Positions 1 through 35,886 of a DNA stretch of 35,886 nt are shown here, piece after piece (the first letter of the stretch is position 1; each line of letters begins with the position of its first letter). The DNA lies in IMG/VR virus record IMGVR_UViG_3300031578_000172, positions 1 through 35,886 of that record. One strand, 5' to 3'. Origin of the DNA: a virus. Made by a program: the position numbers and the translations under genes. The notes below the pieces were generated by a model. The model worked only from the letters and a program-made list of their open reading frames with translations. It was not told where the DNA came from and ran no database searches.

Positions 1-307
1 TCATCAGCACGACCACGTCGGCGTCCGGATCGTCCGCGACGGCGTCCAGCGGGTTCCCCCTCGGGCACGTGTCGCTGTCGAGGAACATCGCCCAGTCGGG
101 CGTCGGCTCGATGTCGAGCACGTGCTTGATGCCTAGGTTCCGCATCTGCGCCGCCCCCTTGGCGAACGAGTCCCTCGGGTAGACCAGGCCCACCAGGAAG
201 CGCGGGTCCGGCATGACGTAATGTTTGATCACGAACTCCGTGTCGATGTGCACCGAACTCTGCACCGGGATGACAGCGACGAGCCGCTGCCGCTTGTCCT
301 CGCCCAT
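1..307 (-). CDS. Glycosyltransferase-like protein, 3' end beyond the window
   Basis: The frame opens with ATG at 307 and runs off the left edge with no stop, giving about 102 residues. The N-terminus has a beta strand (LVAVIPV) and, near residues 75-81, the segment FLDSDT, which looks like the DxD metal and sugar-nucleotide binding motif of GT-A fold glycosyltransferases. A purine-rich site (gaggggg) lies 8-9 bases upstream of the ATG. It is the last gene seen of the leftward late operon, after the lectin-like virion protein, so decorating virion or host surface sugars is possible. The family assignment rests on the short N-terminal part only; acceptor and donor are unknown. Confidence 0.6.
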   Translation of the reverse strand, partial: MGEDKRQRLVAVIPVQSSVHIDTEFVIKHYVMPDPRFLVGLVYPRDSFAKGAAQMRNLGIKHVLDIEPTPDWAMFLDSDTCPRGNPLDAVADDPDADVVVLM

Positions 308-368
308 TTTCTGCGCCCCCTCTTTATGTATCATCGATCTCAACCCCAAGTCTGATTAGGTGAACTGG

Positions 369-845
369 CTAGGGCAGAATCTCTGCCACTGCCTTTGCCC
401 GTTGCGCATCCAGAAGCGCAAGCGCGGCGGCGATCTGTGGCTGGCTCAGATGTGGCTGATCGTTGAACTGGTGACGCTGCACGAACTGCCCACCGCTGTC
501 CAACTCGATCACCCGCGCGTGCAATGAGCGACTTGGATTAGTGCCGTCGCCGTCGCGGAAGCGCCACGTGGCGCGCCCGACTTGGTGCCCGGTGGGGAAG
601 CCAAGGTCGGCGGGTAGCGCCGCCCGCCTGCTGGCCATGAACGTTTGAAGTTGCGTAATCTGCTGTGCCGTCAAGTGTGGCACCTCGTCACCCGAGCGCA
701 TCTTCATCACGTCCCCAAACTGATCCATTACCTCCAGGTTGTACTGAAGCGCTCGGTTGCCTGCCGTGCCGTCCAGGTCGTCGAGGAAGTGGTCAATGCG
801 CCCGATATCGGTCGGCGTCAGTATGCTCTGCAAGTCGAATGCCAT
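369..845 (-). CDS. Hypothetical phage protein (158 aa)
   Basis: I do not recognise this protein. It is hydrophilic and predicted mostly helical, with no signal peptide, membrane segment or metal motif. Its start codon overlaps the stop of the upstream 87-residue gene by one base (TAATG), so the two are probably translationally coupled and may work together. It lies in the late operon behind the lectin-like protein, so a structural, tail-associated or chaperone role is plausible but not shown. A Gln/Ala-rich C-terminal half (residues 125-158) could be a helical bundle. Confidence 0.7.
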   Translation of the reverse strand: MAFDLQSILTPTDIGRIDHFLDDLDGTAGNRALQYNLEVMDQFGDVMKMRSGDEVPHLTAQQITQLQTFMASRRAALPADLGFPTGHQVGRATWRFRDGDGTNPSRSLHARVIELDSGGQFVQRHQFNDQPHLSQPQIAAALALLDAQRAKAVAEILP

Positions 846-1105
846 TATGCCTCCTCAAAGGCCAGAAACCAGTCGGCGGCTTCGGCCTGCGCTTCCGTCA
901 GCAGCGCGTCCCGTTCGGCTTGGGTGAAGAACTCCTTGTCGTCTTCACTGTTGACGACAAGTGCCTCTTGCGCCGTCAGCGGGTGCGTGATCCACCCATG
1001 CCAGTAGTGCGTCACGTCCCCTGGCTGCAGCCCTGTGGCGCGCTGCTGCGCCTCCAGGCAGCTGCGGTCGGCGGCGCGTTGTCCGGTGAGTGGTAGATAT
1101 TCCAC
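845..1105 (-). CDS. Small hypothetical protein, tail-chaperone-sized (86 aa)
   Basis: Acidic C-terminus rich in Ala, Glu and Gln. I chose the GTG at 1105, which overlaps the stop of the lectin-like gene by one base and has a G-rich ribosome site 8 bases upstream. A longer frame from GTG at 1114 is possible, but that codon sits inside the G-run that would be the ribosome site. Size and position, immediately after a tail-fibre-like protein, recall small tail-fibre assembly proteins, but no sequence motif confirms that. The next gene starts within its stop codon. Confidence 0.65.
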   Translation of the reverse strand: MEYLPLTGQRAADRSCLEAQQRATGLQPGDVTHYWHGWITHPLTAQEALVVNSEDDKEFFTQAERDALLTEAQAEAADWFLAFEEA

Positions 1106-1968
1106 TAGTAGCACCCCCAGTAGCTGTTCATCGCGTTCTGCATCGCCGCCACTCGCTGCGCATCGCTGAGCGACGGATCACAAATCACAACGCTGACAAT
1201 ATCGCCATCCCACTCGGCTCCGGCAAGGTTGCTTGCTCCAATCCTCAACCCTTTGGCGTTTTGCGCGCCCGCATCGCCACTAGCCTCGCTCGTAGCATTG
1301 ATCCAGAACTGACTAGATACGCCATTGAACAGCATCGCCCAAACGTTCCAATTGCTATCGCTGGAACTTCCAACCAAGTACGCGCCCGCATAGAGAGCCC
1401 ACCCATCTGGTGTGGGGGCGTTATATTGGAACATCAGCATGCGGTTGCCATCAATTCCATCACATAGGGCATAGAGCGCGCCATCATTGACCGCCACCGC
1501 ATCCAGGGCACCTATGGCAAAAACGGTAAATGGCTGACTCAGTTGCCCACCAGTAGTGTATGTGCCCGCAAGTGCATGATTCGTCCCGTCGAACCGCATC
1601 CCCGCGTGCCCGTTTCGCGCGTTCGCCACGTAGAGCGGCTGGTTAGCTGCCACGGCCTGCGTCACGTCGTCGCTTGCCGGTGCCTGGTCGTAGACGGTGA
1701 CGACATAGGATGCCCCACCTGCCCACGCTGTAATCGCTGCCACGTTCAGGTCGCCGTTGGCGAGATAGGTGAAGTTAGCCTCCGCGTTGTCGCTGGCACG
1801 CCGCAGGCGCACCAAGTTGCCGGTGTAAGATGTCAGCACCCGGCGCGCCGGTTCGTAGATGTGAACAATGTTCGGAATACCGTCATAAGCAGGTGCGAAG
1901 CCGCCCGGTGCGCCGGCGCGCATGGACAGTGGCATGAAGCCCGCCCCCGGGAAGCCAGCCCCTGCCAT
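1105..1968 (-). CDS. Lectin-like virion protein (arabinofuranosidase B catalytic/LamG-type fold)
   Basis: Residues about 38-95 carry the pattern YEPARRVLTSYTG, VRLRRASDNAEANF and VVTVYDQ. I recognise this arrangement from the alpha-L-arabinofuranosidase B catalytic family (PF09206) as it occurs in many phage tail proteins. The rest (FTVFAIGALDA, MRFDGTNHAL, IGASNLAGAEWDGDIVSVVI) is typical of a concanavalin-like beta sandwich. The first 30 residues are Gly/Ala/Pro rich and flexible. In phages such proteins usually bind surface glycans at the tail tip or on the head; hydrolytic activity is not established. It abuts the upstream virion gene without a gap and overlaps the following gene's start. 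Confidence 0.72.
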   Translation of the reverse strand: MAGAGFPGAGFMPLSMRAGAPGGFAPAYDGIPNIVHIYEPARRVLTSYTGNLVRLRRASDNAEANFTYLANGDLNVAAITAWAGGASYVVTVYDQAPASDDVTQAVAANQPLYVANARNGHAGMRFDGTNHALAGTYTTGGQLSQPFTVFAIGALDAVAVNDGALYALCDGIDGNRMLMFQYNAPTPDGWALYAGAYLVGSSSDSNWNVWAMLFNGVSSQFWINATSEASGDAGAQNAKGLRIGASNLAGAEWDGDIVSVVICDPSLSDAQRVAAMQNAMNSYWGCY

Positions 1969-2451
1969 CTATGGAATCCTTCTCGCGTAGTTGATCACGA
2001 CGATCATGTCATCCGCGGCAACCTGGATTGCGTTGTTGTCATAGACCCGGATGTCCCAGTCTGTCTGCAGCAGAAGGCCGACGGGGAGCGGGGTCATGAG
2101 ATTGTCCGTGTCTCGGAAGGCCACCAGGTCTGCGAGGCCTGCGGCGAAGGTGTAGTTCCTCGTGAGGTCGGCAACCTGCGTGGCCCCCGCCCTCACCTCC
2201 GCGACCAAGTTGGCCGCGGCATCGTAGAACTCGACCGCGATCTGCCTGGTCCCCGCATCAGCGGTCGTGGTGAAGAGCACGTATATCCAGAGCACGTGCC
2301 ATTCCTCGAGTGCCGGGACGGTGAACGTCTTGTCGCTGTCGTCGGCCGTAGCGTCCCGCTCGTAGTCCAGGGTCCACTCGTCCGTTGTGACGACGACGGG
2401 CATCCCGCCGACGGGAGCGGGCGAACCGGACGTGTATTTCGCTTCGGACAT
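1969..2451 (-). CDS. Putative virion structural protein, beta-rich (160 aa)
   Basis: Soluble protein without membrane segments. It has alternating hydrophobic strands (WHVLWIYVLFTTTA, RQIAVEFYDAAANLVAEV, DMIVVINYARRI), which suggest a beta sandwich as in head-fibre, decoration or tail-tip proteins. Its stop is followed directly by the ATG of the lectin-like gene, and a similar-sized beta-rich gene precedes it by 13 bases; the three probably make parts of one surface structure. No close family was recognised, so the function is inferred from fold-like pattern and operon position only. Confidence 0.68.
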   Translation of the reverse strand: MSEAKYTSGSPAPVGGMPVVVTTDEWTLDYERDATADDSDKTFTVPALEEWHVLWIYVLFTTTADAGTRQIAVEFYDAAANLVAEVRAGATQVADLTRNYTFAAGLADLVAFRDTDNLMTPLPVGLLLQTDWDIRVYDNNAIQVAADDMIVVINYARRIP

Positions 2452-2464
2452 AGGATCCCTCCCG

Positions 2465-2950
2465 CTACATCAGTTGGGCGGTGAGCTGGCAGATGCCCGG
2501 GGTGCCGGTGACGCCGGACTCCCGCGCGTAGATGCGGAGCCGTTCGTAGAGGCCGCCGAGCACGAATGGGCCGACGTTGATCGAGTCGATGGCGGCGGCG
2601 AGCGAGGTGAACGTGTAGAAGTCGGCCTGGACGTATGACTGCGTGTCCGCGCCGGGGACGACCATCCCCGCCGCCTTGATCGAGATGTCCTCCCACTCGA
2701 CCGCGCCCGTCGGCATCGTGGCAATGCTGGAGTAGAGAGACGCCTGGACCTGGATGTCAACCGCGCCGCCCTCAGCCCCCCGCGTGTAAGTGATCTCGAC
2801 CGCGAGCCCGTTGGCGTAGTCGCAAAGGAGCTCGGGCGGCGTCGCGTCCCAGGCGCCCTGGGCGGGAAGCGCCGCGGAGACGCGCGCGACCTGTGGATTC
2901 TGCCATCCCTTGGGATAGGGGTCGAGGAAGTGGTTCAAGCCAAGGACCAT
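2465..2950 (-). CDS. Putative virion structural protein, first gene of the left late operon (161 aa)
   Basis: Beta-rich soluble protein (AVEITYTRG, VDIQVQASLYSS, ERLRIYARESGVTGTPGICQL) of the same general style as the following gene. It starts at ATG 2950, with a strong aggagg site a few bases upstream. It is the first gene behind the leftward promoter at 3039-3067, with an 80-base leader containing a GC-rich hairpin. A role in the virion surface, for example head decoration or tail-associated protein, is inferred from neighbours; no named family was recognised. Confidence 0.68.
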   Translation of the reverse strand: MVLGLNHFLDPYPKGWQNPQVARVSAALPAQGAWDATPPELLCDYANGLAVEITYTRGAEGGAVDIQVQASLYSSIATMPTGAVEWEDISIKAAGMVVPGADTQSYVQADFYTFTSLAAAIDSINVGPFVLGGLYERLRIYARESGVTGTPGICQLTAQLM

Positions 2951-2972
2951 CGAAGTCCTCCTGAAACGACGA

Positions 2973-3004
2973 GAGGCGCCCCTCCCGTTTGGGAGGCGCG
3001 CCTC
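2973..3004 (-). promoter_or_regulatory. GC-rich hairpin in the leader of the left late operon
   Basis: A 14-base arm gaggcgcccctccc at 2973-2986 pairs with 2991-3004 across a 4-base loop, with a single mismatch. It lies between the promoter at 3039-3067 and the first gene at 2950. No T-run follows on either strand, so it is not a classic intrinsic terminator. It may protect the 5' end, pause polymerase or cause attenuation. A comparable hairpin sits in the leader of the other leftward promoter (17043-17077). Confidence 0.6.
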
Positions 3005-3038
3005 GGTACCGCGTTTGTTGGTGTTCGATTGTGGCTAC

Positions 3039-3067
3039 AGTGTACCACGCATCGGGCGGGTTGTCAA
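3039..3067 (-). promoter_or_regulatory. Leftward sigma70-type promoter
   Basis: On the minus strand TTGACA (3067-3062), a 17-base spacer and TACACT (3044-3039) form a near-consensus promoter. The -35 box overlaps the stop codon of the upstream gene. Predicted initiation near 3031 gives an 80-base leader before the virion genes. Box spacing and sequence match the other five promoters in the window. Confidence 0.78.
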
Positions 3068-3342
3068 GTCCGCAGTAACCCCAATGCCTCCAGTTCTGCC
3101 CTCAGTCGCTCGTCGGCCTTGCGTTCCTGCAACGTCGGCTTCCCATGATGCCGGCGCGGGTTGCCGCAGCACGGACCGGAACATGGGACCCGGCAATAGC
3201 GCATGCGGCGTTCAATGTCGCCGCCGGGTTCATACCATCGTTCCGAACGTACCCCGTCGCTGGCCTCCCGCCAGACGCGAAGCACGCGCCGGGCATGTTT
3301 CTTGGCTTGCCGCAACCTTTCGCCGCGCATCCTCTCACCCAC
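3064..3342 (-). CDS. Small zinc-finger-like phage protein (92 aa)
   Basis: The central segment YCRVPCSGPCCGNPRRH contains four cysteines and is followed by a basic/acidic helix (TLQERKADERLRAELEALG). I recall short phage proteins with a C-x-C-x2-CGNPR(R/K) core followed by an LQE helix, always unassigned; this recollection was not checked. The frame opens at GTG 3342, 8 bases inside the previous gene; ATG at 3330 is an alternative start. Its stop overlaps the -35 box of the promoter driving the virion genes. Metal binding is likely; function is unknown. Confidence 0.7.
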   Translation of the reverse strand: MGERMRGERLRQAKKHARRVLRVWREASDGVRSERWYEPGGDIERRMRYCRVPCSGPCCGNPRRHHGKPTLQERKADERLRAELEALGLLRT

Positions 3343-3565
3343 TGCCTAGGTCATCCGCGATCGCCTCCAGGAACGCCGACGCGCAGCTGGCGGGCTCCAG
3401 CCGCGCTACGCGCGGGGCGAGCCAGACGCGCGGCCTGCCGTCCACTACGAGCACGCGCATGACGACGACCGCCGCGCCGCTCGGGGCCCCCTCGATGGCG
3501 AGCCGCAGCCGCTTGGCGACGGACTCCCACGAGCGCTCAGGCAGGTTCCCGTAGGTTTCGCTCAT
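3335..3565 (-). CDS. Hypothetical protein (76 aa)
   Basis: Small soluble protein with an alpha/beta pattern (WESVAKRLRLAIEGAPSG, AVVVMRVLVVDGRPRVWLAP). I do not recognise it. It overlaps the upstream DUF1737-like gene by 29 bases and the downstream zinc-finger-like gene by 8, so it belongs to the same compact leftward operon. The conserved-looking strand-turn-strand core suggests a folded protein rather than a chance frame. Confidence 0.62.
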   Translation of the reverse strand: MSETYGNLPERSWESVAKRLRLAIEGAPSGAAVVVMRVLVVDGRPRVWLAPRVARLEPASCASAFLEAIADDLGSG

Positions 3566-3719
3566 CCTGCCTCTCGCGCTCCATGGTCACGACATGTTCC
3601 GTCGAGCTAGGGACCCACCATGCCGCGCCCTTGATCTCCCACCCGTCCGTTGCGTAAACGTTGGCTTTGCGCTCCAGCTCGACGAGCGTGGGCGCGGTGA
3701 CGATCTTGTATTCCTTCAT
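3537..3719 (-). CDS. DUF1737-like small protein (60 aa)
   Basis: Starts MKEYKIVTAPTLVELERKAN and continues with DGWEIKG. This matches the DUF1737 pattern of a short strand, a helix of the type eLe.kvn and a conserved GW turn. Function of the family is unknown. I chose ATG 3719, where the domain begins; the frame stays open to 3866, but that extension is overlapped by the next gene. The gene ends VVTMERERQDE, closely echoing the end of the paralogue at 4861-5046 (VIMEREAHPE), so the two probably arose by duplication. Confidence 0.72.
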   Translation of the reverse strand: MKEYKIVTAPTLVELERKANVYATDGWEIKGAAWWVPSSTEHVVTMERERQDERNLREPA

Positions 3720-3771
3720 GTCGCTTCCGCCTCGCTCGTTAAGACCCAGCCTTCCTGTACAGATGAGTTGG

Positions 3772-4251
3772 TCATTCGTCTTCATCCTCCTCATCATCAT
3801 ACCATCGCTCCAATTCGGGATATGGCAGGGCCAACGGGTCGCTGAAATCATATCGGACGTTCTCAAAAGAACATGCCCAATAGCACCCCTCCACGCGCAG
3901 GATTGGCGGGGTCAATTCCACATCCGCGTCTATATCTACCCAACAGAAGCCCACTCCCTTTTTGGCGGCCTGCGGCAGATAGTCTTTGCGCAAGCCAGTA
4001 TCCAGTTGGATAACTGTCTGGCCCTGGTAGTCTTCGCCACAAACAAGATAGTCATGCCCGTCCGGGTGATTTTCGGCCCACGCAAACGGAAAGGCCGGAT
4101 AGTTGCGATGGACAACAGAGATAATATCTCCTGTCTGCACATTTTCTACCTGGGCCATGCTGAACTGCCAGTACTCTTCTTGCTTCACTGTCAAGACGAT
4201 AGTGAGACTATAACTACCCGATGGCGAACGGTGTATTTTCTTGTCGGGCAT
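3772..4251 (-). CDS. Conserved protein of unknown function with acidic tail (159 aa)
   Basis: Opens with SPSGSYSLTI and contains NYPAFPFAWAENHPDGHDYL, VCGEDYQGQTVIQLDTG and GVGFCWVDID. I recall this pattern as a widespread bacterial family without known function; that memory is unverified. The C-terminus is strongly acidic (WYDDEEDEDE). It is less GC-rich than its neighbours, which suggests recent acquisition as a cargo gene. It overlaps the 3' end of the methyltransferase gene by 38 bases. No membrane segment, signal or catalytic motif is evident. Confidence 0.72.
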   Translation of the reverse strand: MPDKKIHRSPSGSYSLTIVLTVKQEEYWQFSMAQVENVQTGDIISVVHRNYPAFPFAWAENHPDGHDYLVCGEDYQGQTVIQLDTGLRKDYLPQAAKKGVGFCWVDIDADVELTPPILRVEGCYWACSFENVRYDFSDPLALPYPELERWYDDEEDEDE

Positions 4252-4864
4252 CTAATCTTCCCCCTCCATAAATAGGCGTGCGATCGCGCGCCAGGATGAG
4301 CCGGTACGGGTCAAACCTGGCCGCCCTCGCCGGCTGCGGCCCGCTGCGCCGCCACCAGGCAACGATGTCCTCCCCGTCGCTGGCCACGGCCCACTCCTCC
4401 CAGGCACGGAAGTCGGAAACGTGCCAGGCGCTCTGGTGCTCGGTGTACGGGTTGCCGCGGTTGGCCGGGTTGGGCATCCACCCGTCGGGCGTCGCCAGGA
4501 GCACGACGTCCGCGACGGCCTCCAGCCGCAGGAACGCGTCCCGCACGTCCTTCATGGGCAGGTGCTCGGGCCCGTGGCAGAAGATTGCGTACTCGTAGTG
4601 CTCGTGGGGCAGGGCGCCCAGGTCGAGCGTCCGCACGTCGCCGACCACGGCATGCGCGATCAGGGACGATTGCCCGTCCGCCATCAGCTCCTCAAGGAAC
4701 GGGCCCCATACCTCCACCACGGTCAGCTCGTTGCCGGCCTCGGCCAGCTCGCGCGCCCCGGTGAAGTGCCGCACGCACGCCCCGACGTAGAGGATGCGCC
4801 CCGGTTTCCCGAACAGCTCAGGCACGTGCCTCCTCCAGGCCCGGACGATACGCTGCTTGTTCAC
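4214..4864 (-). CDS. Class I SAM-dependent methyltransferase
   Basis: A Rossmann-type methyltransferase fold is indicated by motif I (RILYVGACVRHFTGA, residues 23-37), an acidic residue ending strand beta2 (LTVVEVWG), GDVRTLD for motif III, and YAIFCHGPEHLP followed by VVLLATPDGW for motif IV and later strands. At 216 residues it is a minimal domain without an obvious target recognition region, so a small molecule, protein or glycan substrate is as likely as nucleic acid. It starts at GTG 4864, overlapping the stop of the preceding gene by four bases (GTGA), so it is translationally coupled to it. Substrate unknown. Confidence 0.75.
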   Translation of the reverse strand: MNKQRIVRAWRRHVPELFGKPGRILYVGACVRHFTGARELAEAGNELTVVEVWGPFLEELMADGQSSLIAHAVVGDVRTLDLGALPHEHYEYAIFCHGPEHLPMKDVRDAFLRLEAVADVVLLATPDGWMPNPANRGNPYTEHQSAWHVSDFRAWEEWAVASDGEDIVAWWRRSGPQPARAARFDPYRLILARDRTPIYGGGRLDARQENTPFAIG

Positions 4865-5046
4865 GCCTCTTCTTGTCCTTCGGGATGCGCTTCCCGTTCC
4901 ATAATCACAGCAGGTTGGGCATTCGCCATATGAAATGGTCGCAGGCAGACTGTGCTCTTGTACTCAAAGCCCCCCGCTGCAAGCCGGTTCAGGTCCGCCA
5001 TGAGGTCGGGTGCTGTGCAAGCCACAAAAACGACGTATTCCTTCAT
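4861..5046 (-). CDS. DUF1737-like small protein, second copy (61 aa)
   Basis: MKEYVVFVACTAPDLMADLNRLAAGGFE follows the same strand-helix-turn plan as the gene at 3537-3719 and shares its MKEY start and MERE ending, so I read them as paralogues. ATG 5046 is chosen because gaggggg lies a few bases upstream; the frame extends to 5064. The gene before it ends at 5055, and the methyltransferase starts inside its stop. Function unknown. Confidence 0.68.
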   Translation of the reverse strand: MKEYVVFVACTAPDLMADLNRLAAGGFEYKSTVCLRPFHMANAQPAVIMEREAHPEGQEEA

Positions 5047-5054
5047 TGCCCCCT

Positions 5055-5267
5055 CTATCTCCAATAGTCGGGATAGTCCCGACGGAGCACTCTTTGACCC
5101 AGCACCTGTTGCGCACTATGGATCGCATGCCTGAACTGGGTCGAGTCATCCGCAGATCCAACGCTGTTAGCCAGCCCTAGGAACCAGTCCCAGGCCTGAA
5201 CCAAATGATTCATTATCTCCAACTCGTCAGGCGTCAGGCCGCCAACTTCTTTTTCGGACATTTCCAT
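5055..5267 (-). CDS. Small helical phage protein (70 aa)
   Basis: Contains DELEIMNHLVQAWDWFLGL and STQFRHAIHSAQQVLGQRV ending RRDYPDYW, a two-helix layout that I recall from short uncharacterised phage proteins (AW..F..L, then F..AIH..Q). Two start codons are close together at 5267 and 5261; the ggggg site is 8 bases from the second, which is probably used. Function unknown. It sits between the minor-head-like gene and the DUF1737-like gene. Confidence 0.7.
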   Translation of the reverse strand: MEMSEKEVGGLTPDELEIMNHLVQAWDWFLGLANSVGSADDSTQFRHAIHSAQQVLGQRVLRRDYPDYWR

Positions 5268-5282
5268 TTCCCCCTTAGTTCA

Positions 5283-5951
5283 TCACAAACCCATCCACAA
5301 TAGTTTGCACCGGTCCTCCCCCAGCTCGCGCCCGTCCACGTGCCAGACATGGGGACATCCCACGTGCGCCGGCATCGGGTTGGCGTACGCCACCTGCGTC
5401 GGCACGCCCCCCCTGGCGACAAGGCCGATGCAGATCGGGCACACCGCCCGAACGGGCAGCAGGTGCGCCTTCCCTTCCCGCAGGTCGTTGCGCCGCAGGA
5501 AGTCCGCCTGCGCCCGGTTGCGCGCCTTGCCCTCGGTCATCGTCGCGATCTGCCCGTCCTTCCACGCCGCCCGCCGCTCGTTCCACGCGCTCAGGTAGCG
5601 GGCGTAGTGGTAGCGGTTCGCGCGCGGGTGCTCCTGCCGGACGTGCTGGATCGCGACGGCGAGGTCGTAGTTGAACGAGTTGACGATGGACGCGGCGTCC
5701 GCCGCCGCCTCGGCGTCGATGTCGGCCTGGATCCCCCCGTCCTCGAGCTGGCCGTGGCGACCGTCACAGCCGTGCGCCGCTGCCATGAGGGTCAGCTCGT
5801 CGTTGTAGAAGGAGCGCGCGGCCTGCTCCAGGCCCGCCTGGATCGCCGCCGTGTCGAAGTTGTCCTGGCGCACCGCCTCGTGGACGAGTTCCATGACGGC
5901 AGAAGCGTCTTCCAGGGCGGCCTGCCAGTCGCGTTGCTCAGTCAAGCTCAC
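5283..5951 (-). CDS. Putative minor head / head morphogenesis protein
   Basis: The first 150 residues are helical and rich in Ala, Asn and Arg (SFNYDLAVAIQHVRQEHPRANRYHYARYLSAW in overlapping form, then WKDGQIATMTEGKARNRAQADFLRRN). The C-terminal third has CPIC followed by HVGCPHVWH, a metal-binding arrangement reminiscent of the Cys/His tail of Mu gpF-like minor head proteins. Location a few genes after the portal fits such a role at the portal-capsid junction. It starts at GTG 5951, overlapping the upstream stop (GTGA). Family assignment is by pattern only, without a search. Confidence 0.55.
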   Translation of the reverse strand: MSLTEQRDWQAALEDASAVMELVHEAVRQDNFDTAAIQAGLEQAARSFYNDELTLMAAAHGCDGRHGQLEDGGIQADIDAEAAADAASIVNSFNYDLAVAIQHVRQEHPRANRYHYARYLSAWNERRAAWKDGQIATMTEGKARNRAQADFLRRNDLREGKAHLLPVRAVCPICIGLVARGGVPTQVAYANPMPAHVGCPHVWHVDGRELGEDRCKLLWMGL

Positions 5952-6331
5952 GTCGCAACCTCTGGGATACGACAGGTTTGCGTCTCTCCAAGTTGAATCT
6001 GTTCATACGTCAGCGCATTGCAGTTGTACTTGATGCCCCACAACCGCCGCCGTAGCTTCGCCCGCCGCTTGTCTGTTTGCCCTATGCCCGGTCCTATCGC
6101 AATCGTAGAAGCCCATGGCGTGCCGTTTGGGGAGACGTAGAACTTCCACGGCCAATGGTGCTTGTAGAAGCGAATGCCGGGATGAAAGCAGATCCACCCC
6201 CAGCGCCGTGCATGTATGTTCAATGCAATGTGCATGGCATTGAAGCCATAGAGTACAATACACAGTCCGCACGCTCTGAATGAGATGTGCCCTCCGAGAT
6301 GTTTTTCCAGCCACTGCGTAATGATCGTCAT
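5948..6331 (-). CDS. Conserved phage hypothetical protein (127 aa)
   Basis: Aromatic-rich protein with the segments YGFNAMHIALNIHARRWGWICFHP, read as overlapping blocks, and FYVSPNGTPWASTIAIGPG. I recall the SPN.TPWA..FA.GPG pattern from uncharacterised phage proteins. A good ribosome site (agaggag) precedes ATG 6331. Base composition is lower in GC than the surrounding structural genes. Its stop overlaps the GTG start of the minor-head-like gene. Function unknown. Confidence 0.7.
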   Translation of the reverse strand: MTIITQWLEKHLGGHISFRACGLCIVLYGFNAMHIALNIHARRWGWICFHPGIRFYKHHWPWKFYVSPNGTPWASTIAIGPGIGQTDKRRAKLRRRLWGIKYNCNALTYEQIQLGETQTCRIPEVAT

Positions 6332-6359
6332 TGCATCTCCTCTGTCTGCATCACTATAT

Positions 6360-6557
6360 TCACAGTTCCCCCTCCTCCTTCGCCATCGCCGCCGCCCACT
6401 CCTCGTCCGTGATCGCGCGAAGCCGGACGATCCCGTCGTCGAACGCGTACTGCGTAGCGACCGCCAGGCGCAGCCGGATGTCGCGGCGCAGGCGCTTGCG
6501 GTGGCGGTCCTGCTTCTGGTCTAGGTCAGTGGACTGGACGGGCGCTTGCTCAGTCAT
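6360..6557 (-). CDS. Small charged hypothetical protein (65 aa)
   Basis: Highly charged and helical (DLDQKQDRHRKRLRRDIRLRL, EEWAAAMAKEEGEL). ATG 6557 is chosen because it overlaps the upstream gene's stop by four bases (ATGA); the frame extends further but would then lie inside the neighbour. No family recognised. It may be a small nucleic-acid or protein-binding factor, which is a guess from charge alone. Confidence 0.65.
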   Translation of the reverse strand: MTEQAPVQSTDLDQKQDRHRKRLRRDIRLRLAVATQYAFDDGIVRLRAITDEEWAAAMAKEEGEL

Positions 6558-6937
6558 GCTTCCTGCTCCACTTTGGCGTTCAACGGTATCCTTGCCTCCA
6601 AGTAATCGTCTAGGGCGCGCTGGCATTCATCCTGTGCCTGTACCGCCAGTATCTCCCATCTTGCATCGTCATGATGGCGCTGGCGATTGCCGATGACTTG
6701 GATCGCAAACCGCAAGGCGGAAGCCATGTTACCCGCCACAAAATCCACCCACCGCTTATACGTCATCTGCCTGCCATTCCATGTACCCAGGAAGCCTGGA
6801 TCTTTGGAAGGGCCAGCGAGCACGAACACGTCACCAGAACTCCAACACTTCAGGGCCTGCAGGTAATTCTTCCAAGGCCGCACCTCAGAACCATCACCGT
6901 CTTCGTCACCACTCTTGGGATCGATATAGTAGATCAT
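6554..6937 (-). CDS. Hypothetical protein (127 aa)
   Basis: Begins MIYYIDPKSGDEDGDGSEV and continues with WKNYLQALKCWSSGDVFVLAG and WVDFVAGNMASALRFAIQV. I do not recognise it. ATG 6937 overlaps the preceding stop by one base (TGATG) and has a ggagggggtgg ribosome site. The opening resembles the start of right-handed beta-helix repeats (IDPKSG..GDGS..PW.....AL......GD...L.AG), but at 127 residues there is no room for a complete helix, so this may be a truncated or converged fragment. Confidence 0.62.
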   Translation of the reverse strand: MIYYIDPKSGDEDGDGSEVRPWKNYLQALKCWSSGDVFVLAGPSKDPGFLGTWNGRQMTYKRWVDFVAGNMASALRFAIQVIGNRQRHHDDARWEILAVQAQDECQRALDDYLEARIPLNAKVEQEA

Positions 6938-7161
6938 CAATGCCACCCCCTCCATCCCGCTGACCCGAACCGGATCGCCGGTGCCCACTGGGCCTCTATC
7001 GACCGCCAAGGCTCGTCGAGCGGTTTGTCAAGATCCTGCCACCATACTGGCGTATAAGCGTCGGCGGCGCTACTGCCCATGTTCAGCATCCAGGGCTGGT
7101 GCAACGGGCATACTGCGCTGTTGCCTTCACAGGGCCAGTGTAAGCGGATTTCCTCACTCAT
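6937..7161 (-). CDS. Small hypothetical protein with HWPCEGNSAVCPLH motif (74 aa)
   Basis: Starts MSEEIRLHWPCEG, eight bases before the end of the upstream gene; another ATG lies immediately before it at 7164. Two Cys and three His near the N-terminus could bind a metal, as could the Trp-rich remainder (VWWQDLDKPLDEPW). No family recognised. It is part of the run of overlapping genes between portal and minor-head-like protein. Confidence 0.62.
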   Translation of the reverse strand: MSEEIRLHWPCEGNSAVCPLHQPWMLNMGSSAADAYTPVWWQDLDKPLDEPWRSIEAQWAPAIRFGSAGWRGWH

Positions 7162-7669
7162 CATCGTTGGCATCCTCATGTTCGACATCAGCAAAGGAAA
7201 AGTCGCCCTCGATCTCCGCGATCAGTTCCAGAGGCATGGGCGTGTCCCCCACATAACTGTATCCCGCCATCAGCGTTGGGATGTCCTTCCCCACGATCTT
7301 GCAGTTCGCCAGCCTCGCCACCGGTTCACCACCATCATAGTTCCTGGGATCGTGTCGCTGATGACGCGCCTCCAATGTAAACCCGTCCTTGACTGCGTCG
7401 AACCATACCAGTTGAGGAAGTATCCCCGTCAGCAGTGCCGTCGCCCTTCGCTTGCGCGTCTTGCGCGGCGCGTTGCAGGCGCTGCACCCCAGGCTGGACG
7501 CTGGCATGGTGGATCCGCAATAGGAGCATTCCCAGGTACTGCCCAGCCCTTGCCCGATGTGGACGTTAGAGAGCGCGGCGCACCACATGAGCTTCGGGTC
7601 CGCGCCGTCCTGCAGGAACCACAGGTAAACCTCTTGGTCGAGCCAGATGTCTTGTTCTACTGTCCTCAT
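7154..7669 (-). CDS. Zinc-ribbon hypothetical protein (171 aa)
   Basis: Residues about 48-70 contain CSYCGSTMPASSLGCSACNAPR, here split as CSYCGSTMP and GCSACNAPR, a four-cysteine ribbon of the CxxC-x9-CxxC kind common in phage accessory proteins. The N-terminal region (DIWLDQEVYLWFLQDGADPKLMWCAALSN) and the C-terminal acidic tail (DFSFADVEHEDANDDE) are unassigned. A ribosome site (gggaagg) precedes ATG 7669. It follows the portal gene by 15 bases. Metal binding is likely; partner and role unknown. Confidence 0.7.
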   Translation of the reverse strand: MRTVEQDIWLDQEVYLWFLQDGADPKLMWCAALSNVHIGQGLGSTWECSYCGSTMPASSLGCSACNAPRKTRKRRATALLTGILPQLVWFDAVKDGFTLEARHQRHDPRNYDGGEPVARLANCKIVGKDIPTLMAGYSYVGDTPMPLELIAEIEGDFSFADVEHEDANDDE

Positions 7670-7684
7670 GTCCCTTCCCCCCTG

Positions 7685-10648
7685 CTATTCCAGGATCCGA
7701 TCATACGTCTTCCCGCACTGCACGCAGCGCACCCAGTTCCCGTGCCCCTCGTAGAACTCGGCCGATGGTCCCCCGCAGAATGGGCACGTCCGGTCGATGA
7801 CCTGCGGCACGTGCGACTCATCCAGCTCGGTCGGGAACTCCTCGTCCTCGGGCGGCGAGGTCGTGTCCGGCTGCTCCAGGTCGTCCGGCTCCTCTTCCTT
7901 CTCCGCCCTGGCCAGCTTGAACGCCTCCGGGCTGATGATGTCCATCACCTCGTCCGCGCCGACCGCCTGCAGGACGGTCTGGAGCATGTGAATGTTGACG
8001 GCGTCCATGACCTCCTGCGGGATCTCGCCCATCGCGTTCATGTTCACCAGGAAGTCGCGGTAGAACGTGCCGATCGCGCCGCTCAGACTTTCCAGGTCGG
8101 CCTGCACCAGCTTGTCGGTGGACACCTGGCCGTTGTAGGTCTCGAACCGCATCTTGCCGAACTGCTCCGCGAACTTGAGGACGACCTTGAGCATGACGCG
8201 GAAGTGGCTGCTCCAGAACTTGCGGTAGCGGGAGAACTGGAACTCAAGGGGCCGCTCCATCGAAGTATTGCCAGCGATGAGCGGATAACCGTTGCGTCGC
8301 GTAATAAACATCGTGTTGGGCAAGGCTTCAAAGCACCATACTTTGCCAGAGTATTGCACTGCCTTAACGTTGTTTCGTCTGGCAAGGCTGAACTTCCATC
8401 GGTCGCTCCTGTGGAGGATCCAGCATGCCGCGCTCGTCTCGAAATCCGGATGCCCGTTCTCAGGTCGGTTGACGGCTATCGTACCCCATTCGCCCAAGTT
8501 CAGGAGAAGCGCCTGTAGCCCATCGATCAGCTCCTTGGATGTGGAAGTGAAGAAGCCTTTGTAGTGCTCATGTTCCTCCGAGTGGCCGTCGCCAGCCCAA
8601 AGTGCGTCAACAAGGATTCTGGTTTGCTCTCGATTCATGTCATAGGCAAACCCAGGCAGTCGTTTGCTCTTTGCACCCTTGCCACAGTTCTTTTCAAGCC
8701 AGTCATAAAGCGCCTTGTCATTCGTGCGCCACCGTATGGTCCGCCCTTCATCTTTGATGCCACGATTGAACTGGAAGGGAAGTCTGTCAAGCAAAGCCTC
8801 AATTCGCTCCACATCTGGACTGTCTACGTTTTGGCAGATGCCAACAACATGGTTATATCCGGTCCCATTCAGCCATCCTTCCGATAGCCACCAGCCAAGA
8901 AACTCCAGCCAGTCATCCATCGGAAAGGCGCGGGTCCCCAGTCTGCTCTTTTCCTGCCCTTGCCCGACAGATGGCAGAATGAAGGCCTCAATTACTGGAC
9001 GCGCTTCGCATAATGCCCTGGCCGGAAGAGCGAAACGGGAAGGAAGAGAATCCGCTTGGATCACCTCAAACGCCGTCTTGGCCCACTTCCTGCTCACGTT
9101 GTTCTCGTTCAGCGCCAGCATCCGATGGTTCGGCGTTACCAGGGCGTCGACGCTGCGTCCCTCAAACTGGATCATCGGCCCGTCATAGTCATACACATGC
9201 AGCTTCTGCGGCCACATGTACTCTATCTGCTGGAGGCCCTGGTTGTATGTTGCGATCATGTTGTGGCCCACGTCCCGCCAGCCTCGCCAACCCTTCTCGG
9301 TCAGCACTTCCGTGTCATCCGAGTAACACGCGGTTGCAAGCCGATAAGCGTCACCCTTGCCCGCGTAGTGGGGGAACAGCCCGTAGGCCAGAATCGGCAT
9401 CCAGGCGAACATCTCCTCGTCCGTCTTGGCGTCGTCCGCGCCGGTCCGCATGGGAAGATCCTCATAGTCAGTCGCCCTGTTGTGGAGGAACGTCGACCCG
9501 GCGGCCGCCGCCGGGTTGGTCTCCTGGTAGTTAGTTGCGGAGAGGTGAGAGGCGATCTGGTTGGCCACCGATTTGACGTTCCTCGACCCGCCGGCCATGC
9601 GCAGGCGCCGCACGTACATGGCCTTGGCCGCCGACACAGACAGCCGATTCTGCATGTACTGCTTGTGCGCCCGGTCCCACGCCGCGCCGGTAGTGCTCAG
9701 CGGCCACCCCCACAGGCTCGCCCGGTCCTTGGCGTTGTAGGCGATGTGCTGCGCGACGGCGACGGTCCCCGGCTGGCCCAGAAGCCCGTTGGCACGCATC
9801 TTGTCCGTGCGCTGGTCGTCCTTGACCCCGACGTACTCGGCCAGGGTCTTGCCGTCCTTGTACGTTTCGTCGAGCTTGCCCGAGAAGTACGCCTGCCAGT
9901 CGGGATAGTACCACGTCTGGGCCTTCGCGCCCAGGCTGAACTCGCGCTTGTAGAACAGCGGCTGCCACTTGTTTTCGGGGTGGGTGACAACGGACTTGAC
10001 CTCGTCCACGTCGAGCTCCGCGACCGTGGTCTCCCCGTCCGACGTGGACGCGTAATAGGCCAGGATCACGTTCCCGTCGCGCAGCACGTCCTCGGACAGG
10101 CAGTAGATGCTGGCCTCGCCCAGCAGGCGAGCGTTCCGGTCGGCGGACCAGAACTCCTGCCACACGCCGAGCTCCTTGACACGGTCCTGATACGTACGCT
10201 GCGCCTGCTCGCCCAAGCGTTCGCCGACTTCCTCCGGCGGCTGCGCCTTCTCGTCGTCCGGCACGATCTCCAGGCCCTCACCGAAGCCGTAGGACGTCCA
10301 CAGCGAAACGGCCCACTGGTAGAGGACGGAATACCGCCACAGGCGGCGGGACTCCTGGACCGCGAGCTGCCACTCCCGCCCGGCGTCGCCTTCCCGGTAA
10401 GACGTGAGGGATCCGATCTGCTCGTATTGCAGCTGGTTGACGAGGTCCCACAAGTAGGCGCTGTCGTACTCCCCGAGCTGGCGCAGCAGTTCATCCGGCT
10501 GGAGCTGGTAGGGACCGTCCAGGTAGGCGCCCCACATGTGTCGCACGCTGGCCGTGATTTCCTCGAGCTGGCGCCGCCGCCCTCCCCCGTCGATCAGGTC
10601 CGCGAACCGCTCGCGCAAGTTCGCCAGTACGCCATGTTGTTCGGTCAT
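7685..10648 (-). CDS. Portal protein interrupted by an in-frame intein
   Basis: 987 residues. Residues 1-440 and 795-987 are the portal exteins and 441-794 an intein; spliced length would be 633, large but plausible for a portal. Extein features include a long N-terminal region with QEFWSADRNARLLGEASIYC, then the conserved patch GDAYRLATA joined to TSMERPLEFQFSRYRKFW, where the intein sits. The C-terminus adds an acidic linker (residues 915-945) and a zinc ribbon, CPFC at 955 and CVQC at 975. The portal forms the dodecameric DNA channel at one capsid vertex and docks the terminase, encoded upstream in the same direction. The start overlaps the preceding stop (ATGA) and has an aaggga ribosome site. 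Confidence 0.88.
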   Translation of the reverse strand: MTEQHGVLANLRERFADLIDGGGRRRQLEEITASVRHMWGAYLDGPYQLQPDELLRQLGEYDSAYLWDLVNQLQYEQIGSLTSYREGDAGREWQLAVQESRRLWRYSVLYQWAVSLWTSYGFGEGLEIVPDDEKAQPPEEVGERLGEQAQRTYQDRVKELGVWQEFWSADRNARLLGEASIYCLSEDVLRDGNVILAYYASTSDGETTVAELDVDEVKSVVTHPENKWQPLFYKREFSLGAKAQTWYYPDWQAYFSGKLDETYKDGKTLAEYVGVKDDQRTDKMRANGLLGQPGTVAVAQHIAYNAKDRASLWGWPLSTTGAAWDRAHKQYMQNRLSVSAAKAMYVRRLRMAGGSRNVKSVANQIASHLSATNYQETNPAAAAGSTFLHNRATDYEDLPMRTGADDAKTDEEMFAWMPILAYGLFPHYAGKGDAYRLATACYSDDTEVLTEKGWRGWRDVGHNMIATYNQGLQQIEYMWPQKLHVYDYDGPMIQFEGRSVDALVTPNHRMLALNENNVSRKWAKTAFEVIQADSLPSRFALPARALCEARPVIEAFILPSVGQGQEKSRLGTRAFPMDDWLEFLGWWLSEGWLNGTGYNHVVGICQNVDSPDVERIEALLDRLPFQFNRGIKDEGRTIRWRTNDKALYDWLEKNCGKGAKSKRLPGFAYDMNREQTRILVDALWAGDGHSEEHEHYKGFFTSTSKELIDGLQALLLNLGEWGTIAVNRPENGHPDFETSAACWILHRSDRWKFSLARRNNVKAVQYSGKVWCFEALPNTMFITRRNGYPLIAGNTSMERPLEFQFSRYRKFWSSHFRVMLKVVLKFAEQFGKMRFETYNGQVSTDKLVQADLESLSGAIGTFYRDFLVNMNAMGEIPQEVMDAVNIHMLQTVLQAVGADEVMDIISPEAFKLARAEKEEEPDDLEQPDTTSPPEDEEFPTELDESHVPQVIDRTCPFCGGPSAEFYEGHGNWVRCVQCGKTYDRILE
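8267..9328 (-). mobile_element. Intein with LAGLIDADG-type homing endonuclease domain inside the portal gene
   Basis: 354 residues from Cys441 to Asn794 of the portal ORF. Block A is CYSDDTEVLTEKGW, block B contains VTPNHRM, endonuclease blocks C and E are EFLGWWLSEG and LVDALWAGDG, block F is GKVWCFEALPNTMF, and block G is YPLIAGN followed by extein Thr795. The residue before the terminal Asn is Gly instead of the usual His, which could slow or alter splicing. The DNA is visibly less GC-rich than both exteins, as expected for a mobile insertion. It interrupts the conserved ATA/TSMERP patch of the portal. Second acidic residues in both LAGLIDADG-like helices (E590, D687) are retained, so endonuclease activity is possible. 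Confidence 0.9.
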
Positions 10649-10965
10649 GGTCTGTTCCCTTCACATCCCCTGATTAGGTGAACTGCTGTCGTTGGCTCAA
10701 ACTGCTGTAGCCAGATGTCGAGCGGTATCCCCTCCACAGTGACGTTCGGAGTAATAGGGGCAATGGCGATCATGCCCGAGTGTTCTGGCCAGTAGCCGTT
10801 CCCCAAGTCCTCGTAAGCGTCAAGCGGCGGGTCTGGCCAATCATCCTCATCTGACGGCAACGTCTCCAGCAGATCCCGGTGTCGCCGTTCCCGCTCAGCG
10901 CACGCCCATCGTTCCCAGACAGCGAGTGCCCCGAATGCAAGTCCGCAAAGCAGCGCCGCGATCAT
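10645..10965 (-). CDS. Small single-pass membrane protein (106 aa)
   Basis: The N-terminus MIAALLCGLAFGALAVW is a membrane segment or signal anchor, followed by a charged region (RWACAERERRHRDLLE) and a Pro/Asp-rich soluble part. ATG 10965 overlaps the upstream stop (ATGA), and its own stop overlaps the portal start. The opening MIAALLCG matches MIAAFLCG of the upstream gene, and the DNA there is nearly identical, so the first exporting segment was duplicated. Role unknown. Confidence 0.68.
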   Translation of the reverse strand: MIAALLCGLAFGALAVWERWACAERERRHRDLLETLPSDEDDWPDPPLDAYEDLGNGYWPEHSGMIAIAPITPNVTVEGIPLDIWLQQFEPTTAVHLIRGCEGNRP

Positions 10966-11267
10966 CCTATCTCTCCTCCGGGGATCCACCCATAGTTCGG
11001 TCCGTCATTGAACGGTTCCGAAGTCAAGGTTGGTTCCATGAAGATTATCTTTGCCCCAGCTGCCAGCGCGTCCGCGATGGTGGAATAATCTTGCCCAGCC
11101 CAAATCACCGATGCCGGGCCCAGCTTCCCAGCAGCCTTCCACTTGGAGAGCAAGTCGGGGGCCATCTCTTCGATCGTCCCTTCGACGGTGAGCCATCGTC
11201 CCCGACTTTTGTATACCATACAAACCAGCACGCCGTAGAACGCGCCGCAAAGGAATGCCGCGATCAT
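10962..11267 (-). CDS. Small single-pass membrane protein (101 aa), paralogous N-terminus
   Basis: MIAAFLCGAFYGVLVCMVYK is a membrane segment, followed by a soluble domain with SVIWAGQDYSTIADALAAGAKIIF, an alpha/beta pattern. ATG 11267 is chosen because it overlaps the upstream stop and because the paralogue at 10965 starts in the same way; the longer open frame upstream is Arg-rich shadow sequence. The codons for CMVYKS carry a near-palindrome related to the intergenic operators further right (11207-11225). Function unknown. Confidence 0.68.
   Translation of the reverse strand: MIAAFLCGAFYGVLVCMVYKSRGRWLTVEGTIEEMAPDLLSKWKAAGKLGPASVIWAGQDYSTIADALAAGAKIIFMEPTLTSEPFNDGPNYGWIPGGEIG
11207..11225. 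promoter_or_regulatory. Operator-like palindrome inside a coding region (weak copy)
   Basis: TTTTGTATACCATACAAAC differs at two positions from the 19-bp consensus of the four intergenic palindromes. It lies inside the membrane protein gene 10962-11267. It may be a weak binding site of the same regulator or a coincidence of the coding sequence. Confidence 0.35.
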
Positions 11268-11476
11268 CCCGCCTCTCCTTCGCCAGTCCGCATGCCGATG
11301 CCACGGACGTTGTACCGAACCTCGCGGGCCTGCCGGGCGGCGAGTTCGACCATCTCTCCGGACGGCATCTCGAACACCTCGCGTTGTGCGGCGACAAACC
11401 CGTTCGGCGTGCCGTCGTATTCCAGGTCGAACTCGCACGTCATCTCAAGCGTCACGGTGAAACGCGCCTTTGGCAT
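11264..11476 (-). CDS. Small beta-rich hypothetical protein (70 aa)
   Basis: MPKARFTVTLEMTCEFDLEY, then FVAAQREVFEMP and AARQAREVRYNVRGIG: alternating strands and one helix. I do not recognise it. ATG 11476 is the first start in a sensible protein; upstream of it the frame is Ala/Gly/Arg-rich shadow sequence of the neighbouring gene. Its stop overlaps the next start (ATGA), and its first 25 bases overlap the preceding gene. Confidence 0.62.
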   Translation of the reverse strand: MPKARFTVTLEMTCEFDLEYDGTPNGFVAAQREVFEMPSGEMVELAARQAREVRYNVRGIGMRTGEGEAG

Positions 11477-11832
11477 CTCAAGCCCCCCCCGGCTCTCTTG
11501 GCCTCTCCGTACCATTCGCGCACAGTCGCCCTGCGCCACCGGCGCGGCTTCCTGCGCAGCGCCGGGTGACCTTCCGCGCACAGCCGCCGCCAGAACCGCT
11601 TGAGCGACTCGCGCCTCGCGGGCTTGAGCTCGACCTTCCAGAACAGCAGCCGCCGCCTGAAGGCACCCGCGTCCAGGCGAGCGTGGACGGCGGGGCACGT
11701 CTCCCCCGGCTTCGCCAGGTCCGCGCAGTGGTGCGTCCACCTGCCGTCCCAGCGCCAGCCCGAGGCGCGCCGCGCCTTCCGCCGCTCCCCGCAACGCGAG
11801 CACCACACGTCGTAGTCCAGTTCAGTCGACAC
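11452..11832 (-). CDS. Basic Cys-rich hypothetical protein (126 aa)
   Basis: CSRCGERRKARRASGW and HHCADLAKPGETC provide four cysteines and paired histidines for a possible zinc site. The rest is strongly basic (RRLLFWKVELKPARRESLKRFW, read in blocks, and RRKPRRWRRATVREWYG). DNA or RNA binding is a reasonable guess from charge, not evidence. It overlaps the flanking genes by 11 and 25 bases. The Arg content is high, as for shadow frames in GC-rich DNA, but the alternative frames here are worse. Confidence 0.55.
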   Translation of the reverse strand: MSTELDYDVWCSRCGERRKARRASGWRWDGRWTHHCADLAKPGETCPAVHARLDAGAFRRRLLFWKVELKPARRESLKRFWRRLCAEGHPALRRKPRRWRRATVREWYGEAKRAGGGLRCQRRVSP

Positions 11833-12136
11833 GGTAGGACTCCTTTGCCTCGATGAACTCCCCGACCTCCTTGCCGAACGGCGTCACCGCGTACCGTCCG
11901 CTGCCGACCTTCTCGACCATGCCCAGCTCCTCCAGCAGCGGGAAGTGCACGTTTTCCGTCTCTTTCGGCACGATGGGCCCCACACCCGCACGCTTCAGCA
12001 TCTCCCGTTCCGGCAGGAACAGCACGCCCGCGTGATACCTGAGCTTGCGCGCCTGGCGCCCCGCGACGCAGACGACCACCAGGATCGCCGTGGCCATCGC
12101 GAGTACGCCCAGCGCGAACCACACCCCCGCCGTCAT
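11822..12136 (-). CDS. Membrane-anchored winged-helix-like protein, copy 2 (104 aa)
   Basis: N-terminal membrane segment VWFALGVLAMATAILVVVCVAG, then a basic stretch and a soluble domain ending LLEELGMVEKVGSGRYAVTPFGKEVGEFI. This end resembles the wing and last helix of MarR/PadR-like winged helices (G.V......Y..T..G). The gene immediately upstream (12133-12438) has the same plan and clear local similarity, so they are tandem paralogues. They lie between TerL and portal, where structural or packaging genes are expected. A role in membrane-linked sensing or superinfection control is speculation. Confidence 0.62.
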   Translation of the reverse strand: MTAGVWFALGVLAMATAILVVVCVAGRQARKLRYHAGVLFLPEREMLKRAGVGPIVPKETENVHFPLLEELGMVEKVGSGRYAVTPFGKEVGEFIEAKESYRVD

Positions 12137-12438
12137 CTCCCGTCCTCCTTGACCCGCGCCGCCACCCGCCTGCCGAGCGGCGTCAGGATGTCGGCATCCC
12201 CCACCTGCCGGACCATGCCGAATTGCCGCAGTATCTCCAGGTTGGCGGCGTGCTCGTCCGCCGCCAGTGTCCTGAACTGGGTCAGCAACCGCGCCAGCAA
12301 TATCCGTTCGCTGGGGAGCAGGACGCTATGCGCGAGGAACTTGACCCTACGCTCCCTCTTCGCCACGACGATACCGACCGCGATGAAGCAGAGTGTCGTC
12401 GCCACCGCGCCCATCCCGAACCATAGGATCTCGTTCAT
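12133..12438 (-). CDS. Membrane-anchored winged-helix-like protein, copy 1 (101 aa)
   Basis: MNEILWFGMGAVATTLCFIAVGIVVAKRERR (in blocks) is a membrane segment with a basic cytoplasmic flank, followed by LLPSERILLARLL and ILRQFGMVRQVGDADILTPLGRRVA. Together these match the plan of the tandem paralogue 11822-12136: a membrane helix, then LLP.ER, then a helix, then GMV..VG.....TP.G. Its stop overlaps the paralogue's start. Duplication followed by divergence is evident; function unknown. Confidence 0.62.
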   Translation of the reverse strand: MNEILWFGMGAVATTLCFIAVGIVVAKRERRVKFLAHSVLLPSERILLARLLTQFRTLAADEHAANLEILRQFGMVRQVGDADILTPLGRRVAARVKEDGR

Positions 12439-12447
12439 TGTATCCCC

Positions 12448-12549
12448 TCAGTGGTCTCGTTTGCCATGCGCCATCAGCGCCAGCACCGTTGGATAGGCGA
12501 CGACGACCAGGGCAAGCGTCACAAGGAAAACCGCGATCAGGTCGCGCAT
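12448..12549 (-). CDS. Tiny membrane protein (33 aa)
   Basis: A short frame starting MRDLIAVFLVTLALVVVAYP and ending HGKRDH: one hydrophobic helix with charged ends. The start lies 11 bases after the TerL stop with a strong agaggggg ribosome site. It stops 9 bases before the next membrane gene. It forms a cluster of five short membrane proteins with its neighbours down to 10645. Function unknown. Confidence 0.6.
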   Translation of the reverse strand: MRDLIAVFLVTLALVVVAYPTVLALMAHGKRDH

Positions 12550-12559
12550 CGCACCCCCT

Positions 12560-13846
12560 CTAGTACTGCCGCCCGATCAGCTCGGGCCGGTAGACGACCT
12601 GCGCCATCTCCTCGCCGCCCGTCAGCCAGGCGACGCCGTAGCGTGTCGCGTCGAGGCAATCGTATGCGCCCTTGTTGTAGATCACGTCGGTGAACTCGCC
12701 CGTCTTCTTGTTCTGCACCCGCCTGTAGTCGCCGATCTCGCTGATCAGGTTCACGCAGCAGTCGTGGATCTTCAGCCGCCGCTCCGTGAGCAGGTTGATG
12801 ATCCGGTCGATGCCGGCCCACACGTCCCAGAACGGCGGCTCGACGAGCGGGATCGCGTAGTCCGCCCAGTCGGTGCGCTGCTGCCGCTCCGACGGCCCTC
12901 CGCCGACGAAGGCCAGGATCGTCTCCCCGTTGAGCTGCACGATCTTCTGCACGTTGGCCGCATGTTGCGCTGTCGTCACCCCGAACGGTTCCACGTACTC
13001 GCGGTAGGCGTGCAGGCACTTGTCCTTGGGGTCGAAGGCCAGCCACACGGCTGCGATGTGCGCCCCGAACGGGTCCACGCCGACCACGCGCGGCCACAGG
13101 CGCGGGATCGGGAAGGACGCGACCTTGTCCTGGTCCTCGTCGTAGACCTCGTAGATCACGCCCTCTAGCGCCGCCCAGATGCCCTGCTTCAGCCGCTTGT
13201 GGCGCACGCCCGTCAGGCTGTCCAAGCGCCCGATCCGGCGCGTGCCCTCTTCCGTGATCAGTCCCGTCTCCTGGTCGTACAGCTGCGGATTGTCCCGGTG
13301 GGTCGACTCGAAGAAGGCTAGCCGCCCGGCGTCGCGCCGCTGGAGGATCCAGTGGGTCGGCTGGGCGGGGTTCGCGTCCCCGATGAGCTGCGTGTACGGC
13401 ATGACCGCGCCGCGGCCCGTCGTGATCCGGGTCAGGTATTCCCAGTCCGAGAGCGTCAGCTCCTCGCACTGGTTGACGTACACCAGGTCGCGTTCCGCCG
13501 AGAGCGTCTTGCCCGGGTCGTCCAGGCCGCCGACCCAGATGCGGCTCCCGTTGGGGTAGTCGTACCACTGCGGGTATTCCCCTCCGTAGTGGGTCACGTA
13601 GGGCGCGCACGACTCCAGGAGGTCGCGCTTGAACGTTTGCAGGCACGAGCCGAGCAGGTCGGCTTTCACCTTGCGGACGATGGCGATCTGGGCTTTGGGG
13701 TACTTGGTCGCCGCGCGGTGGACCTTGTAGAGGAAGCCGAGCGTCTTGCCCGTGTCGGACGGGCCCGCCAGCACGACCTCCGGCTCCCTGCACCGGATCG
13801 CCGCCAAGTTCCCGCCGTGGAAAGAATACGGGCACTCGCACTTCAT
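12560..13846 (-). CDS. terL: Terminase large subunit
   Basis: 428 residues, the usual length. The N-terminal packaging ATPase has a Walker A-like AGPSDTGKT (residues 27-35), a Walker B-type DLVYVNQCEEL (120-130) and a coupling region GDANPAQPTHWI (156-167). The C-terminal RNase H-like nuclease has VVGVDPFG with D258 and DCLDATRYG with D399 as catalytic acids. It cuts concatemeric DNA and pumps it through the portal encoded downstream. Its start overlaps the TerS-like stop by four bases (ATGA). The extra in-frame upstream residues before ATG 13846 are not needed. Packaging type (cos or pac) cannot be told. Confidence 0.92.
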   Translation of the reverse strand: MKCECPYSFHGGNLAAIRCREPEVVLAGPSDTGKTLGFLYKVHRAATKYPKAQIAIVRKVKADLLGSCLQTFKRDLLESCAPYVTHYGGEYPQWYDYPNGSRIWVGGLDDPGKTLSAERDLVYVNQCEELTLSDWEYLTRITTGRGAVMPYTQLIGDANPAQPTHWILQRRDAGRLAFFESTHRDNPQLYDQETGLITEEGTRRIGRLDSLTGVRHKRLKQGIWAALEGVIYEVYDEDQDKVASFPIPRLWPRVVGVDPFGAHIAAVWLAFDPKDKCLHAYREYVEPFGVTTAQHAANVQKIVQLNGETILAFVGGGPSERQQRTDWADYAIPLVEPPFWDVWAGIDRIINLLTERRLKIHDCCVNLISEIGDYRRVQNKKTGEFTDVIYNKGAYDCLDATRYGVAWLTGGEEMAQVVYRPELIGRQY

Positions 13847-14277
13847 ACGTCATCGTCGCCCACGTTGCCGGAGAACACGTTGACGATAGTCGTCGGCGCG
13901 GCTTCCGGCAGCTCCTTTGTCCCGAGCAGGTCGGCCTCCAGCGAGATGTTCAGCCGCACCTCGCCCAGGTCGTCGCCCTGCCACGCCGCGCGCCGCGCCT
14001 CGCGCAGCTCTGCGACCTCGCGCGAGCGGTGCTCCTGCAGCTCGGCCACCATCTCCGCGCGCCACATGGCCTCGGCGGCCTGGCAGTCGGCGTTGACCGT
14101 GCCGAGCGAGAACGGCCTGCCGGTGCGCGGGTTGCGCAGTCCCCCCTCGTCCTGCGGCCGGGAGAGCGCCTCCTGGATCTCGCGCTGGGACATGCCGCGC
14201 AGCCGGAGCCGCGCCACCATGCGTCGCCGGACGTGCTTCAGGCTGCCGCTCGTCGCCCTAGCCACGTTCAGCCCCAT
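13843..14277 (-). CDS. terS: Terminase small subunit-like protein
   Basis: 144 residues directly upstream of, and overlapping, TerL. The N-terminal half has a helix-turn-helix pattern (MVARLRLRGMSQREIQEALS, then NPRTGRPFSLGTVNADC), and the middle is a long charged helix (AEMVAELQEHRSREVAELRE), as in the oligomerisation region of small terminases. The end (TTIVNVFSGNVGDD) is short and beta-like. The small subunit recognises phage DNA and loads TerL. The assignment rests on the HTH and position. No convincing ribosome site precedes ATG 14277, and no consensus promoter was found on this strand upstream. Confidence 0.72.
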   Translation of the reverse strand: MGLNVARATSGSLKHVRRRMVARLRLRGMSQREIQEALSRPQDEGGLRNPRTGRPFSLGTVNADCQAAEAMWRAEMVAELQEHRSREVAELREARRAAWQGDDLGEVRLNISLEADLLGTKELPEAAPTTIVNVFSGNVGDDDV

Positions 14278-14295
14278 TGTTCAGGGAATTGGCCA

Positions 14296-14324
14296 TTGAC
14301 AAGTTTCCTGTTCTGTGATACAAT
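14296..14324 (+). promoter_or_regulatory. Rightward sigma70-type promoter P1
   Basis: TTGACA at 14296, a 17-base spacer and TACAAT at 14319-14324. It is preceded by ggaattggcca and followed by the box GAATGAATCTTC (14334-14345), both shared in near-identical form with the promoters at 17162 and 22459. The -10 region lies within GATACAATGTATC, a 6-1-6 palindrome that could be an operator. It drives the small genes from 14369. Confidence 0.85.
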
Positions 14325-14368
14325 GTATCTGTAGAATGAATCTTCACAGACCGACAGGAGGGACCGAA

Positions 14369-14593
14369 ATGGGACTGCACCAGATCACCAAGGAAAACCT
14401 GCAGACGCTCGTGGACGGCCAGATCGTCGAGATCCGCGGGATCTCCGGCGTCCAGGTCGAGGAGCCGGACGAGGCGGGCAAGGCCGCGTCCCTTTGCGGC
14501 GTCGTCCGGATGCATGCGATGAGCGGCGCCGTATACGAGCTCTGCAGCTACATGGCGGAGATCGGCACGTTCAACGTCGAGGAGGTCAAGTAG
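14369..14593 (+). CDS. Hypothetical protein, first gene behind P1 (74 aa)
   Basis: MGLHQITKENLQTLVDGQIV followed by VEEPDEAG and VYELCSYMAEIGTFNVEEV. The start is fixed by an aggaggga site 8 bases upstream; the frame is open further back through the promoter, but those codons would precede the transcript start. It shows a compact alpha/beta pattern. It is the most promoter-proximal early gene on this strand, followed without a gap by a 47-residue gene and then Vsr. Function unknown; early phage genes in such positions often modify the host. Confidence 0.68.
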   Translation: MGLHQITKENLQTLVDGQIVEIRGISGVQVEEPDEAGKAASLCGVVRMHAMSGAVYELCSYMAEIGTFNVEEVK

Positions 14594-14737
14594 ATGGGAA
14601 AGGTAAATGCGACCAGGAAGCTCGTCGTCGTCAGGGGCAAGGGGACGCCGCGGGAAACGCGGATCGCCACCGACGTGACCCTGTACAGGGCCAAGGTCGG
14701 GGGTCGCACGGTATGGGTCTCCATCCCCGAGGACTAG
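14594..14737 (+). CDS. Small basic protein (47 aa)
   Basis: ATG follows the previous stop directly. The protein is basic at its N-terminus (MGKVNATRKLVVVRGKG) and ends in strands (VTLYRAKVGGRTVWVSIPED), consistent with a small beta barrel or ribbon. A ribosome site ggagg lies 9-13 bases upstream, within the previous gene. I do not recognise it. Confidence 0.6.
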   Translation: MGKVNATRKLVVVRGKGTPRETRIATDVTLYRAKVGGRTVWVSIPED

Positions 14738-14744
14738 GCGCAAC

Positions 14745-15182
14745 GTGAACCCCGAATGCCCGACTACGCCGGAGCGGTCGCGGATCATGGCGGCCATCCC
14801 GTCGAGGGACACGAAGCCCGAGGTGACGCTGAGGCGCGCGTGCTGGCGCATGGGCCTGCGATACCGCAAGCACCGCCGGGACCTGCCCGGCACGCCCGAC
14901 TTCGCGTTCGCGTCCGCCAGGGTCGCCGTGTTCGTGGACGGCGACTTCTGGCATGGGCGGGCGTTCTTCGGGGAAGGAAAGTGCCCCGCGAACAACCGGG
15001 AGTATTGGGCCGCCAAGTTCCTGCGGAACCGCGAGCGGGACCTCACGGCCGACGGGGCGCTGCGCGCGATGGGCTGGCTGCCGCTGCGGGTCTGGGAGTC
15101 GGACATATCAGCGCGCCTCCCCGCCTGCGCCCGCCTGGTCCGCGTGGCCGTCCGCCTCCGCGAGCGTCGCCGCGACGCATAG
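14745..15182 (+). CDS. vsr: Very short patch repair (Vsr)-like endonuclease
   Basis: 145 residues, normal for Vsr. ERSRIMAAIPSRDTKPEV, LRYRKHRRDLPGTPDFAF and VAVFVDGDFWHG are the family hallmarks, with D52 and H70 as candidate catalytic residues. Vsr nicks next to T in T:G mismatches that arise by deamination of 5-methylcytosine. The cysteines that bind structural zinc in E. coli Vsr are replaced here: DFWHGR instead of CFWHGC, and WESD instead of WEC. I recall other DFWHG members of the family, so this is probably a zinc-free branch. It starts at GTG 14745 and overlaps the convergent cytosine methyltransferase by 75 bases at the 3' ends, a natural functional pair. Confidence 0.85.
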   Translation: MNPECPTTPERSRIMAAIPSRDTKPEVTLRRACWRMGLRYRKHRRDLPGTPDFAFASARVAVFVDGDFWHGRAFFGEGKCPANNREYWAAKFLRNRERDLTADGALRAMGWLPLRVWESDISARLPACARLVRVAVRLRERRRDA

Positions 15183-16436
15183 GGCGACCGCCTCCATCAT
15201 CAGCGGCGGGACGGCGTTGCCGACCTGCCGCCACCCCGACGTGTACCCGCCCGCGAGCCTGAACTGGTCCGGGAACGACTGGATGCGCTTCGCCTCCGCG
15301 ACCGTCAGCGGGCGCTTTTCCGCCCAGTGGACCACCGTCGCGAACCCGTGCCTCCCCTGCATGGCCGGCAGCGTCATGGACGGCCTGCCGGGGTGCGGCT
15401 TGACGCAGCTGTTCTGCCCCCTGCCTAGCACGTCCCCCGCGTTGCCGCCCGGCGGGACGTCCCCCCATGCCGCGCCGTACCTGTCCCCGAGCGCGGGCGT
15501 CCCTATGTAGCCTTCGCGAATGCCAATTGCGGGCATGGGGCCGTCCGCCGGCTTGAGCCGCATCGGTGCCGCGCCGCTGGAAACGTGCAATGCCTTGCCG
15601 TCCCTGCCTTGATTAGCTATCCACAGCGTCGGCGCCCTCGTTGCGAGCGCCGCGGGCAAAGGAACGTCAACATCCCATTCTGTCCCCTTCCACCATCCGC
15701 CGCCGTGCGGGACAATCTTCCGCTTCCCTTCGCCGAACAAGTCCCCGATCGCCTCCAGAACGGTCAGCGGCCTGCCGACGGTCGGGCGCGGGTGCCGAGG
15801 GCGGGCGCCGAGGCCTTCCCGGACGCCGACGAACACCAGCCGCTCCCGGCTCTGCGGGACCCCGAACCACATGGCGTTCAGCCGCGCGCAGCGAACGTCG
15901 TACCCCGCCGCCTTCAGCTTGCGCATGCAGTCCGCGAAAACGAGCTTCATCTTGCCCTTGACCATGCCCCAGACGTTCTCCATCACAAACGCGCGGGGCC
16001 GCACCCCCTCCAACAGGCGGGCGAACTCGTTGTACAGCTGGTTCCGCATGTCGCCCAGTTCGCGCTTGCCCGCGGTCGAGAACCCCTGGCATGGTGGGGA
16101 CCCGTCCAGCACGTCGAGCTCACCGGGGCTGGCGCCCGCCGCCTCCATGAGTTCCCCCGCGGACAACTCCCGTATGTCCCCGCCCAGAACAGGCACGCCA
16201 GGGAAGTTGAGGCCGAACGACGCGCGCGCATCGGCGTCCCATTCGGACGCGGCGAGCTCGCGGAACCCGGCCATCGAGTAGCCCAGCGACGACCCGCCGC
16301 AGCCCGCGAACGTCGAGGCGACGGTCGGTGCGCCCGCCCGCCTCGGGGCCAGGTGCCTCGCCCATGCCGCGTCGAGCGCGTCCCGGTAGCCGCTCACTTG
16401 GGCCACCTGTGCCCGCATTTCGGGCACTCGACCCAT
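15108..16436 (-). CDS. C5-cytosine DNA methyltransferase
   Basis: 442 residues with the ordered motifs of the family: I, TFAGCGGSSLG (42-52); IV, DGSPPCQGFS with catalytic C116; VI, MENV with E153; VIII, QSRERL (195-200); and X, GNAVPP (406-411). The target recognition region lies between about 230 and 375, and its specificity cannot be read from sequence. It methylates cytosine in a short site, probably protecting phage DNA from restriction; the convergent Vsr gene repairs deamination damage. No restriction endonuclease partner is seen. It is second in a leftward two-gene unit and overlaps the upstream ParB-like gene by 43 bases if ATG 16436 is used; ATG 16418 is an alternative. Confidence 0.93.
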   Translation of the reverse strand: MGRVPEMRAQVAQVSGYRDALDAAWARHLAPRRAGAPTVASTFAGCGGSSLGYSMAGFRELAASEWDADARASFGLNFPGVPVLGGDIRELSAGELMEAAGASPGELDVLDGSPPCQGFSTAGKRELGDMRNQLYNEFARLLEGVRPRAFVMENVWGMVKGKMKLVFADCMRKLKAAGYDVRCARLNAMWFGVPQSRERLVFVGVREGLGARPRHPRPTVGRPLTVLEAIGDLFGEGKRKIVPHGGGWWKGTEWDVDVPLPAALATRAPTLWIANQGRDGKALHVSSGAAPMRLKPADGPMPAIGIREGYIGTPALGDRYGAAWGDVPPGGNAGDVLGRGQNSCVKPHPGRPSMTLPAMQGRHGFATVVHWAEKRPLTVAEAKRIQSFPDQFRLAGGYTSGWRQVGNAVPPLMMEAVALCVAATLAEADGHADQAGAGGEAR

Positions 16437-17002
16437 TCGACGTCACCCTCCACGGACTCGTCGTACTCCGGCCACCCTTCCGGGGGCTCCGCCGAGACGG
16501 AGGCCAGCAGCGCGTCCAGGGCGTCGCCGTCCACGCTCGTCGGCAGCTCGCCCGCCCCGGCCAGCTTCCTGAGCTGGTCGCCGAACCTGGTGTCCCACAT
16601 GCGCAGGCTGTCCCACAAGGTGAAGTCCCCGCCCATGATCGTGATCTGGTTATGGTCGACGCCGTACGCCTCCGCCGCCGCCTCGCTGGCCGCGTCGACG
16701 CCGAACAGGACCGGGACGTGCCACGCGCCCTCCAGGTCCAGCACCCCGCGCGGGGCGGGGTATCCGTCGCGGCGCATCGCGCCCAGGGCCTCGAAGCGCC
16801 CGTTGCCCTCGCCGAGGCTGCCGCGGCCGTCGTTGAGCTTCGGCTCGAACTTGGGGGGGTCCTTGAACCCGTGGCGCTCGATGGAGCGGACCAGGGAGCC
16901 GACATCGTGGCGCTTCATGTTGCCGTCCCACATCATGGCTAGGTCGAGGGGAACGTACTCGAGGCGGAGCCGCTCGGTGGCGGCCTGCCCGTTCTCTTCC
17001 AT
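16394..17002 (-). CDS. ParB/sulfiredoxin-like domain protein with zinc-ribbon tail
   Basis: 202 residues. RLRLEYVPLDLAMMWDGN, SLVRSIERHGFKDPP and GEGNGRFEALGAMRRDG follow the ParB N-terminal plan: a strand with preferred positions, a helix, then G.G..R..AL. In phages this fold occurs in nucleases, ATPase-like enzymes and DNA modification partners, commonly next to methyltransferases. The C-terminus ends ECPKCGHRWPK, half of a zinc ribbon. ATG 17002 is chosen for its strong aggagga site. It is the first gene behind the leftward promoter at 17119-17147 and is co-transcribed with the methyltransferase. Biochemical role not determined. Confidence 0.75.
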   Translation of the reverse strand: MEENGQAATERLRLEYVPLDLAMMWDGNMKRHDVGSLVRSIERHGFKDPPKFEPKLNDGRGSLGEGNGRFEALGAMRRDGYPAPRGVLDLEGAWHVPVLFGVDAASEAAAEAYGVDHNQITIMGGDFTLWDSLRMWDTRFGDQLRKLAGAGELPTSVDGDALDALLASVSAEPPEGWPEYDESVEGDVEWVECPKCGHRWPK

Positions 17003-17042
17003 CCGTGCTCCTCCTGCGGAGGGCGTGCCGACCCTGTCGGTC

Positions 17043-17077
17043 GTGGGGGGACGGGGGACAGGAACCCCGCCCCCCAC
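17043..17077 (-). promoter_or_regulatory. GC-rich hairpin in the leader of the ParB-like/methyltransferase unit
   Basis: 17043-17056 pairs with 17065-17077 over 13 base pairs with one bulged base; most pairs are G-C. It lies between the leftward promoter (17119-17147) and the start at 17002, in the same relative place as the hairpin at 2973-3004. No T-run follows, so plain termination is unlikely. Confidence 0.58.
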
Positions 17078-17118
17078 TGAGAAAGGAGCTTGGCGGGCGG
17101 CACGAGCCCACCGATTTC

Positions 17119-17147
17119 ATTGTACCACGAAAAGGGGCGCCCGTCAA
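17119..17147 (-). promoter_or_regulatory. Leftward sigma70-type promoter
   Basis: On the minus strand TTGACG (17147-17142), a 17-base spacer and TACAAT (17124-17119). It is back to back with the rightward promoter at 17162-17190; the two -35 boxes are only 14 bases apart, so polymerases would compete. It drives the ParB-like and methyltransferase genes with a 109-base leader. Confidence 0.78.
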
Positions 17148-17161
17148 GGGGAAACTGGCTA

Positions 17162-17190
17162 TTGACAAACTTCTGATTGTATGATACAAT
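17162..17190 (+). promoter_or_regulatory. Rightward sigma70-type promoter P2
   Basis: TTGACA at 17162-17167, a 17-base spacer and TACAAT at 17185-17190. It is followed by GTAATC and the box GAACGAACATTC (17200-17211), then a leader with the same gacaggaggcacg ribosome region as P3. It drives the genes from 17236 through the ArdC-like gene and probably further. Confidence 0.85.
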
Positions 17191-17235
17191 GTAATCATAG
17201 AACGAACATTCGGGACAGGCAAGACAGGAGGCACG

Positions 17236-17667
17236 ATGGCAACGCACGAGGGCACGGCAATAGAGGTCAAGCGACGGTTCGTGAGCAGGGACGGCAGCGG
17301 GGTCCGCGCCGTCGTCTCCCGGAACGGCCGAGACCAGATCGAGTTCAAGTCCTACCAGCACTGGGGAAGCGAGGGGCTGCAGGGGTTGGGCCCGCTGGAG
17401 ATGTCCACGTGGTCCTGGAACTGCGACACCGCCGAGCAGGTCGCGGACGCGTTCGAGATGTTCGACGCGACGCGGCGGCTTTACGAGCAGCTCGGGCACG
17501 AACGGCTGCACCGCACGACGGTCCAATACGGCGGGGAGGACACGGTGCTGGCGATCTGGGCGATGTCCCCGCACAACGCGAGGGAGCAGGCCCTAGCCAA
17601 CGCCGCCGACATGAGCGACGAGGACCGCGCGCCGCTGCAAGGCGCGGCGTGGGTCGAGGCCGAGTAG
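17236..17667 (+). CDS. Hypothetical early protein (143 aa)
   Basis: First gene behind P2, with the ribosome site aggaggcacg. It has a beta-rich first half (IEVKRRFVSRDGSG, RAVVSRNGRDQIEFKSY) and helical segments with ADAFEMFDATRRLYEQLG and NAREQALANAADMSDEDRAPL. I do not recognise the family. Soluble, no signal or membrane segment. Position at the head of an early operon with an anti-restriction gene suggests a takeover or counter-defence role, which is inference only. Confidence 0.7.
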   Translation: MATHEGTAIEVKRRFVSRDGSGVRAVVSRNGRDQIEFKSYQHWGSEGLQGLGPLEMSTWSWNCDTAEQVADAFEMFDATRRLYEQLGHERLHRTTVQYGGEDTVLAIWAMSPHNAREQALANAADMSDEDRAPLQGAAWVEAE

Positions 17668-17692
17668 GCAAAGCCACAAGGAGAGCAACGTA

Positions 17693-18091
17693 ATGGCGAC
17701 CTACACCAAGGCCGAGCTGAAAAGCAAGTTCAACTTCGACTGGTACGCATTCCCGAACCGCAGCGAGGTGGAGATCCGGGTGCCCGAATGGACATCGCGC
17801 TATACCACCCGCCTGCGGCTGTCCGAGAGCCAGGGCCGCGTGAGCGTGGCGCTGCCGGGGCTGGGCGGGACGTTCAACCTCTCATACAGCTATTGCGGGC
17901 AACTGCTCCTGCATGGCGACGGGCCCGTAGCGATCCGCGAGTGGATCGACGGGAGCCGAGGCCAGGCGCGACGCTTCAGGCAGCACCCAACGTACGAAGC
18001 GATGGTCGTCGATGCGGTCTGGATCGGGCTGAAGATGCTCCGGGCGCACGTCGAGACGCTGCGCGCGAGCTGGGGAAGACAGGAGGCATGA
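17693..18091 (+). CDS. Hypothetical early protein (132 aa)
   Basis: Starts MATYTKAELKSKFNFDWYAF and continues with a beta-rich middle (VSVALPGLGGTFNLSYSYCG) and a helical C-terminus (YEAMVVDAVWIGLKMLRAHV). I do not recognise it. An aaggagag site precedes the ATG by 9-10 bases. Its stop overlaps the start of the next gene (ATGATG with TGA), so translation is coupled. Confidence 0.68.
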   Translation: MATYTKAELKSKFNFDWYAFPNRSEVEIRVPEWTSRYTTRLRLSESQGRVSVALPGLGGTFNLSYSYCGQLLLHGDGPVAIREWIDGSRGQARRFRQHPTYEAMVVDAVWIGLKMLRAHVETLRASWGRQEA

Positions 18092-18273
18092 TGCTGATAA
18101 CGGGGAAGTACCCGGACCTACTTTGGCGGGAGATGGTAGACAGAGCGCGGGAGACGGCGACCAGGTCGCACGGGCCGAAGGCAGAGATTCTGTATGCTCG
18201 GTCGCGGCGAGGGATCTTCGTCGAGGTCTACGTCGGCGACGAGAAGGTCGGCGAGTTCGAGGTCGAGGCGTAG
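18088..18273 (+). CDS. Small hypothetical protein (61 aa)
   Basis: MMLITGKYPDLLWREMVDRA, then EILYARSRRGIFVEVYVGDE and EFEVEA: one helix followed by a three-strand pattern. A good aggagg site precedes two consecutive ATG codons (18088, 18091); the first overlaps the upstream stop. Function unknown. Confidence 0.65.
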   Translation: MMLITGKYPDLLWREMVDRARETATRSHGPKAEILYARSRRGIFVEVYVGDEKVGEFEVEA

Positions 18274-18296
18274 GGCACTTTTGACAGGAGGACAAA

Positions 18297-19109
18297 ATGA
18301 AGCTGTCGGCACGGGCAGCGGAGGCGCTTCAAGAAGTAAAGGAAAGGCTGGTCAGCGGCGACGTGGGCGAGCTGGTGAGGATGGCAATCATCGCACGGCA
18401 CCCGGACGACAAGATGCCGTCAAGCGAGTGGAGCTTCAACAACCGCCTGCTCGTCCTGTTCCAGACAATGCTGATGGGCAAGCTGACGATGGATTGTCGC
18501 GGGTATAGGCAATGGCAGGAGACCGGGAGACAAGTCCAGAAGGGTTCCAAGGCAGTGTACATCCTGGTCCCCATCGTCCGTTACGAAAAGGACGAGGTTG
18601 GCGAGATCGAGATGGATGAGCACGGGAACAAGAAGATCAGTTGGCTGTCATTCAAGGCCGTATCAGTGTTCCCAGATTGGGAAACCAAAGGCGACGGCTT
18701 GCCCAAGTTCGACTACACGCCCGCGAAACCGCCGCCCTTGGCAGGCATCGCGGAACGGTTCGGGATCGCCGTCGAGTATGTGCCAGAGATGGTCGGTGCA
18801 TACGGAAACACGACGGTCAACGGCAAGGTGATCGCGCTCGGTTCCCACGAGCCACGGGTATTCTTCCACGAACTTGGCCACGCGGTCCACGCCAGGATTG
18901 CGGGCAACCTCAAGGGCGGGCAAGACCCCGAGCAGGAAGCAGCGGCAGAGTTCACGGCGGCGGTGCTGGGAGCGATGTACGGGTACGACTACACTGGCAA
19001 CGCCAGGGACTACATCGCCGGGTACAACGGGGACGTGGAAAAGGCCGTGTCGGGCGTGCTGGGAACGGTAGAGAAGATCCTCAGCGCGATAGAGGCGGAG
19101 GAGGTCTAA
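18297..19109 (+). CDS. ardC: ArdC-like antirestriction protein with metallopeptidase domain
   Basis: 270 residues with two domains. The N-terminal part (about 1-125) has SEWSFNNRLLVLFQ, DCRGYRQWQETGRQVQKGSK and AVYILVPI, the ssDNA-binding ArdC N-terminal pattern. The C-terminal part has VFFHELGHAVHA (188-199), a zinc HExxH site, with EQEAAAEFTAAVL supplying the third ligand, as in ImmA/IrrE-like and ArdC peptidases. ArdC proteins protect incoming DNA from restriction enzymes and bind single-stranded DNA. It follows early genes behind P2 and fits with the methyltransferase/Vsr pair as a counter-defence set. A ribosome site aggagga is 8 bases upstream of the start. Confidence 0.85.
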   Translation: MKLSARAAEALQEVKERLVSGDVGELVRMAIIARHPDDKMPSSEWSFNNRLLVLFQTMLMGKLTMDCRGYRQWQETGRQVQKGSKAVYILVPIVRYEKDEVGEIEMDEHGNKKISWLSFKAVSVFPDWETKGDGLPKFDYTPAKPPPLAGIAERFGIAVEYVPEMVGAYGNTTVNGKVIALGSHEPRVFFHELGHAVHARIAGNLKGGQDPEQEAAAEFTAAVLGAMYGYDYTGNARDYIAGYNGDVEKAVSGVLGTVEKILSAIEAEEV

Positions 19110-19110
19110 G

Positions 19111-19446
19111 ATGCCAGTATGGTGGGTCGAACAAGCCGAAGGGCCGCACGTCACCGAGATCAAATCCATCGTCACCAGGTACAAGGCGGGCACGGTGGAG
19201 CCGGAAACGGCATACCGCAGGCTGGTCGAGATGTACCGGCAGACGCACGACGGGCAGGAGCCGGGGTTGTCCTGGAAGGAAGTCGAGGGGCGCGGCGCAT
19301 GGGACGTGGACCACTACATCACCGTCCACTTCCCGTTCTATGCGAACCACTGGTTCAGCGGGCGATTTGGGGATTGCGAAACAGCGCGCCGCAGGTTGGA
19401 GCGGCAGCACCCCGACACCAAGTTCGCCGTGGGGTACGAATATTAG
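19111..19446 (+). CDS. Hypothetical protein downstream of ArdC (111 aa)
   Basis: Begins MPVWWVEQAEGPHVTEIKSI and has helices VEPETAYRRLVEMYRQTHDG and CETARRRLERQHP, plus an aromatic middle (HYITVHFPFYANHWFSG). No family recognised. ATG follows the ArdC stop after one base, so it is part of the same transcript. It is the last gene before the palindromic operator at 19489. Confidence 0.68.
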   Translation: MPVWWVEQAEGPHVTEIKSIVTRYKAGTVEPETAYRRLVEMYRQTHDGQEPGLSWKEVEGRGAWDVDHYITVHFPFYANHWFSGRFGDCETARRRLERQHPDTKFAVGYEY

Positions 19447-19488
19447 GTCGGTACGAGCTGACGTGGGCGTGGAGCCCATGGCCGTAGA

Positions 19489-19507
19489 TTTTGTATGACA
19501 TACAAAA
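19489..19507. promoter_or_regulatory. Operator-like 19-bp perfect palindrome
   Basis: TTTTGTATGACATACAAAA: 9-base arms around one central base, perfectly complementary. It sits 15 bases before the TOPRIM gene start at 19522. Near-identical elements precede genes at 21054, 26130 and 29266. An ATG within the palindrome (19495) is in frame with the gene and would add nine residues. Probable binding site of a dimeric regulator, or a hairpin over the translation start. Confidence 0.75.
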
Positions 19508-19521
19508 GAAGGGAGCATCCG

Positions 19522-21015
19522 ATGAACGGCACGATGGACTGGACGCAATTCCTGGACGACTTCGGGAAGGCGATGCTGCGCCGCATAGACGTTGATCCCG
19601 AACGGCTGCCCACGGACCACAACCCGATCACTGACGCGCTGAAAGTATCCGACTTTGTAGCACTGCATGAAGACATGGACGGCTTCTCCAGGATCGCGCT
19701 GAGCAGACTCGCGACCATTTGCCAGATGGCCGTGTTCGACTGGCAGGAAGGGCCCGAGGGCGACGGCAAGCCCAAGGCGCTGCGCCGCCACTGGTACGCC
19801 TGGTACAAGACGCACTTCGCGCAGCCGTTCGCCCGGCAGCTGGGGGACGTCTCCGTCAACGCGCAGGGGATCGAGGAGGTCAACGACCGAGCCTGGGCCG
19901 CGCGGCTGAGCCAGACCTACGCGGAGATGGTCGACTCAAGGGAGGTCACGTACCAGGACCTCTGGGTCGAGGACGCGAGCCGAATGATGGCGAAAAACTG
20001 GGAAGCCCTCTTCCGCGGCTGCAACATCGTCCTCTGCGTGGAGAAGGATAGCCTCTTCGCGGACTTCCAGCCGGCGGCGAAGGCGCTGGGCGCAAAGTCG
20101 GTGTACTCGGGCAAGGGCAAGTCGAGCAAGGCGGCAATAGAGAAGGTGCTCAGGGAGCACTTCTCCTGGACGCCGGGAAATGAGAACCGCACTCCGCTGA
20201 TCGTCCTTCACATCTCGGACCACGACTACGATGGCGAGGCCGTGATCGGGCCGACGTTTGGCGAGCAGGCCCGCCGGTACTCGGACCACGTCTATGAGGC
20301 TCGGGTCGGCGTCAAGCCGGAGGATGTCAGGGCCGCGGGGTATGGCTGGGAAGACTCCTGGTACACGGTCAAAGTGAGCAACAAGGGATACCGCGCCTGG
20401 GCCGAGGAAAAGGGGCTGTTCCTCGCCGTCTGCGAATTCTGCGGGCACCAGTACCCGGTCGTGAGCACGGACAGATGGGACCCGGAGAGCGAGTGCCCAG
20501 AATGCGGCGGCCGGATGGAGGAGATCGACATCGAGGAAAGCCTGCCGCACGGCTTCGAGGTCGAGGCGATGAGGACACGGGACTACTACGGACTGATCGT
20601 CGACGCGCTGCTCCAGGTACTGCCGTTCGACTACATCGTCCGCAAGCTGAGGGAAGAATGCGTAGCGGACGCGGACCAGGCGGTCGCGGCCATCGTTGAG
20701 CGGATATGCGAGGAAAACGAGAACTACCAGGAGCTACTGCAGCGGTTCGAGGAATTGGAACAGATCAAGGCCAGCTTTGAGGCCAGGGTCAGGGCGGACC
20801 TACTGGAGCAGGCAGGGCCGCGCATAAAGGACTTCGAGCACCTGGAAGACGACCCGGAGCCGGACGAATACCGTGAGTACGTCCAGGAAGCCGGCGACTG
20901 GTCAAGCCCGTGGCGCCCGTTCTCCAAGGGACTGCGCACGAAGAGCCTGACGGACAAGGTCGCGGGCATCGCCTGGGGGTCGCTCAAAGGTTTCGTCACT
21001 GAGAAGGTCTGGTAG
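19522..21015 (+). CDS. TOPRIM protein related to topoisomerase VI subunit A / Spo11
   Basis: 497 residues from ATG 19522 (aagggag site). Residues 167-176 ([10 protein letters not shown]) and 227-238 ([12 protein letters not shown]) give the TOPRIM glutamate E174 and the DxD pair D233/D235; between them [10 protein letters not shown] is the nucleotide-fold glycine turn. Upstream, [17 protein letters not shown] and WVEDASR resemble the linker of phage and bacterial Topo VI-A-like proteins, where WYAWYKTHF (91-99) may hold the active tyrosine. A zinc ribbon (CEFC at 304, CPEC at 325) is inserted after the TOPRIM, and the C-terminus is a charged helix. No B subunit is present. It could nick or bind DNA in replication or recombination. 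Family placement is by motif. Confidence 0.65.
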
Positions 21016-21021
21016 AATAGG

Positions 21022-21040
21022 TTTTGTATGGTATACAAAA
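21022..21040. promoter_or_regulatory. Operator-like 19-bp palindrome (one mismatch)
   Basis: TTTTGTATGGTATACAAAA, with one mismatched arm position, 14 bases before the gene at 21054. The internal ATG (21028) opens a nine-codon leader frame (MVYKKEQAQ) whose stop overlaps the ATG of the gene, so it could couple translation. Confidence 0.72.
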
Positions 21041-21053
21041 AGGAACAGGCACA

Positions 21054-21671
21054 ATGAACGACTTCGAGACGACGGGGCAGGTGCACGCGCTGGCGAGGCG
21101 CGTCGCCGCCCTCTGGGAAGGCTGGGAATACAAAGAGCCGCAGGGAGAGAACATGCCCGTCACCGCGTGGCTGGCGGGGCCGGAGGAGCGCGAGGTCACC
21201 TTGCGGGCGGACCACATATTCGCTCGGTCGGCGGACGGCTGGCGCGTCATCGTGTCCGGCCACTACCCCAGGGACGGCGGCCAGGGCATGCTGCGGCTCG
21301 ACGACGGGGAAAAGCCGCCGCAGATCACGGTCTCCACAAGCAGGATGGTCGGGGAAATCGTCGCGGACATCCGGAGACGGTTCATGCCGCGGTACGAGCG
21401 GTGCTACGAGCAGGCGCTGTCCGAGCGCGACGGCTGGCGGGCACACGTCGGGACGGTCGAGGCCAGGACGCTCACGATCGCCGCCGCGCTGGGAGAGCAG
21501 GCGACGGCCAAGACGCTCGACCTGCGGGGCGAGGTGTACGCGTCGCACCCAGGCGACCACACCTCCGTAAAGGTGGCGGTGTACGAGCGCGAATCCAGCT
21601 GGGACATCCGCTACGCCACGCCCGAGCTGGAGGCGCGGCTCGCGGAGGTGCTGTGGGAGACGCTGCGATGA
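21054..21671 (+). CDS. Hypothetical protein (205 aa)
   Basis: [57 protein letters not shown] and [20 protein letters not shown]: alternating alpha and beta, soluble. No family recognised. The first eleven codons recur, slightly changed, as an isolated fragment at 26709 (MKDFEMTGLVH), showing that this gene start was duplicated or swapped within the genome. It is the first gene after an operator-like palindrome and is coupled by ATGA overlap to the zinc-ribbon gene downstream. Confidence 0.68.
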
Positions 21672-22078
21672 GCAAGAGACGATGTCACGACTGCGGCGTA
21701 TGCGAGGGAGAGATCCACAACTTGGGCTGCGACATGGAAGAATGCCCGTTCTGCGGCGGACAGCTCATCTCCTGCGGATGCGTCTACAGCATACTGATGA
21801 TAGATGTGACTCCTGGAACCTGGACATATTCTCACGGACTTACTGACGAACAGGAATTAGACTGGCTGGAACAGCTTGATGATGTAGGACGCATCCCCTA
21901 CATCGTATACCCGAACCTGTGCGCCAGATGTGGAGCATTGTGGCCCGAACTATTCTCTGTCCCCAATATGCAATGGCAGCGCTACGTACCCAAAAGCCAA
22001 CGGCACAAGATCCTCTGCTGGGACTGCTACTGTGAGATCAAGACACTAATTGATGCAGCGAAGAGAAGGCGAACGTGA
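21668..22078 (+). CDS. Zinc-ribbon protein with [13 protein letters not shown] motif (136 aa)
   Basis: N-terminal [20 protein letters not shown] and [13 protein letters not shown] hold at least eight cysteines and a His, enough for two zinc sites. A second set ([10 protein letters not shown] and CWDCYCEIK) lies near the C-terminus, where a ribosomal or HNH-like knuckle is imaginable. The first block is closely similar to the gene at 31213-31473, so they are paralogues. I recall the GCD.E.CP.CGGQL.SC.C pattern from phage genomes without known function. Starts inside the previous stop (ATGA). GC content drops in its second half. Confidence 0.72.
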
Positions 22079-22281
22079 AGGCAACCGACAAACGCCGGGC
22101 CCTGAAATGTAGCTGCATGACGGATGTCGACTGCCCGGAGGCGGTGCGGATCCGCGCCAGGGCCAGCAGGTCCTGGGCGTCCTACAAGCGCACGGGCAGC
22201 CTCAAGGCGCTGTCCGCGTGCAGGGCCAGGATCACGGAATACGAGGCGCACCATGCGGCAGCATGCGTACCCGAGCCTTGA
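22075..22281 (+). CDS. Small basic Cys-containing protein (68 aa)
   Basis: [20 protein letters not shown] followed by a basic helix ([18 protein letters not shown]) and [23 protein letters not shown] 22075 overlaps the upstream stop (GTGA). The N-terminal CSC...C cluster could bind metal. No family recognised; overlaps the next gene by 29 bases. Confidence 0.6.
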
Positions 22282-22462
22282 CGAGGCGACGGCGGCGGCG
22301 AGGGAAGGCGCCGCCGCGTGGTTCGCGTACCGCGACCCCGAGCTGGGCGGCTGGGGATGGTACCCGAACTCCGAGCGCCTGGGCACGGGCCGGTGGGTCA
22401 AGGAGCAGTGGATCGAGGAGACGGACGCGGGCCCGGTCGAAGTCGTGGAAACTGGCTATTGA
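22253..22462 (+). CDS. Small hypothetical protein (69 aa)
   Basis: [20 protein letters not shown] followed by FAYRDPELGGWGWYPNSERL and an acidic end (EQWIEETDAGPVEVVETGY). ATG 22253 is chosen because upstream of it the frame is Arg/Gly/Pro shadow sequence of the neighbour. The stop overlaps the -35 box of promoter P3. Function unknown. Confidence 0.62.
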   Translation: MRQHAYPSLDEATAAAREGAAAWFAYRDPELGGWGWYPNSERLGTGRWVKEQWIEETDAGPVEVVETGY

Positions 22463-22487
22463 CAATCCCCCCGTTTCGTGATACAAT
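22459..22487 (+). promoter_or_regulatory. Rightward sigma70-type promoter P3
   Basis: TTGACA at 22459-22464, a 17-base spacer and TACAAT at 22482-22487. The upstream 12 bases (ggaaactggcta) are identical to those of P2. Downstream GTAATC and the perfect 5-2-5 palindrome GAATGAACATTC (22497-22508) match P2, as does the leader up to gacaggaggcacgATG. Confidence 0.87.
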
Positions 22488-22530
22488 GTAATCGTAGAAT
22501 GAACATTCGCAGGCACGGACAGGAGGCACG

Positions 22531-22995
22531 ATGGACAGGCACACGACGGTCAACGCAAGGCCAAGCGCAATCCTCATCTTCAACAAGTGCAAGGCCCTCA
22601 TGGGCCGACTTCCCCCCTACCTTGACCCCGATCAGTTCAGACACGCATTCAATCGCGCGACGGTGCTCCTGGAACACGGCGAGTACCGGGTGTTCGTCCG
22701 TTACTCTGGGACGCCGACGCGCCTTAGCCACCACTACGAGATCACCGAGGTCGAGCTGGACCATCCCGATGCAATGCCGTTCATGAAGCAGCGCATCGAC
22801 CTGGGCACGTTCGACACCAGGGAACAGGGCGCGGAAGTCGTGCTGAACGACCCCGCCGGGCTCGTCGAGCGGCTCAACGGCCGCATCGCCCGCGGCAAGG
22901 CCAGCGACCGAGAACTGGCGCGGCAAGCGGGGCTGACCATTGCCAAGTTCGACGCCGACACGACCGCACGCGACAATGACCACGATCCGCGCTGA
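22531..22995 (+). CDS. Hypothetical early protein behind P3 (154 aa)
   Basis: MDRHTTVNARPSAILIFNKC, FRHAFNRATVLLEHGEYRVF, YEITEVELDHPDAMPFMKQR and helical LVERLNGRIARGKASDREL. No family recognised. The start is fixed by the aggaggcacg ribosome site shared with the P2 gene. Its 3' end overlaps the GIY-YIG-like gene by 20 bases, so the two are expressed together. Confidence 0.68.
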   Translation: MDRHTTVNARPSAILIFNKCKALMGRLPPYLDPDQFRHAFNRATVLLEHGEYRVFVRYSGTPTRLSHHYEITEVELDHPDAMPFMKQRIDLGTFDTREQGAEVVLNDPAGLVERLNGRIARGKASDRELARQAGLTIAKFDADTTARDNDHDPR

Positions 22996-23344
22996 CCGCG
23001 TCGGGTTCCCCGAAGGGAAGGTGGACGTATACCTGATCCACTTTTCCCCGCGCTACAAGGGGGCCGGGCACTACGTCGGCTCCACCGAGCGGCACGTCGG
23101 GGAGCGGTTTGCGGAACACCTGAACGGGGGCGGCAGCGCTCTCACCAGGGCCGCGCAGGCGGCGGGATGCGAACTGGCCGTCGCCCGGGTGTGGCGCGGG
23201 GTGAGCCAGGGCATCGAGTTCCTGGTCAAGTCGCGGGCGGAGGGCCCGAGCCTCTGCCCTATCTGCAACCCGGGCGGCTGGCGGAGGCTGGCCGAGGGGG
23301 GTCGGTATGGACATTCTGAAACATTCGAGACAGGAGGATCGTGA
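22976..23344 (+). CDS. GIY-YIG-like nuclease domain protein (122 aa)
   Basis: VDVYLIHFSPRYKGAGHYVG has the two-strand GIY-YIG-like opening, here YLIHF and HYVGS. ERFAEHLNGGGSALTRAA supplies the conserved Arg and His, IEFLVKSR the metal-binding glutamate (E81), and LCPICNPGGW a terminal knuckle. I recall single-domain phage and bacterial relatives ending CP.C.P. GIY-YIG enzymes cut DNA with one metal ion; a free-standing domain without a specificity module may act in mobility, repair or host DNA degradation. ATG 22976 is inside the previous gene. Confidence 0.68.
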   Translation: MTTIRADRVGFPEGKVDVYLIHFSPRYKGAGHYVGSTERHVGERFAEHLNGGGSALTRAAQAAGCELAVARVWRGVSQGIEFLVKSRAEGPSLCPICNPGGWRRLAEGGRYGHSETFETGGS

Positions 23345-23577
23345 TGGCATGGATCAGCAGGCAAAAGGTCTACATGGAGGGTGGGCACATCCTCCAGGCC
23401 GGGGACAAGGTCGCGGTCAAGTATGTGACCGCCGTTGGTCATGTGGGCGACTTCGCCGTTTACATGGGGCTGTCGGACCAGACGGACCAAGAGGTCGCGG
23501 AATGCGGCGACAAGGTGCCGGAGTCCGTCGGGCGCGCCGTCGCCCCGTACTGCTCCCACCTGAGTTACAGAGGGTAG
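23344..23577 (+). CDS. Small hypothetical protein (77 aa)
   Basis: MAWISRQKVYMEGGHILQAG, then DKVAVKYVTAVGHVGDFAVY: a beta-rich, SH3-like pattern. Two starts are possible, GTG 23341 and ATG 23344; aggagg is best placed for the ATG, which overlaps the upstream stop by one base. Function unknown. Confidence 0.64.
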   Translation: MAWISRQKVYMEGGHILQAGDKVAVKYVTAVGHVGDFAVYMGLSDQTDQEVAECGDKVPESVGRAVAPYCSHLSYRG

Positions 23578-23578
23578 G

Positions 23579-24112
23579 ATGGACGTCCCGTGCGAATTCG
23601 TCAGGATTGACGGGTTCCGCTGCCCGCCCGAGTTCTGGGCCGCATTCGGCTACACAGGCCAGCAGCGACATGTCAGCCTGTGGTGGGAACGGAGCGGGGA
23701 CGAGGCCAGCTTCTGCGACGGCGAGTACACGGTCGTCGGCGCGGAGTGGGCGGCGTACCTGACGCTGGTCGAGCACCCGCGCAACTGGCCGCTGCTCGAC
23801 CTGGACGTGAGATTGGGAGACAGCGACACCGAGGCGACGCACATGCTGGTCCTGGACCGCGAGGACCCGGGCGCGGCGTGGGTCGCCCCGAGGGAGGCCG
23901 CGGAGCGGTGGCTGCGCGGACAGGCCTTCCCCGATGGGCGGGACTTGGAGGGGGCAGTCGAGCTGACGTGCGAACTGATCGAGGCCGCCCTGCGGCATTC
24001 GTTCGCGCGGCTGCACGAGGTCAAGCGGTTCGAGTCGGTCGAGGACCTGATGCGCGACCGGGCCGTGAAGCTGGATGCGTTGCAAAAAGCATTAGACAGC
24101 AAGGAGGAATGA
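23579..24112 (+). CDS. Hypothetical protein (177 aa)
   Basis: MDVPCEFVRIDGFRCPPEFW, ASFCDGEYTVVGAEWAAYLT, THMLVLDREDPGAAWVAPRE and a helical C-terminus (LIEAALRHSFARLHEVKRFE). Soluble alpha/beta protein; no family recognised. It follows the small gene after one base, and its stop overlaps the DUF7448-like start. Acidic overall. Confidence 0.67.
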   Translation: MDVPCEFVRIDGFRCPPEFWAAFGYTGQQRHVSLWWERSGDEASFCDGEYTVVGAEWAAYLTLVEHPRNWPLLDLDVRLGDSDTEATHMLVLDREDPGAAWVAPREAAERWLRGQAFPDGRDLEGAVELTCELIEAALRHSFARLHEVKRFESVEDLMRDRAVKLDALQKALDSKEE

Positions 24113-24522
24113 TGGAAAACGTGATGAGTGACTTGGAAGGCCGAACCATCGAGAGCATCTGGATCGACCAGACAACTCAAGAATACCTACGCTTTGAGAC
24201 AGATCAGGGGCCGCTGTGTTACATAGCTGTAGGCGATTGTTGCTCCGAGACATGGTTCGCCGACTTGTTAGGTATCGATGCGCTTTTGGGCCAAACGGTG
24301 CGAAAAGCGGAATTCGTCTCCCTCGGTGAACCAGAAGAAAATGACAATCGCACGCGCCAAGAGTATGACTGGATCTACAGTTATAAACTCTTTACGGATC
24401 GAGGTATCGCAGACATCATCTTTCGCAACAGCAGCAATGGATACTACAGCGGCTGGCTTTCCCAGAGTAACTGCCAAGGCGACATCCAATGGGCAAAGAT
24501 CATGAATGACTACAGCGCATGA
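24109..24522 (+). CDS. DUF7448-like protein (137 aa)
   Basis: LEGRTIESIWID, EYLRFETDQGPLCYIAVGDC and CSETWFADLLGIDALLGQTV match the family I know as DUF7448 (strand, then f.t..G.....gdCCSe.w), found scattered in phages and bacteria with no known role. Lower GC than neighbouring genes suggests independent acquisition. Two adjacent ATG codons follow an aggagga site; 24109 overlaps the upstream stop. Confidence 0.72.
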   Translation: MMENVMSDLEGRTIESIWIDQTTQEYLRFETDQGPLCYIAVGDCCSETWFADLLGIDALLGQTVRKAEFVSLGEPEENDNRTRQEYDWIYSYKLFTDRGIADIIFRNSSNGYYSGWLSQSNCQGDIQWAKIMNDYSA

Positions 24523-24545
24523 TTACCTTTGCATGGAGGCAATGA

Positions 24546-24908
24546 ATGGGCCGCACTAGCAGGGACAAGGGCGCGCGGGCGGAGAACGACGTCGCCCGGC
24601 GGTTCAGGAAGGCGGGCTGGGCGGACGCGCGGCGGCACCTGGAGTTCCAGGAAGACGAGGCGGCGGAGGGGCGCGACCTCTCGGGGACGCAGCCTTACGG
24701 CGTCCAGGTCAAATGCTGGAGGACGATGCCGCCCGCGTCCGCCATCGAGCAGGTTGAGGCCAGCGACGAGTACCCGATCCCGGTCGCCATCCTCGTGCAG
24801 AGCGCGCCGGGGCAGCGGCGGAGGGAGATCGCGGTCTTGTGGCTGGACGACTTCATGGCGATCATCGCCAGGTTGAAGTCCCAAGAAGAACGGGCAAAGG
24901 AGGCATGA
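24546..24908 (+). CDS. PD-(D/E)XK nuclease, Holliday junction resolvase-like (120 aa)
   Basis: MGRTSRDKGARAENDVARRF with E13, then EGRDLSG with D44 and VQVKCW with Q54 and K56, form the E...D...(E/Q)xK nuclease core. The length, N-terminal basic start and IPVAILVQSAPGQ/EIAVLWLDDF strands fit archaeal Hjc-like or phage resolvases. A resolvase would clear branched replication and recombination intermediates before packaging. Q replaces the usual E in the core, which occurs in the family. Its stop overlaps the next start (ATGATG). Confidence 0.72.
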   Translation: MGRTSRDKGARAENDVARRFRKAGWADARRHLEFQEDEAAEGRDLSGTQPYGVQVKCWRTMPPASAIEQVEASDEYPIPVAILVQSAPGQRRREIAVLWLDDFMAIIARLKSQEERAKEA

Positions 24909-25138
24909 TGCCGACGCGCCGGATCGAGGACTTTCCGATAGGGGAACTGGAGATAGATCGCGCAGAGTCCGTTGCCGACATCCAGTTGTGCCAACGGGCA
25001 CTAGGCGAGGGCGCCGAGACATACTTTGACGGCAAAAGCAGCGTGCAGTACCGGCTTGCGGTGAATGAGCACATCGTCCGCATCATCGACGCGGAGCTGG
25101 AGCGACGTTCGAAGGAGGCAGGAACATGGGAAGGCTGA
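24905..25138 (+). CDS. Small helical hypothetical protein (77 aa)
   Basis: MMPTRRIEDFPIGELEIDRA, DIQLCQRALGEGAETYFDG and VNEHIVRIIDAELERRSKEA: acidic-basic helices, no membrane segment. ATG 24905 overlaps the resolvase-like stop and follows aaaggagg. Its last 13 bases overlap a tiny membrane gene. Function unknown. Confidence 0.62.
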   Translation: MMPTRRIEDFPIGELEIDRAESVADIQLCQRALGEGAETYFDGKSSVQYRLAVNEHIVRIIDAELERRSKEAGTWEG

Positions 25139-25224
25139 ACGCGGGGGCGTTGGTCGCGTCTCTCGCCGTGGGCGTCCTGCTCGCCATGCTGCTCATGGCG
25201 TGGGTCGAGCTGGGGGCGATATGA
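25126..25224 (+). CDS. Tiny membrane protein (32 aa)
   Basis: MGRLNAGALVASLAVGVLLA and MLLMAWVELGAI: one membrane helix with a short basic start. A gaaggaggca site lies upstream of the ATG, and the stop overlaps the start of the next gene (ATGA), which supports that it is translated. Comparable in size and plan to the 33-residue gene at 12448-12549. Function unknown. Confidence 0.58.
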   Translation: MGRLNAGALVASLAVGVLLAMLLMAWVELGAI

Positions 25225-26066
25225 CGCAGCTGCGCGATCTGGAGCTCAAGGTGGAAACAGCCATCGGGCACGAGCTGGCCTGGAGGCGGTCCGGGGAATT
25301 CGGCGGCGCGTCGTGGGCCGACACCGAGCGGGGGTTCGTCTCGATCATGGTCGAGCCCCCGGAGGGCGTGCCGCAGGTCGGCGGCGAGTTCGAGCTGGGG
25401 GAGGAGGCCGCCCCGCTGTCGGCGCTCTCGCTGCGTGACCCCGCCGCGATCGCCCGCCAGTACGTCGAGCGGACGCGCGTCGGGTTGCACGTGCTGGTGG
25501 AATCCCCGATGCCGGTCGAGCTGTACGGCATGATCTGCGAGGGCACCGGCCGACAGGAGGAGTCGCGACAGCTGTTCGTCGGCGACCTGATCCTGTACGG
25601 CGAGGCCCACTACGGGGAGACCTACGCGCAGTACGTTGACTTGCTGGGGAATCCCTACAACACGCTCGCCCAGTGGAAGCACGTCGCGTCGCGGTTCCCC
25701 TACGAGACGCGGACCGAGGGCGTGCCGTTCAGCGTGTACCAGATCACCGCGTCGCTGGAGCCGCTGGAGGCGCGCCTGGAGATGGTGCGGCGGTATGCCT
25801 GCGGCGAATTGGAGAACACGACCGAGCTGGGCGACGAGGTGAAGCGCGAGCGCGCGGGGGAGCCGAACGTGGACCTGCTGCCGGAGTGCCCCGCGTGCGG
25901 GGGAAAGCTGACCTCGCGCAAGTGCAAGGCGTGCGGGTTCGACTTCCAGGCGGCGGTGTGGCTGCTGCACGACGTGGTGGCGGAGCTCGCCGCCTGCCCC
26001 GTGCCGCTGCCGGGGGACGAGATGCCGACGGTGTGGCGGCTGACCCACGCCAGGGAGGAACCATGA
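25221..26066 (+). CDS. Putative DNA-binding protein with zinc ribbon (281 aa)
   Basis: The N-terminal 80 residues are unassigned. The middle (about 115-190) has VGDLILYGEAHYGETYAQYV, LLGNPYNTLAQWKHVASRFP and VPFSVYQITASLEP. I recall this order (gd.l.yge..yGe.Ya......yntL.n...va..f) from helix-turn-helix-type domains in phage and plasmid replication or partition proteins. The C-terminus has CPACGGKLTSRKCKACGFDF, a four-cysteine ribbon. ATG 25221 overlaps the preceding tiny gene; the frame upstream is shadow. The DNA-binding role is inferred from the pattern and is not proven. Confidence 0.6.
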   Translation: MTQLRDLELKVETAIGHELAWRRSGEFGGASWADTERGFVSIMVEPPEGVPQVGGEFELGEEAAPLSALSLRDPAAIARQYVERTRVGLHVLVESPMPVELYGMICEGTGRQEESRQLFVGDLILYGEAHYGETYAQYVDLLGNPYNTLAQWKHVASRFPYETRTEGVPFSVYQITASLEPLEARLEMVRRYACGELENTTELGDEVKRERAGEPNVDLLPECPACGGKLTSRKCKACGFDFQAAVWLLHDVVAELAACPVPLPGDEMPTVWRLTHAREEP

Positions 26067-26097
26067 GCGCCATCGGCATGGAATCCACGGTTATAGA

Positions 26098-26116
26098 CTT
26101 TGTATGCCATACAAAA
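26098..26116. promoter_or_regulatory. Operator-like 19-bp palindrome
   Basis: CTTTGTATGCCATACAAAA, one end base off the perfect palindrome, 13 bases before the gene at 26130. The 30 bases upstream resemble those upstream of the 19489 copy, so a larger segment was duplicated. A 21-codon frame starting at ATG 26063 (overlapping the previous stop) reads through it, and another starting at the internal ATG 26104 encodes only MPYKKE. Confidence 0.72.
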
Positions 26117-26129
26117 AGGAATAAATGAG

Positions 26130-26693
26130 ATGTCACATTATACGGCGCTGATCTCGGCAAACAGTCAGGAAGACTTGGCCGCGAAAATGCTGCCCTATCA
26201 TGAATACGGTTTGGGCATGGACGTGGGAGAAGGCGAAAAGCAATTCCTAGTATGCGATGAGAAACACGGACTGCATAACCCGAATGCCCGGTGGGACTGG
26301 TATGGGCGGGAATGTGGTCTGCTCAAACTCAAGCCACAAAAGACCGAAGGAATACGGGTTTTCAAAAAGTTGATGGAATGGTTTCGCCATCGGCTGCTCA
26401 AACTCAAACCGCAAAGGGTTGAGTCATGCAATCCCAACGACTATGGTCCTAGCGGGATTGACAACGCACTCGTCAAGCAAGTGGACTGGAACGGCATCCT
26501 GCAAGACCAGTTCGATGCGACGGCATTGACCGATGCCTTTATTGATTTGGAAGGCAACTGGAAAGACAGGAGAATGATAAACCAATCAGGCTGTTCATCC
26601 GATGAGGATGGCAGTTACGATGAGGCGTTTTGGCAATTTGTGCGATCCCTGCCGGACTGGCAACGAGTGTATACCGTCTACTATCACAGCTAG
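26130..26693 (+). CDS. Conserved phage protein with NPNARWDWY motif (187 aa)
   Basis: MSHYTALISANSQEDLAAKM, LPYHEYG, HNPNARWDWYGRECGLLKLK. I recall phage proteins beginning MSH.T.LV.....EE.L.PY.EY and carrying NPNAKWDWY before GGRW; here the GGRW part is replaced by an internal duplication (GLLKLKPQKTEG, then RLLKLKPQRVES). Family function is unknown. Lower GC than its surroundings. ATG 26130 follows aaaaagga and the operator-like palindrome. Confidence 0.7.
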   Translation: MSHYTALISANSQEDLAAKMLPYHEYGLGMDVGEGEKQFLVCDEKHGLHNPNARWDWYGRECGLLKLKPQKTEGIRVFKKLMEWFRHRLLKLKPQRVESCNPNDYGPSGIDNALVKQVDWNGILQDQFDATALTDAFIDLEGNWKDRRMINQSGCSSDEDGSYDEAFWQFVRSLPDWQRVYTVYYHS

Positions 26694-26708
26694 AGAATGG
26701 AGCGGACA

Positions 26709-26759
26709 ATGAAGGACTTCGAGATGACGGGGCTGGTCCACACCGGGGAGGAACCATGA
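26709..26759 (+). pseudogene. Remnant of a duplicated gene start (16 codons)
   Basis: MKDFEMTGLVH at 26709 matches the first eleven residues of the gene at 21054 ([11 protein letters not shown]) with only a few base changes, then ends quickly. The tail ccac-ccggggaggaaccATGA also resembles 26044-26065, just before another gene start. It reads as a scar of recombination between repeated gene starts, although it might still act as a leader that couples translation to the LexA-like gene (ATGA overlap). Confidence 0.5.
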
Positions 26760-26995
26760 ACGAAGTCATGGAGCGGATCTTCCGGTACGTGGTAGACTAC
26801 AAGGCGGAGCACGACGGGTGCAGCCCGTCGTTCGAGGAGATCATGAACGGAGTGGAGGGACTGTCGAGCACGTCGGCGGTGAGTTACAACCTGGACAAGC
26901 TGGAGGAGGGCGGGCGGATCAGGATGGCCGAGGGCCAGAACCGCAGCATCCAGGTCGTCGGCGGGCGGTGGACCTACGAGGAGGACGGGCCATGA
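26756..26995 (+). CDS. LexA-like winged-helix DNA-binding protein (79 aa)
   Basis: MERIFRYVVDYKAEHDGCSP, SFEEIMNGVEG, SSTSAVSYNLDKLEEGGRI and NRSIQVVGGRW reproduce the LexA N-terminal winged helix: first helix, sPs..EI turn, ss..V...L..Le recognition helix, and RsI.v wing. The LexA peptidase domain is absent, so it would not be self-cleaved after DNA damage. It is the clearest transcription-factor candidate in the window and might bind the operator-like palindromes, but LexA boxes differ from these sites, so that link is open. ATG overlaps the remnant's stop; its own stop overlaps the next gene. Confidence 0.78.
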   Translation: MNEVMERIFRYVVDYKAEHDGCSPSFEEIMNGVEGLSSTSAVSYNLDKLEEGGRIRMAEGQNRSIQVVGGRWTYEEDGP

Positions 26996-27234
26996 TCTAC
27001 CAGCCGATGGACTTCCCGCAAGCAAAGGCCGAGGCCGCGGAATACGCGCGAGAACGCCATACCGAGACGATGGTGGTCATCCTGGAAGACGAGCAGTTCA
27101 TGTGGGTCACGACGCGCCACTACATAACCGACGACGCGATCCACCCGTTCCAGGAGGCATGGTACTCCGCGTGCGGGAAGGCCGAGAACGAGGCCCTGCT
27201 GGCAACGGCGATCACGTGGATGCATCAGCGGTGA
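26992..27234 (+). CDS. Small hypothetical protein (80 aa)
   Basis: MIYQPMDFPQAKAEAAEYAR, ETMVVILEDEQFMWVTTRHY and CGKAENEALLATAITWMHQR: helix, beta hairpin, helix. It is coupled to the LexA-like gene by ATGA overlap. No family recognised; a partner or effector of the regulator is possible from position only. Confidence 0.64.
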   Translation: MIYQPMDFPQAKAEAAEYARERHTETMVVILEDEQFMWVTTRHYITDDAIHPFQEAWYSACGKAENEALLATAITWMHQR

Positions 27235-27246
27235 GGAGGCGTGACG

Positions 27247-27450
27247 GTGAAAATAACAAGATGGTTGGCCGTGATAGCGGTGCTTGTCGGCCTACTGGTG
27301 ACGACTCGGTTTGCGTCGCCGGCGACGCCTCGGTTGTTCAACGATCTGCCCTTGGGCCGGTGCTACAGCCGGTGTGCCGCTTCGATCCTGCTCGACTTCG
27401 ACTGGTGCGCCAGCGGATGCCGGTACGTGCTCGGTGGGGGGGAGGGGTGA
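27247..27450 (+). CDS. Small secreted or membrane-anchored Cys protein (67 aa)
   Basis: MKITRWLAVIAVLVGLLVTT is a signal peptide or anchor, with a possible cleavage site around ASPA. The mature part has CYSRC and CASGC, four cysteines that could form disulfides outside the membrane. GTG 27247 is preferred because gaggagg is 7-8 bases upstream; GTG 27241 is too close to it. An envelope-acting role such as exclusion or lysis help is possible, not shown. Confidence 0.55.
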   Translation: MKITRWLAVIAVLVGLLVTTRFASPATPRLFNDLPLGRCYSRCAASILLDFDWCASGCRYVLGGGEG

Positions 27451-27451
27451 G

Positions 27452-27607
27452 ATGAGAGACCTAATACAGCGCTGGATCTGGCGTGCATTTGTGCGCCATA
27501 CTTTTGGGCATCACAATGCCGACTTTGAGGCATGCAGTGACCGGTGGTGCTGGCTGACATGGCAGGTTGAGCGGCGGCTGTACTTCTGGCTGTACCCGGG
27601 GGCATGA
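27452..27607 (+). CDS. Small Trp-rich protein (51 aa)
   Basis: MRDLIQRWIWRAFVRHTFGH, then CSDRWCWLTWQVERRLYFWL. Eight Trp or more in 51 residues and an amphipathic start suggest membrane association. ATG 27452 follows a ggagggg site by 6-7 bases and starts one base after the previous stop region. Function unknown. Confidence 0.55.
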   Translation: MRDLIQRWIWRAFVRHTFGHHNADFEACSDRWCWLTWQVERRLYFWLYPGA

Positions 27608-27608
27608 G

Positions 27609-27956
27609 ATGATAACGCGACAATACATGTGCCAGCTGATGGGCACGCGGGAGACGCGGCAATATCTACACCAAAGGCATAGCATCTCCCGATCGCAGAC
27701 GTGCGTCGGCGACTGGTTGAGAGAGGGGCGCATCCTGCCCGTCCTGTCCTACGGGCGGCCGGGCTACATGGTGCGTCTCACGACGCGCGAGCAGGTCGAC
27801 TTGGCGGTGAGGGACGAGCGCGTGCCGCCGGGACCGGAACGCAGGCGGACGCGGAAGGCGCTGCGCAACGAGGTCGCGGTGCAGCTGATGGACGAGCTCG
27901 GGCTGACGCTCGCGGGAGGGGACGCCGCCCGCCAGCGGGGCGGGGAGGAGGAGTGA
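27609..27956 (+). CDS. Putative HTH protein (115 aa)
   Basis: TRETRQYLHQRHSISRSQTC, VGDWLREGRILPVLSYGRPG and YMVRLTTREQVD read like a helix-turn-helix of the excisionase/MerR sort: a site-specific helix, then a short wing G.pGymV. The C-terminus is basic then Gln/Glu rich. It could be a small regulator or excisionase-type factor; no integrase is seen in the window. The start is after a one-base gap and its stop overlaps the next ATG. Confidence 0.52.
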   Translation: MITRQYMCQLMGTRETRQYLHQRHSISRSQTCVGDWLREGRILPVLSYGRPGYMVRLTTREQVDLAVRDERVPPGPERRRTRKALRNEVAVQLMDELGLTLAGGDAARQRGGEEE

Positions 27957-28243
27957 TGGAAAACCAGCAACAGAAGCCCAAACTGGTCGGGTATGTAGAG
28001 CCAGTACGTGAGTTTGAAGGCTACTCACTGCTGGGCTACTACGCCAGGGGCCATGTCGATCCCAGCGATGTGATTGCGGCAGTTGAGCATGACTATGGCG
28101 AGCGTTACGATCTATCGAAGGTTCGGCAAACCTACGCCCGCAATGTCCCCGTTGGGCCAGACCGCCCAGAGGAAATGGTGATGTGCACGGATGTCAAGCC
28201 GGGCCGAGGAGCCTACAAAATCACTTGGCTTGAGACGTGGTGA
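27956..28243 (+). CDS. Hypothetical protein (95 aa)
   Basis: MENQQQKPKLVGYVEPVREF, VDPSDVIAAVEHDYGERYDL and MVMCTDVKPGRGAYKITWLE: an alpha/beta pattern with an acidic helix. Strong gaggagga ribosome site in the end of the preceding gene; the ATG overlaps that gene's stop. No family recognised. Slightly lower GC than neighbours. Confidence 0.64.
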   Translation: MENQQQKPKLVGYVEPVREFEGYSLLGYYARGHVDPSDVIAAVEHDYGERYDLSKVRQTYARNVPVGPDRPEEMVMCTDVKPGRGAYKITWLETW

Positions 28244-28295
28244 GTCCCGTGACCCGCCGCCGCTACGCCGCCCCGCGCGGGGCAGAGGAGGAACG

Positions 28296-28502
28296 ATGGA
28301 ACCCGAAACGCTCAAAATCGACGTCGCTGCCTGTTGCGCCAACTGTGGCAATCGCCACGGCACCTACAAGAGCATGAAGTGCGCGGCCCTGGGCGAGCTT
28401 TTTTCTGTCCTCCCCCACTGGTTGTGTGGGCGTTATCAGGACATACGGGGCGCAAAGTTCTTCATCCTTGACCTGGCACGGGCGCGGGCAGGGGAGGGAT
28501 GA
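28296..28502 (+). CDS. Small Cys-rich protein (68 aa)
   Basis: VAACCANCGNRHGTYKSMKC followed by LPHWLCGRYQDIRGAKFFIL. CxxC plus a later C and H could bind zinc. ATG 28296 is preceded by gaggagg. The 52 bases between this and the previous gene contain a 12-base GC palindrome (ccccgcgcgggg) and no other signal. Function unknown. Confidence 0.58.
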   Translation: MEPETLKIDVAACCANCGNRHGTYKSMKCAALGELFSVLPHWLCGRYQDIRGAKFFILDLARARAGEG

Positions 28503-28693
28503 TGCCAGCGAAGGGCAACCCCAGCCTGACGTACAGGTACAGGAAGCACTGGCCCAGGCGGGTCCCGGACCGGGGCATCAAGTTCCCGTCCTGCTGCGGC
28601 AAGAACGTGCCGCTGTGGGCGAAGGCGGACTCGCCGGGAGACGTGACGTGCGGGACATGCCGCAGGGTGCTGCGGGTCCAGGGACGATTGTAA
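28499..28693 (+). CDS. Small zinc-ribbon protein (64 aa)
   Basis: MMPAKGNPSLTYRYRKHWPR, then FPSCCGKNVPLWAKADSPGD and VTCGTCRRVLRV: CC and CGTC pairs separated by 20 residues form a typical ribbon. ATG 28499 overlaps the upstream stop, with gggaggg as ribosome site. Basic overall. No specific family. Confidence 0.6.
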   Translation: MMPAKGNPSLTYRYRKHWPRRVPDRGIKFPSCCGKNVPLWAKADSPGDVTCGTCRRVLRVQGRL

Positions 28694-28712
28694 GCATTGA
28701 AAGGAGCGAACG

Positions 28713-29225
28713 ATGTTTGGCATGTTAGAGGCATGGGACTATCGCGACGAGTATTGGGCGTGGCTCAGAGACGAACAGAACAGCCGAAGCCGCGCAGTCG
28801 ACCAGGGCAAGGAGGAATGCGTGCGCTGCGGGTATTGTTGCTGCTGCAGGACGTGCGTGCCTAGATCCGACGAAATGCAGACCGTCGCGGATTACATGGG
28901 CCTCACGGTTGAGCAGCTGATCAGGAAGCACATGGTGGGCGACAAGATCGACGGACACAGGTTCCTGCGGTTCGCAAACACGAAGCAGCAGGACGTGCTA
29001 GGCGAATTCCTTGACTGGCGACGGACGTATGACCAGGGAATTTGCACCCTGTTCGATGAAGACAGCAAAGCGTGCCTCATCTATCCAGTAAGGCCAGATG
29101 ACGCCAAAGAAGCATATTGCTGGGATGGGGATTCGAACGACGCTGAGCTGTACAAGTCAATCCATGCATGGAAGGACGGCGACCTCGAAAAGCTGTGCCC
29201 CTGGATGGCAGCTGAGGACGACTGA
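28713..29225 (+). CDS. YkgJ-like cysteine cluster protein (170 aa)
   Basis: CVRCGYCCCCRTCVPRSDEM (36-55) is the CxxC..CC.C.C cluster of the YkgJ/zinc-iron chelating family. GICTLFDEDSKACLIYPVRP and CWDGD further on provide additional cysteines, as the family does. Such proteins bind Zn or an Fe-S cluster; phage copies have no proven role. The end (LEKLCPWMAAEDD) is acidic. A gaacg spacer follows an aaagga ribosome site. It is the last gene before the fourth operator-like palindrome. Confidence 0.75.
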   Translation: MFGMLEAWDYRDEYWAWLRDEQNSRSRAVDQGKEECVRCGYCCCCRTCVPRSDEMQTVADYMGLTVEQLIRKHMVGDKIDGHRFLRFANTKQQDVLGEFLDWRRTYDQGICTLFDEDSKACLIYPVRPDDAKEAYCWDGDSNDAELYKSIHAWKDGDLEKLCPWMAAEDD

Positions 29226-29259
29226 AACGACGACGACATGGACGAGTGCTGAAGGGAGA

Positions 29260-29278
29260 TTTTGTATGTCATACAAAA
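29260..29278. promoter_or_regulatory. Operator-like 19-bp perfect palindrome over a start codon
   Basis: TTTTGTATGTCATACAAAA; its internal ATG (29266) is the start codon of the ASCH-like gene, whose first residues MSYK are encoded by the palindrome. An aaggga site precedes it. Binding here, or folding of the RNA, would directly block translation or transcription of the gene. Confidence 0.75.
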
Positions 29279-30081
29279 TATATCCGGTCTTGTTCAACGG
29301 CGAGATGGTGCGGGCCGTACTGGCGGGACAGAAAACGCAAACGCGGAGGCCCATCAAGCCGCAGCCGTCGGATAAAATCATCCGATATGCTAGGACGCGC
29401 GATTTAATGGCTGATGTGTGGAATCGTTACTATGAGGAAGGCTATCGCGAATGGATGGGTGTATTGCCCGATGGGGCCATGACATGCCATCGCGATTGTC
29501 CCTACGGGTTGATTGGCGATCATCTATGGGTCCGCGAGACATTCGTTCTCGAGGACACAGACGAGGTGCCCACGGACGGGCGCCCCTACCGCGAGATGGA
29601 GGAGCCTGGCGAGTTTGGGCAACTGCTTGTGCCGCATTATCGGGCCACTGAGCCCGAGCCGCATATCGTTCCTCTGGACCTGTCGGATAGCTACGATGAC
29701 CGCACCCGCTGGCATCCTTCCATCTTCATGCCGCACTGGGCGTCGCGCATCACGCTGGAGGTCACGAACGTGCGGGTGGAGCGGGTGCAGGACATCACGG
29801 ATGACGACGCCTGGGAGGAAGGCGCGTGGTGGTGGAGGCACGATGATGCAGCCGGTCCGCCCTTCTATGTGCGCAAGGGCTACAATGTCGAGTGTTTCTC
29901 GGAACTGTGGGACTCTATCTATGCCAAACCCAAGCCCGTCTACAGGGACAAGCAGATCGTGCACTATATCAGTTACCCGTGGGAGGCAGACACGGAGACG
30001 CGGGAGCATCGTGGGTTGCCCTGGTTCGTGTACGGCAATCCATGGACATGGGCGGTATCGTTCAAGAAGCTGGAGGGCTGA
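29266..30081 (+). CDS. ASCH-like domain phage protein (271 aa)
   Basis: KIYPVLFNGEMVRAVLAGQK then TQTRRPIKPQ, CPYGLIGDHLWVRETF, FMPHWASRITLEVTNVRVER, VQDITDDDAWEEGA and NPWTWAVSFKKLE. I know this order from a common phage family with an ASCH/PUA-like fold (f....a.lAG.KTqTRR, PG..LWVRE, ..r.I..v...R...It..da). Such domains bind RNA or modified nucleobases; the phage members are often labelled morphogenetic without proof. The start codon lies in the operator-like palindrome, indicating tight control. Confidence 0.72.
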   Translation: MSYKIYPVLFNGEMVRAVLAGQKTQTRRPIKPQPSDKIIRYARTRDLMADVWNRYYEEGYREWMGVLPDGAMTCHRDCPYGLIGDHLWVRETFVLEDTDEVPTDGRPYREMEEPGEFGQLLVPHYRATEPEPHIVPLDLSDSYDDRTRWHPSIFMPHWASRITLEVTNVRVERVQDITDDDAWEEGAWWWRHDDAAGPPFYVRKGYNVECFSELWDSIYAKPKPVYRDKQIVHYISYPWEADTETREHRGLPWFVYGNPWTWAVSFKKLEG

Positions 30082-30083
30082 CC

Positions 30084-30314
30084 TTGCGCGGCGTCCTGAT
30101 GGGCGACTTCTTCGGCGGAGAGGACACGTCCCCCGTTGAGGGCCGGTGCCGCGAGTGCGGCAAGCCGGTCACGGCAGGCGCGACGTTCTGCATCCGGCAC
30201 AAGTTCCGGCTGGAGCGGGCGCGCCGCCAGACGCGGCGGCTGTGCGAGCTGGCGCGGCGGCGGAAGATGGGACGGCTAATCCACGAGTGGTGGGAGGCGA
30301 CAAAGGAGGCATGA
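30084..30314 (+). CDS. Small zinc-finger protein with basic tail (76 aa)
   Basis: VEGRCRECGKPVTAGATFCI and RHKFRLERARRQTRRLCELA: CxxC...C..H and a strongly basic helix. TTG 30084 has a ggaggg site at proper distance; ATG 30099 has none, so TTG is preferred. It probably binds nucleic acid by charge and finger, unproven. Confidence 0.58.
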   Translation: MRGVLMGDFFGGEDTSPVEGRCRECGKPVTAGATFCIRHKFRLERARRQTRRLCELARRRKMGRLIHEWWEATKEA

Positions 30315-30577
30315 TGAGCAAACTGAAGATTCACTGCGAGAACGAGTCAGTCATGGAATTGGATGGAGGGACAGAAGATCCAAAACAGGTGAAGGACTGG
30401 CTGATAGAGCTGGCAAGCACAGGTTTTGCGTTCTCACATTCCGACAGTGGAACTCTCATATTGTTCAACTTCAGGTACGTGACTTTCATAGAGTACGAGC
30501 CGGAACAGGATTCAACCGTAGACGCAAGCGATGCACTAGAAACGGTCAACTTGGAGGGCGAGACAATCGAGTCTTGA
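30311..30577 (+). CDS. Hypothetical protein (88 aa)
   Basis: MMSKLKIHCENESVMELDGG, VKDWLIELASTGFAFSHSDS and TLILFNFRYVTFIEYEPEQD. A small alpha/beta fold resembling a beta-helix-beta-beta unit, with an acidic tail. Two ATG codons follow aaaggagg; the first overlaps the previous stop. Lower GC than average. Function unknown. Confidence 0.64.
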   Translation: MMSKLKIHCENESVMELDGGTEDPKQVKDWLIELASTGFAFSHSDSGTLILFNFRYVTFIEYEPEQDSTVDASDALETVNLEGETIES

Positions 30578-30601
30578 CCCATGACCAGTGGGAGGCATGA
30601 C

Positions 30602-30799
30602 ATGCAACAGTACATCTTGTTCCTGCCGGCGGGCCTGCTCGGCCTGCTGGCCGTCGGGGTCGGCGTCCTGGGATGGCTCAAGCCGACGGGCCAGGAGACG
30701 GCACCGCGCATCAACGAGGGGGCCGTCTCGCGAGTCGTAGGCCTGCTCGTCATCGCAGCGCTGGCTTGGCTGGCCCTGGTTGCGGCAGGAGGGAATTGA
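30602..30799 (+). CDS. Two-helix membrane protein, holin-sized (65 aa)
   Basis: MQQYILFLPAGLLGLLAVGV, a polar loop (KPTGQETAPRINEGAVS) and VVGLLVIAALAWLALVAAGG: two membrane helices with both ends short. Small holins look like this, but no endolysin is adjacent and the neighbours are early genes, so a holin label is not justified. ATG 30602 is chosen for the gggaggcatgac ribosome region; the frame opens at 30581. Confidence 0.6.
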   Translation: MQQYILFLPAGLLGLLAVGVGVLGWLKPTGQETAPRINEGAVSRVVGLLVIAALAWLALVAAGGN

Positions 30800-30801
30800 C
30801 G

Positions 30802-30993
30802 ATGCATACCAGCGACAAGGTTCTTAGGGCCCTCAGCCTGTACGTGAAGGGCGGGGGGACATTCGGGACCCGGAAGTACCTCGCACTGCACGACCAGCTG
30901 GTGGGGATCTACCGGGATGTGAAGGTGCTGGAGCAGCGTCCGGAGCCGCCGCTGGAGATGCTGGAGCGGTGGGCCAGGGAGAACGAGCCCTAG
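30802..30993 (+). CDS. Small helical protein (63 aa)
   Basis: MHTSDKVLRALSLYVKGGGT, RKYLALHDQLVGIYRDVKVL and LEMLERWARENEP: helical and charged, no membrane segment. aggaggg site 10 bases upstream. Its stop is 10 bases before the -35 box of the next promoter. Function unknown. Confidence 0.6.
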   Translation: MHTSDKVLRALSLYVKGGGTFGTRKYLALHDQLVGIYRDVKVLEQRPEPPLEMLERWARENEP

Positions 30994-31003
30994 GAACCGG
31001 GTA

Positions 31004-31032
31004 TTGACAATCTGCCCGGTTCGTGATACAAT
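31004..31032 (+). promoter_or_regulatory. Rightward sigma70-type promoter P4
   Basis: TTGACA at 31004-31009, a 17-base spacer and TACAAT at 31027-31032, preceded by ggaaccgggta, similar to P1-P3. It lacks the GAAYGAACATTC box of the other three rightward promoters and instead leads into a long structured leader. Confidence 0.83.
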
Positions 31033-31038
31033 GAAAGC

Positions 31039-31212
31039 GGAGTGGGATGGCGACCCACACCGACAACCAGTAGCACGCGGACCCGAAACCCTTGTGGTTT
31101 CTCACCGGGCGGTATAGGAACAGTCCCCAGCCAGGGCTTCTTCTATATCGCGTGCTACGGCCTATACCGTCCGCTGAGAGATCGCGAGGGTTTTGTTTGT
31201 CAGGAGGACACG
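31039..31212 (+). ncRNA. Structured leader RNA with two interlocking helices
   Basis: From the predicted start to the next ATG there are about 174 bases without a gene. Arm A gtagcacgcg (31070-31079) is perfectly complementary to 31149-31158, ten pairs. Arm B cgggcggtatagg (31106-31118) pairs with 31161-31173, thirteen pairs including one G-U. The order A-B-A'-B' means the helices form a pseudoknot or are mutually exclusive. Smaller hairpins lie at 31042-31058 (gtggg/cccac) and 31085-31101 (gaaacc/ggtttc). A T-rich stretch (ttttgtttgt) and an aggagga ribosome site follow. It could be a riboswitch, a trans-acting RNA or a translational control element; it matches no class I recognise. Confidence 0.6.
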
Positions 31213-31473
31213 ATGGCTGTATGCGACTACTGCGGGCAGGAAATGACCGATCCCGCAACGAAGAGCTGTAGGTCGGACTCCATCATATTCCCAGACGGCG
31301 AGTGCTTGCGTCCCATCCCGTACGCGCCAGAGTATGGCGGCCCAGACCGGCGGTGCCATGACTGCAATGTCACACGGGGCGGGTTCCACCATGCTAGGTG
31401 CGACATGGAACGGTGCCCCCGGTGCGGGGGTCAGCTCATCAGCTGCGGGTGCCTGTCAGTAGAGGTGGAATGA
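31213..31473 (+). CDS. Zinc-ribbon protein behind the structured leader (86 aa)
   Basis: CDYCGQEM at the start and RCHDCNVTRGGFHHARCDME, then [13 protein letters not shown] at the end. The second block is closely similar to the first half of the 136-residue protein at 21668-22078, so they are paralogues; this one has an extra N-terminal CxxC pair. Several zinc sites are likely. ATG 31213 follows caggaggacacg. Its expression is presumably controlled by promoter P4 and the structured leader. Function unknown. Confidence 0.7.
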   Translation: MAVCDYCGQEMTDPATKSCRSDSIIFPDGECLRPIPYAPEYGGPDRRCHDCNVTRGGFHHARCDMERCPRCGGQLISCGCLSVEVE

Positions 31474-31745
31474 CAAACGAAACCGTGATTCTGAGGGGGA
31501 GGGATGCGGTAGAGAACGCCGCGTCTAGGGGCCGAGGGTACCGCTGGTGACAGCAGCGTAGAGTAGGCATCGAGAGGCCTTGTCAGCCGATAGAGGGTGG
31601 AATTCCCTCCCTCCCCAGTTCCTTTAACAAGGTAATATGTCGCGGACCCGTGGCAGCGGGCAGTGGTGTGAGCATCTGTGGTCGGCGGTCCTACCAAGAC
31701 GCGGAATCTGTCAATCAGACTATGTAACGAAAGGGAGTGAATGCC
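31474..31745 (+). other. 272-base noncoding stretch, possibly structured RNA
   Basis: No frame of coding quality on either strand. A G-rich run near 31491-31503 can pair with the C-rich 31605-31618 and would enclose about 100 bases. Inside is gctg-GTGA-cagc (31543-31554), a stem with a GNRA tetraloop, and AGGC/GCCT around atcgagag (31565-31580). A second possible hairpin, cccg/cggg, is at 31647-31660. No promoter was found inside, so it would be transcribed with the preceding gene. The final aaaggga is the ribosome site of the next gene. Structure is suggested, not demonstrated. Confidence 0.42.
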
Positions 31746-32240
31746 ATGAAACGTAAACTGTTCTGGTGGGTCTTAGCAATTGGGTTGCTGGTTCTGACTA
31801 TGCTCGCGCTTGCGATAGTTGAGAGTCGGGGACAGGATCTGGTGCCGAGGGCATACTTACCGCTTGTACTGAAAGCAGAGGCTGCGCCGACCTCAATACA
31901 GCCCACGCCGACCCCAATACCTACTCCTACACCTACTCCTACGCCGTCTCAATGTGTGTTGTATATGGAAACCAAGGTGGGCAGTTTGACGTATGGGGTC
32001 TTTCGCTCGGGCTTCGGCTCGAAGTACGTAGATGATTGGGGTGCCCGTCTTTATGGCAGTTTTCCTGCGGGTACATACAGTTGGCAAGCGGATGCTCGGT
32101 GCTATGGTGGTCGTGTTAGTGCTTGGGGTACTGATTACTTTGGGGTTGGTGATTGGGAGCATGTCTTCAGGTGCGATTGGGCAACATATCCATTTGAGCC
32201 GCCCAGACTTATCCTTTGTGATCGTTTGAGGGGGAGGTAG
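31746..32240 (+). CDS. Secreted/anchored protein with YLPLVLK and PT-rich linker (164 aa)
   Basis: MKRKLFWWVLAIGLLVLTML is a signal anchor. It is followed by RAYLPLVLKAEAAPTSIQ and a PTPTPIPTPTPTPTP linker (about residues 55-67), and then a beta-rich domain (VGSLTYGVFRSGFGSKYVDD, GTYSWQADARCYGG). The YLPLVL-plus-PT-linker combination is what I associate with secreted proteins of Chloroflexota, making this the best host clue here. The exported domain is small and unassigned; a moron altering the host surface is plausible. ATG 31746 is preferred over GTG 31737, which overlaps the ribosome site. Confidence 0.66.
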   Translation: MKRKLFWWVLAIGLLVLTMLALAIVESRGQDLVPRAYLPLVLKAEAAPTSIQPTPTPIPTPTPTPTPSQCVLYMETKVGSLTYGVFRSGFGSKYVDDWGARLYGSFPAGTYSWQADARCYGGRVSAWGTDYFGVGDWEHVFRCDWATYPFEPPRLILCDRLRGR

Positions 32241-32283
32241 TACGCACCGTAACGCACAGCGCGACTAGGAACAGGAAGGTATA

Positions 32284-32448
32284 GTGCAAATCGGAAAGCT
32301 GACTATACACGGCCCCTACCTCAAGATGTTCATCTACGGCTTCACAGGTGCGGGGAAGACGCACTTTGCCGGTACAGCGCTGGATATGGTTGGGAGCTGG
32401 GTAGGGGATCTAGCCCACGACATGATCACTGAAAAGAGGACCAAATGA
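32284..32448 (+). pseudogene. Truncated P-loop ATPase ORF, Sak4/RecA-like start (54 aa)
   Basis: GTG 32284 opens LTIHGPYLKMFIYGFTGAGK then THFAGTALDM. The strand plus Walker A (GFTGAGKT) and following FAGTA match the N-terminus of phage Sak4-type single-strand annealing ATPases. These are usually well over 200 residues, with a Walker B that is missing here. After about 15 further residues the frame ends in DMITEKRTK and its stop overlaps the initiator-like gene (ATGA). It looks like an internal deletion that kept start, Walker A and translational coupling. A hairpin gtatagt/actatac (32279-32309) covers the start. Confidence 0.55.
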
Positions 32449-33497
32449 GCATCAAGGTCATGACCAAAGTCTGGGACCAGTCAAAACAGAAAGGCAGCGC
32501 ACTCCTGCTGCTGCTCGCAATCTCGGACCACGCCGCCGACGATGGGTATTGCTGGCCGGGGATTAAGACGCTGGCGAGCAAGATCCGTATGTCGGAGCGC
32601 AGCGTGATGCGCCTAGTCAAGTCCATGGAGGAAGACGACGAGCTGTACGTCGTCCGGGGCAACGCCAACAACCGCTACGTCGTGACGGTCGGGATGACGA
32701 AAGACGACCTGCACCGCATTCTCCAGGCACGAGGCCAGCCGATACCATGTGACAACTTGTCACCTGACAAGATGACACGTGACAACGGTGACGGGGCAGG
32801 TGACACATGTGTCACTTCGGAAGTGACACAACCATGTCACCCTAATCTTCATGATCCATCACTTAACCATCAAGATCGCGCCTCCGCGCGACCGACAACA
32901 AACGAACCAAAAGCTACTACGCTGCCGGTCTTCGAGTGGGAAATGTCGGACGACGACATCCACGTGATCGAGTGTCCGCAGTGCGAAGGCCAGGTGGACG
33001 TGTGGACGGAGCTTTCCGCGTCCGCGGCCCAATGTCCCCATTGCGGCTTGCCCCTCCAGATCAAGGACAGCCATGGGAAAGTCACGCATCGTCCTCCTCA
33101 GGCCGCCCGGCATCGGACGCGTGCGTCGCCATGGCTGGTCGCCGTCGAGGCGTTCTGCGAGTACGCCGGGCTGGAGTGGACCAAGGTGTCAGGCGTGCAG
33201 AAGGGGCAGTGGGCACGCTCGATCGCGGAAGTCGCGGGCGAAGGCGCGGACCCTGGGGAGGTGGCCGCAGCGATCAGGGCGATGGAGATATACGACGTGG
33301 CGAACCTGAAGTCGCCCTACCAGGCGCGGTTCAAGGAGCCGCTGGTCATCGCGCTGGCGCGGAGTGAAGGGTCCGACCTGGAGACCGTGCCGCTGGAGGA
33401 GCTCAGGGCCCGGCTCGCCGGCGGGGAGCTGCGCATGGACGACCTGGATGCGGGGGAGCAGGCGGTGGTCCTGGCGCGTCTGGGGGCGCTGCCGTGA
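32445..33497 (+). CDS. Replication initiator-like wHTH protein with internal iteron array
   Basis: 350 residues. The N-terminal 95 residues (VWDQSKQKGSALLLLLAISD, YCWPGIKTLASKIRMSERSV and MRLVKSMEEDDELYVVRG) form a winged helix of the kind found in phage replication proteins such as lambda O/DnaD-like factors. Residues 100-135 are a linker whose DNA carries the repeat array at 32749-32840. A four-cysteine zinc ribbon (ECPQCEGQVDVW, QCPHCGLPL) follows, then a helical C-terminal domain that could load the helicase encoded downstream. The start overlaps the truncated ATPase stop. Initiator function is inferred from domain order, repeats and helicase neighbour. Confidence 0.72.
   Translation: MSIKVMTKVWDQSKQKGSALLLLLAISDHAADDGYCWPGIKTLASKIRMSERSVMRLVKSMEEDDELYVVRGNANNRYVVTVGMTKDDLHRILQARGQPIPCDNLSPDKMTRDNGDGAGDTCVTSEVTQPCHPNLHDPSLNHQDRASARPTTNEPKATTLPVFEWEMSDDDIHVIECPQCEGQVDVWTELSASAAQCPHCGLPLQIKDSHGKVTHRPPQAARHRTRASPWLVAVEAFCEYAGLEWTKVSGVQKGQWARSIAEVAGEGADPGEVAAAIRAMEIYDVANLKSPYQARFKEPLVIALARSEGSDLETVPLEELRARLAGGELRMDDLDAGEQAVVLARLGALP
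32749..32840. repeat. Iteron-like array, candidate replication origin
   Basis: About nine copies of the half-site GTGACA/TGTCAC or close variants in 92 bases. Several are paired as palindromes: GTGACAACTTGTCAC (32749-32763), GTGACACATGTGTCAC (32800-32815) and GTGACA...TGTCAC (32823-32840). Between them are direct copies at 32765, 32773, 32779 and 32788. The array is followed by an AT-richer stretch (32841-32876). Position inside the interdomain linker of an initiator-like gene parallels the lambda origin within gene O. Origin activity is inferred. Confidence 0.72.
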
Positions 33498-34237
33498 GCG
33501 AGATGATCTCCTTCGGTGCCGGGGTGAACTCGATCGCCATGACTATCATGCTCGTCAACGACGGCTGGCGTGGGCCGATTGTCTGGGCCGACACGGGCGG
33601 GGAGTGGCCAGAGACGCTGTGCTATATGAGAACCTTCGAGGAGCAATGGCTGAGGCCGAGGGGGCTGGAGATCACGGGGCTGTCGCCTGCCACCCACGCC
33701 GAACTGTACGACGACAAGCGGCTGGGCGGCCTGGCCGACACGCTGGAAGAATACTGCCTGATGCGCGGCATCATCCCCATTCTGGCGGTGCGTTGGTGTT
33801 CAGTGCAGTTCAAACGCAACCCGCTGGAGAACTGGCGGGAGGCACACGGGTTGGAGCGCACGTGTCTGGGCATGAGCGCCAGCGAACCGCGACGCATCCG
33901 AGAGGATCCAAGTATACGCTATCCCTTATGGGAAGAGGGTATCACGCGTGGTGAATGTCGGCGCATCATCGCTGAGGCGGGCCTAGAACAGCCCATCAAG
34001 TCGGGCTGTTTCTTCTGCCCAGGCCAGCGCCTCGACAACTGGCGGCGACTGTACTATGAGCACCGCGACCTCTACGATCGCGCCGTGGCACTGGAGGACA
34101 ATGCCAGCGAGCGCAACCAAAAGTGGGCGACGCTTGATCCGCATGGTATCAGCCTGCGCGAGCATGCCGCACGACGGTGGGAGGGGCAGATGACGATGGA
34201 TTTGACCCAGTGGCTGCCGTGCCTGTGCAGCCTGTGA
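33494..34237 (+). CDS. PAPS reductase-family (PP-loop) protein (247 aa)
   Basis: MISFGAGVNSIAM is a PP-loop (SFG.GVNS) for ATP pyrophosphate binding, ADTGGEWPET the second conserved block, RWCSVQFKRNP the third, and GCFFCPGQ a cysteine pair near the C-terminus. Phage members of this adenylation family sit near replication genes and resemble DndC-like or PAPS reductase proteins; sulfur transfer or DNA modification has been proposed, but substrate is unknown. GTG 33494 overlaps the initiator-like stop (GTGA). It could contribute to the modification and anti-restriction capacity seen at 14-19 kb. Confidence 0.8.
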   Translation: MSEMISFGAGVNSIAMTIMLVNDGWRGPIVWADTGGEWPETLCYMRTFEEQWLRPRGLEITGLSPATHAELYDDKRLGGLADTLEEYCLMRGIIPILAVRWCSVQFKRNPLENWREAHGLERTCLGMSASEPRRIREDPSIRYPLWEEGITRGECRRIIAEAGLEQPIKSGCFFCPGQRLDNWRRLYYEHRDLYDRAVALEDNASERNQKWATLDPHGISLREHAARRWEGQMTMDLTQWLPCLCSL

Positions 34238-34247
34238 GGAGGACCCG

Positions 34248-34412
34248 ATGACTGTTAGGCAACGAGCTGGATTGGTACTCCTGTTGCTAGGACTAGCCAT
34301 GATGATCGTCAACGCCGGACTCGACGGCGTAGAGACCGCGCGCATTATCCGAATAGTTCTTTACTTTCTGGTTGGTGCTGTCATGTTCGTAGCACGGGAT
34401 CGGAAGGAATGA
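34248..34412 (+). CDS. Small two-helix membrane protein (54 aa)
   Basis: MTVRQRAGLVLLLLGLAMMI, a short loop (NAGLDGVETARIIR) and IVLYFLVGAVMFVARDRKE: two membrane helices with basic ends. A gaggagga site precedes ATG 34248, and the stop overlaps the helicase start. Function unknown; it is held in the replication operon by translational coupling. Confidence 0.62.
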   Translation: MTVRQRAGLVLLLLGLAMMIVNAGLDGVETARIIRIVLYFLVGAVMFVARDRKE

Positions 34413-35824
34413 TGGCAACTGACCCCGCCGGCAAGCTGGTCAGCCTCGACGCGGAACGCGCGGTCCTGGGCGCGTGCCTGATCGACCCCGACGCCGTCGC
34501 CAAGGCCGCCGAGGAGCTGGAGGCGTCCGACTTCCACGACGAGGGCCACCGGGCCCTGTTCGCTGCCATGGTCAGCCTGGACGACCAGGGGCAGGCGCCC
34601 GACCAGGTCGTCCTCCGCGACGAGATGGGGGCCGATTTCGGCAAGCTCGGCTGCAAGGAGGGCGGAAGGCGGGAGGCATACCTGACCTGGCTCGTCAACC
34701 GCACGCCGACAGCGATGCACGCCCAGCGCTATGCCTCCATCGTCCGCCGCCTGTCGACGCTTCGCCGCCTGGTGGGCTACGGGGCGCGCGTGGCGCAGGA
34801 GGCGTACCGCGACCGGGACGACCTGGACGACGTGTTCGCCCGGGCGCGGCGCTGGCTGGACGCGATCGAGCCGCGTTCCGGCGAGGACGAGGCGGTGCTG
34901 TACTGGGAGGAGAGCCTTCGGGCGTTCTTCGACGGGCAGCTGGCGCGGTCGGTCGAGGCCGACGAGCGCGAGGAGGGGCTGGTCCGGTGGGTCACGTTCC
35001 CCTGGGCCGGAATGCGGCGCTACCTGTCGCACCTGCGCGAGGGCACGCTGGCCATCGTCGCCGCGGAGCCGGGCGTGGGCAAGACTGCGTTTCTGGAGGG
35101 GATGGCGGAGCACAACGCGCGGCAGGGCCTGCAGGTCGTGTTCTTTCACCTGGAGCTTTCGCACCAGATCATGATCGACCGCCGCACGGCGCGGCACTCT
35201 GGCGTCCCGGTCCAGGCCCTCGAGGAGGGAGGCATGCCCGACGAGGCGCAGCGGGCCCAGGACGCGCTCAGGGCGTGGCCGGGCGGAATCCATTACGTGC
35301 ACTGCCCACGCTGGTCCGCGCCGCGGATCGTGCGTCGGGCGGCGGCGCTGAGGCAGCGGGGCCTGTGCGACCTGGCGATCGTCGACTACCTGCAGAAGCT
35401 GTCGCTGTCCTTCGAGAACGGAGCCAACCGGGCGCAGGCGCTCGGCCATGCGCTGGAGGTGCTCAAGAGCTGCAGGGAGCAGCTGGGGATCCCGTTCGTG
35501 GTCGCGTCCCAGTTCTCGCGCGGCTCGCGGGACAGGAAGGTGAAGGTGTCCGACGACATCCGCGACACGGGCGAGGCCGAGGACAAGGCGAACATGATCG
35601 CCCTCCTGGACCGCCCGAGGTCGGCAAAGAACGTCGTGCAGGGCGGCAGGACGGTGCTGAGGGCGGGCGACCGCGTGCCTACGGCGTCGTGCCGCATGGA
35701 CAAGAACACGCTGGGCGCGGTGGGCAGCTTCTCGCTGGTGTTCGACGGGGCGCGGTTCTCGTTCGCGGACTCGCCGAGCGAGGCGACGCTGGCGACGCTG
35801 GAGCCGCCGCCGCTCAACTTCTGA
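34409..35824 (+). CDS. dnaB: Replicative DNA helicase, DnaB family
   Basis: 471 residues. The N-terminal helical domain (DAERAVLGACLIDPDAV, FHDEGHRALFAAM) is the DnaB N-domain that binds loader or primase. The RecA-like core has Walker A AAEPGVGKT (218-226), HLELSHQIM after strand 2, Walker B LAIVDYLQK with D326, VVASQFSRG, and DIRDTGEAEDKANMIALLDR for the later arginine-finger region. It unwinds the phage fork as a hexamer; the initiator-like protein upstream may load it. Starts at ATG 34409, overlapping the membrane gene stop. No primase is visible; it may lie beyond the right edge. Confidence 0.92.
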   Translation: MMATDPAGKLVSLDAERAVLGACLIDPDAVAKAAEELEASDFHDEGHRALFAAMVSLDDQGQAPDQVVLRDEMGADFGKLGCKEGGRREAYLTWLVNRTPTAMHAQRYASIVRRLSTLRRLVGYGARVAQEAYRDRDDLDDVFARARRWLDAIEPRSGEDEAVLYWEESLRAFFDGQLARSVEADEREEGLVRWVTFPWAGMRRYLSHLREGTLAIVAAEPGVGKTAFLEGMAEHNARQGLQVVFFHLELSHQIMIDRRTARHSGVPVQALEEGGMPDEAQRAQDALRAWPGGIHYVHCPRWSAPRIVRRAAALRQRGLCDLAIVDYLQKLSLSFENGANRAQALGHALEVLKSCREQLGIPFVVASQFSRGSRDRKVKVSDDIRDTGEAEDKANMIALLDRPRSAKNVVQGGRTVLRAGDRVPTASCRMDKNTLGAVGSFSLVFDGARFSFADSPSEATLATLEPPPLNF

Positions 35825-35836
35825 AAGGGGAAAAGG

Positions 35837-35886
35837 ATGGGCAACGTCAAGAAGATCATCGACGGACTTGAGATATTCCGCCGCCA
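35837..35886 (+). CDS. Start of a gene cut by the right edge
   Basis: ATG 35837 after an aaaagg site opens MGNVKKIIDGLEIFRRH and runs off the window. The 16 readable residues suggest a helical protein, but no family can be assigned. It continues the replication operon 12 bases after the helicase stop. Confidence 0.5.
   Translation, partial: MGNVKKIIDGLEIFRR

Follow-up and report, generated by a model that had tools for sequence, protein, structure and literature searches.

In a phage genome record of 35,886 nt from IMG/VR (IMGVR_UViG_3300031578_000172, the whole of which is hereafter called the window), the leader RNA at 31039-31212, situated downstream of a strong promoter and upstream of a small zinc-ribbon gene, contains two long interlocking helices which are real and far above chance. 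Modelled folding suggests that positions 31039-31198 are probably a conditional intrinsic terminator in the leader of the zinc-ribbon mRNA, that is, a bistable transcription attenuator. The layout, which is found again in related phages, looks like a recurrent phage transcription on/off switch.

Genomic context of the leader

The sigma-70-type promoter (TTGACA-17-TACAAT, 31004-31032, + strand) matches the consensus at 11 of 12 positions, and transcription is expected to start near 31039. On the same strand, the Shine-Dalgarno (SD) sequence AGGAGG (31202-31207) precedes the ATG at 31213, the start of the ORF encoding the zinc-ribbon protein of 86 aa (31213-31473). The initial annotation, made without database searches, had described an element running from a strong promoter to a ribosome site, and both boundaries are in place. 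Including this promoter, the window has four similar copies, and the 5' leaders of the other three are about 40 nt long, without the interlocking element. The repeat to which the copies belong (ATTGACAA...TGATACAATG) is located at 14278-14334, 17144-17200, 22441-22497 and 30986-31042, with short 5' UTRs and genes behind three of the four, and its class occurs at least seven times in the kin phage G422.

Relatives of the zinc-ribbon gene were found at 17 IMG/VR loci and 33 genome loci, and its product matched no Pfam or PHROG family. A second gene segment of the window carries the same zinc-ribbon motif (21706-21781 versus 31377-31452, DNA identity 71%). The 272 nt located 3' of the gene (31474-31745) are devoid of a convincing gene and contain a tRNA-like T arm (GAGGG UGGAAUU CCCUC) and CCUCCCC; this stretch folds no better than its shuffles, and ARAGORN predicted no tRNA in it. 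The hosts are probably Chloroflexota bacteria, because the protein at 31746-32240 contains 'YLPLVLK...TPTPTPTP', a protein type which we take to be common in Chloroflexota, and because the zinc-ribbon stretch is 79% identical in an Anaerolineae metagenome-assembled genome.

Interlocking helices and competing folds

The A and B pairings which had first drawn attention to the leader are present in the order A-B-A'-B', all on the + strand. Arm A (31070-31080) pairs with A' (31148-31158) over 11 bp with one G-U, this being a perfect 10-bp core (31070-31079 with 31149-31158) extended by the G-U, and arm B (31106-31118) pairs with B' (31161-31173) over 13 bp with one G-U. The expectation that two such pairings would rarely arise by chance was borne out, as the interlock score of 26 was reached by 0 of 2000 dinucleotide shuffles (highest 21) and by no other 174-nt segment of the contig (next 20). 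The z-score of the minimum free energy (MFE) was -3.8 for 31039-31212 and -4.7 for 31039-31202.

Three further parts of the leader had been missed by the earlier reader, namely a helix E extending B, a helix C competing for B, and a U-tract. Arm E (31084-31104), the lower 5' arm of the putative terminator hairpin, pairs with E' (31175-31195), its 3' foot, over 21 bp including 5 G-U; B, the upper 5' arm, extends past one mismatch into E to give a single hairpin of about 34 bp, the 42-nt loop of which contains A'. The foot of this E/B hairpin adjoins the U-tract UUUUGUUU (31191-31198), a tract which includes a G, ends 3 nt 5' of AGGAGG and has the same motif in the kin leaders and in host attenuators. 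A stable hairpin is thus directly followed by a U-rich tract, and with the SD sequence, which is outside the hairpin, the order of parts is in sequence terms the one expected of an intrinsic terminator located ahead of a start codon and behind its promoter. The 3' end of the terminated RNA is expected in the U-tract.

Arm C (31109-31119) overlaps arm B and pairs with C' (31141-31151) over 11 bp with 2 G-U; C' competes with B' for the shared arm, the B (13 bp) and C (11 bp) helices being mutually exclusive, and a shortened helix C fits inside A:A'. A local hairpin D of 6 bp (31085-31101) competes for arm E. At the 5' end, the hairpin GGAGUGGG...CCCACACC (31039-31061, +) is present in the MFE structure and in the fold of every 5' prefix. 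A possible leader ORF of eight codons (MATHTDNQ, 31047-31073, +), the stop codon of which overlaps arm A, is probably due to chance.

Two complete folds are accordingly open to the leader: one is a three-way A/C/D shape, the other a giant hairpin resembling a terminator. Folds of growing 5' prefixes, in a model which ignores polymerase and kinetics, take the A/C/D shape when they end at 31158-31174 and that of the terminator from 31182 onwards, and by computation the A/C/D shape excludes the terminator in both prefix and constrained folds. Only 3 nt separate the end of arm A from the foot of E/B, and only 2 nt lie between the end of A' and the top of that hairpin; judging from helix lengths, the 11-bp A and the full 34-bp E/B would therefore not coexist. 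Since A forms first in the prefix folds and is too near the terminator foot to coexist with it, the leader is better described as a bistable attenuator than as a static pseudoknot; among the two options initially put forward, the two-state switch is thus favoured by the competing folds, while a stable pseudoknot is not supported. Computed direct-path barriers between the two shapes are 23-38 kcal/mol across the four leaders described below and 23-29 kcal/mol in the window, because of which the first-formed shape could outlast the passage of the polymerase. When A is enforced, part of the SD sequence pairs with 31169-31177; the A shape may thus leave the B'/E' strand paired to the SD region, and translational control may also contribute.

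Leaders with the same layout in kin phages

A promoter-pattern scan combined with protein searches identified the kin phages G422, G421, G420 and G018, in which three more leaders were recognised by their layout, two in G422 and one in G421. Promoter, A-B-A'-B', UUU(U)GUUUU and SD sequence are common to all four leaders. Both strands of the window, G422, G421, G420, G018 and G001 were scanned without bias for interlocking arms (8,014 scan windows), and the leader studied here and a G422 leader (L092, 8682-8811) ranked first and second; when a simple repeat and helix variants of these two are set aside, the G421 leader (L096, 15234-15323) is one of the next highest, at the same score as two other places. 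As the element was already known when the scans were selected, the rank of the window leader is a description, and only those of the G422 and G421 leaders carry information. All three are positioned between a promoter and a U-tract/SD junction. The fourth leader (G422 L092, 10683-10838) shares this layout, its A stem being interrupted and not significant by itself, and in the other G422 leader the A shape is more stable than the terminator.

The interlock scores of the four leaders range from 22 to 26, and each leader exceeded all of its 1000 shuffles, with an MFE z-score of about -4.5. With the terminator held fixed, A:A' was reached by 3, 28, 59 and 309 of 3000 shuffles, making it unusual in three of the four leaders; these values refer to one sequence per leader and to folding by an energy model. 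Across 0.9 Mb, a search for a strong hairpin followed by U-tract, SD sequence and start codon matched only the kin phages and one Nitrospirae site. There is no detectable sequence similarity among the window, G422 and G421 leaders, and the common layout, a matter of sequence arrangement, is not taken to imply homology in the strict sense or common descent. The motif CUUGUG, common to three leaders, is too short to count as significant, with 6 letters in about 150 nt.

The genes behind the kin leaders are unrelated, encoding an unknown 184-aa protein, an unknown 103-aa protein and an SNF2-helicase/methyltransferase protein, and for this reason the zinc-ribbon gene does not define the element. 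Relatives of the zinc-ribbon gene elsewhere have unrelated upstream regions, in which no such leader was detected by sequence or covariance-model search. The suggestion in the initial annotation that the RNA controls the zinc-ribbon protein therefore finds no support in the sense of a control specific to that protein, and nothing points to zinc as the ligand. It is conceivable, albeit doubtful, that these leaders constitute a new class of riboswitch-like attenuators of Chloroflexota phages, conserved in topology (A-B-A'-B', terminator, SD) and not in sequence, which would place several unrelated genes under one infection-state signal.

Promoter-hairpin arrangements of simpler form were also observed. 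At 3068 (-) of the window and in G018 (L066, 9204-9320), a late-gene promoter is followed by a short leader, a strong hairpin, an SD sequence and a related gene, the hairpin preceding UUUUGUU in G018 and not in the window. On the (-) strand of G018 (L067, 15261-15494), three promoters stand in a row, two of them with terminator-like hairpins and without a gene; these promoter-hairpin units are possible small RNA genes.

Searches for known families and homologues

The window has no Rfam match at the gathering score, and a relaxed limit returned three weak matches only, none of them at the leader; no family was found at the leaders when the kin leaders and candidate loci were searched. The covariance-model search thus agrees with the first impression that the RNA belongs to no recognised riboswitch or ribozyme class. 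Homology searches, proposed at the same time, recovered no relative of the leader: BLAST against phages, zinc-ribbon records and the Anaerolineae genome gave short chance matches only, and no exact 20-mer of it was present in IMG/VR. Two covariance models, R1 and R2, were built on the window sequence alone and searched in the kin records, and R2 additionally in 400 Chloroflexota genomes. The best match (L072, 35 bits) was rejected, being antisense in gyrB, and the remaining ones, at 18-23 bits, were taken as chance. The stretches read around terminase relatives in Chloroflexota genomes contained no such element.

The T-box motif GGGTGGNACC is absent from 31039-31212 by reading, and Rfam reported no T-box there. 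A leader peptide is not common to the family, an ATG ORF with an SD-like motif being present in the window leader only and in 0 of the 3 others; a ribosome-mediated (leader-peptide) attenuator is not supported, since no leader peptide with an SD sequence is shared.

Proposed mechanism and alternative explanations

In the model that we propose, A and A' would pair in the nascent RNA around the local hairpins D and C, which would sequester the 5' arm of the terminator. If this A:A' shape were kept until the polymerase cleared the U-tract, the zinc-ribbon gene would be transcribed; if A:A' were absent or opened, E/B would pair with B'/E', the resulting hairpin of about 34 bp would stand on UUUUGUUU, and the polymerase would stop just before the SD sequence, leaving an RNA of about 160 nt. 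Candidate triggers are a ligand, a phage protein, an antisense RNA or a modification of the polymerase. Termination, the antiterminator role of A:A' and read-through as the default are all three steps which we infer from the modelled folds.

Such an RNA of about 160 nt might instead be the product of a small RNA gene with its own promoter and terminator, acting in trans, while leaky read-through or upstream promoters account for expression of the gene behind. A compact, structured RNA does lie between the promoter and the terminator, the genes behind the leaders are unrelated, and the G018 units (L067, 15494 and 15372) have no SD sequence behind them; a precedent is given by Gifsy-1 IsrK, reported as a prophage RNA that is both a terminated sRNA and the leader of a read-through mRNA (PMC4825925). 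This explanation is nevertheless unlikely, given that the SD sequence is at most about 15 nt from the U-tract in all four interlocking leaders, that a plain terminated RNA does not need a competing A fold, and that a shared trans target would favour sequence conservation, of which there is none between the leaders. Somewhat less probable still is a promoter-proximal terminator at which a phage protein or RNA would bring about processive antitermination, comparable to lambda pR'-tR' with Q or HK022 put, in which the complex fold would be a recognition or delay element. It would accommodate the G018 late-gene promoter with its leader, strong hairpin, U-tract and SD sequence, the promoter, leader, hairpin and SD sequence at the related gene of the window, and the fact that promoters of a single class occur several times in G422 and the window, with such a leader in some cases and without one in others; however, no antiterminator gene was identified, and the simple late-gene terminators lack A:A', so the interlocking design requires another reason.

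The strong structure at the 5' end, and the pairing of part of the SD sequence in the A-enforced fold, would also suit a folded 5' UTR whose role is protection of the mRNA against 5' exonuclease or the control of translation alone, with an incidental U-tract. The recurrence of a U-tract straight after the stem, at six kin sites and in host attenuators, and the location of the SD sequence outside the E/B hairpin make this very unlikely. Least credible is a function of the inverted repeats as DNA, be it a recombination site, the end of a mobile element or a replication origin: although the element looks like an insertion between promoter and SD sequence, which are about 40 nt apart at the other promoter copies, most differences between arms in the four leaders read as G-U on the transcribed strand (20 G-U versus 2 A-C, a count partly biased by helix-finding), the transcribed strand is the better folder in three of the four, and the window holds no other copy of the leader. 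The bistable attenuator is therefore the reading that we retain.

Comparison with known regulatory systems

Host sequences served as calibration. In the 400 Chloroflexota genomes, the pattern TTTTGTTT-N1-8-AGGAGG-N4-9-ATG occurred at 42 sites, against 4 for the reversed pattern, a control which does not preserve the natural SD-ATG link. The T-box antiterminator motif was found in 9 of the 30 host loci read, and the Rfam matches among host loci were TPP, glycine, an L10 leader and one T-box. The U-tract/SD junction in Chloroflexota is thus often the expression platform of known attenuators, which supports the attenuator reading of the phage leader. Mutually exclusive folds, a strong terminator hairpin, TTTTGTTT, an SD sequence within a few bases and a gene are shared by the phage leader and the T-box, TPP and glycine attenuators of Chloroflexota; the phage leader differs in the lack of a T-box motif or Rfam aptamer, in its interlock score (26, and 22-26 in the four phage leaders, versus 0-17 in the host loci) and in its giant terminator with the 42-nt loop containing A'.

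To our knowledge, few phage-encoded transcription-attenuating leader switches have been described. In lambda pR'-tR' (6S RNA) with Q, and in the P4 CI RNA and P1 c4 immunity leaders, a phage promoter is followed by a leader with a terminator and then by genes, the P4 and c4 leaders contain complementary segments, and Q or a trans-acting RNA is required. The window leader resembles these systems in the order of its parts and, for P4 and c4, in its complementary segments. It differs from them in that no Q or trans-acting RNA was identified for it, in the absence of an Rfam match, and in the presence of several such leaders in one phage group with unrelated genes behind them.

Among open-access papers, none was found on phage attenuator leaders of this kind or on leader switches of Chloroflexota phages. 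The nearest phage case that we found described is Gifsy-1 IsrK, in which alternative structures are associated with a short terminated RNA and a read-through mRNA from a prophage promoter, and the RNA acts in trans on its own read-through mRNA (PMC4825925). The likeness consists of one promoter common to a terminated RNA and a read-through mRNA, for the phage leader as predicted from its letters and folding, and no sequence relation is claimed. If the proposed mechanism is true, single genes behind strong promoters are gated in these phages by an RNA architecture which they have in common and which diverges fast. This suggests interlocking arms beside a U-tract and SD sequence as a scan criterion for switches missed by sequence-based searches, and terminated leaders may additionally be small RNAs.

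Additional observations

A second intergenic repeat of the window, the palindrome TTTTGTATGNCATACAAAA or a near-match to it, is found upstream of genes at 19484-19512, 21017-21045, 26093-26121 and 29255-29283 and is operator-like. The long portal-like ORF at 7685-10648 (-) seems, by eye, to contain an intein, with CYSDDTEVLTEKGW ... at its start. In the kin phage G421, a DUF3800-VIII RNA (RF03075) scored above the gathering score (L096, 13893-13964).

Follow-up and report, generated by a model that had tools for sequence, protein, structure and literature searches.

Positions 32749–32877 of the window (the whole stretch of viral DNA analysed, a record of 35,886 bases) very probably constitute an iteron origin of replication with an adjacent unwinding element, self-encoded within the initiator gene. 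The first-pass annotation had placed a candidate origin inside an initiator-like gene, and this placement is supported by the profile matches of the initiator, a scan based on DNA only and the conserved repeats of relatives, all of them computational. Computation established the array itself and the family of its gene, the conservation and position of the box, the constraint at the DNA level, the covariation of the box with Arg56, the instability of the adjoining DNA and a second repeat element. The features of the array are the following:

32749–32840, no strand assigned: iteron array of paired GTGACA-N3/4/6-TGTCAC boxes, the presumed initiator binding sites, based on motif counts and relatives
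32749–32763, no strand assigned: palindromic box 1, GTGACA-N3-TGTCAC, with the gap that is favoured among relatives
32800–32815, no strand assigned: palindromic box GTGACACATGTGTCAC (GTGACA-N4-TGTCAC)
32823–32840, no strand assigned: palindromic box GTGACA-N6-TGTCAC, with a gap that is also enriched among relatives

The coordinates previously given for the array (32749–32840) were exact on rechecking, and the three palindromic arrangements described earlier were recovered as inverted pairs whose half-sites are separated by 3, 4, and 6 nt. The array itself is real, and the earlier count of about nine half-sites was revised to about ten, seven of which are exact (GTGACA at 32749, 32779, 32800, and 32823; TGTCAC at 32758, 32810, and 32835) and three of which carry one mismatch (CTGACA at 32765, ATGACA at about 32772, and GTGACG at 32788). 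A perfect 11-bp inverted repeat (32808–32830) also lies within the array. Five exact hexamers were found in the remaining 35.8 kb of the record, no two of them within 100 nt of each other. Recoding of the same peptide using the codons of the virus (20,000 trials) yielded a mean of 0.79 and a maximum of 5 sites vs. the seven observed, and the array is therefore due neither to the amino acids nor to codon bias.

Full-length initiator and DnaB sequences retrieved no close relatives as queries against IMG/VR; the first 47 residues of the initiator, which end before the recognition helix, were the only query that worked and were used for the protein search. The matches and the relatives from an earlier tblastn search were reduced at 75% identity to 143 initiators, which were not chosen on repeat architecture; one protein-found set was nearly all SfV-like and redundant and served mainly as a non-Arg56 control. 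Repeats that were significant against the synonymous null were identified within 88 of these 143 non-redundant genes, including that of the window, and consisted of many different sequences. The family is characterized by repeats in the part of the gene that separates the winged helix from the C-terminal part, a feature which the window initiator shares. For 38 GTGACA-type genes, the window's excluded, facing half-sites were separated by gaps of 3, 4, and 6 nt in 53, 26, and 24 cases, respectively, compared with about 5 for most of the remaining gaps; half-sites in tandem recurred at 21–23 bp, i.e., about two helical turns. Two codon phases are used by GTGACA and all three by TGTCAC, the sole missing phase being the one that would make an in-frame TGA stop. 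The first-pass annotation had named the conservation of repeats vs. protein in relatives as a check, and the relatives were found to keep the repeats, in every stop-free frame, and not the amino acids. The comparison thus points to conservation of the DNA at the array and not of the encoded peptide.

Such repeats could also arise secondarily if the linker required a repeated peptide, and short peptide repeats do occur in some linkers (GVTxxx, SPDxx). The sites are nevertheless present on both strands and in every stop-free frame, the synonymous null is exceeded, and the linker peptides, which are predicted to be disordered, are wholly different between relatives. We rejected this explanation, which the sequence data already contradict, on the basis of frame usage and give it next to no chance of being correct. 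In the two closest N-terminal relatives of the window initiator (L163 and L173, 77–79%) the array is degenerate, with a single exact site per gene and several copies of CTGACA, which perhaps represents a shift of specificity in progress.

The gene in which the array lies, and the helicase gene located downstream of it, were characterized using profile searches and structure prediction:

32445–33497, plus strand: initiator gene (350 aa), based on HTH_36, the PHROG 391 and PHROG 8540 profiles and an AlphaFold model
32595–32633, plus strand: codons of the recognition helix (residues 51–63, including Arg52 and Arg56), based on the AlphaFold helix and the covariation of Arg56
34409–35824, plus strand: DnaB-like replicative helicase, the factor likely to be loaded at the origin (DnaB_C, E = 7e-33; DnaB N-terminal domain, E = 2e-21; phrog_19)

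The initiator matched the Pfam model HTH_36 (E = 7e-10, 39 bits, cut-off 25) and the PHROG families annotated as O-like replication initiation (PHROG 391, E = 1e-17; PHROG 8540, E = 6e-15). In the AlphaFold model, which was built with 30 aligned sequences, residues 1–95 form a winged helix (pLDDT 93–98), a linker of about residues 100–171 is predicted to be disordered (pLDDT below 50 for residues 109–171, which include the greater part of what the array encodes), and residues 231–345 form a helical C-terminal domain. The array had been said to encode the linker between the winged helix and a zinc ribbon; the model supports the winged helix and the linker, and the putative ribbon (residues 174–207) consists of four cysteines in two CxxC pairs near 177–200 with sub-threshold Pfam matches only. 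The ribbon is absent from the nearest relatives of the initiator, including one with the same array (L148), and we accordingly do not retain a zinc-ribbon initiator as part of the scheme. A Foldseek search using the model returned winged helices as the nearest solved folds, all of them weak matches (E > 0.003): the top match was 4pql, a DNA-binding protein's N-terminal domain, and a Rep–DNA complex (5kbj) and an initiator (4pt7) came close after. The best sequence-profile match among structures was a replication initiation protein (2vn2, E = 0.0013). The DnaD_N profile scored 11.9 bits, i.e., below its cut-off of 27, and the initiator was not assigned to the DnaD helicase loaders. The DnaB gene expected downstream is present, separated from the initiator gene by a PAPS-reductase-like gene (33494–34237, plus strand) and a short gap; in SfV and Psychrobacter phage Y8A (L003, L009), a gene of the same type is likewise located close to the initiator. 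No counterpart of the P-type loader, which belongs to the helicase-loader complex that lambda O recruits, was identified among the subset of window genes that was scanned.

To search for the boxes with no protein input, 2.9 million viral contigs of IMG/VR were scanned for two GTGACA-N3/4-TGTCAC boxes within 30 nt. Fifty-two contigs matched, for 34 of which the covering ORF could be named; a plausible covering ORF was not seen for about 18. The covering ORFs belonged to HTH_36 in 30 of the 34 cases and matched "replication initiation protein" in 29, the array being located near residues 90–135 in most of them. Using a profile constructed from the protein-found relatives only, 27 of the DNA-found arrays were placed inside a matching ORF (i-E < 0.01). 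Arginine is present at both positions 52 and 56 in 32 of the 34 DNA-found initiators, and the linker peptides over their arrays are unrelated (GDTVSP, VTDCHP, DKMSP, and others). The same GTGACA boxes occur at the same place in many unrelated viruses. The open-access literature yielded nothing relevant on GTGACA paired with TGTCAC, and neither a link of this box to residue 56 nor its being common to unrelated viruses was found described.

The prediction concerning Arg56 came from reading the helices and was fixed before further genomes and viruses, the held-out sets, were gathered. When a GTGACA array was defined as three or more exact sites per gene, arrays were present in 38 of 81 Arg56 genes vs. 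1 of 62 others (p = 1e-10, 143 initiators), and in the held-out sets alone in 19 of 42 vs. 1 of 28 (p = 1e-4). The association also held when stratified within clusters of 50% identity (p = 0.006); counted by such clusters, the held-out data gave no significant association (p = 0.39). Residue 56 did not stand out when mutual information was calculated at the 50%-cluster level across every column of the alignment, and the claim about the helix thus rests on the targeted test. Since 43 of the 81 Arg56 genes lack three exact GTGACA sites, Arg56 is not sufficient for a GTGACA array, and the notion that Arg56 alone sets the box type is weakened by these genes and by one initiator that breaks the rule. 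This only clear exception, from an Acidimicrobiaceae MAG (L263), has Ser56 (helix RTIRS) and eight GTGACA sites; its helix may be shifted by one residue. Other residues at position 56 accompany other repeats (Gln56 with GGTGAA; Lys or Gly with CCGAA or GGAA repeats), although these groups are small. Three RNTIN-type initiators without Arg56 (L282, L288, L293) have CGACAC repeats, a related but different box, and are useful for working out the recognition code.

The DNA that follows the array contains the second group of features:

32838–32877, no strand assigned: least stable 40 bp of 31.7–35.9 kb and candidate unwinding element (nearest-neighbour stability, 99.6th percentile of the window)
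32854–32861, plus strand: copy 1 of AACC[AG]TCA, ATCCATCA, with one mismatch
32865–32872, plus strand: copy 2 of AACC[AG]TCA, AACCATCA, exact, 11 nt after copy 1

The AT-richer DNA noted earlier downstream of the array thus coincides with the stability minimum of 31.7–35.9 kb, within which both AACC[AG]TCA copies of the window fall. Among relatives, the GC content of the 60 nt after the array was under the gene mean in 37 of 39 genes, and synonymous G+C, which is 0.75 at the iterons, dropped over the next ten or so codons to values down to 0.14 because of the DNA repeat AACC[AG]TCA. Its extended form GAACC[AG][TA][CT] was present in 101 of the 143 initiator genes vs. 14 expected after codon shuffling, in all three frames, and the core AACC[AG]TCA had 190 copies on the coding strand of this gene set vs. 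4 on the opposite strand. The copies are mostly spaced by 10–12 nt and follow the last iteron at a median distance of 4 nt; their occurrence is independent of residue 56. A scan of IMG/VR using DNA only and requiring three AACC[AG]TCA copies retrieved 120 contigs, in 91 of which the copies were inside HTH_36-type genes and in 3 near one; the remaining matches mostly fell at contig ends or in simple tandem repeats. Only 3 of the 34 initiators of the DNA-found set, which is more diverse, have the element, other AT-rich sequence or repeats often being there instead. The element is therefore a feature of the protein-found clade and not of all HTH_36 genes, and its universality among the latter was dropped as a proposal. 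Descriptions of AACC[AG]TCA, or of AACCATCA or AACCGTCA with replication origins, were not found in the open-access literature.

This context bears on two other functions of the repeats. Palindromic half-sites fit a dimeric repressor and repression is common among winged-helix proteins, so that the initiator or another phage protein could bind the repeats as operators that control transcription and not the start of replication. Against this, the sites are 300–400 nt into the coding sequence and not at a promoter, the window has no other cluster, the sites end at the start of the unstable AT-rich segment, which has a conserved repeat of its own, and the family was annotated as replication initiation in 29 of the 34 blind matches; we therefore regard operators as improbable. 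The array could also bind the initiator for copy control or incompatibility, as a handcuffing or titration locus, with unwinding and start located elsewhere, given that plasmid iterons act in control too and that an array and a start site are separable. The array nonetheless directly adjoins the stability minimum of the region and the phased AACC[AG]TCA repeats, and the origins of lambda (PMC7466680) and pSK41 (PMC5703833) sit at such in-gene arrays, which leaves a control locus with a slender chance, slightly below that of operators. An origin at the array itself remains the preferred reading.

Skew analysis had been proposed as a further check. The record of this virus is a linear and perhaps incomplete sequence, and its cumulative skew minimum, which lies elsewhere (16.8 kb), coincides with the switch of the coding strand; skew is therefore uninformative here and was rejected as origin evidence for the window, its minimum being confounded by gene direction. 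In a circular relative, the complete phage-plasmid paPv8 (40,135 bp), the detrended skew minimum (32,693) lies near the array, at 0.6 kb from it (33,291). Because RepL and a further Rep gene are also present in paPv8, and gene direction changes near the minimum, this result is supportive only and not proof.

Binding by the initiator, unwinding, helicase loading and origin activity are what we infer for the window, and they could proceed as follows. Winged-helix dimers would bind the GTGACA-N3/4-TGTCAC boxes via the recognition helix (residues 51–63), Arg56 presumably being needed for this type of box. Several bound dimers would then come together on the array and open the segment 32838–32877, which is unstable and contains AACC[AG]TCA, after which the C-terminal part of the initiator would assist in positioning the DnaB encoded by the phage on the exposed strand. 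Since the disordered linker is encoded by the array, protein and origin would be inherited as one cassette and be able to change specificity together.

A wider proposition, to which we give a little less than even credence, is that a wide group of phage initiators has a two-part in-gene origin. The recognition helix would set the iterons, with Arg56 for GTGAC-type boxes and other residues for others, and the nearly invariant, strand-specific and helically phased AACC[AG]TCA beside them would function irrespective of the iteron type, e.g., as a single-strand signal for opening or helicase loading. If true, AACC[AG]TCA would be an undescribed origin element, accompanied by a natural recognition code. 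Origins are unmapped for most viruses known only from metagenomes, and if the origin reading is true those of many tailed phages could be read from sequence by moving from an HTH_36 gene to its linker repeats and from there to the AACC[AG]TCA repeats. The natural initiator–origin pairs with varied boxes would be a ready set for deriving residue-to-base reading rules and would also allow one to ask how specificity shifts when binding site and linker share DNA.

Other regions of the window were annotated in passing. A portal-like ORF of 987 aa (7685–10648, minus strand) has a middle part that matches thymidylate synthase and ribonucleotide reductase PHROGs, typical of intein-bearing proteins, and LAGLIDADG_3; judged by these matches, an intein that contains a homing endonuclease probably interrupts a portal gene here. 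A C5-cytosine DNA methylase gene (15108–16436, minus strand) and an ArdC-N antirestriction gene (18297–19109, plus strand) are located near the strand switch and possibly form an anti-restriction set. The virion structural protein encoded at 1105–1968 (minus strand) matches an arabinofuranosidase-type catalytic domain and is possibly a sugar-binding or sugar-degrading tail part.

Among known systems, lambda O binds as a dimer to iterons within its own gene, adjoined by an AT-rich tract (PMC7466680), and the succession of in-gene iterons and AT-rich tract is also seen in the window. The lambda O arrangement invoked by the first-pass annotation therefore holds as a layout that works alike and not as membership of the lambda O family: lambda O belongs to PF04492 (Phage_rep_O, 123 bits) and matches neither HTH_36 nor the HMM of the window family, and PF04492 gave no match to the window initiator at E ≤ 1. 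As far as can be judged from sequence profiles, the initiator would be a functional counterpart of lambda O and not one of its family. The repeat had been described as different from that of lambda and palindromic; its sequence does differ, the lambda iterons being 18-bp units unlike the GTGACA boxes, but the contrast was overstated since lambda O is likewise dimeric on in-gene iterons. Unlike the window's initiator gene, the lambda O gene has no AACC[AG]TCA on its coding strand, and the virus of the window differs from lambda in encoding its own DnaB.

The O-like/HTH_36 initiators of SfV, mEp460 and Vibrio, Psychrobacter, and Halomonas phages have a homologous N-terminal domain and in-gene repeats, and several of this group have GTGACA too, whereas the SfV-type initiators have other repeats and no Arg56. 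A published origin mapping was not found for GTGACA-type initiators. The nearest tested precedent is provided by the staphylococcal pSK41 and pPR9 Rep proteins. The pSK41 Rep (RepA_N) is bound to Rep boxes in the centre of rep by its N-terminal winged helix, and the linker encoded there is dispensable; the pPR9 Rep is chimeric, with an HTH_36 (pfam13730) N-terminus, and its module supports autonomous replication (PMC5703833). The window initiator resembles pPR9 Rep in its HTH_36 N-terminus and RepA_N proteins in having candidate origin boxes inside its gene, to which the N-terminal domain would bind as the covariation suggests, and its model has weak Foldseek similarity (E 0.003–0.03) to an initiator N-terminal domain (4pql) and to the Rep–DNA complex 5kbj; it differs from RepA_N in box sequence and C-terminal domain, and PF06970 (RepA_N) gave no match to it at E ≤ 1. 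Given the in-gene origins of lambda and pSK41 and the HTH_36 replicon of pPR9, the principle on which the origin of the window would operate is already known.
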